DNA of 64,000 nucleotides from Mesostigma viride (Eukaryota > Streptophyta > Mesostigmatophyceae > Mesostigmatales > Mesostigmataceae), in the NCBI GenBank assembly GCA_009746045.1, contig RPFO01001401.1:1-64000 (forward strand), read 5' to 3'. Below are positions 1 to 64,000 of this stretch, piece by piece (within the stretch, counting starts at the first letter, position 1; each line of letters begins with the position of its first letter). The notes beneath the pieces were generated by a model. It was not told the DNA's origin. It worked only from the letters and a program-made list of their open reading frames with translations, and ran no database searches. The position numbers were made by a program, and so were the translations under genes.

Positions 1-874
1 GGGGGTGCTGGCATGCATAAATACCTAGGGGGTGCTGGCTGGCATAAATACCTAGGGGGTGCTGGCATGCATAAATACCTAGGGGGGGTGCTGGCATGCA
101 TAAATACCTAGGGGGTGCTGGCATGCATAAATACCTAGGGGGGGTGCTGGCATGCATAAATACCTAGGGGGGTGCTGGCATGCATAAATACCTAGGGGGG
201 GTGCTGGCATGCATAAATACCTAGGGGGGGGCTGGCATGCATAAATACCTAGGGGGGTGCTGGCATGCATAAATACCTAGGGGGGTGCTGGCATGCATAA
301 ATACCTAGGGGGTGCTGGCATGCATAAATACCTAGGGGGGGTGCTGGCATGCATAAATACCTAGGGGGGTGCTGGCATGCATAAATACCTAGGGGGGGCT
401 GGCATGCATAAATACCTAGGGGGGTGCTGGCATGCATAAATACCTAGGGGGGGGTGCTGGCATGCATAAATACCTAGGGGGGGCTGGCATGCATAAATAC
501 CTAGGGGGGTGCTGGCATGCATAAATACCTAGGGGGGTGCTGGCATGCATAAATACCTAGGGGGGGGTGCTGGCATGCATAAATACCTAGGGGGGTGCTG
601 GCATGCATAAATACCTGGGGGGTGCTGGCATGCATAAATACCTAGGGGGGGTGCTGGCATGCATAAATACCTAGGGGGGTGCTGGCATGCATAAATACCT
701 AGGGGGGTGCTGGCATGCATAAATACCTAGGGGGGGTGCTGGCATGCATAAATACCTAGGGGGGGCTGGCATGCATAAATACCTAGGGGGGTGCTGGCAG
801 CATAAATACGTCGGGTGGGGTGCTGGCATGCATAAATACCTAGGGGGGTGCTGGCATGCATAAATACCTAGGGG

Positions 875-1076
875 TTCAGCTGCCATTTCGTACCTTTTTT
901 TCTGTTTTTATTTTTTAATGGGGGCCGGCCTGGGGCAGCGGCGGCGGGTGGACGAAAACTGATAGCGTTCCCGTTTGTGCATCCCGTGACCACCGGCCAC
1001 CAAACGGAGGCACGACACCAAGGCAGATCAAGCACCAAAGGAAGCAGCAAGGACGTTGACGTTATTAACCAAGAAT
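875..1076. repeat. Interspersed cassette, copy 1
   Basis: A roughly 200-bp non-satellite block inside the minisatellite. It starts CTGCCATTTCGTACC with a T-rich tract, continues through a CGGCCTGGGGCAGCGGCGG segment, and ends GACGTTATTAACCAAGAATGG directly joined to a new satellite unit. The same block recurs at four more places in this array and, diverged, near 6.1 kb. No protein homology is recognised. I treat it as part of a compound repeat. Confidence 0.85.
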
Positions 1077-2028
1077 GGGGGTGCTGGCATGCATAAATAC
1101 CTAGGGGGGGTGCTGGCATGCCTAAATACATGTGGGGTGCTGGCATGCATAAATACCTAGGGGGGTGCTGGCATGCATAAATACCTAGGGGGGTGCTGGC
1201 ATGCATAAATACGTCGGGTGGGGTGCTGGCATGCATAAATACCTAGGGGGGGTGCTGGCATGCATAAATACCTAGAAGGGGGGGCTGGCATGCATAAATA
1301 CCTAGGGGGGGGTGCTGGCATGCATAAATACCTAGGGGGGGTGCTGGCATGCATAAATACCTAGGGGGGGTGCTGGCATGCATAAATACCTAGGGGGGTG
1401 CTGGCATGCATAAATACCTAGGGGGGGGTGCTGGCATGCATAAATACCTAGGGGGGGTGCTGGCATGCATAAATACCTAGAGGGGGTGCTGGCATGCATA
1501 AATACCGAGGGGGGGTGCTGGCATGCATAAATACCTAGGGGGGGTGCTGGCATGCATAAATACCTAGGGGGGTGCTGGCATGCATAAATACCGAGGGGGG
1601 GTGCTGGCAAGCATAAATACCTAGGGGGGGTGCTGGCATGCATAAATACCTAGGGGGGTGCTGGCATGCATAAATACCTAGGGGGGTGCTGGCATGCATA
1701 AATACCTAGGGGGGGTGCTGGCATGCATAAATACCTAGAGGGGTGCTGGCATGAATAAATACCGAGGGGGGGTGCTGGCATGCATAAATACCGAGGGGGT
1801 GCTGGCATGCATAAATACCGAGGGGGGATGCTGGCATGCATAAATACCTAGGGGGGGGTGCTGGCATGCATAAATACCTAGGGGGGTGCTGGCATGCATA
1901 AATACCTAGGGGGGGTTGTGGCAAGCATAAATACGTCGGGTGGGTGCTGGCATGCATAAATACCTAGGGGGGTGCTGGCATGCATAAATACCTAGGGGGG
2001 GGTGCTGGCATGCATAAATACCTAGGGG

Positions 2029-2227
2029 TTCAGCTGCCATTCGTACCTTTTTTCTGTTTTTATTTTTTAATGGGGGCCGGCCTGGGGCAGCGGCGGCGGT
2101 GGACGAAAACTGATAGCGTTCCCGTTTGTGCATCCCGTGACCACCGGCCACCAAACGGAGGCACGACACCAAGGCAGATCAAGCACCAAAGGAAGCAGCA
2201 AGGACGTTGACGTTATTAACCAAGAAT
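2029..2227. repeat. Interspersed cassette, copy 2
   Basis: Nearly identical to copy 1 over its whole length, with the same entry (TTCAGCTGCCATTCGTACC) and exit (ACCAAGAATGGGG) junctions to the satellite. Confidence 0.85.
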
Positions 2228-2927
2228 GGGGTGCTGGCATGCATAAATACCTAGGGGGGGTGCTGGCATGCATAAATACATGTGGGGGGTGCTGGCATGC
2301 ATAAATACCTAGGGGGGGTGCTGGCATGCATAAATACCTAGGGGGGTGCTGGCATGCATAAATACGTCTGGTGGGGTGCTGGCATGCATAGATACCTAGG
2401 GGGTGCTGGCATGCATAAATACCTAGGGGGGTGCTGGCATGCATAAATACCGAGGGGGGGGGCTGGCATGCATAAATACCTAGGGGGGGGGCTGGCATGC
2501 ATAAATACGTCGGGGGGGTCGCTGGCATGCATAAATACCTAGGGGGGTGCTGGCATGCATAAATACCTAGGGGGGTGCTGGCATGCATAAATACCTAGGG
2601 GGGGGGCTGGCATGCATAAATACCTAGGGGGGGTGCTGGCATGCATAAATACCTAGGGGGGTGCTGGCATGCATAAATACCTAGGGGGGGGGGCTGGCAT
2701 GCATAAATACCGAGGGGGGGGTGCTGGCATGCATAAATACCTAGGGGGGGGTGCTGGCATGCATAAATACCTAGGGGGGGTGCAGGCATGCATAAATACC
2801 GAGGGGGGGGTGCTGGCATGCATAAATACCTAGGGGGGTGCTGGCATGCATAAATACCTAGGGGGGGTGCTGGCATGCATAAATACCTAGGGGGGGGTGC
2901 TGGCATGCATAAATACCTAGGGGGGGG

Positions 2928-3118
2928 GCTGCCATTCGTACCTTTTTTTCTTTTTTTATTTTTAAGCCGGCCTGGGGCAGCGGCGGCGGGTGGACGAAAA
3001 CTGATAGCGTTCCCGTTTGTGCATCCCGTGACCACCGGCCACCAAACGGAGGCACGACACCAAGGCAGATCAAGCACCAAAGGAAGCAGCAAGGACGTTG
3101 ACGTTATTAACCAAGAAT
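2928..3118. repeat. Interspersed cassette, copy 3
   Basis: Same cassette, slightly shorter: the AATGGGGG segment after the T-rich tract is replaced by TTTTTAAGCCGGCC. It shares this shortened form with copies 4 and 5, which suggests the three arose from one duplication lineage. Confidence 0.85.
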
Positions 3119-4013
3119 GGGGGTGCTGGCATGCATAAATACCTAGGGGGGGTGCTGGCATGCATAAATACATGTGGGGGGTGCTGGCATGCATAAATAC
3201 CTAGGGGGTGCTGGCATGCATAAATACCTAGGGGGGTGCTGGCATGCATAAATACCTAGGGGGGTGCTGGCATGCATAAATACCTAGGGGGGGGGGCTGG
3301 CATGCATAAATACCTAGGGGGGGGCTGGCATGCATAAATACCTAGGGGGGGGTGCTGGCATGCATAAATACCGAGGGGGGTGCTGGCATGCATAAATACC
3401 TAGGGGGGGGGCTGGCATGCATAAATACGTCGGGGGGTCGCTGGCATGCATAAATACCTAGGGGGGTGCTGGCATGCATAAATACCTAGGGGGGGTGCTG
3501 GCATGCATAAATACCTAGGGGGGGGGCTGGCATGCATAAATACCTAGGGGGGGTGCTGGCATGCATAAATACCTAGGGGGGTGCTGGCATGCATAAATAC
3601 CTAGGGGGGGGCTGGCATGCATAAATACCGAGGGGGGTGCTGGCATGCATAAATACCGAGGGGGGGTGCTGGCATGCATAAATACCTAGGGGGGGTGCAG
3701 GCATGCATAAATACCGAGGGGGGGGTGCTGGCATGCATAAATACCTAGGGGGGTGCTGGCATGCATAAATACCTAGGGGGGGGGCTGGCATGCATAAATA
3801 CCTAGGGGGGGGGCTGGCATGCATAAATACCTAGGGGGGGTGCTGGCATGCATAAATACCTAGGGGGGTGCTGGCATGCATAAATACCTAGGGGGGGGGC
3901 TGGCATGCATAAATACGTCGGGGGGTCGCTGGCATGCATAAATACCTAGGGGGGTGCTGGCATGCATAAATACCTAGGGGGGGTGCTGGCATGCATAAAT
4001 ACCTAGGGGGGGG

Positions 4014-4204
4014 GCTGCCATTCGTACCTTTTTTTCTTTTTTATTTTTAAGCCGGCCTGGGGCAGCGGCGGCGGGTGGACGAAAACTGATAGCATTCCCG
4101 TTCGTGCATCCCGTGACCACCGGCCACCAAACGGAGGCACGACACCAAGGCAGATCAAGCACCAAAGGAAGCAGCAAGGACGTTGACGTTATTAACCAAG
4201 AATG
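4014..4204. repeat. Interspersed cassette, copy 4
   Basis: Shortened form of the cassette like copy 3, with single-base changes (AGCATTCCCGTTCG). The first satellite unit after it carries CATCAATACC. Confidence 0.85.
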
Positions 4205-4871
4205 GGGGTGCTGGCATGCATCAATACCTAGGGGGGGTGCTGGCATGCATAAATACATGTGGGGGGTGCTGGCATGCATAAATACCTAGGGGGGGGGCTG
4301 GCATGCATAAATACGTCGGGGGGGTCGCTGGCATGCATAAATACGTCGGGTGGTGCTGGCATGCATAAATACCTAGGGGGGGTGCTGGCATGCATAAATA
4401 CCTAGGGGGGGGCTGGCATGCATAAATACCGAGGGGGGGGGCTGGCATGCATAAATACCTAGGGGGGGTGCTGGCATGCATAAATACCTAGGGGGGGGGC
4501 TGGCATGCATAAATACGTCGGGGGGTCGCTGGCATGCATAAATACGTCGGGTGGGGTGCTGGCATGCATAAATACCTAGGGGGGTGCTGGCATGCATAAA
4601 TACCTAGGGGGGGGCTGGCATGCATAAATACCTAGGGGGGTGCTGGCATGCATAAATACCTAGGGGGGTGCTGGCATGCATAAATACCTAGGGGGGGGCT
4701 GGCATGCATAAATACCGAGGGGGGGTGCTGGCATGCATAAATACCTAGGGGGGGTGCAGGCATGCATAAATACCGAGGGGGGGTGCTGGCATGCATAAAT
4801 ACCTAGGGGGGTGCTGGCATGCATAAATACCTAGGGGGGGTGCTGGCATGCATAAATACCTAGGGGGGGGG

Positions 4872-5062
4872 GCTGCCATTCGTACCTTTTTTTTTTTTTT
4901 TATTTTTAAGCCGGCCTGGGCAGCGGCGGCGGGTGGAGGAAAACTGATAGCGTTCCCGTTTGTGCATCCCGTGACCACCGGCCACCAAACGGAGGCACGA
5001 CACCAAGGCGGATCAAGCACCAAAGGAAGCAGCAAGGACGTTGACGTTATTAACCAAGAATG
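4872..5062. repeat. Interspersed cassette, copy 5
   Basis: Shortened cassette with an expanded T tract (16 T, then ATTTTTAAG). It is the last full copy in the array. The satellite downstream of it is richer in ACGTCGG and CGAGG variants. Confidence 0.85.
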
Positions 5063-5631
5063 GGGTGCTGGCATGCATAAATACGTCGGGTGGGGTGCTG
5101 GCATGCATAAATACCTAGGGGGGTCGCTGGCATGCATTAATACGTCGGGTGGGGTGCTGGCATGCATAAATACCGAGGGGGGGTGCTGGCATGCATAAAT
5201 ACATGTGGGGGTGCTGGCATGCATAAATACCGAGGGGGGGGCTGGCATGGATTAATACGTCGGGGGGGTGCTGGCATGCATAAATACCGAGGGGGGTGCT
5301 GGCATGCATAAATACATGTGGGGGGTGCTGGCATGCATAAATACCGAGGGGGGGTGCTGGCATGCATAAATACCTAGGGGGGGTGCTGGCATGCATAAAT
5401 ACCTAGGGTGGGGTGCTGGCATGCATAAATACCGAGGGGGGGTGCTGGCATGCATAAATACCGAGGGGGGGTGCTGGCATGCATAAATACCTAGGGGGGG
5501 TGCTGGCATGCATAATTACCTAGGGTGGGGTGCTGGCATGCATAAATACCGAGGGGGGGTGCTGGCATGCATAAATACCTAGGGGGGGTGCTGGCATGCA
5601 TGAAAAAAGGTGGTGGGGTGCTGGCATGCAT

Positions 5632-6096
5632 AAATACATGTGGTGTGGTGCCGCCATGCATAAATACATGTGCCAGCAAACCTGAGCTGCAAGGGAGCGA
5701 GAAAACCAAGAAAAAAAGCACGCAACACACCACGCGTCGTACCTTTTTATAGATGTTTCTTTTTTTTTATGGGGCCGGCCGGGGGCGGCGGTGCCGGCAA
5801 AAATGAAGCTAGTGACACCGCGCAGATGACGCCGTGAACATGTCGCGTTGTACCGTAGAAGATACGAACAAAAAACAAAACACGAAAAAAGAGAGGCGGA
5901 CCGCATATGACAGGGACGAAAAAAAGTCAGACACACAGCCTGTGTTATCTGGCATGCATAAATACATGTGGTGTGGTGCCGGCATGCATAAATACATGTG
6001 CCAGCAAACCTGAGCTGCAAGGGAGCGAGAAAACCAAGAAAAAAAGCACGCAACACACCACGCGTCGTACCTTTTTATAGATGTTTCTTTTTTTTA
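5632..6096. repeat. Direct duplication at the satellite edge
   Basis: A segment containing CATAAATACATGTGCCAGC, a purine-rich stretch (GCAAGGGAGCGAGAAAACC) and GCGTCGTACC followed by TTTTTATAGATG occurs twice, at about 5632-5770 and 5961-6096. The 190 bp between holds a GGGGCCGGCC-containing segment and AT-rich unique DNA with no recognisable gene. The last degenerate satellite units (CATAAATACATG) begin each copy. Confidence 0.75.
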
Positions 6097-6110
6097 TCCT
6101 TGTCCTTCGG

Positions 6111-6250
6111 GGGCAGCGGCGGCGGGTGGAAGAAAACTGATAGCGTTGTTGTGCATCCCGTGACCACCGGCCACCAAACGGAGGCACGACACCAAGGCAG
6201 ATCAAGCACCAAAGGAAGCAGCAAAACATCAACGTTAGTAACCAAGAATG
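6111..6250. repeat. Diverged sixth cassette copy
   Basis: Reads GGGCAGCGGCGGCGGGTGG, then the GTGACCACCGGCCACCAAAC core, and ends ACCAAGAATGGGAG. It matches the 3' two thirds of the cassettes at 0.9-5.1 kb but is not followed by a satellite unit, so the cassette can exist outside the array. Confidence 0.75.
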
Positions 6251-6829
6251 GGAGCCGGGGGAAAGATCATACGGCGCTGCCATGGCAAGAAAACCCAGCA
6301 ACCCAGCAACGCAGCTATGGCGCAACCCAGAAACGAAAACATTTGCGACAGCCTGCTTCAATAATGCTTGGATTCACACAAATGAACAAGTGGGGCTTAC
6401 CAATCCAATCGATGGTCTCGGCTTGCTCGCAAATCCCTGCAACCAAACGAGAACCGACAAAAACACTCACACTCCCCCGTCAGCGACCGGCACCACGACA
6501 CCAAAAAAGCGACGAAATTATCTGTCTCACACTCCCCCGTCATCGAGCTGCTTGTGGACAACTATCTGTCAAAAGCATCCATGTACATACACCGCCATTG
6601 CTCACCTCTTTTCACACTCTTCGGCTGCACACAATGGCGTTGCTCAGTCGAATATGGCTGTCGGGTTGCTAATATCGTTGTCACTTTCGGCCGATGTCGC
6701 GAATACCCGCCGTTGATGCTCGGGTGCAAGGTGCATCCACGGTGTCGGTCTTCCAGGAGGGCTGGAAAGCGCCAACGCAGCACCTGCAATTCAAATTCCC
6801 TGGTGCTGGTATGCCGACGCGCAAATGGA
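6251..6829. other. Unique DNA with no supported gene
   Basis: Open frames of 138-224 codons cross this stretch, but they start inside the repeated cassette, have no recognisable domain and overlap each other in several frames. The motif CACTCCCCCGTC occurs twice (near 6470 and 6530). I see no supported gene or RNA. Confidence 0.4.
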
Positions 6830-7045
6830 ATGGCGCGGCGCCTAAAAGACGCCGCGCGCGGTAAAAAAATTTACGCGCCAAACGATATGGCGCGGCGCCG
6901 GGACGGCGCCGCGCTGAAAAATACTTGCAGTCGCAACTGTGACGTGGCGCTGCAGACCACACGGTAGGGAATTCGCAGCGCCATATATGGCGCCACGCCG
7001 ACTCCTGACGCCGTGTGGCGCCACATGGACGCGGCGCTGCACACA
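6830..7045. promoter_or_regulatory. Cluster of GGCGCC dyads
   Basis: About 215 bp with repeated GGCGCC/GGCGCGGCGCC motifs and perfect dyads, including GCGCCATATATGGCGC at 6978-6993 and TGTGGCGCCACA at 7015-7026. Such symmetric sites often bind dimeric proteins, and the cluster lies about 90 bp upstream of a TATA-like box. A regulatory role is inference. It could equally be the remnant of a palindromic repeat. Confidence 0.35.
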
Positions 7046-7137
7046 GCTCGAGCCCATTTTTTCACATTCCTGCTACCTGATTGGACGCCTGGCGGAGGAA
7101 GCTTTTCACGGCGCGACGCCGAGGGGCTTCAAAAACG

Positions 7138-7145
7138 TATATAAG
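7138..7145 (+). promoter_or_regulatory. TATA-like box TATATAAG
   Basis: A consensus-like TATA element in the context AACGTATATAAGCAGG, downstream of the GGCGCC dyads. The nearest things downstream are a 36-codon ORF starting near 7170 and a degenerate tRNA-like element. No gene is proven to use it. Confidence 0.35.
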
Positions 7146-7224
7146 CAGGCAAAATTTCTCCGAAATTTAATGAACGAGCGCGACGCGGAGACCATGCTAG
7201 TGTGCGGAACTGGTGAACCACACC

Positions 7225-7315
7225 GGTACGAGACAGATTCTTGGCTGATCCTCGTAGTACCTCGTGAACACGTCTAGTAGGCCCGGGTTCAACTCCCGTC
7301 GTAACATTTTTTTTT
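7225..7315 (+). other. tRNA-like Pol III remnant (SINE or pseudo-tRNA)
   Basis: Contains an A-box-like TGGCTGATCC at 7242-7251, a B-box-like GGTTCAACTCC at 7286-7296 and a nine-T tract at 7307-7315 that could stop Pol III. A T-arm of four GC-rich pairs is visible, and GGTACGA at 7225 could pair six of seven with TCGTAAC at 7299-7305. No convincing D or anticodon arm can be drawn, so this is not called as a tRNA gene. Confidence 0.25.
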
Positions 7316-7802
7316 GGGTTGGTGTGGCAAGCCTATAAAGCAATCCGCAAACCACTACACGGCTGGTAAGATTTAATATAATTAGCAACCTAATAGCTAT
7401 ATCAAAAATGTTTATGGGCATGGAAATTTTTAATATGTTGATATTAGACTGCAATGAAACGAATATGCAACCTGCCCCCCTATGTTTAATACAATTATTA
7501 TTATTATTTGTGGCATGAATATAATAATTGTGTGAAATACAATGCTATGTGCAATATATTGCTGGTATGCCATGCAATTGTAACCAACAGGTGCAAGACC
7601 AAAAGGCGTCTTCAGGGCCCACCTGCTGCGAACAAGAGCTATGGCGGCAAGAGGTGCGTGCAGGGTTACGGATTTACGGGGTTGTTGACCACCAAATTTG
7701 TTGTTACGTGTGTTATGGAAACATTTCAGTCGAATTTCTGGGTTCCAACGGTCGTTAAGGTTATAAAAAGTGCGTTGGGATTCGGAAATTCACATCCTGG
7801 CG
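7316..7802. other. AT-rich unique DNA, nothing recognised
   Basis: Contains long A/T stretches (near 7370-7520) and short ORFs of up to 99 codons with no recognisable domain. A degenerate CCAACGGTCGTTAAGG near 7746 looks like an eroded copy of the palindrome that dominates the next repeat. Confidence 0.4.
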
Positions 7803-8361
7803 TGTAAAAAATGCAGGTGTTGGCGAGTTTTCGGCCCGCTTTCAGGGGTCCAACGGCCGTTGGGTGTCTAAAATGCATGTGTTAGCGTGTTTCCGGCCCG
7901 CTTTCAGGGGCCCAACGGCCGTTGGACGTCGAAAATGCATGTGTTGGCGTGTTTTCGGCCCGCTTTCAGGGGTCCAACGGCCGTTGGGTGTCGAAAATGC
8001 ATGTAAAGGGCGTGTTTCAGGCCCACTTTCAGGGGTCCAACGGCCGTTGGGTGTAGAAAATGCATGTGTTGGCGTGTTTTCGGCCCGCTTTCAGGGGTCC
8101 AACGGCCGTTGGGTGTCGAAAATGCATGTGTTGGCGTGTTTCAGGCCCACTTTCAGGGGTCCAACGGCCGTTGGGTGTCGAAAATGCATGTGTTGGCGTG
8201 TTTTCGGCCCGCTTTCTGGGTCCAACGGCCGTTGGGTGTCGAAAATGCATGTGTTGGCGTGTTTCAGGCCCACTTTCGGGGGTCCAACGGCCGTTGGGTG
8301 TCGAAAATGCATGTGTTGGCGTGTTTCAGGCGTACTTTCAGGGGTCCAACGGCCGTTGGGA
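7803..8361. repeat. Nine tandem 62-bp repeats with CCAACGGCCGTTGG
   Basis: Period 61-63 bp. Each unit has AAAATGCATGTGTTGGCG, a GGCCCGCTTTCAGG-like segment and the 14-bp perfect palindrome, which starts at 7850, 7912, 7974, 8037, 8099, 8161, 8222, 8284 and 8346. Two subtypes differ by TTTTCGGCCCGC versus TTTCAGGCCCAC. The array ends 70 bp upstream of the first ATG of the transposase-like gene, and the same palindrome occurs in the introns of that gene. Confidence 0.95.
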
Positions 8362-8429
8362 CCTACAAATTGGGTAATTGTTGGAAAGCAATAATTTGAT
8401 AAAAAGTCAAAACTTCGTCTGGATTCTGT

Positions 8430-9594
8430 ATGCGCGCGGATGCAGGTGAAGCGCACAACAAAGACCTAAGTCTCAAGTACGTCGAGATCAAGGGCAACCA
8501 ACTTGCCCTCGACATGGCCAGCGCAATGGAATACTTGCTGAAGGACAACAATCACAAGACTGAAAACACGAAAACTGCAGTAGGCTTGAGGGCGCTTGAG
8601 CGGCTGCCAGGTGCGGTTGTGAAGGTTATGGGGAAACAGTACCGCCCTGCGCTGAAAAGAAAGGCGTCGGAGTCCTTCGCTCAGGAGGTTGTCGCTAATA
8701 TCGTGCAAGGTTTCCAGGAATTGGGCAAGTCGGATGAGCACAGGAACGCGAAGTGCGCTGTGCTGTCAATGTGCTTGGGAAAGGACGGCATGAACAATCA
8801 AGGGCATTGCACTCTCGCGCGGCTGCTTCACGTCACGCCCAAGGATATCCAGACCGCAAGGGGAATGAGGATGGGGGGCGACCTTCCCGCCCTGAAGGCG
8901 CCCCCTCGTGCTTTACGGTCGGACAAGTTTCCGGAGGAGGTCAAAGACATCGTCGGGAGTTACTGGTTGTCAGACCTAAACACGAGGGCGTCTCCCAACC
9001 ATAAGGACGTGGTCAATGAGTTCGAAAGGAAGGGAAACGCCAGGATCCTCATTTCCTCCCAGGGCGGAAGGTACTATTTGGACTCGCTTGAAACGATTTA
9101 CAAGCGGTTCTGTTCTGACGCGTCGCCGTACAAGGGAGGTATCGTGACGACTGCGGACGGGACAAGGTACAAGGTGGGGTACACGAAGTTCGTGGAGTTC
9201 ATGCCCAAGTGCGTAAAGGGCGTGTGGAAGGACCGGGACTTGTGCGCATGCGAAAAGCACGTCGTCTTCGAGTCTCTGCTCTCTGCCTTCGCCAAAGGCG
9301 TCAAGGAGTTGAAGAGCACGCTGGAGATCGAGGAGAGGGAGGGTATCCCTTCCGTGCCTGACAATGCCCATGATTTCGTTCGACGTTTCACCTGCCACAG
9401 GGCTGAGAGGGGGGAGGGGGGCAAGGAGGGGGAGGACGGGCGGCCCGTTCGTTAACGTCCCAATGAACTGCTTGGAAGGGACGTGCAACGAGTGTGGGAT
9501 TTCCGAGTTCATCGTGACGGACCAGATGAAGGGGTGGACAAAGAAGTACACGTGGTTCGACTTCATAAAGGAGGGCACAGCGCCCCGTGGGACG
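8430..9594 (+). CDS. Transposase-like protein, exon 1 (frameshifted)
   Basis: N-terminal part of a transposase-like protein. The first ATG at 8430 is provisional, because an upstream exon joining at the AG near 8441 is possible. The region up to about 9290 resembles the N-terminus of a family of uncharacterised eukaryotic proteins known to me mainly from invertebrates: a conserved segment reading VGYTKFVEFMPKCV followed by LCACEKHVVFESLL (near 9178-9290), probably zinc-binding. The reading frame then closes at 9455, but the frame one base over continues with a second Cys cluster (CLEGTCNECG, near 9467) up to a clean GT donor at 9595 (ACG|GTAAGC). The shift must lie in the G-runs around 9409-9432 and is either a real mutation or a homopolymer error. 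Exon end phase is 0, matching exon 2. Confidence 0.7.
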
Positions 9595-9619
9595 GTAAGC
9601 ATGTATATTTGCATCGTTG

Positions 9620-9631
9620 AATATATATATG
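9620..9631. repeat. LINE target site duplication, left copy
   Basis: AATATATATATG, repeated exactly at 16689-16700 on the far side of the element. The sequence leading into it (TTTGCATCGTTG) is also found before the same motif in the undisturbed intron copy at 16792-16815, which confirms the empty-site arrangement. Confidence 0.85.
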
Positions 9632-10837
9632 GACGGCAGGCGGTACCACCATTCCGTGGCAGCTTGGCCCAGTTTGCTACCGGCTGGCACACGTTTTCAG
9701 TGAATTTTGGGCTCCAGATTTAAATGCAACGTGCGGTTTGAGGCAGGGGAAAACATGCGTGGACGATAGGAATTATAGCACCGGCGGGCTTCAAAGTGCC
9801 GGACGGCAGGCGGTACCACCATTCCGTGGCAGCTTGGCCCAGTTTGCTACCGGCTGGCACACGTTTTCAGTGAATTTTGGGCTCCAGATTTAAATGCAAC
9901 GTGCGGTTTGAGGCAGGGGAAAACATGCGTGGACGATAGGAATTATAGCACCGGCGGGCTTCAAAGTGCCGGACGGCAGGCGGTACCACCATTCCGTGGC
10001 AGCTTGGCCCAGTTTGCTACCGGCTGGCACACGTTTTCAGTGAATTTTGGGCTCCAGATTTAAATGCAACGTGCGGTTTGAGGCAGGGGAAAACATGCGT
10101 GGACGATAGGAATTATAGCACCGGCGGGCTTCAAAGTGCCGGACGGCAGGCGGTACCACCATTCCGTGGCAGCTTGGCCCAGTTTGCTACCGGCTGGCAC
10201 ACGTTTTCAGTGAATTTTGGGCTCCAGATTTAAATGCAACGTGCGGTTTGAGGCAGGGGAAAACATGCGTGGACGATAGGAATTATAGCACCGGCGGGCT
10301 TCAAAGTGCCGGACGGCAGGCGGTACCACCATTCCGTGGCAGCTTGGCCCAGTTTGCTACCGGCTGGCACACGTTTTCAGTGAATTTTGGGCTCCAGATT
10401 TAAATGCAACGTGCGGTTTGAGGCAGGGGAAAACATGCGTGGACGATAGGAATTATAGCACCGGCGGGCTTCAAAGTGCCGGACGGCAGGCGGTACCACC
10501 ATTCCGTGGCAGCTTGGCCCAGTTTGCTACCGGCTGGCACACGTTTTCAGTGAATTTTGGGCTCCAGATTTAAATGCAACGTGCGGTTTGAGGCAGGGGA
10601 AAACATGCGTGGACGATAGGAATTATAGCACCGGCGGGCTTCAAAGTGCCGGACGGCAGGCGGTACCACCATTCCGTGGCAGCTTGGCCCAGTTTGCTAC
10701 CGGCTGGCACACGTTTTCAGTGAATTTTGGGCTCCAGATTTAAATGCAACGTGCGGTTTGAGGCAGGGGAAAACATGCGTGGACGATAGGAATTATAGCA
10801 CCGGCGGGCTTCAAAGTGCCGGACGGCAGGCGGTACC
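9631..10837 (+). repeat. Seven identical 170-bp tandem monomers (LINE 5' end)
   Basis: Units start GGACGGCAGGCGGTACC at 9631, 9801, 9971, 10141, 10311, 10481 and 10651, and a 17-bp start of an eighth at 10821 runs into the LINE body. By eye the seven copies are identical, while the ORF downstream has multiple frameshifts. Tandem 5' monomers serve as promoters in some LINEs (for example mouse L1), and a promoter role here is inference. Extreme identity implies very recent expansion or homogenisation. Confidence 0.9.
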
Positions 10838-10851
10838 GCGACCGCAGCGCG

Positions 10852-10903
10852 TTGGGGGGCTGCCGCCCCCCAAACCCCCCGCGTGGGGGGCTCCGCCCCC
10901 CAC
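10852..10903. other. Pair of GC-rich hairpins
   Basis: TTGGGGGGC (10852-10860) pairs with GCCCCCCAA (10865-10873), and GTGGGGGGC (10883-10891) pairs with GCCCCCCAC (10895-10903), with loops of 4 and 3 nt. They sit between the 170-bp monomers and the first ORF, so in a LINE transcript they would be in the 5' UTR. Confidence 0.7.
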
Positions 10904-10945
10904 ACCCCCCGCCCCCCCCCTCGGTGGCTGCCACGCCTGCCCTGA

Positions 10946-11420
10946 TTGTTCATGGACGACCCACGACCCCCTTCGCCCAACGGCTCCCCCGCTCCCCGGT
11001 TGGCGCCTCGGCGGTCCTCTCGGCTTGCGGCCCTTCTTGCGGAGGTGGGCGACCCGGCTGCGGGGGGCTCGGGCGCCCCGGTCTCCCCCTCCTTGGTCTG
11101 CGAGGTCTGCCGGAGCGGGCACCGCGGGCACCACATGTTAGTTTGTGATGCTTGCAATTCCGGGTGGCACTTGCAGTGTCTTACTCCCCGGCTCTACCGG
11201 GTCCCGCCGGGCTCCTGGACGTGCCCGCGCTGTCCCCCCCGGCGGGCCCCCGGGCTGCCCTCCCCGCTGGGTGCTCCGGCCCCCTGCCCCGTGTGCCCCC
11301 CTGCCGAGGCCCTCGGGGCGGGCCGTGGCCTGCCCGATGGGGCCGCCGTTGCTCGGGCCCTGGCGCCCTCGGCCCCGGGGCCCCACCCGTCGCCTGGCCC
11401 CGCCGACGGGGGCGCGGCGC
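10946..11420 (+). pseudogene. LINE ORF segment 1: PHD finger
   Basis: The frame begins with an ATG at 10946. Residues encoded by 11099-11233 form a PHD finger with the C4-H-C3 pattern: CEVC, then CDAC, WHLQC and CPRC, with the Trp two residues before the last Cys pair. PHD fingers usually read histone H3 tails, so a chromatin-targeting role for the retroelement protein is plausible but inferred. Upstream is a basic Pro/Arg-rich N-terminus. Beyond about 11420 this frame becomes Pro/Arg-rich low complexity, and the protein-like frame continues one base over, marking the first frameshift. Confidence 0.7.
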
Positions 11421-11429
11421 TGTCGCCTG

Positions 11430-12330
11430 GGCTGAGCCCGGCCGACCCCCGGCGGGCCTGGCGACCCCGGCGCCCGCCCCCGGCCCCTCGCTCCCCGACG
11501 CTCTGGCCTCCCTTCCCCCGGCCGCGGTTGGCCACCCAGCCGCCACCCCCGTCCTTGCCGCGTGGGACGGCGGCCCCCGGGCCCACGCGTTCACCTCGTG
11601 GCCGCCCTCGCACATTGTCGGCGTGGTGGGCCGCGCCACCTTTTCTTGGGCGTACTGCCCTTTGTTGCTGGACGCGGTCGGGCTCCAGGCCGCCTTCCCC
11701 TCGCTCCCTAGGCCCCCGGCCTTCCTGGCCCTAGTTGCGCAGGTGCGGGCGACATTTCTTTCCGCCGCCCCCCGGTGACGGCCTCGACTCTTTGGGGGTA
11801 TGTCTTGGAAGGATATCACGCCGGCTGCCGGCTGCCGTGGCATCTCCCGGCCGCCCGGCAGGAAGAGCTGCTTTCCCTGGACGAGCGGGTGGGTCAGGCG
11901 GTGGTCGAGTTCGTCACGGCGGTGGCTCGAGACGCACAGGTCTCGGTGCGGGCGGCCTACCTCGCGGGCGGCGCCGACCTGGGCCTCATGTCCCCGCGGC
12001 AGCTTCGCCTCTTCTTGGACGCCCAGGCCCCGCCTCCCGGCCCGGTTGCCAGTGGGGGCTTTCTCATCACCTCCCTCAGCCTGGCGCAGGCCGCCATGCT
12101 GCGTGTGGAGTTCGGGGCCCCCATCGCGGTTCAGGGCGGCCAGGCCATCTTGGTGGACTCGGCCGGGCGCGCCCAGCCCCTAACCGCGGGGACGCCTGTT
12201 TCTGCCTTCCTCCACGACATCCTGGAGTTGGCAGGCATCCCGCACGAATGGCACCCCGCGGCTGACCAACCGGTCGGCATCCTCTCGCGCGCCCAGATTG
12301 CCGCCTCCCGGGTTGCTGGGAGGCCGGCTG
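11430..12330 (+). pseudogene. LINE ORF segment 2: linker region
   Basis: Protein-like sequence in one frame to 11776 (for example HAFTSWPPSHIVGVVG and LLLDAVGLQAAFPSL), then continuing in a different frame to about 12330 (WGYVLEGYHAGCRLPWHL, FLHDILELAGIPHEWHP). The break lies in the C/G-rich stretch at 11766-11776. I recognise no family. A small globular domain between the PHD and RING fingers is likely. Confidence 0.5.
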
Positions 12331-13224
12331 GGACCCGCCCCCCCTCATGTCCGGTCCCTTCTGGAGGGGGACGACCCCGAGTCGGGCTCCTGTGCCATCT
12401 GCCTTGAGCCCTTCCGGCCGGGGGATGGCTTGTGTCGCCTGCCCGCGTGCGGCCACACATTCCATCAAGCGTGCATCGCGCGCAGCTTGCTCCACTCCGT
12501 GCCGCGCTGCCCGTTGTGCCGGGCTGTTGTGCCGCCCCCTGGGACTGCGCTTCCTCTCGGCCCGCCCCCGGTCTCGCTGGGTCCCCTGCCGGGTCCCCAC
12601 CGGGCCCCGGGGCCAGCTGCCTCCCCGACCCCTCGGCCTCCGCCCCCGGCCTCGTTGCCGGGGCCTGGGGTGGTCGCGGGCGCGCTGGCGAGTCCCCCTG
12701 GGAGGGGCGCCGGCGTTCTCGATCCCCCTCCGCTGGGGGTCTCCCCGGTGGGCACTGCCTCCTCCGTGGCCCCGGCGGGCCTGCCGGGCGCTGGTCGGGT
12801 CGTGGTGCGCGCGCCTGCCGGCCCGGCTGGGGAGACGCCGCAGGCCCCACGTCCTGCCTTTGCTGGCGCCGCTCCCCGCCACTCAGCGCCCGCCGACGGC
12901 CTTCACCGGTGTGCCGTGCTGCTTCCCACGGGGTCCCCGTGTGCGGGTGTGTTCCACAACCGTAACCTCCTCTGCCAGCACCTTCGCGCTGTGCACCCCG
13001 ATCTCGGCGCGGCGGATCTGCAGGCCATGAGCTGTTACCGGTGCCCGGAAGCTCACTGCCAGCGGGTGTACTCCATTCACGGGCGCGCTCAGCACGCGCG
13101 CGCCTGTGTTGCTCAACGGCCCCTCAACCGGCCAGCAGTCCCGGCCCCCTCCCCCCTCCCGCCTCGGCTCCCCCGGCTCCCAGCCCCCGCCGCCCGACTA
13201 CTCGGCCAGTTGGCGTTGGCTTGA
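12331..13224 (+). pseudogene. LINE ORF segment 3: RING-H2 and C2H2-like fingers
   Basis: The bases 12391-12519 encode a RING-H2 finger: CAICLE, then C-x-H-x2-H in LPACGHTFHQAC, closing with CPLC. This is the cysteine/histidine order of E3 ubiquitin ligases. After a Pro-rich linker come two zinc-finger-like motifs near 12910-13000 (CAGVFHNRNLLCQHLRAVH) and 13034-13108 (CYRCPEAHCQRVY followed by H and C ligands). C2H2-type fingers before RT are usual in R2-like LINEs and bind target DNA, whereas a RING finger is unusual. The frame stops at 13222-13224. Confidence 0.7.
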
Positions 13225-13239
13225 CACGGTCCCTGGGAT

Positions 13240-13950
13240 GCATGCGCCATCAACCCGACGTCTACCCTGACCGACCTCCCCCACCGCGCGCGTAGCCTTT
13301 TCGCGCAATGTGCAATCGTTTCTCTCCGGCGCATGCACGCCGCTCCGGACGACCCGCTGGGCTTTAAACTGCACATGGTGACCCCCCGCCTGCTCCTCAC
13401 CCCTCTCGGGCGTGGTGTGCGCGGCCTCCAGGGTGCGGTTATTGCCCGTTGCCGACGCTTTCTGCAGGGGGACTGGGAGGGGCTGTTTGGCGTGCCGCCC
13501 CCGCGCACGGCCCGGCTGTCGGGGGAGGTCAACTTCGAGCGGGTGGCCGCCGACGTCATCCGCCTCGTCCGCGAGGGGCAGCTCAGCCGGGCCATGACCC
13601 GCTTGGAAATGGCCAAGCTCGCCCCCGCCAATGCGGCTACCCTGGCGGCCTTGGAGGCTCTTCACCCTGCGGAGCCCGGATTCCAGCTGCCCGTGCCGGA
13701 CCCCCTGCCGGCCCCCCTCCGGCTGGACCGCGACTGCTTCCTGGAGGTGATGCGTGAGGTCCCGCGGGCTTCCTCTACCGGGCCGTCGGGCTGGCGCTAC
13801 GAGCACTTGGAGGTCCTGGTGGGGCATGGGGGCGAGGACATTCTCTTTGACACCCTCATTGACCTGGCGGCTGGTCGCGTTCCTCCCGCTGCGCGCGAGT
13901 GGTTAGCGGGCGCTCGCCTCCTCGCTCTGCTCAAGGGTGTCTTGCCCCCC
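13240..13950 (+). pseudogene. LINE ORF segment 4: N-terminal part of RT region
   Basis: Open in the same frame as segment 3, after the TGA at 13222. It includes MVTPRLLLTPLGRGVRGLQG and, near 13780, the RT-preceding motif SSTGPSGWRYEHLEVLV typical of LINE reverse transcriptases. It ends at a frameshift in an eight-C run at 13945-13952. The RT motif with KVRPIACGEVLRKLVGK resumes immediately after in another frame. Confidence 0.7.
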
Positions 13951-13952
13951 CC

Positions 13953-15713
13953 GAGGGCAAGGTGCGCCCGATCGCCTGCGGTGAGGTGCTCCGCAAGCTC
14001 GTGGGCAAAGTGATCTGCCGCCAAAAGGCGCCCGAGCTCCGTGCCTTTTTCTGCCCGCCCCTCGCAGCGGGTGAGACCTCGGTGGCGGCCCAGCTGGGGG
14101 TGACGACTCCAGGCGGGGCGGATATCCTCATCCATTCGGTGCAGGCCTACCTCGAGGCCCACCCCACCCACGCTGTCGTCAAGGTCGACTGCCACAACGC
14201 GTTCAACAGTCTGTCCCGCGCCAGCATGTTTGCGGCCGTCATGGAGTCCTTCGAGGACTTGTACGCTTGGACAGCCGTGTGCTACGGCCAGCCCGGCCAA
14301 CTGGTTCACATCATGGAGGACGGCACTCGCGGCGGCCTGCTGTCGCGGTCGGGCACCCAGCAAGGGGACCCCCTGGGACCCCTGTACTTTGCCGCCCCCC
14401 TCCAGGGTTGCCTCCAAGCGGTCCATGCTGCCCACCCGGCGGTCGCTATTCAGGCCTACTTGGATGATATCTACCTGCTGGGCCCTGTGCCGGACACCAC
14501 CGCGGCTCTGCTGGCACTGCAGACCGCGGTGGCCGACATCAACCTCCAGTTGACCCTTGCCAAGTGCGCGGTGTACTCGCCCCAAGGTGATTGCTCCGGC
14601 TTTCCGCCCCAGCTCTTGGGCCGGGACGAGCGCCTCCATGGGTTGGATGTCCTCGGCGTTCCGGTTGGCGACCCCGCGTTTGTCATCGATGCTCTGCGGG
14701 CCGCCCTCGAGGCACGCACTGAGGTACTGCCCTTGATTGCGCGCCTTCATGATTCGCAGACCAAGGGTCTGCTTCTGTGGTTTTGCGCTCACCCTCGCGT
14801 CGTTCACTGGCTCCGGGGCGCTCTTCCGTCTCAGGTCCGGCTGGCCGCCGAGGGCCACGACGAACGCATCCAGTCGGCCTTGGCGCAGCTGGTCCCGGGC
14901 CCCGACCTCCCGCCACATGCTATTCGCATTGCCTCCCTGCCTGCACGGATGGGTGGCTGCGGTCTGACTCGTGCCGCCCGGCTGGCCCCAGCAGCCTTTT
15001 TGGGCTCCGTCGCTCAGTCGTGGGCGGAAAGCTGCCGGCTCCTGCCCCTTTTGGCAACGGCAGCGCCTGACCTCCTGGACCCCAGCAGCCCTTTGCCCTT
15101 CGTCACCGCCATCCAGGAGGCCTATGCTGAGATCCAGCAGGCCTGTTCTCCCGTCCGTGCCGCTCAGGCGGTACAGCGCCACCTCCCTCGCGGCACTCCC
15201 TCGGTCGCCTCCGTTCAATCTCCCGCCGCATTCCCTGCTCGCGTCATCGATAAACACCAGAAAACCTACGCGGGTATTCTGCACACGGCTGATTGGATTG
15301 CTCTTTTCGCGGACCTCAACGCCCAGGGACGTGCGTGGCTGTTCTCGCTTTCCTTGCGGAGTGTGGGCTCGGCGTACCTTCGTGCTCTTCCCATGGCCCC
15401 CCCATTCGCCTTGGCTCCCAGCCACTACTCGGTGGCGCTCCGGCACCAGCTATTTGCCCCGCAGCCTCTTGTTCCGGCCGGGCGGCCTTGTGGTAGCTGT
15501 GGGCAGCCGCTGGATCCCACGGGGACTCACTACCTTGCCTGCATGGGGGGCCAACAGAATCAGAATTGGTATTTGTATTTGCACACTGTCCTCCTGACGG
15601 TGGTGCTCGCCATGATTCGGTCGGTTTTCCCCCACGCGAACATCCGGTCCGAGGATGCGGATGGCGCTGCCTTCTATTCCCCCAACCACCGGCCTGACAT
15701 CGTGGTGCTGGAC
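13953..15713 (+). pseudogene. LINE reverse transcriptase, CCHC knuckle and start of endonuclease
   Basis: Encodes RT motif 1 (RPIACGEVLRKL), catalytic motif A (KVDCHNAFNS, near 14187), the motif GTQQGDPLGPLYF near 14355, and the active-site YLDD at 14457-14468. These are the hallmarks of an RNA-dependent DNA polymerase for target-primed reverse transcription. At 15489-15542 is a CX2CX9HX3C knuckle, the CCHC that precedes the restriction-like endonuclease in R2-type elements. At 15690-15698 is the RPD of that endonuclease. The frame is then broken at 15714 by a foldback element. The ORF is otherwise uninterrupted for about 585 codons, so the catalytic core decayed less than the N-terminal half. 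Confidence 0.85.
15709..15713. repeat. Foldback element TSD, left (TGGAC)
   Basis: TGGAC precedes the element at 15709-15713 and is repeated at 16156-16160. Removing the element and one copy rejoins the codons of the endonuclease as VVLDFEGGG without a frame change. Confidence 0.85.
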
Positions 15714-16155
15714 AGTTACGGGCCGAATTAACTTGGGTGCTCGGAAGTGGTTATTCCGGGCAAAATAGTGTGACGGACCGATTTGCCTCAGGCGGCAAAA
15801 GGTTCCGGCACTATTTAACCTAACTAAAACCCGTGCACCTTGGAGGTCAGGGGTTCGAATCCGGACAGCTCCGGCGCATTTAGTGGTGCGTGCTCAGTGG
15901 CCTAGGCGGATGTCTCATATTCAACCCACCCTCCACGAGGCCAGGTTTTAGTTAGGTTAAATAGTGCCGGAACCTTTTGCCGCCTGAGACAAATCGGTCC
16001 GTCACACTATTTTGCCCGGAATAACCACTTCCGAGCACCCAAGTTAATTCGGCCGAATTAACTTGGGTGCTCGGAAGTGGTTATTCCGGGCAAAATAGTG
16101 TGACGGACCGATTTGCCTCAGGCGGCAAAAGGTTCCGGCACTATTTAACCTAACT
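15714..16155. mobile_element. 442-bp foldback element inside the LINE endonuclease
   Basis: Begins AGTTAC and ends CCTAACT, with 5-bp target duplications. The internal order is a truncated left arm, arm A (GGCCGAATTAACTTGGGTGC through TATTTAACCTAACT), a central segment, the inverted arm, then arm A again. Two adjacent inverted arms give a perfect palindrome centred near 16053. The central segment carries a tRNA-type B box (GGTTCGAATCC near 15852). It encodes no protein, so it is non-autonomous. The 5-bp duplication and AGTTA ends do not match a superfamily I can name. A larger relative sits at 36572-37850. Confidence 0.8.
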
Positions 16156-16556
16156 TGGACTTTGAGGGGGGTGGCCGGCATCTGCTTATTGACGTTTCGG
16201 TGGCGCGGCCCTCGGCTCTTAGCCACGTGGCTGGGGCCTCCCTCACGGCAGGTTACACGGCGGACCGGGCGGAGCGGGCCAAGCTCCTGGCCTACGGCGA
16301 CGTCGGGCACCATCGTGTGGTGCCCTTTGTCCTGGAGGAGTTTGGGGCCATGGGGCCCCTGACCTCCGCCTTCTTCAAGGAGTGTTGCCGGCTCCGGGAG
16401 GACCGGCTGGACCTGGAGGGCCAGCGGGCCCCATGGTCGGCGCGGACCTGGACGTCATATTGGCGTCAGCGCTTGTCGGTGGCGCTGACTCGGGCCATGG
16501 CGGACATCATGCTCCGCCGTACGCGGGCTGATTTTGCGGTGCAGCAGGGCTATTAG
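16156..16556 (+). pseudogene. LINE restriction-like endonuclease, C-terminal part
   Basis: Continues the endonuclease interrupted at 15714: DFEGGGRHLLIDVSVARP supplies the second acidic residue (GAC at 16191-16193) 16 residues after the D of RPD, once the insert and one target duplication are ignored. A Lys (near 16280) follows in ADRAERAKLLAYGD. This is the PD-(D/E)xK arrangement of R2-type nucleases that nick the target strand. The ORF ends with TAG at 16554-16556, and 132 bp of AT-richer 3' sequence follow up to the target duplication. Confidence 0.75.
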
Positions 16557-16688
16557 GTTCCTCCCGTTAGGCGTTTCCATTGGTCTTATCGTAGTATAGA
16601 GCTTTGACATGGCTCTGTATATAGGTTTATAGCTGGGCGTTTGCTTTGGTTTGAGTGATTTCACTCTGCTGTAAGTAATTATATTTTT

Positions 16689-16903
16689 AATATATATATG
16701 TAGACTTTCATACTTCCAACGGCCGTTGGCGTTGGGAAATTCCCAGCTGCTGACTTCCATTCTTCGGTCAATCCATGGTGCGCGGGCATGTATATTTGCA
16801 TCGTTGAATATATATATGTAGACTTTCATACTTCCAACGGCCGTTGGCGTTGGGAAATTCCCAGCTGCTGACTTCCATTCTTCGGTCAATCCATGGTGCG
16901 CGG
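16689..16903. repeat. 118-bp tandem duplication in intron 1
   Basis: The segment from TGTATATTTGCATCGTTG through the palindrome to CAATCCATGGTGCGCGGG exists twice. One copy is split by the LINE (9600-9631 plus 16689-16785) and the second is intact (about 16786-16903). The corresponding palindromes start at 16716 and 16834, 118 bp apart. The LINE landed in the first copy, so the duplication is older than the LINE insertion. Confidence 0.8.
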
Positions 16904-16919
16904 GTGTGTTGTGTTGCAG

Positions 16920-17675
16920 GAGGAGGATGTGGCGCCGCAAATGAACCTGCAGCAAAAACTCATCAAGTCAACCCTCTCGGAGCTCCATGAACTCATTACG
17001 GCGCGCTTCCCGGAATTCGCCATTCACGTCCATACATGGGCCTGGCAGCACCACGCTTACAAGGAGTGCATTGACGTGATGCCGCTGGGAACGGTGGTGG
17101 TCCTGATGGACTACTCGGAGAACTATTCGGACCACCTGCAGAAACAGTTGCAGGCGCAGTACTGGTACCCAAGTAGTTACGTCCTGATGCCGGTGATCGT
17201 GATGTACCGTGATCCCGTATCGCTGGAAATCAAAAGGGTGAAGCACGATTACATGGGGAAGGACGTACCGAGGAATGCCCAGACCCTGGAGTTCGTGATG
17301 AAGAATACCCTTAACGTGCTGAGGGAGGAGGGGGTGGAGGTGAGGAACTGGATCAGTTGGTCCGACAACTGTAAGGAGCAGTTCCAATCCCGGTATGTGT
17401 TGGCGATGGCTGCGGACCTGCTCGAGGCCGACCCCGACTTGGAATCATTGGAGTGGAACTACTCGTGTGCAGGACATGGGAAGGGGGAGTCGGACGGGGA
17501 GGGGGGGACGGTCAAAAGCATCCTCAAAAGAGCGCAGATGCAGGAGGACAATCGGAACCTGAATACGGTGGAGGCACTGGTGGCCTACCTGAACCGGGAT
17601 TGGAGAACCGGCAAAGACTCGAGTCGACCATCGGCACAATCGGACGTGGTTCGACGGGCATTTCTTCTCGATAAC
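16920..17675 (+). CDS. Transposase-like protein, exon 2 (putative DDE core)
   Basis: Encodes 252 residues in one open frame between a TTGCAG acceptor and a GTAAGT donor, both phase 0. Three conserved acidic blocks are visible: VVVLMDYSENYS (Asp codon 17109-17111), WISWSDNCKEQFQSR (17364-17366) and AGHGKGESDGEGGTVK (17493-17495), spaced 85 and 43 residues apart. This series is characteristic of a widespread, poorly characterised eukaryotic family with an apparent RNase H-like DDE fold, often multicopy and probably transposase-derived. The family link is from memory and the catalytic role is inference. No inverted repeats or target duplications around the gene were found, so it may be a domesticated or remnant copy. 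Confidence 0.7.
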
Positions 17676-17977
17676 GTAAGTAAAGACAGTTGCTTTCTGG
17701 TGGTCAAGTGCAGTTCTATAATTTGTCTCTGGTTACACTTTACAGAGGACAGCTTCCTTGATGCAGTTTGAAGTTTCATAAGGCCAACGGCCGTTGGAGC
17801 TGGAAAATCGTATAATTGTTGAGTGCCAACGGCCGTTGGAGTTGAGAAATGTACTTATATAAAGTTTCCAAGGGCCAACGGCCGTTGGAGTTGGGAAATC
17901 TTATAATTGTTGAGTGCCAACGGCCGTTGGAGTTGGGAAATGTGCTGTGATGTTGTTTCATGGATTTACAATTGCAG
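17676..17977 (+). other. Intron 2, built of palindrome repeats
   Basis: 302 bp with GTAAGT donor and TTGCAG acceptor. Between them lie four copies of CCAACGGCCGTTGG (17784, 17826, 17875, 17917) arranged as two tandem pairs, each followed by GAGTTGGGAAAT-like sequence. Both flanking exons are in phase 0. Confidence 0.8.
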
Positions 17978-18645
17978 ATTCTCACGTCCGGTAAGGAGCG
18001 AGGCCCGATCCGAGATATCTCCACGGCACACCAGTGGCGACTGGACAAAAAGGGCGAGCGGGTCGAGGTGGTAAAGCTCAGGCGTTTTTCATGCTTCAGT
18101 TGTGCGGAGTGCCGAGAGGGCAAGTGGACGACATGCCCAAACGATTGGAGCAGCTCGTCGTGGACTGTAAAACTCCAGGCGAGTAAGTCGCGGAACCCCA
18201 CGCGATATCCGGGAACCCGCCTGAACCACGTTCAAACGGCAAGAAACGAGTTGGGGCGTGGTTTGCAGGAGGGGGAGGCCGTCGCAGTCGCATCTGAGAG
18301 GGGGCACAAGGACCATGTGCCCGACCACCCGTACTGGTTGGCGAAAGTTGTTCGAGTCGCCCACCAACTCGACAAGGATGAGTGTTTAAACAAACATACA
18401 GGGGGGGGGGCGAGGTTTTTAAGAAAGGCAACTGGGTAATGTACGTAAAATACTTCGAGAGGTGCTCCTCCTCCGGATCGGACGCCCGACGCTTCTTCTG
18501 GAACCCAGACGACCGAGAACCCTTAACTGCAATCGTGTGCTACCTGAGCGTCGCAAAGGTCACGAAGGGCAAGTGGGAAGGACATCCGGACAACACGCGA
18601 CAGGGCTGGTTCACAATTGCGAAGAAGGTGGACGCCGAAATTACG
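17978..18645 (+). CDS. Transposase-like protein, exon 3 (frameshifted)
   Basis: Starts ILTSGKERGPIRD in phase 0 and includes a Cys pair (CFSCAEC). From about 18270 it encodes what looks like an SH3/Tudor-like beta domain: GEAVAVASERG, YWLAKVVRV, then FKKGNWVMYVKYFE and RRFFWNPDD. A similar small C-terminal domain with a YW or FW motif is seen in the same protein family. The two halves are in different frames, and the switch falls in a ten-G run at 18401-18410, where one base gained or lost would join them. This may be a sequencing homopolymer error or a true lesion. The exon ends GAAATTACG before GTACGT at 18646. Confidence 0.6.
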
Positions 18646-18741
18646 GTACGTCATTCCAAACATTACTGTGTAAAATTGGTGTTTGTATGTCGCATGTGTT
18701 TTTTTGTCGACGGTCGTTCACCTTACTAATGTTACATACAG

Positions 18742-18762
18742 GGCAATCAGCCTATACTTTAG
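18742..18762 (+). CDS. Transposase-like protein, exon 4 (C-terminal tail)
   Basis: After an intron of 96 bp (GTACGT donor, TTACTAAT branch-like site, ACATACAG acceptor) a seven-codon exon reads GNQPIL and a TAG at 18760-18762. The phases of exons 3 and 4 fit, so this is a plausible end of the protein, but such a short exon rests only on splice-site quality. Confidence 0.45.
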   Translation, partial: GNQPIL

Positions 18763-18966
18763 CTTGGCTGCATGGCGCATGTCGCATATCTTAATTTCTC
18801 AAAGCCAACGGCCGTTGGACTTACGAAACTGGACAAGTGCCAAGTGCGGATTGGGTACTAAAATGGGCATTCTTGTTGAGGATGACCAGTTGTGTTTATA
18901 TATTTTTGCATGGTGGCGGATGACTTGGCGTGTTGTTGCATTTTTACATACGGGTGTATGGTAGGC
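18763..18966. other. 3' flank of the transposase-like gene
   Basis: Contains one more CCAACGGCCGTTGG at 18805-18818 and T-rich DNA. No clear polyadenylation signal or other gene is visible. Confidence 0.4.
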
Positions 18967-18967
18967 C

Positions 18968-18996
18968 TTAAACCCTAAACCCCTACACTCCTAAAC
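18968..18996. repeat. Degenerate telomere-like CCCTAAA tract
   Basis: Reads TTAAACCCTAAACCCCTACA and then TCCTAAACC, about three imperfect copies of the plant/algal telomere unit CCCTAAA. It lies between the gene and the low-complexity DNA. It is too short to be a telomere, and could be an interstitial remnant or chance. Confidence 0.35.
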
Positions 18997-19009
18997 CATA
19001 TTTACCCTT

Positions 19010-20800
19010 ATATGTTGGGTGTGTTGTGTGAATGTTGGGTATGTGTGTTGGGGCGTGTGTGTTGTGTGTGTGTGTTGGGTGCATTCATGAAGGTGCGGGG
19101 GCGTGTAGGGTGTGTGCAAAGTGTCTTGTGTGTTGATGTTGGGTGTGGGGGGGGGGAGGTACATGTGTGTTGTGTGTGTGACTTAGTAGGTGTGTTGTGT
19201 GTGTGACTTAGGTGTGTGTGTTGTTTGTGTTGGATATGTGTTGTGTGTGTGTGTGTTGTGTGTGTGTAGGGTGTCTTGTGTGTTGGTTTCTTGTTTTTAG
19301 TAGGTGTTGGGTGTGTGTATGTCGGGTGCAAACATAGTGTGTGTGTGTGTGTGTGTGTTCGGTATGTGTGTTGGGTGTCTTGTGTGTGTGTGTTCGGTAT
19401 GTGTGTTGAGGCGTGTGTGTGTGCTCTGTGTATGTATGTTGTGTGTGTGTGTGTTGGGGCGTGTGCGTGTGTGTGTTGTGTGCATGTTAATTGTCATGTA
19501 TTGGTGTTGAGTGTGGGGGGGGGATGGACGTGTGTGTTGTGTGTGACTTAGGTGTGTTATGTGTGTGTTGTGTGTGACTTAAGTGTGTAGTGTGTGTGTT
19601 GTGTGTGTTGGATGTGTGGTGTGGGTGTGGGTGTGGGTGTGTGGGTGGGTGGGGGGGGGGCCAAGTGTCTTGTGTGTTGGTATTGGGTTTGTGTGGGGGG
19701 GTGTACGTGTGTGTTGTGTGTGACTTAGGTGTGTTTTGTGTGTGTTGTGTGTGATCGACCTAGGTGTGTGTTGCGTGTGTGTGTTGGGTGTACATGTGTT
19801 CATAAAGGGTGTGGGTGTGTGTAGGGTGTGTGCAAAGTGTCTTGTGTGTTGGTGTTGGGTGTGGGGGGGGGGAAAGTACGTGTGTGTTGTGTGTGTGACT
19901 TAGGTGTGTTGTGTGTGTGTTGTTTGCATGTTATTGTTGGTGTTGTGGGGGGGGGGGATGTACGTGTACGTGTGTTGTGTGTTGGTGTCTTATTTTTAGG
20001 TGTTGGTGTGTGTGTCGTGGGTGCAAACATTGTGTGTGTGTGTGTGTTGGGTGTGTGTTGGGTGTCTTGTGTGTTTGGTGTTTTTGGTAGGTGTTGTGTG
20101 TGCGTGTTTTCGGTATGTGTGTTGGGTGTCTTGTGTGTGTGTGGTATGTGTTTGGGTGTTGTTGTGTGTGCAGTGTTGGGGCATGTGTGTGTGTGTGTTG
20201 GGGCATGTGTGTGTGTTGTGGCATGTTAATTGTCATGTGTTGGTGTTGTGTGTGGGGGGGGGGGATGTACGTGTGTGTTGTGTGTTACTTAGGTGTGTTA
20301 TGTGTGTGTTGGGTGTGGGTGTCGTGGGCCGACCGGTGCAAACATTGTGTGTGTGTGTGTGTGTTGGGTGTGTGTTGGGTGTCTTGTGTGTTGGTGTCTT
20401 GTTTTTAGTAGGTGTTGTGTGTGCGTGTTTTCGGTATGTGTGTTGGGTGTCTTTTGTGTGTGTGGTGTGTGTTTGGGTGTTGTTGTGTGTGCAGTGTTGG
20501 GGCATGTGTGTGTGTGTTGGGGCATGTGTGTGTGTGTGTTGGGGCATGTGTGTCAGTGTGTGTGTTGTGGCCTGTTAATTGTCATGTGTTGGTGTTGTGT
20601 GTGGGGGGGGCGGGATGTACCTATGTGTTGTGTGTTATAACAACTATACTTAGGTGTGTTATGTGTGTGTTGCGTGTGTGTGTTGGGTGTGTGTTGCATG
20701 GCTGTCTTGTGTGTTGGTGTCTTGTTTTTAGGTGTTGGTGTGTGTCTTGGGTGCAAACATAGTGTGTGTGTGTGTTGGGTGTGTTGTTCGTGTGTGTATG
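19010..20800. repeat. GT-rich low-complexity mosaic
   Basis: About 1.8 kb in which the plus strand is nearly only G and T (TGTGTGTTGGG, GTGTGTCTTG), with recurrent punctuations such as GTGTGACTTAGGTGTGTT and GGGGGGGATGTACGTGTG. Larger blocks are repeated, for example about 20030-20225 and 20340-20580. Open frames on both strands are Cys/Val- or Thr/His-rich and are composition artefacts. Confidence 0.9.
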
Positions 20801-20924
20801 AAAATATAGAAAATTGTTATATTTGACGATAGTCATAGTGTACTACTAAAAACTTGTACATACATATGCTGGAATGATTTTCTTTTTACTATTTCATTCA
20901 CTATTGCTTATTTCTTCACACATG
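20801..20924. other. AT-rich island between two arrays
   Basis: About 125 bp of unique AT-rich DNA (for example AAAATATAGAAAATTG and TTACTATTTCATTCAC) separating the GT-rich mosaic from the CA-rich satellite. Confidence 0.6.
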
Positions 20925-22921
20925 TACATGCACGCAAGGGGCGGCTGCACATACACGTACACACACCGCGCACGCAAGGGGCGGCTGCACACACACGTAC
21001 ATCCACCGCGCACGCAAGGGGCAACTGCACACACACGTACATACACCGCGCACGCAAGGGGCGAGTGCGCACACACGTACATACACCGCGCACGCAAGGG
21101 GCGGCTGCACACACACGTACACACACCATGCACGCAAGGGCCGGCTGCACTCACATGTACATACACCATGCACGCAAGGGGCGGCTGCACACACACGTAC
21201 ACACACCATGCACGCAAGGGCCGGCTGCACTCACATGTACATCCACCGCGCACGCAAGGGCCGGCTGCACACACACGTACATACACCGCGCACGCAAGGG
21301 GCAACTGCACACACATGTACATACACCGCGCAACCACGGGGCGGCTGCACACACACGTACATACACCGCGCACGCAAGGGGCGGCTGCACACATACGTAC
21401 CTACACCGCGCACGCAAGGGGCGACTGCACACACATGTACATCCACCGCGCACGCAAGGGCCGGCTGCACACACACGTACACACACCATGCACGCAAGGG
21501 CCGGCTGCACACACACGTACATACACCGCGCACGCAAGGGGCGGCTGCACACACACGTACCTACACCGCGCACGCAAGGGGCGGCTGCACACACACGTAC
21601 ACACACCATGCACGCAAGGAGCGACTTCACGCACAGGTACACACACCATGCACGCAAGGTTCGGCTGCACACACATGTACATCCACCGCGCACGCAAGGG
21701 GCGAGTGCAAACACATGTACATACACCGCGCACGCAAGGGGCAACTGCCCACACATGTACATCCACCGCGCACGCAAGGGCCGGCTGCACTCACATGTAC
21801 ACACACCGCGCACGCAAGGGCCGGCTGCACACACACGTACATACACCGCGCACGCAAGGGGCAACTGCACACACACGTACACACCATGCACGCAAGGGGC
21901 GGCTGCACACACACGTACACACACCATGCACGCAAGGAGCGACTTCACGCACAGGTACACACACCATGCACGCAAGGTTCGGCTGCACACACATGTACAT
22001 CCACCGCGCACGCAAGGGGCGAGTGCACACACATGTACATCCACCGCGCACGCAAGGGGCGGCTGCACACACACGTACATACACCGCGCACGCAAGGGGC
22101 AACTGCACACACATGTACATACACCGCGCAACCACGGGGCGGCTGCACACACACGTACACACACCATGCACGCAAGGGCCGGCATGCACACACAGTACAC
22201 ACACCGCGCACGCAAGGGGCGGCTGCACACACACGTACATACACTGCGCACGCAAGGGGCTGCTGCACACACACTTACACTCACCATGCACGCGAGGGGC
22301 GGCTGCACACACACGTACACACACCGCGCACGCAAGGGACGGCTGCACACACACGTACATACACCGCGCACGCAAGGGGCGGCTGCACTTACATGTACAC
22401 ACACCACGCACGCAAGGGGCGGCTGCACACACACGTACATACACCGCGCACGCAAGGACCGGCTCCACTCACATGTACATCCACCGCGCAACCACGGGGC
22501 GGCTGCACACACACGTACATACACCGCGCACGCAAGGGGCTGCTGCACACACACTTACACACAAAATGCACGCTTGGGGCGACGGCACTCACATGTACAT
22601 ACACCGCGCACGAAAGGGGTGGCTGCACACACACGTACATCCACCGCGCACGCAAGGGGCGGCTGCACACACACATACATACATGCACCATGCACGCAAG
22701 GGGCGAGTGCACACACATGTACATACACCGCGCACGCAAGGGGCAACTGCCCACACATGGACATACACCATGCACGCAAGGGGCGGCTGCACACACATGT
22801 ACATCCACCGCGCACGCAAGGGGCGAGTGCACACACACGTACACACACCGCGCACGCAAGGGGCTGCTGCACACACACGTACACACACCATGCACGCAAT
22901 TGCCGGCATGCACACACACGT
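20925..22921. repeat. 40-bp CA-rich satellite, segment 1
   Basis: Head-to-tail monomers with the pattern CTGCACACACACGTACATAC, then ACCGCGCACGCAAGGGGCGG. Variants include CATGTAC for ACGTAC, CACCATGCACG for CACCGCGCACG, CAACTGC for CGGCTGC, GCGAGTGC, and CAACCACGGGG. Because 40 leaves remainder 1 when divided by 3, any frame cycles through all phases, and since the unit lacks stops the array reads open for kilobases. The segment is interrupted at 22922 by a copia-like element. Confidence 0.97.
22917..22921. repeat. Copia-like element TSD, left (CACGT)
   Basis: CACGT before the left LTR is repeated at 27450-27454 after the right LTR. It lies within the ACACACGTAC part of a satellite monomer. 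Confidence 0.85.
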
Positions 22922-23740
22922 TGTTTGGATTGGGAGAGGAGACTAATGGGTTTTACACAATGCCTTGTGCTTGGCCTTGCTACCCTCACACCTTGCAGGT
23001 GCTGAAAGAAAGAGAGGTTGAAGACAATTTACGTGGAAGAATAAATGGCTTTATTAGAATATAATAGTTGGAGAAGAGCTTGAATGGAGGTTGAATGGAG
23101 GTTGAATGGAGGTACCTGCCCTTAGGGGGCAGTTTCCTTTTATACCTTTTAGGCTAGGAAGGATGACATCAGCAATGACATCATCACAGAAGCTTGTAGA
23201 AACATCCTAGCATATTCCTAGCATATTCCCAGCATATTCTCAGTATATTCCAGGAATATTCCTGGCATATTCTTAGAACATTCCTAGAACATTCTAGACA
23301 TGATCCAATGAGCTGGCATAATAGCTAGATGCCAAGTGTCTACGTAATAATGTGCCACATAACATGATTAATAAAGTGACACATCTCTTCTCCTTGGAGT
23401 GACAAGTGTCATGCAATGAGTCTACCCACTTGTCATCATGTAAGTCATAACATGTGTCATCATGAGCTTCCAACACTTGTCAGCTCATGGACCAAACACT
23501 TGTCCAATAGGCCATAGCACCACTTGTCAATCAAATACGTGATGCTACTAGGCTGACTCAGGTTACAAGTCATCCATGTCCAAGTATAGGACTATGGCAC
23601 ATGAATATTGATCAGCTCATTGAGCCTGTTCCATCTAGCTCATCATAGCTATCAAATTCCCAGTCCATATGGAATAAATCCAACAAGAAATAAATCAGGC
23701 TGGGATATATTGTGGCCAGGTGGATATAATATCCCTAACA
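22922..23740 (-). repeat. Copia-like element, 3' LTR
   Basis: 819 bp. On the minus strand it starts TGTTAGGGATATTATATCC and ends CCCAATCCAAACA (TG...CA). It carries a TATA-like TATAAAAGG on the minus strand (plus 23136-23144) and a run of near-repeats of AGCATATTCCTAG/CCTGGAATATTC. Confidence 0.9.
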
Positions 23741-23748
23741 CCCCCCTT
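23741..23748 (-). other. Polypurine tract of the copia-like element
   Basis: On the minus strand AAGGGGGG directly abuts the 3' LTR (TGTTAG...), the position where plus-strand DNA synthesis is primed. A second AAGGGGGG-type tract in nearly the same context lies about 60 bp inside (near 23795), as if the tract were duplicated. Confidence 0.75.
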
Positions 23749-24822
23749 AGCCACATGGGCACAATGCAAAAGATGACTGGGTAGGTGGAATCTCAACACC
23801 CCCCTTAACCACATGCTCGTAGCATGCCGTCCAGTTGCTAGCATGGTGCAACTGAAAATGAAGATGCCGTCCTCGTGAAACGCTTGAAGCTCCAACATGC
23901 GGTCATGAGCCGCACTACCGCCACTGATCCGTCCCCCCCGGCAACGCGAATGAGTGTCCTACCATAGCAGCAACGCACTAGCTGCCCATCCTGGATGGCT
24001 GATACCCAACCCTTAGTTGGAAAAAGTGCTCTAGATGCTACATTCCCCCCTCACTCAAAGCGGCTGCCCATGGACACAATAGGGGCACACAGTCCCACAC
24101 ATATAATACGGCAACACATGCCAACAAAGAAAGTCCCTATGAGCTAACCCAAACGGTATAGAGGTAGGGTAACGGCAACAATACGTGCTGTACACACACG
24201 GAGCAACATAACATACGCCATCTCACAAATAAATGACACCAACATCACGTTTTACGCCAAATAAACGGGGTGAGCAAACAAACATATTGGCAACAAATGC
24301 CACACAAACAAGGTACAATACAACCTTCAACACAAAACACAGTGGCCATAACAGATAAACACGCTTCATAGCAAAGAAAACAGGACGTGCAAAACATTAC
24401 CGCCACAAAGGCGAACACAAGTAACGATTACTTCGTCACGATTCACAAATCAGTGCCCGAGAGTAAACATTACGTCCGACATTACAGGCTATGCCGAAAT
24501 GCACAGCCGAATTCGACACAAAGGACGTAAACACTTGCATAAAGCAATGCTCTCAGCACAAAACAAAATAACACACGCGTCACAGGCACTTTACTTACGA
24601 AAACAAGTCGTAGACGACGATACAACGGCGCTTCACTACGCCGCAGACTAGTGCCACAAATAGCGTGCAAAAACTCTGGATATACACTCCAGGTACGTAG
24701 AAAACGTCTCGTGGGAACAATACCAAAATGCGTGGGCCATTGCCACTGAACGCATGGCAAAATAAACACATAATTGCTGGAAGAACACAAAGAAAGAACC
24801 AGAAACGCACGCTTACGGCGCC
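23749..24822. other. Non-coding 3' internal region of the copia-like element
   Basis: About 1.07 kb between the ORF and the polypurine tract where integrase and RT would normally end. Only a 125-codon minus-strand frame (24482-24859) without recognisable domains is present. I see no remains of RT motifs, so the pol region was lost or replaced. Confidence 0.6.
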
Positions 24823-26565
24823 TCACAATTTCCAGCAAACACGACACAAAAGTCGACATACAAGTTCATTTCCCACAGACAAAACATTAGGGCAACCTTG
24901 AGGAGTGGGGTCTGTGCATCCTGGGCGACAATTTCCAAGGGTCGTTGCAGCTAGCGCAATTGCAAATGCCATGGCCTGGCCGAACACCGTCAACTGACCG
25001 ACGTGATGCCTTGGCAGCATTTTGCACCGAGTTGACCGTTGGTGCTTGACCGCACTTTGGCTGACAGGTCGCTGTCCACGTCGTTGTCGGCTCGCTCGAG
25101 GCCTCGCGCCAGCACCGGACTTGGCAGTCCAGGACTTGGAAAAATTTGGCAGCTTGGTCGATTTCGCCCTCGCGTCACGAATTTGTTCCCCCTCAGTTAG
25201 GCTGGCAGCGTTCGAGCGCCGCGCCTTTGGTCTGGTCGCCGGACTTTGGTTACTAGCACCAGTATCACCTGGTATGCTGGCGGCGACAACGCGCTCCGCC
25301 TGCACTGGGCTGTTCTGGACCGCAGTTTCTGGAAGTACTTCAGCGTCTGACACGGACTTCTCCATTGCGCTGGAAACTTCTCGAATTGGCGTGAACTTCC
25401 ACTGGGCCGGCGCAGAGTATATAAAGCCACGCAGTGTGCGAGTAATGCCCAGTAGGCCGCCCCCGATCCCGCATACACGGGCAAGCATGGCCAGTATGAC
25501 CGTTAGGCCCACGGCCAGCCACTCCGCCGCGTGTCCCGAGGCACGTGAGATGCTGCGCTCGCTGCTCGCCATTTTCTGCCCTTGACAGGCAGCGTCGTTC
25601 TTGAAGCTCGTCGCCGAAGATTTCAGCTCTGGGATGGCGTCCATCGCTGCGTCCGCACCGCGCGCGGGCAAAAAGTAGGTGTTGTTCCTCGTCACGATGC
25701 TGCAGGCCTGCTGTCCAGCACAGCAACCCGCTGGCGAGGTCGACCTTGTGGCCATCCTTGACGAGCTGGCCGACTGATAAAGTCGGGTGCTCAGCCTGGG
25801 AACGAGCAGCGCGTTTTGGAGGTGCACGTCCGCGTCCTGACCCGGCAGCTTCAGTTTGACAGTCCCGATGGCTGTCGCCTTCAGTTGGCCGCCTGAGCCG
25901 GCGATTTCCCTGTCATGAGGGTGCAGGCACACGAAGTCCGACGGGCATGGCGTCATGTGACAGCTCGCTGCGGAATCCAGCACCCAGCTGGTCGGTGCTT
26001 TCTTTTCATACTGCGTGAGTGCAGCAGCATCCGACGGCGATGGCGACTCGGCGATGGTGGCGAAGACGAAGCCGGACCGCTCCGCAGCCTCCTCGGTGAT
26101 ACGCGCCTCGCTGGCACCTGGTGAGTGCTCCTTTCTCGCTTGGTTCCGTCGCGTTGCCTTGTTCTTGCGTTCTTGCTTCAGCTCCGGATGCTTCTCCCAG
26201 CACTGGGTGTCCACGTGCCCGGCCTTCTTGCAGTAATTGCACCGCCTCTTTCCTCCACTTTTCTTCGTAGTAGTGTGGAAAACCTGGCCGTTAGGGGAGC
26301 CCTCCTTCTTTGCTTGAGCAGAACGCCTTCCGTGCAGTAGCTCCTCCGCCTCCAGCAGCGCAGTCTTGACCTCCTTTAGCGAATCCTCCTCTCCAGTTAG
26401 GACCTTGACCAGGTCACAATAGGCCGATGCTAAGGCCTTCAACACAGCCTTGATTTCTTCCCATTTCCTCAGAGACCGCCCATCAAACGTTGTGATGGAC
26501 TTGCTTGTTGCCCGGAATTGCTTGTAGCACGCTTCCTTGGTAGCCATGGTGTCTTCAGTCGCCAA
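24823..26565 (-). CDS. Copia-type gag-protease polyprotein, truncated
   Basis: 580 codons, ATG at 26565, 54 bp inside the primer-binding site. Residues 25-85 look like the end of a copia gag domain. At 109-122 is the zinc knuckle CNYCKKAGHVDTQC (CX2CX4HX4C) that binds RNA. At 194-200 WVLDSAA is the active-site motif of the copia aspartic protease, followed to about residue 300 by sequence like the pre-integrase linker. After that the usual HHCC integrase, RT and RNase H are missing. Instead there is a hydrophobic span at about 349-374, a Ser/Ala/Lys/Arg-rich stretch and another hydrophobic patch near 515-535. I do not recognise this C-terminal part, which may be captured sequence or a rearranged remnant. 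The gag N-terminus is also shorter than usual. Confidence 0.8.
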   Translation of the reverse strand: MATEDTMATKEACYKQFRATSKSITTFDGRSLRKWEEIKAVLKALASAYCDLVKVLTGEEDSLKEVKTALLEAEELLHGRRSAQAKKEGSPNGQVFHTTTKKSGGKRRCNYCKKAGHVDTQCWEKHPELKQERKNKATRRNQARKEHSPGASEARITEEAAERSGFVFATIAESPSPSDAAALTQYEKKAPTSWVLDSAASCHMTPCPSDFVCLHPHDREIAGSGGQLKATAIGTVKLKLPGQDADVHLQNALLVPRLSTRLYQSASSSRMATRSTSPAGCCAGQQACSIVTRNNTYFLPARGADAAMDAIPELKSSATSFKNDAACQGQKMASSERSISRASGHAAEWLAVGLTVILAMLARVCGIGGGLLGITRTLRGFIYSAPAQWKFTPIREVSSAMEKSVSDAEVLPETAVQNSPVQAERVVAASIPGDTGASNQSPATRPKARRSNAASLTEGEQIRDARAKSTKLPNFSKSWTAKSGAGARPRASRQRRGQRPVSQSAVKHQRSTRCKMLPRHHVGQLTVFGQAMAFAIALAATTLGNCRPGCTDPTPQGCPNVLSVGNELVCRLLCRVCWKL

Positions 26566-26618
26566 TGGAACTGGATGTCTCTGGGTTCACAGTGGTCTTC
26601 TTGTTCCTCAGTAACAAA

Positions 26619-26630
26619 CCTCCGATACCA
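26619..26630 (-). other. Primer-binding site (tRNA-Met type)
   Basis: On the minus strand TGGTATCGGAGG immediately follows the 5' LTR end. It matches 10 of 12 bases of the TGGTATCAGAGC site used by many plant copia elements, which pairs with the 3' end of initiator tRNA-Met. Confidence 0.8.
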
Positions 26631-27449
26631 TGTTTGGATTGGGAGAGGAGACTAATGGGTTTTACACAATGCCTTGTGCTTGGCCTTGCTACCCACACAC
26701 CTTGCAGGTGCTGAAAGAAAGAGAGGTTGAAGACAATTTACGTGGAAGAATAAATGGCTTTATTAGAATATAATAGTTGGAGAAGAGCTTGAATGGAGGT
26801 TGAATGGAGGTTGAATGGAGGTACCTGCCCTTAGGGGGCAGTTTCCTTTTATACCTTTTAGGCTAGGAAGGATGACATCAGCAATGACATCATCACAGAA
26901 GCTTGTAGAAACATCCTAGCATATTCCTAGCATATTCCCAGCATATTCTCAGTATATTCCAGGAATATTCCTGGCATATTCTTAGAACATTCCTAGAACA
27001 TTCTAGACATGATCCAATGAGCTGGCATAATAGCTAGATGCCAAGTGTCTACGTAATAATGTGCCACATAACATGATTAATAAAGTGACACATCTCTTCT
27101 CCTTGGAGTGACAAGTGTCATGCAATGAGTCTACCCACTTGTCATCATGTAAGTCATAACATGTGTCATCATGAGCTTCCAACACTTGTCAGCTCATGGA
27201 CCAAACACTTGTCCAATAGGCCATAGCACCACTTGTCAATCAAATACGTGATGCTACTAGGCTGACTCAGGTTACAAGTCATCCATGTCCAAGTATACGA
27301 CTATGGCACATGAATATTGATCAGCTCATTGAGCCTGTTCCATCTAGCTCATCATAGCTATCAAATTCCCAGTCCATATGGAATAAATCCAACAAGAAAT
27401 AAATCAGGCTGGGATATATTGTGGCCAGGTGGATATAATATCCCTAACA
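26631..27449 (-). repeat. Copia-like element, 5' LTR
   Basis: 819 bp, the same as the other LTR except for two differences I can see (CCCACACACC versus CCCTCACACC near 26690, and GTATACGAC versus GTATAGGAC near 27296). It is followed by CACGT and the resumed satellite. Confidence 0.9.
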
Positions 27450-29045
27450 CACGTACATCCACCGCGCACGCAAGGGGCAACTGCACACACATGTACACAC
27501 ACCGCGCACGCTTGGGGCGGCTGCACACACACGTACCTACACCGCGCACGCAAGGGGCGGCTGCACACACATGTACACACACCGCGCACGCAAGGGGCGG
27601 CTGCACACACACGTACACACACCATGCACGCAATTGCCGGCATGCACACACACGTACATCCACCGCGCACGCAAGGGGCAACTGCACACACATGTACACA
27701 CACCGCGCACGCTTGGGGCAGCTGCACTCACATGTACACACACCGCGCACGCTTGGGGCGGCTGCACACACACGTACATACACCGCGCACGCAAGGGGCG
27801 GCTGCACACACACGTACATACACCGCGCACGCAAGGGGCGGCTGCACACATACGTACACACACCGCGCACGCAAGGGGCGGCTGCACACACACGTACATA
27901 CACCATGCACGCAAGGGGCTGCACACACACTTACACACACCATGCACGCAAGGGCCGGCATGCACACACACTGGCATACACCGCGCACGCAAGGGGCGGC
28001 TGCACACACGTACATACACCGCGCACGCAAGGGGCGAGTGCACACACACGTACACACACCGCGCACGAAAGGGGCGGCTGCACACACACGTACACACACC
28101 ATGCACGCAATTGCCGGCATGCACACACACGTACATCCACTGCGCACGCAAGGGGCAACTGCACACACATGTACACACGCTCGGGGCGGCTGCACACACA
28201 CTTACACACACCATGCACGCAAGGGCCGGCATGCACACACACTGGCATACACCGCGCACGCAAGGGGCGGCTGCACCCACATGTACATACACCATGCACG
28301 CAAGGACAAGGATTCACACACACGTACACACACCGCGCACGCAAGGGGCGGCTGCACACACACGTACACACACCATGCACGCAATTGCCGGCATGCACAC
28401 ACACGTACATCCACCGCGCACGCAAGGGGCAACTGCACACACATGTACACACGCTTGGGGCGGCTGCACTCACATGTACACACACCGCGCACGCAAGGGC
28501 CGGCTGCACACACACGTACATACACCGCGCACGCAAGGGGCAACTGCACACACACGTACACACACCATGCACGCAAGGGGCGGCTGCACACACACGTACA
28601 CACACCATGCACGCAAGGAGCGACTTCACGCACAGGTACACACACCATGCACGCAAGGTTCGGCTGCACACACATGTACATCCACCGCGCACGCAAGGGG
28701 CGAGTGCAAACACATGTACATACACCGCGCACGCAAGGGGCAACTGCCCACACATGTACATCCACCGCGCACGCAAGGGCCGGCTGCACTCAATTGTACA
28801 TACACCGCCCATGCAAGGGGCGGCTGCACACACACGTACACACACCATGCACGCAAGGGCCGGCATGCACACACAGTACACACACCGCGCACGCAAGGGG
28901 CGGCTGCACACACACGTACATACACTGCGCACGCAAGGGGCTGCTGCACACACACTTACACTCACCATGCACGCAAGGGGCGGCTGCACACACACGTACA
29001 CACACCGCGCACGCAAGGGACGGCTGCACACACACGTACATACAC
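27450..29045. repeat. 40-bp CA-rich satellite, segment 2
   Basis: Continuation of the satellite after the copia-like insertion. It includes monomers with CGCTTGGGGCGG, CAATTGCCGGCATG and CAAGGACAAGGATTCAC variants, and several shortened units (CACACGTAC instead of CACACACACGTAC). Confidence 0.97.
29041..29045. repeat. Short LTR element TSD, left (TACAC)
   Basis: TACAC before the left LTR is repeated at 30879-30883. It falls in the CATACACCGCG part of a satellite monomer. Confidence 0.85.
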
Positions 29046-29690
29046 TGTTAGAAATTTGGTTGATTCCTTGGTCGTCAAGACTGCTTGAGACAATTGATAG
29101 ACGATTTATTCATTTCATATTTAGGTTACGGACTGCCACCGTTTGACCGCCAAAGCCATGGTGCGGTTCCCAGGTGGGGACCATTATCGTCCATAGCTGA
29201 CAGCTAGGACAGGTAAGGTGAAGGCATCGAGCACAAACATCGTGCCTATATCCACCAAAGGTGGCGGCTATGCGCAAGACAATAACTTAACGACTTAACT
29301 TCAGAGTCGTACATTCTAGAAGTCTTGCTAACATGCCAGCGCATTAAGTACGGGGCATCTAGTAACTCGTGTCGGTAGAAATATCCAACACGGAATAGTG
29401 GGCCGAGGATGGTACCGTCGGCACCTACAGTGCGTTAAGTCTTGTGCCGGAAATAGTACAACTTCGGCATACAATAACTTTCGCTGTACGGCACTATTTC
29501 TAGTGCTATAAACTATGCCGTAATTATCACGGCGAGCCCTTCCTAACCTATTTAATTATCGGCCTGAAATACGGTAGGCGGGTGCGATTAATAATGACGC
29601 AACCCTAATTAGTCCTCCGTTTACAACATGACGGCCAGAATTAAATATAAACAGGTAGTTGGGCACATAGGGTAAAATATACCCTTGACA
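29046..29690 (-). repeat. TRIM-like element, 3' LTR
   Basis: Plus-strand start TGTTAGAAATTTGG, end ATATACCCTTGACA. On the minus strand this is TGTCAAGGG...CTAACA. Confidence 0.85.
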
Positions 29691-30233
29691 CCCCCCTTGC
29701 TCAACTAGCCAGTACTATGGTATAATCCAATGGTTGTAACTTTCCCTTTAGCTTAGGTAGGGTGTATAGCCCCCTTACTTGGGATAACATTCCATGGTGA
29801 ACCATTGCAACAAAAACTGGAGCTTAGGCGAGGTTAACACTTGTGCTTTTGAACATGGGGATTAGCAACAAAAAAACCCGAATGTGTGCTTTTGAATACA
29901 GGGCTTAGCATCAGAACCCGATGACATGAACCGGAACAAAAAATCCCGATTTCCTTAACTCGTGGATGGCACTGGCTTCTCGGCTCTGGGCTCCTGCGCA
30001 CTTGGCTTCTCGGCTCTGCGGCACTTGGCTTCTCGGCAGCTGGGCTCCTGCGCACTTGGCTTCTCGGCCTTCACAAAAATTCGAGTCATAGAATGCAGGC
30101 GGATACCGCGCCTGGCCGACATGATCACCCAGCAAAAAATGAAATTTCACAAAGAGGGCTGCGAATTCGCCTCCGCCGCGATTTGAACTTGAGCTCGTGT
30201 ATGGCTCTAGCTTCAGCAGCATTTGGCATGAGT
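29691..30233. other. Internal region of the TRIM-like element
   Basis: 543 bp without recognisable coding sequence. Contains three or four imperfect repeats of CTTGGCTTCTCGGC with GGGCTCCTGCGCA (29970-30070) and a duplicated AATGTGTGCTTTTGAA/CACTTGTGCTTTTGAA segment near 29840-29900. A 103-codon minus-strand frame (29911-30222) exists but shows no family resemblance. Confidence 0.6.
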
Positions 30234-30878
30234 TGTTAGAAATTTGGTTGATTCCTTGGTCGTCAAGACTGCTTGAGACAATTGATAGACGATTTATTCA
30301 TTTCATATTTAGGTTACGGACTGCCACCGTTTGACCGCCAAAGCCATGGTGCGGTTCCCAGGTGGGGACCATTATCGTCCATAGCTGACAGCTAGGACAG
30401 GTAAGGTGAAGGCATCGAGCACAAACATCGTGCCTATATCCACCAAAGGTGGCGGCTATGCGCAAGACAATAACTTAACGACTTAACTTCAGAGTCGTAC
30501 ATTCTAGAAGTCTTGCTAACATGCCAGCGCATTAAGTACGGGGCATCTAGTAACTCGTGTCGGTAGAAATATCCAACACGGAATAGTGGGCCGAGGATGG
30601 TACCGTCGGCACCTACAGTGCGTTAAGTCTTGTGCCGGAAATAGTACAACTTCGGCATACAATAACTTTCGCTGTACGGCACTATTTCTAGTGCTATAAA
30701 CTGTGCCGTAATTATCACGGCGAGCCCTTCCTAACCTATTTAATTATCGGCCTGAAATACGGTAGGCGGGTGCGATTAATAATGACGCAACCCTAATTAG
30801 TCCTCCGTTTACAACATGACGGCCAGAATTAAATATAAACAGGTAGTTGGGCACATAGGGTAAAATATACCCTTGACA
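30234..30878 (-). repeat. TRIM-like element, 5' LTR
   Basis: Second 645-bp copy, followed by TACAC and the satellite. Confidence 0.85.
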
Positions 30879-33030
30879 TACACCGCGCACGCAAGGGGCG
30901 GCTGCACTTACATGTACACACACCACGCACGCAAGGGGCGGCTGCACACACACGTACATACACCGCGCACGCAAGGACCGGCTCCACTCACATGTACATC
31001 CACCGCGCAACCACGGGGCGGCTGCACACACACGTACATACACCGCGCACGCAAGGGGCTGCTGCACACACACTTACACACAAAATGCACGCTTGGGGCG
31101 ACGGCACTCACATGTACATACACCGCGCACGAAAGGGGTGGCTGCACACACACGTACATCCACCGCGCACGCAAGGGGCGGCTGCACACACACATACATA
31201 CACCGCGCACGCTTGGGGCGGCTGCACACACACGTACCTACACCGCGCACGCAAGGGGCGGCTGCACACACACGTACATACACCGCGCACGCAAGGGGCA
31301 ACTGCACACACATGTACATACACCGCGCAACCACGGGGCGGCTGCACACACGCGTACATACACCGCGCACGCAAGGGGCGGCTGCACACATACGTACCTA
31401 CACCGCGCACCCAAGGGGCGACTGCACACACATGTACATCCACCGCGCACGCAAGGGGCAACTGCACACACATGTACACACACCGCGCACGCTTGGGGCA
31501 GCTGCACTCACATGTACACACACCGCGCACGCTTGGGGCGGCTGCACACACACGTACCTACACCGCGCACGCAAGGGGCGGCTGCACACACACTTACACA
31601 CAAAATGCACGCTTGGGGCGACGGCACTCACATGTACACACACCGCGCACGCAAGGGGCGGCTGCACACACACGTACACACACCATGCACGCAATTGCCG
31701 GCATGCACACACACGTACATCCACCGCGCACGCAAGGGGCAACTGCACACACATGTACACACACCGCGCACGCTTGGGGCAGCTGCACTCACATGTACAC
31801 ACACCGCGCACGCTTGGGGCGGCTGCACACACACGTACATACACCGCGCACGCAAGGGGCGGCTGCACACATACGTACCTACACCGCGCACGCAAGGGGC
31901 GGCTGCACACACACGTACATACACCGCGCACGCAAGGACCGGCTCCACTCACATGTACATCCACCGCGCAACCACGGGGCGGCTGCACACACACGTACAT
32001 ACACCGCGCACGCTTGGGGCGGCTGCACACACACTTACACACAAAATGCACGCTTGGGGCGACGGCACTCACATGTACATACACCGCGCACGAAAGGGGT
32101 GGCTGCACACACACGTACATCCACCGCGCACGCAAGGGGCGGCTGCACACACACATACATACACCATGCACGCAAGGGGCGAGTGCAAAAACATGTACAT
32201 ACACCGCGCACGCAAGGGGCAACTGCCCACACATGGACATACACCATGCACGCAAGGGGCGGCTGCACACACATGTACATCCACCGCGCACGCAAGGGGC
32301 GAGTGCACACACACGTACACACACCGCGCACGCAAGGGGCGGCTGCACACACACGTACACACACCATGCACGCAATTGCCGGCATGCACACACACGTACA
32401 TCCACCGCGCACGCAAGGGGCAACTGCACACACATGTACACACACCGCGCACGCTTGGGGCAGCTGCACTCACATGTACACACACCGCGCACGCTTGGGG
32501 CGGCTGCACACACACGTACCTACACCGCGCACGCAAGGGGCCGCTGCACACACACGTACCTACACGGCGCACGCAAAGGGCGGCTGCACACACACTTACA
32601 CACAAAATGCACGCTTGGGGCGACGGCACTCACATGTACACACACCGCGCACGCAAGGGGCGGCTGCACACACACGTACACACACCATGCACGCAATTGC
32701 CGGCATGCACACACACGTACATCCACCGCGCACGCAAGGGGCAACTGCACACACATGTACACACACCGCGCACGCTTGGGGCAGCTGCACTCACATGTAC
32801 ACACACCGCGCACGCTTGGGGCGGCTGCACACACACGTACATACACCGCGCACGCAAGGGGCGGCTGCACACATACGTACCTACACCGCGCACGCAAGGG
32901 GCGGCTGCACACACACGTACATACACCGCGCACGCAAGGACCGGCTCCACTCACATGTACATCCACCGCGCAACCACGGGGCGGCTGCACACACACGTAC
33001 ATACACCGCGCACGCAAGGGGCTGCTGCAC
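30879..33030. repeat. 40-bp CA-rich satellite, segment 3
   Basis: Satellite between the TRIM-like element and the first split-direct-repeat element. A block with TACACACAAAATGCACGCTTGG, GGCGACGGCACTCACATG and GAAAGGGGTGGCTGC monomers recurs within the segment and again in segments 4 and 5, showing block duplication. Confidence 0.97.
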
Positions 33031-35041
33031 TTTGTGAGCTCACGCTCGTTCTATCTATGACCTGCGGAAGTCTCAAAGGGGGAGGGGAGGCCGCAGTAGA
33101 CAGGTCTGACTAGGTAGCCAGTACTAGGGGGGGGGGTACGGTGTTGTGGGGGGGGGGTACCGGGGACGGTACTGTGGACCGGGTCCAATTTGTGTTGTGG
33201 ACCGGGGGCAGTCCTGTGGACCGGGGACGGCGCGGCGCCACTGGCCTGTTGGTCAGTGGGCTGGCGTCCGTCACCCCACCTACGACTAGGTAGACGGTGG
33301 ATACTTAGGGTTGTGGCGGGGCAACAACCACTCCTCTTTGCAGCTGTGTCGACGGCCCACTGACGGCGTGTGTGCACTGCTATGGCGGTGCCGAATGTAA
33401 ATCACAGCTACCGGCCTCCGAATTATTATTCGGGGGCCTGTTTTATTTAAGGTTATGACGGCTGCGCGACGGGGGTCGGCAGCACCCCAATAACTTGCCG
33501 TTCGAAGTGCAGGCGGTAGCTGCCAGTGCCAGATTGTTTTATTTTTGCTGCGTTGTACTCGCCACCCCGGGCTCGCGGGAGGGGTCTGGATAGACGCGGG
33601 AGTGACTCTTGATCGGACAACTAAAGCGGGGCAGTCGTGGTGCTAGGGTGGCAACAGCTACAGGCGGAGGGGGAATACGCCGCAGGCAAGTTCGTTGTGT
33701 ATCGTATGTGCTGGGCCTGGCTAATGAATATCGTCAAGAATAGTGCATGAGCGCGCTATACGAGCATGGGAAGAAGGGGGAATCGAGCCCCCAGGCCAGC
33801 ATAGGAGCGGGGTGGCTGCAGCCCCAGCGCCAGGGGGGGCAGCACCCTAAACAGCCTAACATTTCCTCGTGCCAAGTGAGGCGACAGCGGCCGGCGGCCA
33901 GCGCGGAATGGCGGGGTCGTTGCCGCGTAGTTTAAGCGGGGACGAGTTGTTGGGACTGACGGTGCACAGCGGGGAAGGGGAAGGATGTTAGGGCGGGGCG
34001 ATAGCGGATCCCAGACGCAGCTGCGTCATTGGGGTGCCGGGGGTGCTATGCCTGTGAAGAAAGGTGTACAAAGAATTGCCGAGCCTGCAGGGGTGGCTGC
34101 CGAGGGCAGTGCCCACATGGGTGAGAACCCCCCCGCAGTGGGGGGTCCCTACGGGGATACTTTTGGCTTCCCCCTTGTATTGCCGCCTGGTTAATGAAGC
34201 ACTGGTAGCGGCAGGGGACAAGGGGGGCGACGAGAAGTCTGGGCCATACGACAGCTTGCGGCCAAGTGGCCAGGTAGTGGGTGCGGGATGTTACAAAGCC
34301 CAGGTCCTCTTGACTGGCCCAGGTCCTTATGACTGGTATGATGTTTCGGCCCTTGTTGTGTGGCCTAGTTAGCTTAGAAACTGCAGATTCTTAGGTTAGC
34401 TAATGGCTTGGACGTGTGCCTAACACGTATTTGTAATAAACATGTTTCTCTGGCAGCCCCTCACTCCAATGGAACTAAAGCAGCAATTGGATTTTGTGAG
34501 CTCACGCTCGTTCTATCTATGACCTGCGGAAGTCTCAAAGGGGGAGGGGAGGCCGCAGTAGACAGGTCTGACTAGGTAGCCAGTACTAGGGGGGGGGGTA
34601 CGGTGTTGTGGGGGGGGGGTACCGGGGACGGTACTGTGGACCGGGTCCAATTTGTGTTGTGGACCGGGGGCAGTCCTGTGGACCGGGGACGGCGCGGCGC
34701 CACTGGCCTGTTGGTCAGTGGGCTGGCGTCCGTCACCCCACCTACGACTAGGTAGACGGTGGATACTTAGGGTTGTGGCGGGGCAACAACCACTCCTCTT
34801 TGCAGCTCCCACCCACCCACCCTTGCTGCCAGACGGATGTTACAAAGCCCAGGTCCTCTTGACTGGCCCAGGTCCTTATGACTGGTATGATGTTTCGGCC
34901 CTTGTTGTGTGGCCTAGTTAGCTTAGAAACTGCAGATTCTTAGGTTAGCTAATGGCTTGGACGTGTGCCTAACACGTATTTGTAATAAACATGTTTCTCT
35001 GGCAGCCCCTCACTCCAATGGAACTAAAGCAGCAATTGGAT
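33031..35041 (+). mobile_element. Split-direct-repeat element (PAT/DIRS-like), copy 1
   Basis: 2,011 bp organised A1 (33031-33345), internal (33346-34285), B1 (34286-34492), A2 (34493-34807), 27-bp CCCA-rich spacer, B2 (34835-35041). A1 matches A2 (315 bp) and B1 matches B2 (207 bp). Left flank ...GCTGCTGCAC and right flank ACACACTTAC join into an ordinary satellite monomer, so there is no target duplication. The A1-internal-B1-A2-B2 order without duplication is the signature of tyrosine-recombinase retrotransposons of the PAT/Ngaro type (for example Kangaroo of Volvox). No RT or recombinase is encoded, so it is non-autonomous. The alternative is a tandem dimer of an unrelated element. Confidence 0.65.
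33346..34285. other. Internal region of split-direct-repeat copy 1
   Basis: 940 bp of GC-rich DNA. Short frames (up to 102 codons) have no recognisable domains. A closely related sequence in opposite orientation is at 40923-41866. Confidence 0.6.
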
Positions 35042-36571
35042 ACACACTTACACACAAAATGCACGCTTGGGGCGACGGCACTCACATGTACATACACCGC
35101 GCACGAAAGGGGTGGCTGCACACACACGTACATCCACCGCGCACGCAAGGGGCGGCTGCACACACACATACATACACCATGCACGCAAGGGGCGAGTGCA
35201 AAAACATGTACATACACCGCGCACGCAAGGGGCAACTGCCCACACATGGACATACACCATGCACGCAAGGGGCGGCTGCACACACATGTACATCCACCGC
35301 GCACGCAAGGGGCGAGTGCACACACACGTACACACACCGCGCACGCAAGGGGCGGCTGCACACACACGTACACACACCATGCACGCAATTGCCGGCATGC
35401 ACACACACGTACATCCACCGCGCACGCAAGGGGCAACTGCACACACATGTACACACACCGCGCACGCTTGGGGCAGCTGCACTCACATGTACACACACCG
35501 CGCACGCTTGGGGCGGCTGCACACACACGTACATACACCGCGCACGCAAGGGGCGGCTGCACTTACATGTACACACACCACGCACGCAAGGGGCGGCTGC
35601 ACACACACGTACATACACCGCGCACGCAAGGACCGGCTCCACTCACATGTACATCCACCGCGCAACCACGGGGCGGCTGCACACACACGTACATACACCG
35701 CGCACGCAAGGGGCTGCTGCACACACACTTACACACAAAATGCACGCTTGGGGCGACGGCACTCACATGTACATACACCGCGCACGAAAGGGGTGGCTGC
35801 ACACACACGTACATCCACCGCGCACGCAAGGGGCGGCTGCACACACACATACATACACCATGCACGCAAGGGGCGAGTGCAAAAACATGTACATACACCG
35901 CGCACGCAAGGGGCAACTGCCCACACATGGACATACACCATGCACGCAAGGGGCGGCTGCACACACATGTACATCCACCGCGCACGCAAGGGGCGAGTGC
36001 ACACACACGTACACACACCGCGCACGCTTGGGGCGGCTGCACACACACGTACCTACACCGCGCACGCAAGGGGCGGCTGCACACACACGTACATCCACCG
36101 CGCACGCAAGGGGCAACTGCACACACATGTACACACACCGCGCACGCTTGGGGCAGCTGCACTCACATGTACACACACCGCGCACGCAAGGGCCGGCTGC
36201 ACACACACGTACATCCACCGCGCACGCAAGGGGCAACTGCACACACACGTACATACACCGCGCACGCAAGGGGCGGCTGCACACACACGTACACACACCG
36301 CGCACGCAAGGGGCAACTGCACACACATGTACACACACCGCGCACGCTTGGGGCGGCTGCACACACACGTACCTACACCGCGCACGCAAGGGGCGGCTGC
36401 ACACACACGTACATACACCGCGCACGCAAGGGGCAACTGCACACACATGTACATACACCGCGCAACCACGGGGCGGCTGCACACACACGTACATACACCG
36501 CGCACGCAAGGGGCGGCTGCACACATACGTACCTACACCGCGCACCCAAGGGGCGACTGCACACAGTACAT
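35042..36571. repeat. 40-bp CA-rich satellite, segment 4
   Basis: Resumes in mid-monomer exactly where segment 3 stopped. It contains an internal duplication of about 680 bp (the ACACAAAATGCACGCTTGG block near 35050 recurs near 35735). The last unit is shortened (CACACAGTACAT). Confidence 0.97.
36567..36571. repeat. Foldback array TSD, left (TACAT)
   Basis: TACAT precedes the foldback array and is repeated at 37851-37855, where the satellite resumes with CCACCGCGC. Confidence 0.85.
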
Positions 36572-37850
36572 AGTTACGTTAAATAGTGCCGGAACCTTTT
36601 GCCGCCTGAGGCAAATCGGTCCGTAACACTATTTTGCCCGGAATAACCACTTCCGAGCACCCAAGTTAATTCGGCCGAATTAACTTGGGTGCTCGGAAGT
36701 GGTTATTCCGGGCAAAATAGTGTTACGGACCGATTCTCCTCAGGCGGCAAAAGGTTCCGGCACTATTTAACGTAACTAAAACCTGGCCTCGTGGAGGGGG
36801 GACGAAGAGCCCGAGACATCCGCCTAGGCCGCTGAGCACGCACCACTAAATGCGCCGGAGCTGCCTCAGTGAGGATTCGAACCCCTGACCTCCAAGGTGC
36901 ACAGGTTTTAGTTACGTTAAATAGTGCCGGAACCTTTTGCCGCCTGAGGCAAATCGGTCCGTAACACTATTTTGCCCGGAATAACCACTTCCGAGCACCC
37001 AAGTTAATTCGGCCGAATTAACTTGGGTGCTCGGAAGTGGTTATTCCGGGCAAAATAGTGTTACGGACCGATTTGCCTCAGGCGGCAAAAGGTTCCGGCA
37101 CTATTTAACGTAACTAAAACCTGTGCACCTTGGAGGTCAGGGGTTCGAATCCTCACTGAGGCAGCTCCGGCGCATTTAGTGGTGCGTGCTCAGCGGCCTA
37201 GGCGGATGTCTCGGGCTCTTCGTCCCCCCTCCACGAGGCCAGGTTTTAGTTACGTTAAAAAGTGCCGGAACCTTTTGCCGCCTGAGGCAAATCGGTCCGT
37301 AACACTTTTTTGCCCGGAATAACCACTTCCGAGCACCCAAGTTAATTCGGCCGAATTAACTTGGGTGCTCGGAAGTGGTTATTCCGGGCAAAATAGTGTT
37401 ACGGACCGGCCGAATTAACTTGGGTGCTCGGAAGTGGTTATTCCGGGCAAAATAGTGTTACGGACCGATTTGCCTCAGGCGGCAAAAGGTTCCGGCACTA
37501 TTTAACGTAACTAAAACCTGTGCAACTTGGAGGTCAGGGGTTCGAATCCTCACTGAGGCAGCTCCGGCGCATTTAGTGGTGCGTGCTCAGCGGCCTAGGC
37601 GGATGTCTCGGGCTCTTCGTCCCCCCTCCACGAGGCCAGGTTTTAGTTACGTTAAATAGTGCCGGAACCTTTTGCCGCCTGAGGCAAATCGGTCCGTAAC
37701 ACTATTTTGCCCGGAATAACCACTTCCGAGCACCCAAGTTAATTCGGCCGAATTAACTTGGGTGCTCGGAAGTGGTTATTCCGGGCAAAATAGTGTTACG
37801 GACCGATTTGCCTCAGGCGGCAAAAGGTTCCGGCACTATTTAACGTAACT
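36572..37850. mobile_element. 1,279-bp foldback array of the AGTTA/TAACT family
   Basis: Ends AGTTACGTT and AACGTAACT are inverted. Inside, roughly 103-bp arms alternate in inverted orientation (each pair meeting at the palindrome AATTCGGCCGAATT), separated by three 130-bp central segments: one reversed (about 36777-36909) and two forward (about 37115-37247 and 37514-37646). One arm is truncated at 37409 and immediately followed by a full one. Central segments carry GGTTCGAATCC (tRNA B box) and TCACTGAGGCA, whose CTGAGGC could pair with GCCTCAG in the neighbouring arm. No ORF. The same family interrupts the LINE at 15714. Confidence 0.8.
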
Positions 37851-40166
37851 TACATCCACCGCGCACGCAAGGGCCGGCTGCACACACACGTACACACACC
37901 ATGCACGCAAGGGCCGGCTGCACACACACGTACATACACCGCGCACGCTTGGGGCGGCTGCACACACACGTACCTACACCGCGCACGCAAGGGGCGGCTG
38001 CACACATACGTATACCTACACCGCGCACGCAAGGGGCGACTGCACACACATGTACATCCACCGCGCACGCAAGGGCCGGCTGCACACACACGTACACACA
38101 CCATGCACGCAAGGGCCGGCTGCACACACACGTACATACACCGCGCACGCAAGGGGCGGCTGCACACACACGTACACACACCGCGCACGCAAGGGGCAGC
38201 TGCACACACACGTACATACACCATGCACGCAAGGGGCTGCACACACACTTACACACACCTTGCACGCAAGGGCCGGCATGCACACACACTGGCATACACC
38301 GCGCACGCAAGGGGCGGCTGCACACACGTACATACACCGCGCACGCAAGGGGCGAGTGCACACACACGTACACACACCGCGCACGCAAGGGGCGGCTGCA
38401 CACACACGTACACACACCATGCACACAATTGCCGGCATGCACACACACGTACATCCACTGCGCACGCAAGGGGCAACTGCACACACATGTACACACGCTT
38501 GGGGCGGCTGCACTCACATGTACACACACCGCGCACGCAAGGGCCGGCTGCACACACACGTACATACACCGCGCACGCAAGGGGCAACTGCACACACACG
38601 TACACACACCATGCACGCAAGGGCCGGCTGCACTCACATGTACACACACCATGCACGCAAGGGCCGGCTGCACACACACTTACACACACAATGCACGCTT
38701 GGGGCAACGGCACTCACATGTACATACACCATGCACGCAAGGGGCGGCTGCACACACACGTACACACACCATGCACGCAAGGAGCGACTTCACGCACAGG
38801 TACACTCACCATGCACGCAAGGGGCGGCTGCACACACACGTACACACACCGCGCACGCAATTAAGGGACGGCTGCACACACACGTACATACACCGCGCAC
38901 GCAAGGGGCAACGGCACTCACATGTACATACACCATGCACGCAAGGGGCGGCTGCACACACACGTACATACACCGCGCACGCAAGGGGCGGCTGCACACA
39001 TACGTACCTACACCGCGCACCCAAGGGGCGACTGCACACATACGTACCTACACCGCGCACGCAAGGGCCGGCTGCACACACACGTACACACACCATGCAC
39101 GCAAGGGCCGGCTGCACACACACGTACATACACCGCGCACGCTTGGGGCGGCTGCACACACACGTACCTACACCGCGCACGCAAGGGGCGGCTGCACACA
39201 CACGTACATACACCGCGCACGCAAGGGGCAACTCCACTCACATGTACATCCACCGCGCAACCACGGGGCGGCTGCACACACACGTACATACACCGCGCAC
39301 GCAAGGGGCTGCTGCACACACACTGACACACAAAATGCACGCTTGGGGCGACGGCACTCACATGTACATACACCGCGCACGAAAGGGGTGGCTGCACACA
39401 CACGTACATCCACCGCGCACGCAAGGGGCGGCTGCACACACACATACATACACCATGCACGCAAGGGGCGAGTGCAAAAACATGTACATACACCGCGCAC
39501 GCAAGGGGCAACTGCCCACACATGGACATACACCATGCACGCAAGGGGCGGCTGCACACACATGTACATCCACCGCGCACGCAAGGGGCGAGTGCACACA
39601 CACGTACACACACCGCGCACGCAAGGGGCGGCTGCACACACACGTACACACACCATGCACGCAATTGCCGGCATGCACACACACGTACATCCACCGCGCA
39701 CGCAAGGGGCAACTGCACACACATGTACACACACCGCGCACGCTTGGGGCAGCTGCACTCACATGTACACACACCGCGCACGCTTGGGGCGGCTGCACAC
39801 ACACGTACCTACACCGCGCACGCAAGGGGCGGCTGCACACACACGTACATACACCGCGCACGCAAGGGGCAACTGCACACACATGTACATACACCGCGCA
39901 ACCACGGGGCGGCTGCACACACACGTACATACACCGCGCACGCAAGGGGCGGCTGCACACATACGTATACCTACACCGCGCACGCAAGGGGCGACTGCAC
40001 ACACATGTACATCCACCGCGCACGCAAGGGCCGGCTGCACACACACGTACACACACCATGCACGCAAGGGCCGGCTGCACACACACGTACATACACCGCG
40101 CACGCAAGGGGCGGCTGCACACACACGTACACACACCGCGCACGCAAGGGGCAGCTGCACACACAC
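37851..40166. repeat. 40-bp CA-rich satellite, segment 5
   Basis: Satellite between the foldback array and split-direct-repeat copy 2. It shares long blocks with the start of segment 6 (38220-38900 versus 42190-42880). Confidence 0.97.
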
Positions 40167-42178
40167 ATCCAATTGCTGCTTTAGTTCCATTGGAGTGAGG
40201 GGCTGCCAGAGAAACATGTTTATTACAAATGCGTGTTCGGCACACGTCCAAGCCATTAGCTAACCTAAGAATCTGCAGTTTCTAAGCTAACTAGGCCACA
40301 CAACAGGGGCCGAAACATCATACCAGTCATAAGGACCTGGGCCAGTCAAGAGGACCTGGGCTTTGTAACATCCTCATGGCAGCAAGGGTGGGTGGGTGGG
40401 AGCTGCAAAGAGGAGTGGTTGTTGCCCCGCCACAACCCTAAGTATCCACCGTCTACCTAGTCGTAGGTGGGGTGGCGGACGCCAGCCCACTGACCAACAG
40501 GCCAGTGGCGCCGCGCCGCCCCCGGTCCACAGGACTGCCCCCGGTCCACAAAACAAATTGGACCCGGTCCGCAGTACCGTCCCCGGTACCCCCCCCCCAC
40601 ATCACCGTACCCCCCCCCCTAGTACTGGCTACCAAGTCAGACCTGTCTACTGCGGCCTCCCCTCCCCCTTTGAGACTTCCGCAGGTCATAGATAGAACGA
40701 GCGTGAGCTCACAAAATCCAATTGCTGCTTTAGTTCCATTGGAGTGAGGGGCTGCCAGAGAAACATGTTTATTACAAATGCGTGTTCGGCACACGTCCAA
40801 GCCATTAGCTAACCTAAGAATCTGCAGTTTCTAAGCTAACTAGGCCACACAACAGGGGCCGAAACATCATACCAGTCATAAGGACCTGGGCCAGTCAAGA
40901 GGACCTGGGCTTTGTAACATCCCGCACCCACTACCTGGCCACTTGGCCGCAAGCTGTCGTATGGCCCAGACTTCGCGTCGCCCCCTTGTCCCCTGCCGCT
41001 ACCAGTGCTTCCATTAAACCAGGCGGCAATACAAGAGGGAAGCCAATCGTATCCCCGTAGGGACCCCCACTATGGGGGGGTTCTCACCCATGTGGGCACT
41101 GCCCTCGGCAGCCGCCCCTGCGGGTTCGGCGATTCTTTGTACACCTTTCTTCACAGGCATAGCACCCCCGGCACCCCAATGACGCAGCTGCGTCTGGGAT
41201 CCGCTATCGCCCCGCCCTAACATCCTTCCCCTTCCCCGCTGTGCACCGCCAGTCCCAACAACTCGTCCCCGCTTAAATTACGCGGCAACGACCCCGCCAT
41301 TCCGCCCTGGCCGCCGGCCGCTGTCGCCTCACTTAATACGAAGAAATGTTAGGCTGTTTAGGATGCTGCCCCCCCTGGCGCTGGGGCTGCAGCCCTCCCG
41401 CTCCTGCGCTGGCCTGGGGGCTCGATTCCCCCTTCTTCCCATGCTCGTATAGCGCGCTCATGCACTATTCTTGACGATATTCATTAGCCAGGCCCAGCGC
41501 ACGTGATCCACAACGAAACTTGCCTGGGACGTAATTCCCCTCCGCCTGTAGCTGTTACCACCCGAGCACCACTATTGCCCCGCCTTAGCTGTCCGATCAA
41601 GAGTCACTCCCGCGTCTATCCAGACCCCTCCCGCGAGCTCGGGGTGGCGAGTACAACGGGCGAGCAAAAATAAAACAATCTGGCACTGGCAGCTACCGCC
41701 CGCACTTCGAATGGCAGTTTCTTGGGGTGCTGCCGACCCCCGTCGCGCAGCCGTCGTAACCTTAAATTATCCAGGCCCCCGAATGATGATTCGGAGGCCG
41801 GTAGCTGTGATTTACATTCGGCACCGCCATAGCAGTGCACACACGCCGTCAGTGGGCCGTCGACACAGCTGCAAAGAGGAGTGGTTGTTGCCCCGCCACA
41901 ACCCTAAGTATCCACCGTCTACCTAGTCGTAGGTGGGGTGGCGGACGCCAGCCCACTGACCAACAGGCCAGTGGCGCCGCGCCGCCCCCGGTCCACAGGA
42001 CTGCCCCGGTCCACAAAACAAATTGGACCCGGTCCGCAGTACCGTCCCCGGTACCCCCCCCCACATCACCGTACCCCCCCCCTAGTACTGGCTACCAAGT
42101 CAGACCTGTCTACTGCGGCCTCCCCTCCCCCTTTGAGACTTCCGCAGGTCATAGATAGAACGAGCGTGAGCTCACAAA
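40167..42178 (-). mobile_element. Split-direct-repeat element, copy 2 (inverted)
   Basis: Same family as 33031-35041 on the opposite strand: B2 40167-40372, CCCA-rich spacer, A2 40401-40715, B1 40716-40922, internal 40923-41866, A1 41867-42178. Left flank GCAGCTGCACACACAC and right flank GTACATACACC fuse exactly to a monomer form seen intact near 38195-38225, so again no target bases were duplicated. It differs from copy 1 at many positions, so the two are separate insertions and the shared layout is a property of the family. Confidence 0.7.
40923..41866. other. Internal region of split-direct-repeat copy 2
   Basis: Diverged relative of 33346-34285 in inverse orientation, without recognisable coding potential. 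Confidence 0.6.
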
Positions 42179-45100
42179 GTACATACACCATGCACGCAAG
42201 GGGCTGCACACACACTTACACACACCTTGCACGCAAGGGCCGGCATGCACACACACTGGCATACACCGCGCACGCAAGGGGCGGCTGCACACACGTACAT
42301 ACACCGCGCACGCAAGGGGCGAGTGCACACACACGTACACACACCGCGCACGCAAGGGGCGGCTGCACACACACGTACACACACCATGCACGCAATTGCC
42401 GGCATGCACACACACGTACATCCACTGCGCACGCAAGGGGCAACTGCACACACATGTACACACGCTTGGGGCGGCTGCACTCACATGTACACACACCGCG
42501 CACGCAAGGGCCGGCTGCACACACACGTACATACACCGCGCACGCAAGGGGCAACTGCACACACACGTACACACACCATGCACGCAAGGGCCGGCTGCAC
42601 TCACATGTACACACACCATGCACGCAAGGGCCGGCTGCACACACACTTACACACACAATGCACGCTTGGGGCAACGGCACTCACATGTACATACACCATG
42701 CACGCAAGGGGCGGCTGCACACACACGTACACACACCATGCACGCAAGGAGAGACTTCACGCACAGGTACACTCACCATGCACGCAAGGGGCGGCTGCAC
42801 ACACACGTACACACACCGCGCACGCAATTAAGGGACGGCTGCACACACACGTACATACACCGCGCACGCAAGGGGCAACGGCACTCACATGTACATACAC
42901 CATGCACGCAAGGGCGGCTGCACACACACGTACACACACCATGCACGCAAGGAGCGACTTCACGCACAGGTACACACACCATGCACGCAAGGTTCGGCTG
43001 CACACACATGTACATCCACCGCGCACGCAAGGGGCGAGTGCAAACACATGTACATACACCATGCACGCAAGGGGCGGCTGCACACACATGTACATCCACC
43101 GCGCACGCAAGGGGCGAGTGCACACACACGTACACACACCGCGCACGCAAGGGGCGGCTGCACACACACGTACACACACCATGCACGCAATTGCCGGCAT
43201 GCACACACACGTACATCCACCGCGCACGCAAGGGGCAACTGCACACACATGTACACACACCGCGCACGCTTGGGGCAGCTGCACTCACATGTACACACAC
43301 CGCGCACGCAAGGGCCGGCTGCACACACACGTACACACACCATGCACGCAATTGCCGGCATGCACACACACGTACACACACCGCGCACGCAAGGGGCGGC
43401 TGACACACACGTACACACACCATGCACGCAATTGCCGGCATGCACACACACGTACATCCACCGCGCACGCAAGGGGCAACTGCACACACATGTACACACA
43501 CCGCGCACGCTTGGGGCAGCTGCACTCACATGTACACACACCGCGCACGCAAGGGCCGGCTGCACACACACGTACATACACCGCGCACGCAAGGGGCAAC
43601 TGCACACACATCTACACACACCGCGCACGCAAGGGGCAACTGCACACACACGTACACACACCGCGCACGCTTGGGGCGGCTGCACACACACGTACCTACA
43701 CCGCGCACGCAAGGGGCGGCTGCACACACACGTACATCCACCGCGCACGCAAGGGGCAACTGCACACACATGTACACACACCGCGCACGCTTGGGGCAGC
43801 TGCACTCACATGTACACACACCGCGCACGCAAGGGGCGGCTGCACACACACGTACATCCACCGCGCACGCAAGGGGCAACTGCACACACACGTACATCCA
43901 CCGCGCACGCAAGGGGCGGCTGCACACACACGTACACACACCGCGCACGCAAGGGGCAACTGCACACACATGTACACACACCGCGCACGCGGGGCGGCTG
44001 CACACACACGTACCTACACCGCGCACGCAAGGGGCGGCTGCACACACGTACATACACCGCGCACGCAAGGGGCAACTGCACACACATGTACATACACCGC
44101 GCACGCAAGGGGCAACTGCACACACATGTACACACACCGCGCACGCAAGGGGCGACTGCACACACACGTACACACACCGCGCACGCTTGGGGCGGCTGCA
44201 CACACACGTACCTACACCGCGCACGCTTGGGGCGGCTGCACACACACGTACATCCACCGCGCACGCAAGGGGCGACTGCACACACATGTACACACACCGC
44301 GCACGCTTGGGGCAGCTGCACTCACATGTACACACACCGCGCACGCAAGGGCCGGCTGCACACACACGTACATCCACCGCGCACGCAAGGGGCAACTGCA
44401 CACACACGTACATCCACCGCGCACGCAAGGGGCGGCTGCACACACACGTACACACACCGCGCACGCAGGGGCAACTGCACACACATGTACACACACGCGC
44501 ACGCTTGGGGCGGCTGCACACACACGTACCTACACCGCGCACGCAAGGGCGGCTGCACACACACGTACATACACCGCGCACGCAAGGGGCAACTGCACAC
44601 ACATGTACATACACCGCGCAACCACGGGGCGGCTGCACACACACGTACATACACCGCGCACGCAAGGGGCAACTGCACACACATGTACACACACCGCGCA
44701 CGCTTGGGGCGGCTGCACACACACGTACACACACCGCGCACGCAAGGGGCGGCTGCACACACACGTACATACACCGCGCACGCAAGGGGCAACTGCACAC
44801 ACATGTACATACACCGCGCAACCACGGGGCGGCTGCACACACACGTACACACACCGCGCACGCAAGGGGCAGCTGCACACACACGTACATACACCATGCA
44901 CGCAAGGGGCTGCACACACACTTACACACACCTTGCACGCAAGGGCCGGCATGCACACACACTGGCATACACCGCGCACGCAAGGGGCGGCTGCACACAC
45001 GTACATACACCGCGCACGCAAGGGGCGAGTGCACACACACGTACACACACCGCGCACGCAATTAAGGGACGGCTGCACACACACGTACATACACCGCGCA

Positions 45101-48100
45101 CGCAAGGGCAACGGCACTCACATGTACATACACCATGCACGCAAGGGGCGGCTGCACACACACGTACACACACCATGCACGCAAGGAGCGACTTCACGCA
45201 CAGGTACACACACCATGCACGCAAGGTTCGGCTGCACACACATGTACATCCACCGCGCACGCAAGGGGCGGCTGCACACACATGTACATACACCATGCAC
45301 GCAAGGGGCGGCTGCACACACATGTACATCCACCGCGCACGCAAGGGGCGAGTGCACACACACGTACACACACCGCGCACGCAAGGGGCGGCTGCACACA
45401 CACGTACACACACCATGCACGCAATTGCCGGCATGCACACACACGTACATCCACCGCGCACGCAAGGGGCAACTGCACACACATGTACACACACCGCGCA
45501 CGCTTGGGGCAGCTGCACTCACATGTACACACACCGCGCACGCAAGGGCCGGCTGCACACACACGTACATACACCGCGCACGCAAGGGGCAACTGCACAC
45601 ACATGTACACACACCGCGCACGCAAGGGGCAACTGCACACACACGTACACACACCGCGCACGCTTGGGGCGGCTGCACACACACGTACCTACACCGCGCA
45701 CGCAAGGGGCGGCTGCACACACACGTACATCCACCGCGCACGCAAGGGGCAACTGCACACACATGTACACACACCGCGCACGCTTGGGGCAGCTGCACTC
45801 ACATGTACACACACCGCGCACGCAAGGGCCGGCTGCACACACACGTACATCCACCGCGCACGCAAGGGGCAACTGCACACACACGTACATACACCGCGCA
45901 CGCAAGGGGCGGCTGCACACACACGTACACACACCGCGCACGCAAGGGGCAACTGCACACACATGTACACACACCGCGCACGCTTGGGGCGGCTGCACAC
46001 ACACGTACCTACACCGCGCACGCAAGGGGCGGCTGCACACACACGTACATACACCGCGCACGCAAGGGGCAACTGCACACACATGTACATACACCGCGCA
46101 ACCACGGGGCGGCTGCACACACACGTACATACACCGCGCACGCTTGGGGCAGCTGCACTCACATGTACACACACCGCGCACGCTTGGGGCGGCTGCACAC
46201 ACACGTACATACACCATGCACGCAAGGGGCTGCACACACACTTACACACACCTTGCACGCAAGGGGCAACTGCACACACATGTACATACACCGCGCAACC
46301 ACGGGGCGGCTGCACACACACGTACATACACCGCGCACGCAAGGGGCGGCTGCACACATACGTACCTACACCGCGCACGCAAGGGGCGACTGCACACCCA
46401 TGTACATCCACCGCGCACGCAAGGGCCGGCTGCACACACACGTACACACACCATGCACGCAAGGGCCGGCTGCACACACACGTACATACACCGCGCACGC
46501 TTGGGGCAGCTGCACACACATGTACACACACCGCGCACGCTTGGGGCAGCTGCACTCACATGTACATACACCGCGCACGCAAGGGGCAACTGCACACACA
46601 TGTACACACACCGCGCACGCAAGGGGCAACTGCACACACACGTACACACACCGCGCACGCAAGGGGCGGCTGCACACACACGTACCTACACCGCGCACGC
46701 AAGGGGCGGCTGCACACACACGTACATCCACCGCGCACGCAAGGGGCAACTGCACACACATGTACATCCACCGCGCACGCTTGGGGCAGCTGCACTCACA
46801 TGTACACACACCGCGCACGCAAGGGGCGGCTGCACACACACGTACATCCACCGCGCACGCAAGGGGCAACTGCACACACACGTACATCCACCGCGCACGC
46901 AAGGGGCGGCTGCACACACACGTACACACACCGCGCACGCAAGGGGCAACTGCACACACATGTACACACACCGCGCACGCTTGGGGCGGCTGCACACACA
47001 CGTACACACACCATGCACGCAAGGAGCGACTTCACGCACAGGTACACACACCATGCACGCAAGGTTCGGCTGCACACACATGTACATCCACCGCGCACGC
47101 AAGGGGCGAGTGCAAACACATGTACATCCACCGCGCACGCAAGGGGCAACTGCACACACACGTACACACACCGCGCACGCTTGGGGCGGCTGCACACACA
47201 CGTACCTACACCGCGCACGCAAGGGGCGGCTGCACACACACGTACATCCACCGCGCACGCAAGGGGCAACTGCACACACATGTACACACACCGCGCACGC
47301 TTGGGGCAGCTGCACTCACATGTACACACACCGCGCACGCAAGGGCCGGCTGCACACACACGTACATCCACCGCGCACGCAAGGGGCAACTGCACACACA
47401 CGTACATCCACCGCGCACGCAAGGGCGGCTGCACACACACGTACACACACCGCGCACGCAAGGGGCAACTGCACACACATGTACACACACCGCGCACGCT
47501 TGGGGCGGCTGCACACACACGTACCTACACCGCGCACGCAAGGGCCGGCTGCACACACACGTACATACACCGCGCACGCAAGGGGCAACTGCACACACAT
47601 GTACATACACCGCGCAACCACGGGCGGCTGCACACACACGTACATACACCGCGCACGCTTGGGGCAGCTGCACTCACATGTACACACACCGCGCACGCAA
47701 GGGGCGACTGCACACACATGTACATCCACCGCGCACGCAAGGGCCGGCTGCACACACACGTACACACACCATGCACGCAAGGGCCGGCTGCACACACACG
47801 TACATCCACCGCGCACGCAAGGGGCGAGTGCACACACACGTACACACACCGCGCACGCAAGGGCCGGCTGCACACACACGTACATCCACCGCGCACGCAA
47901 TTGCCGGCATGCACACACACGTACATCCACCGCGCACGCAAGGGGCAACTGCACACACATGTACACACACCGCGCACGCTTGGGGCAGCTGCACTCACAT
48001 GTACACACACCGCGCACGCAAGGGCCGGCTGCACACACACGTACATACACCGCGCACGCAAGGGGCAACTGCACACACATGTACACACACCGCGCACGCA

Positions 48101-49797
48101 AGGGGCAACTGCACACACACGTACACACACCGCGCACGCTTGGGGCGGCTGCACACACACGTACCTACACCGCGCACGCAAGGGGCGGCTGCACACACAC
48201 GTACATCCACCGCGCACGCAAGGGGCAACTGCACACACATGTACACACACCGCGCACGCTTGGGGCAGCTGCACTCACATGTACACACACCGCGCACGCA
48301 AGGGGCGGCTGCACACACACGTACATCCACCGCGCACGCAAGGGGCAACTGCACACACACGTACATCCACCGCGCACGCAAGGGGCGGCTGCACACACAC
48401 GTACACACACCGCGCACGCAAGGGGCAACTGCACACACATGTACACACACCGCGCACGCTTGGGGCGGCTGCACACACACGTACCTACACCGCGCACGCA
48501 AGGGGCGGCTGCACACACACGTACATACACCGCGCACGCAAGGGGCAACTGCACACACATGTACATACACCGCGCACGCAAGGGGCAACTGCACACACAT
48601 GTACACACACCGCGCACGCAAGGGGCGACTGCACACACACGTACACACACCGCGCACGCTTGGGGCGGCTGCACACACACGTACCTACACCGCGCACGCA
48701 AGGGGCGGCTGCACACACACGTACATCCACCGCGCACGCAAGGGGCAACTGCACACACATGTACACACACCGCGCACGCTTGGGGCAGCTGCACTCACAT
48801 GTACACACACCGCGCACGCAAGGGCCGGCTGCACACACACGTACATCCACCGCGCACGCAAGGGGCAACTGCACACACACGTACATCCACCGCGCACGCA
48901 AGGGGCGGCTGCACACACACGTACACACACCGCGCACGCAAGGGGCAACTGCACACACATGTACACACACCGCGCACGCTTGGGGCGGCTGCACACACAC
49001 GTACCTACACCGCGCACGCAAGGGGCGGCTGCACACACACGTACATACACCGCGCACGCAAGGGGCAACTGCACACACATGTACATACACCGCGCAACCA
49101 CGGGGCGGCTGCACACACACGTACATACACCGCGCACGCAAGGGGCAACTGCACACACATGTACACACACCGCGCACGCTTGGGGCGGCTGCACACACAC
49201 GTACACACACCGCGCACGCAAGGGGCGGCTGCACACACACGTACATACACCGCGCACGCAAGGGGCGGCTGCACACACGTACATACACCGCGCACGCAAG
49301 GGGCGAGTGCACACACACGTACACACACCGCGCACGCAATTAAGGGACGGCTGCACACACACGTACATACACCGCGCACGCAAGGGGCAACGGCACTCAC
49401 ATGTACATACACCATGCACGCAAGGGGCGGCTGCACACACACGTACACACACCATGCACGCAAGGAGCGACTTCACGCACAGGTACACACACCATGCACG
49501 CAAGGTTCGGCTGCACACACATGTACATCCACCGCGCACGCAAGGGGCGGCTGCACACACATGTACATACACCATGCACGCAAGGGGCGGCTGCACACAC
49601 ATGTACATCCACCGCGCACGCAAGGGGCGAGTGCACACACACGTACACACACCGCGCACGCAAGGGGCGGCTGCACACACACGTACACACACCATGCACG
49701 CAATTGCCGGCATGCACACACACGTACATCCACCGCGCACGCAAGGGGCAACTGCACACACATGTACACACACCGCGCACGCTTGGGGCAGCTGCAC

Positions 49798-52700
49798 TCA
49801 CATGTACACACACCGCGCACGCAAGGGCCGGCTGCACACACACGTACATACACCGCGCACGCAAGGGGCAACTGCACACACATGTACACACACCGCGCAC
49901 GCAAGGGGCAACTGCACACACACGTACACACACCGCGCACGCTTGGGGCGGCTGCACACACACGTACCTACACCGCGCACGCAAGGGGCGGCTGCACACA
50001 CACGTACATCCACCGCGCACGCAAGGGGCAACTGCACACACATGTACACACACCGCGCACGCTTGGGGCAGCTGCACTCACATGTACACACACCGCGCAC
50101 GCAAGGGCCGGCTGCACAGACACGTACATCCACCGCGCACGCAAGGGGCAACTGCACACACACGTACATACACCGCGCACGCAAGGGGCGGCTGCACACA
50201 CACGTACACACACCGCGCACGCAAGGGGCAACTGCACACACATGTACACACACCGCGCACGCTTGGGGCGGCTGCACACACACGTACCTACACCGCGCAC
50301 GCAAGGGGCGGCTGCACACACACGTACATACACCGCGCACGCAAGGGGCAACTGCACACACATGTACATACACCGCGCAACCACGGGGCGGCTGCACACA
50401 CACGTACATACACCGCGCACGCTTGGGGCAGCTGCACTCACATGTACACACACCGCGCACGCTTGGGGCGGCTGCACACACACGTACATACACCATGCAC
50501 GCAAGGGGCTGCACACACACTTACACACACCTTGCACGCAAGGGGCAACTGCACACACATGTACATACACCGCGCAACCACGGGGCGGCTGCACACACAC
50601 GTACATACACCGCGCACGCAAGGGGCGGCTGCACACATACGTACCTACACCGCGCACGCAAGGGGCGACTGCACACCCATGTACATCCACCGCGCACGCA
50701 AGGGCCGGCTGCACACACACGTACACACACCATGCACGCAAGGGCCGGCTGCACACACACGTACATACACCGCGCACGCAAGGGGCGGCTGCACACACAC
50801 GTACACACACCGCGCACGCAAGGGGCAGCTGCACACACACGTACATACACCATGCACGCAAGGGGCTGCACACACACTTACACACACCTTGCACGCAAGG
50901 GCCGGCATGCACACACACTGCATGGCATACACCGCCCACGCAAGGGGCGGCTGCACACACGTACATACACCGCGCACGCAAGGGGCGGCTGCACACACAC
51001 GTACATACACCGCGCACGCAATTAAGGGGAAACTGTCCACACATGGACATACACTGCGCACGGAAGGGGCGGCTGCATTAACACGTACATACACCGCGCA
51101 CGCAAGGGGCGGCTGCACACACACGTACATACACCGCGCACGCAAGGGGCGGCTGCACACACACGTACACACACCATGCACGCAATTGCCGGCATGCACA
51201 CACACGTACATCCACCGCGCACGCAAGGGGCAACTGCACACACATGTACACACACCGCGCACGCTTGGGGCAGCTGCACTCACATGTACACACACCGCGC
51301 ACGCAAGGGCCGGCTGCACACACACGTACATACACCGCGCACGCAAGGGGCAACTGCACACACATGTACACACACCGCGCACGCAAGGGGCAACTGCACA
51401 CACACGTACACACACCGCGCACGCTTGGGGCGGCTGCACACACACGTACCTACACCGCGCACGCAAGGGGCGGCTGCACACACACGTACATCCACCGCGC
51501 ACGCAAGGGGCAACTGCACACACATGTACACACACCGCGCACGCTTGGGGCAGCTGCACTCACATGTACACACACCGCGCACGCAAGGGCCGGCTGCACA
51601 GACACGTACATCCACCGCGCACGCAAGGGGCAACTGCACACACACGTACATACACCGCGCACGCAAGGGGCGGCTGCACACACACGTACACACACCGCGC
51701 ACGCAAGGGGCAACTGCACACACATGTACACACACCGCGCACGCTTGGGGCGGCTGCACACACACGTACCTACACCGCGCACGCAAGGGGCGGCTGCACA
51801 CACACGTACATACACCGCGCACGCAAGGGGCAACTGCACACACATGTACATACACCGCGCAACCACGGGGCGGCTGCACACACACGTACATACACCGCGC
51901 ACGCTTGGGGCAGCTGCACTCACATGTACACACACCGCGCACGCTTGGGGCGGCTGCACACACACGTACATACACCATGCACGCAAGGGGCTGCACACAC
52001 ACTTACACACACCTTGCACGCAAGGGGCAACTGCACACACATGTACATACACCGCGCAACCACGGGGCGGCTGCACACACACGTACATACACCGCGCACG
52101 CAAGGGGCGGCTGCACACATACGTACCTACACCGCGCACGCAAGGGGCGACTGCACACCCATGTACATCCACCGCGCACGCAAGGGCCGGCTGCACACAC
52201 ACGTACACACACCATGCACGCAAGGGCCGGCTGCACACACACGTACATACACCGCGCACGCAAGGGCGGCTGCACACACACGTACACACACCGCGCACGC
52301 AAGGGCAGCTGCACACACACTTACATACACCATGCACGCAAGGGGCTGCACACACACTTACACACACCTTGCACGCAAGGGCCGGCATGCACACACACTG
52401 CATGGCATACACCGCCCACGCAAGGGCGGCTGCACACACGTACATACACCGCGCACGCAAGGGGCGGCTGCACACACACGTACATACACCGCGCACGCAA
52501 TTAAGGGGAAACTGTCCACACATGGACATACACTGCGCACGGAAGGGGCGGCTGCATTAACACGTACATACACCGCGCACGCAAGGGGCGGCTGCACACA
52601 CACGTACATACACCGCGCACGCAAGGGGCGGCTGCACACACACGTACACACACCATGCACGCAATTGCCGGCATGCACACACACGTACATCCACCGCGCA

Positions 52701-54010
52701 CGCAAGGGGCAACTGCACACACATGTACACACACCGCGCACGCTTGGGGCAGCTGCACTCACATGTACACACACCGCGCACGCAAGGGCCGGCTGCACAC
52801 ACACGTACATACACCGCGCACGCAAGGGGCAACTGCACACACATGTACACACACCGCGCACGCAAGGTGCAACTGCACACACACGTACACACACTGCGCA
52901 CGGAAGGGGCGGCTGCACACACACGTACCTACACCGCGCACGCAAGGGGCGGCTGCACACACACGTACATCCACCGCGCACGCAAGGGGCAACTGCACAC
53001 ACATGTACACACACCGCGCACGCTTGGGGCAGCTGCACTCACATGTACACACACCGCGCACGCAAGGGCCGGCTGCACAGACACGTACATCCACCGCGCA
53101 CGCAAGGGGCAACTGCACACACACGTACATACACCGCGCACGCAAGGGGCGGCTGCACACACACGTACACACACCGCGCACGCAAGGGGCAACTGCACAC
53201 ACATGTACACACACCGCGCACGCTTGGGGCGGCTGCACACACACGTACCTACACCGCGCACGCAAGGGGCGGCTGCACACACACGTACATACACCGCGCA
53301 CGCAAGGGGCAACTGCACACACATGTACATACACCGCGCAACCACGGGGCGGCTGCACACACACGTACATACACCGCGCACGCTTGGGGCAGCTGCACTC
53401 ACATGTACACACACCGCGCACGCTTGGGGCGGCTGCACACACACGTACATACACCATGCACGCAAGGGGCTGCACACACACTTACACACACCTTGCACGC
53501 AAGGGGCAACTGCACACACATGTACATACACCGCGCAACCACGGGGCGGCTGCACACACACGTACATACACCGCGCACGCAAGGGCGGCTGCACACATAC
53601 GTACCTACACCGCGCACGCAAGGGGCGACTGCACACCCATGTACATCCACCGCGCACGCAAGGGCCGGCTGCACACACACGTACACACACCATGCACGCA
53701 AGGGCCGGCTGCACACACACGTACATACACCGCGCACGCAAGGGGCGGCTGCACACACACGTACACACACCGCGCACGCAAGGGGCAGCTGCACACACAC
53801 GTACATACACCATGCACGCAAGGGGCTGCACACACACTTACACACACCTTGCACGCAAGGGCCGGCATGCACACACACTGCATGGCATACACCGCCCACG
53901 CAAGGGGCGGCTGCACACACGTACATACACCGCGCACGCAAGGGGCGGCTGCACACACACGTACATACACCGCGCACGCAATTAAGGGGAAACTGTCCAC
54001 ACATGGACAT
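49798..54010. repeat. Higher-order repeat, period about 1,480 bp
   Basis: Rare monomer variants recur at a fixed distance: CTGCATGGCATACACC around 50920, 52400 and 53880, and TTAAGGGGAAACTGTCC at 51022, 52501 and 53982. The spacing of 1,479-1,481 bp equals 37 monomers of 40 bp. Individual copies differ by few indels, so the blocks were duplicated recently. Confidence 0.85.
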
Positions 54011-57000
54011 ACACTGCGCACGGAAGGGGCGGCTGCATTAACACGTACATACACCGCGCACGCAAGGGGCGGCTGCACACACACGTACATACACCATGCA
54101 CGCAAGGGGCGGCTGCACACACATGTACATCCACCGCGCACGCAAGGGGCGAGTGCACACACACGTACACACACCGCGCACGCAAGGGGCGGCTGCACAC
54201 ACACGTACACACACCATGCACGCAATTGCCGGCATGCACACACACGTACATCCACCGCGCACGCAAGGGGCAACTGCACACACATGTACACACACCGCGC
54301 ACGCTTGGGGCAGCTGCACTCACATGTACACACACCGCGCACGCAAGGGCCGGCTGCACACACACTTACATACACCGCGCACGCAAGGGGCAACTGCACA
54401 CACATGTACACACACCGCGCACGCAAGGGCCGGCTGCACACACACGTACATACACCGCGCACGCAAGGGGAAACTGCCCACACATGGACATACACTGCGC
54501 ACGCAAGGGGCGGCTGCATTAACACGTACATACACCGCGCACGCAAGGGCCGGCATGCACACACACGTACATACACCGCCCATGTAAGGGGCGGCTGCAC
54601 ACACACGTACACACACCATGCACGCAAGGGCCGGCATGCACACACAGTATACACACACCGCGCACGCAAGGGGCGGCTGCACACACACGTACATACACTG
54701 CGCACGCAAGGGGCTGCTGCACACACACTTACACTCACCATGCACGCAAGGGGCGGCTGCACACACACGTACATACACCGCGCACGCAAGGGACGGCTGC
54801 ACACACACGTACATACACCGCGCACGCAAGGGGCAACTGCCCGCACATGTACATCCACCGCGCACGCAATTAAGGGACGGCTGCACACACACGTACATAC
54901 ACCGCGCACGCAAGGGGCAACGGCACTCACATGTACATACACCATGCACGCAAGGGGCGGCTGCACACACACGTACATACACCGCGCACGCAAGGGGCTG
55001 CTGCACACACACTTACACACACAATGCACGCAATTAGGGGCGACGGCACTCACATGTACATACTCTTGGGCGGCTGCACTCACATGTACATACACCGCGC
55101 ATGCAAGGGGCAACTGCACACACACGTACACACACCATGCACGCAAGGGCCGGCATGCACACACACGTACATACACTGCGCACGCAAGGGGCAACTGCAC
55201 ACACACGTACACACACCATGCACGGAAGGGACGGCTGCACTCACATGTACACACACCATGCACGCAAGGGCCGGCTGCACACACACGTACATACACCATG
55301 CACGCAAGGGGCTGCACACACACTTACACACCACCTTGCACGCAAGGGCCGGCATGCACACACACTGGCATACACCGCGCACGCAAGGGGCGGCTGCACA
55401 CACGTACATACACCGCGCACGCAAGGGGCGAGTGCACACACACGTACACACACCGCGCACGCAATTAAGGGACGGCTGCACACACACGTACATACACCGC
55501 GCACGCAAGGGGCAACGGCACTCACATGTACATCCACCATGCACGCAAGGGGCGGCTGCACACACACGTACACACACCATGCACGCAAGGACAAGGATTC
55601 ACACACATGTACACACACAAAGCACGCAAGGGGCTGCTGCACACACACGTACATACACCGCGCACGCAAGGGGCGGCTGCACTCACATGTACACACACCA
55701 CGCACGCAAGGGGCGGCTGCACACACACGTACATACACTGCGCACGCACGGGGCGACTGCACACACATGTACATAAACCATGCACGCAAGGGGCGGCTGC
55801 ACACACATGTACATACACCGCGCACGCAAGGGGCGAGTGCAAACACATGTACATACACCGCGCACGCAAGGACAAGGATGCACACACATGTACATACACC
55901 GCGCACGCAAGGGGCGGCTGCACACACACGTACATACACCGCGCACGCAAGGGGCGAGTGCGCACACACGTACATACACCGCGCACGCAAGGGGCGGCTG
56001 CACACACACGTACATACACCGCGCACGCACGGGGCCAGTGCAAGCACATGTACATACACCATGCACGCAAGGGGCGGCTGCACACACATGTACATACACC
56101 GCGCACGCAAGGGGCGAGTGCAAACACATGTACATACACCGCGCACGCAAGGGGCAACTGCCCGCACATGTACATCCACCGCACACGCAAGGGGCGGCTG
56201 CACACACATGTACATACACCGCGCACGCAAGGGGCGGCTGCACACACACGTACATACACCGCGCACGCAAGGGGCGAGTGCGCACACACGTACATACACC
56301 GCGCACGCAAGGGGCGGCTGCACACACACGTACATACACCGCGCACGCAAGGGGCCAGTGCAAGCACATGTACATACACCATGCACGCAAGGGCCGGCAT
56401 GCACAGAAACGTACATACACCGCGCACGCAAGGGGCTGCTGCACACACACGTACACACACCATGCACGCACGGGGCGGCTGCACACACACGTACATCCAC
56501 TGCGCACGCACGGGGCCGGCGACTGCACACACATGTACATAAACCATGCACGCAAGGGGCGGCTGCACACACATGTACATCCACCGCGCACGCAAGGGGC
56601 TGCTGCACACACACTTACACACACAATGCACGCAATTAGGGGCGAAGGCACTCACATGTACATACTCTTGGGCGGCTGCACTCACATGTACATACACCGC
56701 GCATGCAAGGGGCAACTGCACACACACGTACACACACCATGCACGCAAGGGCCGGCATGCACACACACGTACATACACTGCGCACGCAAGGGGCAACTGC
56801 ACACACACGTACACACACCATGCACGGAAGGGACGGCTGCACTCACATGTACACACACCATGCACGCAAGGGCCGGCTGCACACACACGTACATACACCA
56901 TGCACGCAAGGGGCTGCACACACACTTACACACCACCTTGCACGCAAGGGCCGGCATGCACACACACTGGCATACACCGCGCACGCAAGGGGCGGCTGCA

Positions 57001-60000
57001 CACACACGTACATACACCGCGCACGCAAGGGGCGAGTGCACACACACGTACACACACCATGCACGCAAGGAGCGACTTCACGCACAGGTACACTCACCAT
57101 GCACGCAAGGGGCGGCTGCACACACACGTACATACACCGCGCACGCAAGGGGCAACTGCACACACACGTACACACACCATGCACGCAAGGGCCGGCTGCA
57201 CTCACATGTACACACACCATGCACGCAAGGGGCGGCTGCACACACACTTACACACACAATGCACGCTTGGGGCAACGGCACTCACATGTACATACACCAT
57301 GCACGCAAGGGGCGGCTGCACACACGCGTACACACACCATGCACGCAAGGAGCGACTTCACGCACAGGTACACTCACCATGCACGCAAGGGGCGGCTGCA
57401 CACACACGTACACACACCGCGCACGCAATTAAGGGACGGCTGCACACACACGTACATACACCGCGCACGCAAGGGGCAACGGCACTCACATGTACATACA
57501 CCATGCACGCAAGGGGCGGCTGCACACACACGTACACACACCATGCACGCAAGGAGCGACTTCACGCACAGGTACACACACCATGCACGCAAGGTTCGGC
57601 TGCACACACATGTACATCCACCGCGCACGCAAGGGGCGAGTGCAAACACATGTACATACACCATGCACGCAAGGGGCGGCTGCACACACACGTACATCCA
57701 CCGCGCACGCAAGGGGCGAGTGCACACACACGTACACACACCGCGCACGCAAGGGGCGGCTGCACACACACGTACACACACCATGCACGCAATTGCCGGC
57801 ATGCACACACACGTACATCCACCGCGCACGCAAGGGGCAACTGCACACACATGTACACACACCGCGCACGCTTGGGGCAGCTGCACTCACATGTACACAC
57901 ACCGCGCACGCAAGGGCCGGCTGCACACACACGTACACACACCATGCACGCAATTGCCGGCATGCACACACACGTACACACACCGCGCACGCAAGGGGCG
58001 GCTGCACACACACGTACACACACCATGCACGCAATTGCCGGCATGCACACACACGTACATCCACCGCGCACGCAAGGGGCAACTGCACACACATGTACAC
58101 ACACCGCGCACGCTTGGGGCAGCTGCACTCACATGTACACACACCGCGCACGCAAGGGGCGGCTGCACACACACGTACATCCACCGCGCACGCAAGGGGC
58201 AACTGCACACACACGTACATCCACCGCGCACGCAAGGGGCGGCTGCACACACACGTACATACACCGCGCACGCAAGGGGCAACTGCACACACACGTACAC
58301 ACCATGCACGCAAGGGGCGGCTGCACACACACGTACACACACCATGCACGCAAGGAGCGACTTCACGCACAGGTACACACACCATGCACGCAAGGTTCGG
58401 CTGCACACACATGTACATCCACCGCGCACGCAAGGGGCGAGTGCAAACACATGTACATCCACCGCGCACGCAAGGGGCAACTGCACACACACGTACACAC
58501 ACCGCGCACGCTTGGGGCGGCTGCACACACACGTACCTACACCGCGCACGCAAGGGGCGGCTGCACACACACGTACATCCACCGCGCACGCAAGGGGCAA
58601 CTGCACACACATGTACACACACCGCGCACGCTTGGGGCAGCTGCACTCACATGTACACACACCGCGCACGCAAGGGCCGGCTGCACACACACGTACATCC
58701 ACCGCGCACGCAAGGGGCAACTGCACACACACGTACATCCACCGCGCACGCAAGGGGCGGCTGCACACACACGTACACACACCGCGCACGCAAGGGGCAA
58801 CTGCACACACATGTACACACACCGCGCACGCTTGGGGCGGCTGCACACACACGTACCTACACCGCGCACGCAAGGGGCGGCTGCACACACACGTACATAC
58901 ACCGCGCACGCAAGGGGCAACTGCACACACATGTACATACACCGCGCAACCACGGGGCGGCTGCACACACACGTACATACACCGCGCACGCAAGGGGCAA
59001 CTGCACACACATGTACACACACCGCGCACGCTTGGGGCGGCTGCACACACACGTACACACACCGCGCACGCAAGGGGCGGCTGCACACACACGTACATAC
59101 ACCGCGCACGCAAGGGGCAACTGCACACACATGTACATACACCGCGCAACCACGGGGCGGCTGCACACACACGTACACACACCGCGCACGCAAGGGGCAG
59201 CTGCACACACACGTACATACACCATGCACGCAAGGGGCTGCACACACACTTACACACACCTTGCACGCAAGGGCCGGCATGCACACACACTGGCATACAC
59301 CGCGCACGCAAGGGGCGGCTGCACACACGTACATACACCGCGCACGCAAGGGCGAGTGCACACACACGTACACACACCGCGCACGCAATTAAGGGACGGC
59401 TGCACACACACGTACATACACCGCGCACGCAAGGGGCAACGGCACTCACATGTACATACACCATGCACGCAAGGGGCGGCTGCACACACACGTACACACA
59501 CCATGCACGCAAGGAGCGACTTCACGCACAGGTACACACACCATGCACGCAAGGTTCGGCTGCACACACATGTACATCCACCGCGCACGCAAGGGGCGGC
59601 TGCACACACATGTACATACACCATGCACGCAAGGGGCGGCTGCACACACATGTACATCCACCGCGCACGCAAGGGGCGAGTGCACACACACGTACACACA
59701 CCGCGCACGCAAGGGGCGGCTGCACACACACGTACACACACCATGCACGCAATTGCCGGCATGCACACACACGTACATCCACCGCGCACGCAAGGGGCAA
59801 CTGCACACACATGTACACACACCGCGCACGCTTGGGGCAGCTGCACTCACATGTACACACACCGCGCACGCAAGGGCCGGCTGCACACACACGTACATAC
59901 ACCGCGCACGCAAGGGGCAACTGCACACACATGTACACACACCGCGCACGCAAGGGGCAACTGCACACACACGTACACACACCGCGCACGCTGGGGCGGC

Positions 60001-63000
60001 TGCACACACACGTACCTACACCGCGCACGCAAGGGGCGGCTGCACACACACGTACATCCACCGCGCACGCAAGGGGCAACTGCACACACATGTACACACA
60101 CCGCGCACGCTTGGGGCAGCTGCACTCACATGTACACACACCGCGCACGCAAGGGCCGGCTGCACACACACGTACATCCACCGCGCACGCAAGGGGCAAC
60201 TGCACACACACGTACATACACCGCGCACGCAAGGGGCGGCTGCACACACACGTACACACACCGCGCACGCAAGGGCAACTGCACACACATGTACACACAC
60301 CGCGCACGCTTGGGGCGGCTGCACACACACGTACCTACACCGCGCACGCAAGGGGCGGCTGCACACACACGTACATACACCGCGCACGCAAGGGGCAACT
60401 GCACACACATGTACATACACCGCGCAACCACGGGGCGGCTGCACACACACGTACATACACCGCGCACGCTTGGGGCAGCTGCACTCACATGTACACACAC
60501 CGCGCACGCTTGGGGCGGCTGCACACACACGTACATACACCATGCACGCAAGGGGCTGCACACACACTTACACACACCTTGCACGCAAGGGGCAACTGCA
60601 CACACATGTACATACACCGCGCAACCACGGGGCGGCTGCACACACACGTACATACACCGCGCACGCAAGGGGCGGCTGCACACATACGTACCTACACCGC
60701 GCACGCAAGGGGCGACTGCACACCCATGTACATCCACCGCGCACGCAAGGGCCGGCTGCACACACACGTACACACACCATGCACGCAAGGGCCGGCTGCA
60801 CACACACGTACATACACCGCGCACGCTTGGGGCAGCTGCACACACATGTACACACACCGCGCACGCTTGGGGCAGCTGCACTCACATGTACATACACCGC
60901 GCACGCAAGGGGCAACTGCACACACATGTACACACACCGCGCACGCAAGGGGCAACTGCACACACACGTACACACACCGCGCACGCAAGGGGCGGCTGCA
61001 CACACACGTACCTACACCGCGCACGCAAGGGGCGGCTGCACACACACGTACATCCACCGCGCACGCAAGGGGCAACTGCACACACATGTACACACACCGC
61101 GCACGCTTGGGGCAGCTGCACTCACATGTACACACACCGCGCACGCAAGGGGCGGCTGCACACACACGTACATCCACCGCGCACGCAAGGGGCAACTGCA
61201 CACACACGTACATCCACCGCGCACGCAAGGGGCGGCTGCACACACACGTACACACACCGCGCACGCAAGGGGCAACTGCACACACATGTACACACACGGC
61301 GCACGCTTGGGGCGGCTGCACACACACGTACACACACCATGCACGCAAGGAGCGACTTGACGCACAGGTTCACACACCATGCACGCAAGGTTCGGCTGCA
61401 CACACATGTACATCCACCGCGCACGCAAGGGGGCAACTGCACACACACGTACACCACCGCGCACGCTTGGGGCGGCTGCACAACCACGTACCTACACCGC
61501 GCACGCAAGGGGCGGCTGCACACACACATACATCCACCGCGCACGCAAGGGGCAACTGCACACACATGTACACACACCGCGCACGCTTGGGGCAGCTGCA
61601 CTCACATGTACACACACCGCGCACGCAAGGGCCGGCTGCACACACACGTACATCCACCGCGCACGCAAGGGGCAACTGCACACACACGTACATCCACCGC
61701 GCACGCAAGGGCGGCTGCACACACACGTACACACACCGCGCACGCAAGGGGCAACTGCACACACATGTACACACACCGCGCACGCTTGGGGCGGCTGCAC
61801 ACACACGTACCTACACCGCGCACGCAAGGGCCGGCTGCACACACACGTACATACACCGCGCACGCAAGGGCAACTGCACACACATGTACATACACCGCGC
61901 AACCACGGGGCGGCTGCACACACACGTACATACACCGCGCACGCTTGGGGCAGCTGCACTCACATGTACACACACCGCGCACGCAAGGGGCGACTGCACA
62001 CACATGTACATCCACCGCGCACGCAAGGGCCGGCTGCACACACACGTACACACACCATGCACGCAAGGGCCGGCTGCACACACACGTACATCCACCGCGC
62101 ACGCAAGGGGCGAGTGCACACACACGTACCACACCGCGCACGCAAGGCCGGCTGCACACACACGTACATCCACCGCGCACGCAATTGCCGGCATGCACAC
62201 ACACGTACATCCACCGCGCACGCAAGGGGCAACTGCACACACATGTACACACACTGCGCACGCTTGGGGCAGCTGCACTCACATGTACACACACCGCGCA
62301 CGCAAGGGCCGGCTGCACACACACGTACATACACCGCGCACGCAAGGGGCAACTGCACACACATGTACACACACCGCGCACGCAAGGGGCAACTGCACAC
62401 ACACGTACACACACCGCGCACGCTTGGGGCGGCTGCACACACACGTACCTACACCGCGCACGCAAGGGCGGCTGCACACACACGTACATCCACCGCGCAC
62501 GCAAGGGGCAACTGCACACACATGTACACACACCGCGCACGCTTGGGCAGCTGCACTCACATGTACACACACCGCGCACGCAAGGGGCGGCTGCACACAC
62601 ACGTACATCCACCGCGCACGCAAGGGGCAACTGCACACACACGTACATCCACCGCGCACGCAAGGGGCGGCTGCACACACACGTACACACACCGCGCACG
62701 CAAGGGGCAACTGCACACACATGTACACACCACCGCGCACGCTTGGGGCGGCTGCACACACACGTACCTACACCGCGCACGCAAGGGGCGGCTGCACACA
62801 CACGTACATACACCGCGCACGCAAGGGCAACTGCACACACATGTACATACACCGCGCACGCAAGGGGCAAACTGCACACACATGTACACACACCGCGCAC
62901 GCAAGGGGCGGACTGCACACACACGTACACACACCGCGCACGCTTGGGGCGGCTGCACACACACGTACCTACACCGCGCACGCAAGGGGCGGCTGCACAC

Positions 63001-63149
63001 ACACGTACATCCACCGCGCACGCAAGGGCAACCGCACACACATGTACACACACCGCGCACGCTTGGGGCAGCTGCACTCACATGTACACACACCGCGCAC
63101 GCAAGGGCCGGCTGCACACACACGTACATCCACCGCGCACGCAAGGGGA

Positions 63150-64000
63150 CTGCACACACACGTACATCCACGCGCACGCAAGGGGCGGCTGCACACACAC
63201 GTACACACACCGCGCACGCAAGGGGCAACTGCACACACATGTACAACACACGCGCACGCTTGAGGGCGGCTGCACACAACGTACCTACACGCGCACGCAA
63301 GGGGGCGGCTGCACACACACGTACATACAACCGCGCACGCAAGGGGCAACTGCACACACAATGTACATCACCGCGCAACCACGGGCGGCTGACACACACG
63401 TACATACACCGCGCACGCAAGGGGCAACTGCACACACACATTACACACCCGCGCACGCTTGGGGCGGCTGCACACACACGTACAACACCGCGCACGCAAG
63501 GGGCGGCGCACACACCAGTACATACAACCGCGCACGCAAGGGGCGGCTGCACACACGTACTACACCGCGCACGCAAGGGGCGAGTGCACACACACGTACC
63601 ACACACGCGCACGCAATTAAGGGACGGCTGCACACACACGTACATACACCGCGCACAGCAAGGGGCAACGGCACTCACAATGTACATCACCATGCACGCA
63701 AGGGGCGGCTGCACACACACGTACACACCCATGCACGCAAGGAGCGACTTCACGCACAGGTACACACACCATGCACGCAAGGTTCGCTGCACACACATGT
63801 ACATCCACCGCGCACTGCAAGGGGCGGCTGCACACAACATGTACATACACCATGCACGCAAGGGGCGGCTGCACACACATGTACATCCAAGCGCACGCAA
63901 GGGCGAGTGCACCACACGTACACACACCGCGCACGCAAGGGGCGGCTGCACACACACGTACACAACACCATGCACGCAAATTGCCGGCATCACACACACG
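63150..64000. other. Satellite stretch with dense single-base indels
   Basis: Here monomers carry many isolated insertions or deletions not seen earlier (GTACAACACACG, CACACAACGTACC, CACCAGTACATACAACC, GCACAGCAAGG). Milder signs start near 61.3 kb. The pattern fits a poorly polished sequence end more than biological divergence. Confidence 0.6.

Follow-up and report, generated by a model that had tools for sequence, protein, structure and literature searches.

A 2-kb split-direct-repeat element in satellite DNA of Mesostigma viride, very probably a non-autonomous tyrosine-recombinase retrotransposon

The element at positions 33031-35041 of the window, by which we mean the whole 64,000-nucleotide stretch of Mesostigma viride contig RPFO01001401.1 that was analysed, is very probably a non-autonomous split-direct-repeat retrotransposon of the tyrosine-recombinase (YR) kind. 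A sequence-only reading of this DNA had proposed as much, and the proposal is upheld by the repeat architecture, 154 genomic occurrences of its central junction, fixed ends, the absence of a consistent target duplication, and a YR-encoding relative with shared ends. Few retrotransposons are as poorly understood as the YR group, and the choice of target by their circles is a largely open question. New here are the element's residence in satellite DNA, a signature of the target common to the relative, with A at -2 and T at +8, and a near-invariant crossover point. Among the papers listed in literature searches, no title or abstract opening described a satellite-targeting non-autonomous element of this kind.

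All parts of the element lie on the plus strand, in the order A1-internal-B1-A2-spacer-B2. The left terminal repeat A1 (33031-33345) begins with TTTGTGAGC and is 100% identical over 315 bp to A2 (34493-34807), which directly abuts the internal repeat B1 (34286-34492); B1 is in turn 100% identical over 207 bp to the right terminal repeat B2 (34835-35041), and both terminate in TTGGAT. The 940 bp internal region (33346-34285) is apparently non-coding, with a longest stop-free run of 99 codons. The order and the lengths of A and B given by the sequence-only reading were exact to the base, but it had left out the 27 bp spacer, X, between A2 and B2 (34808-34834). Its description of an element of about 2 kb without reverse transcriptase (RT) or recombinase also stood, as no RT, RNase H or YR is encoded within 33031-35041. 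The pentanucleotide TGTAA, a poly(A) signal of green algae, occurs in B1 (34432) and B2 (34981), where it is a possible poly(A) signal; this is weak evidence because the internal region has one further TGTAA and the opposite strand has two. An Rfam scan of the window gave no match at the gathering threshold, and single-strand folding of the element's ends was no greater than that of shuffled sequences. The spacer contains CCCACCCACCCACCC, located at 34808-34822 and again at 40386-40400 in the window, and at 910-935 (reverse complement) in the relative described below; on the cDNA strand, the complementary sequence forms a G-quadruplex motif of four runs.

The element is inserted between 33030 and 35042 in a 40-bp satellite array, the left part of which spans 30876-33030 and the right part 35061-36565 (TRF limits). 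When the flanks are joined at 33030/35042 (80 + 80 bp), the product matches the array at 160 of 160 positions at 35643, 30988 and 22469, the first of these intact target equivalents lying about 600 bp from the insertion. Longer or shorter joins reached at best 137/160, and an equal-length join shifted by one base reached 159/160. There was therefore neither target duplication nor base loss at this insertion, and the earlier statement that the flanks rejoin into a normal monomer with no duplicated bases holds at three array positions. That reading had placed the element correctly but overlooked a second copy in the same satellite on the minus strand at 40167-42178, comprising A1 (41867-42178), the internal region (40923-41866), B1 (40716-40922), A2 (40401-40715), X (40374-40400) and B2 (40167-40373), with parts 94-99% identical to the first element. 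Its rejoined flanks also matched the array at 160/160, and its longer or shorter joins reached at best 123/160. The crossover, the signature and the lack of duplication are readable to the base because the satellite itself supplies exactly matching empty sites. Other features of the window include further tandem arrays at 9631-10837, 36571-37805 and 1-5667 (170 bp in seven identical copies, units of 338/397 bp, and a 29 bp array) and an RT-like frame at 13863-15731 on the plus strand (PF00078, E 4.5e-11).

The 440 Mb assembly has 33 matches to the light-harvesting-type family PF00504, as expected of a photosynthetic eukaryote. Searched with the element, it gave 42 matches, of which 40 were full-length with 99-100% identity (40 scored of 417 candidates). 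A word spanning the B1/A2 junction occurred 154 times genome-wide with up to two mismatches and its reversed control not once, so the architecture seen in the window is not a chance arrangement; an A2-X-B2 word was found at 135 sites, again with none for the reversed control. When 71 of the 100 listed A2-X-B2 sites were compared with the 100 listed junctions, all 71 had a B1/A2 junction 250-400 bp upstream, and 29 of the 100 listed junctions were without a partner among the A2-X-B2 matches listed. The first three partnerless loci inspected (L040, L041 and L042, with two of the 29 junctions in L041) turned out to hold more diverged copies of this same kind of element. Within copies, A1 and A2, and likewise B1 and B2, were compared in 12 copies, and in 11 of these they differed by 0-2 substitutions each and at most three gap columns; in the twelfth, L041, the repeats diverge more. 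If both repeats of a pair are made from one template, such near-identity suggests that the insertions are recent.

A different repeat order in other copies would have spoken against the sequence-only reading; at the loci examined, other orders appeared only where further units of the element had been added in tandem. On C1906 two complete copies adjoin without a gap, L041 carries an additional A-X-B unit, and the order A-INT-B-A-INT-B-A-X-B occurs twice on C943, the second judged from boundaries and spacing. Junctions of the relative recur 4891-4898 bp apart on C224, C251, C415, C515 and C635, and its locus L039 includes an A-INT-B unit without A2-X-B2, together with a 510 bp A-X-B element standing alone in TGAA repeats. 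These forms fit recombination at B/A junctions or circles with one junction, and unequal homologous exchange is an alternative. On C195, A starts at 18411 and 25584 precede the next A start by 4139 and 4137 bp as against the usual 1462, which points to a longer variant or a nested insertion. Coding sequence upstream of a B/A junction made C943 a candidate helper; it was rejected, the coding sequence being a Copia-like element (91211-99683) within A1 of a tandem copy, with the order Gag knuckle, integrase, RT, RNase H as read by eye without a profile. The same sequence is present in a stretch 53 kb away.

Flanks were compared at 42 loci, made up of L001-L008, 30 short-flank pairs, L040-L042 and the second window copy; the full-length copy at C2045:208249 was left out. 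At all 42, A1 begins with TTTGTGAGC and B2 terminates in TTGGAT, with a single point change, in A1 of L004. Dropping four loci whose flanks marked them as the same insertion left 38 independent sites; L004 is among these and is absent from the 37-site set used for some counts. The satellite register was unshifted at 20 of 24 sites and off by -1, -1, -2 and +2 bp at the other four, two of which adjoin a left monomer in poor agreement with the consensus (28-29 of 40 positions). Left and right flanks matched above shuffled pairs at 3 of 37 sites for k = 6, at 3 of 37 for k = 8 and, marginally, at 4 of 37 for k = 4. The three k = 8 sites (L006, L040 and C1457) are by eye insertions into microsatellites, where matches are expected because of the periodicity; the k = 4 case outside repeats is C113, with 4 bp (GCAT) on both sides. 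There is thus no consistent target-site duplication in the copies examined, and of the duplications that would have counted against the sequence-only reading, the 4 bp match at C113 is the one instance at a non-repetitive site.

The position of the crossover hardly varies either. Exact A starts numbered 282 when the first six bases were ignored and 281 when the element's own six were kept; subtracting the 154 junctions from the 282 leaves roughly 128 A1 copies, and it is to these that the comparison applies. In the encoding relative, 12 of 12 sites keep TTGGTG as the first six bases. The crossover is therefore at one point, since 281/282 and 12/12 starts keep the element's own bases where a two-strand exchange of a core of about 6 bp would leave those of the target. 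One reading of this invariance is single-strand exchange; another is directed repair.

Genome searches for longer relatives with the element's repeats, a check proposed along with the original interpretation, led to L039 on C1657, a YR-encoding element of about 5.3 kb with the same architecture, similar ends and the same C-rich spacer. L039 and the window element are 84.6% identical over 39 bp at the B1/A2 junction and 89% identical over 28 bp across the A-end and X, and CCCACCCACCCACCC directly follows A2 in both. A second, distinct A-X-B element, some 510 bp long and next to the YR-encoding one in L039, matches the window element at 94% over 35 bp (A-end/X) and 81% over 54 bp (B). The relative's recombinase is recognised by profile (PF00589, E 2.7e-8). 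Upstream of it lies an 842-residue frame in which an RT motif (TIDDL) and RNase H motifs (DAS..E..DSS..NPAD) can be read by eye, so that the longer relatives called for were found for YR by profile and for RT and RNase H by motif. Pfam and PDB sequence searches recognised no RT in this frame, and structure prediction gave a mean pLDDT of 32.8. In L026 an RT/RNase H-like frame and the YR are fused in one frame, with about 45 residues from the last RNase H motif to the YR. No methyltransferase was matched by Pfam in the relative, and L026 leaves no room for one between RNase H and YR. B1 directly precedes A2-X-B2 in all 40 copies of the relative scored (of 1081 candidates), and in at least 10 of the 40 the B1/A2 junction has a YR match some 500 bp before it (150 of 824 YR candidates scored). 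Ngaro elements would likewise have their internal repeats downstream of YR and no methyltransferase, but the RT of the relative is a putative one, assigned by motif. The earlier assignment to a PAT/Ngaro-type element stands at the level of the split-direct-repeat YR group, as either PAT or Ngaro, the relative lacking the methyltransferase expected of PAT. One degenerate word retrieved 455 junctions of both families together, 36 of the 100 listed being of the window type.

The relative may not be the helper of the window element, because the flanks are not satellite and the A and B bodies differ, only the ends and X being alignable. By eye, no resemblance to the 40-bp satellite was seen in any of the relative's 34 distinct right flanks, and its insertion sites are mostly unique A+T-rich DNA or microsatellites. 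Between RNase H and recombinase, two diverged families carry the motif GDVHPNPGP or GIHPNPGP, which we take to be 2A-like (L026:1-2058 and L028:1-2031, plus strand; L039:2850-5375, minus strand) and which could split RT-RNase H from the recombinase; a profile search gave a putative match to a viral chain. A recombinase class with frames of 756/734 aa is clustered on C1480, C1579 (2.62-2.73 Mb), C1391 and C2 (3.85-3.91 Mb) and is perhaps centromeric. Three of the four strongest integrase matches are on C2011, possibly a bacterial contaminant.

The satellite sequence around the insertion junction reads TGCAC followed, across the junction, by ACACACGT. Among the 38 independent sites, 25 are within the 40-bp satellite (24 of 37 by a stricter criterion) and 13 outside it. 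The genome has 13,507 occurrences of a 27-base word of the satellite, from which the satellite is roughly estimated, at the 270 bp of array per word seen in the window, to occupy about 3.7 Mb or about 0.8% of the genome; two-thirds of the examined sites in so small a fraction make a clear case of safe-haven residence. Young copies are over-represented because the loci were taken from the best-scoring matches, and of the diverged loci L040-L042 none is in the 40-bp satellite, L040 and L042 being in GT-rich or CA-rich microsatellites.

Left flanks end in GYRY at 33 of 37 sites, against a background of 15.6% in these flanks (1310 of 8399 positions). Sites of the window family have A at -2 in 32 of 38 cases and T at +8 in 29 of 38; the satellite sites are not 25 independent choices, because they comprise only 16 distinct words, and outside the satellite the counts are 10/13 and 8/13. 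The encoding relative shares both preferences, with A at -2 and T at +8 each at 10 of 12 sites (of 19 left-hand stretches, 7 yielded no A1); another count of T at +8 gave 15 of 20, or 14 of 19 distinct sites, C267 and C884 having one identical right flank. T at +8, predicted beforehand, was then found at 13 of 15 fresh relative sites (p 3.6e-5, background T 0.34), the set being 20 further flanks with five duplicates dropped. The 13 non-satellite and 12 relative sites, pooled, show dyad symmetry centred 3-4 bp to the right of the junction (13.7, against at most 10.1 in 300 shifted controls), some of the 25 being periodic repeats; an offset of 3 scores nearly the same as one of 4 (13.4 and 13.7), and the A-2/T+8 pair alone points to 3. 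The dyad may be the trace of a recombinase dimer on inverted half-sites, in which case A-2 and T+8 would bracket a central region of the target of about 6 bp. Being common to the encoding relative, the A-2/T+8 signature is a candidate recombinase footprint.

In the mechanism that we favour, the element would depend on a reverse transcriptase acting in trans to copy an RNA spanning A1 to B2. The B1/A2 junction, where both complete ends are adjacent, could template restored termini and a circle with a B2/A1 junction, and a YR likewise supplied in trans would recombine that circle junction with chromosomal DNA. The RNA, the circle and mobilisation in trans by some helper are inferred. More tentatively, and with less chance of being right than wrong, the element and its relative may integrate by single-strand YR exchange that is then completed by replication. 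The donor could be a single-stranded circle, and the recombinase could be adapted to satellite DNA of alternating purines and pyrimidines, with the satellite serving as a safe haven.

The absence of duplication, the fixed junction and the tandem units are also compatible with a non-autonomous YR DNA transposon resembling Cryptons, which would excise and reinsert as a circle with no RNA stage and acquire split repeats through tandem circle insertions; that Pfam recognises no RT in the relative fits this too. We consider it improbable, however, given the RT and RNase H motifs upstream of YR in the longer relative's frame and the constant A1-INT-B1-A2-X-B2 order in 40 of 42 matches, which random tandem circles would not be expected to produce. 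Split direct repeats are, moreover, documented for YR retrotransposons (PMC8969392, PMC4157794). The order in 40 of 42 matches, together with the exact empty sites, weighs likewise against a derivative of an LTR retrotransposon with LTR-like repeats rearranged by recombination, to which we give almost no credence: the two direct-repeat pairs and the Copia-like element elsewhere in the genome would suit such an origin, but the window element has no terminal LTR pair and no target duplication, nor is a duplication consistent among other copies. Relatives with LTR structure and integrase, which the sequence-only reading had named as evidence against itself, did not appear at the loci examined.

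A Helitron-type rolling-circle element, or a satellite segment amplified along with its array, would account for the missing duplication and for residence in the array. Helitron ends are TC and CTRR, unlike the TTTGTGAGC and TTGGAT found here; 13 of the 38 independent insertions are in DNA other than the 40-bp satellite, and ends and target bases are common to a YR-encoding family, which makes this origin very unlikely.

The window element is a new member of a kind already known, for this group includes other non-autonomous elements, SIRE and TOC1 among them. TOC1, of the volvocine PAT group, is a non-autonomous element of about 5.7 kb. SIRE of Trypanosoma cruzi is a short non-autonomous derivative of the split-direct-repeat YR retrotransposon VIPER, consisting of A2 and B2 on either side of some 30 bp of SIRE-specific sequence (PMC6681497), so the earlier judgement that such elements are rarely described has to be tempered. 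SIRE resembles the A2-X(27 bp)-B2 portion of the window element, and the 510 bp A-X-B element in TGAA repeats recalls it; the common form here, in contrast, keeps A1, the 940 bp internal region and B1, and belongs to another host group, the likeness being drawn on architecture. TOC3 and Kangaroo of volvocine green algae are PAT elements with split direct repeats (PMC3266345, PMC4157794). At about 2 kb the window element is set beside these and TOC1 by description only, and in the relative, unlike in Kangaroo, recombinase and RT-like frame point the same way, with no methyltransferase found.

PAT-like DIRS families have been curated in algae, among them Chlamydomonas relatives and Ectocarpus, and the available parts of those descriptions include no non-autonomous satellite-dwelling family (PMC8226300, PMC12477816). 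DIRS1 also integrates by YR without target duplication, as the window element does, but it has inverted repeats and recombines at an identical 3 bp sequence (PMC3266345), whereas the repeats here are direct and there is no identical core. Ngaro elements have the order A1-[ORFs]-B1A2B2 and encode RT, RNase H and YR without a methyltransferase, and a habitat preference is already known for them, in virophages (PMC8547959, PMC4157794). The likeness to Ngaro is again architectural, and the target habitat is another one, satellite DNA.
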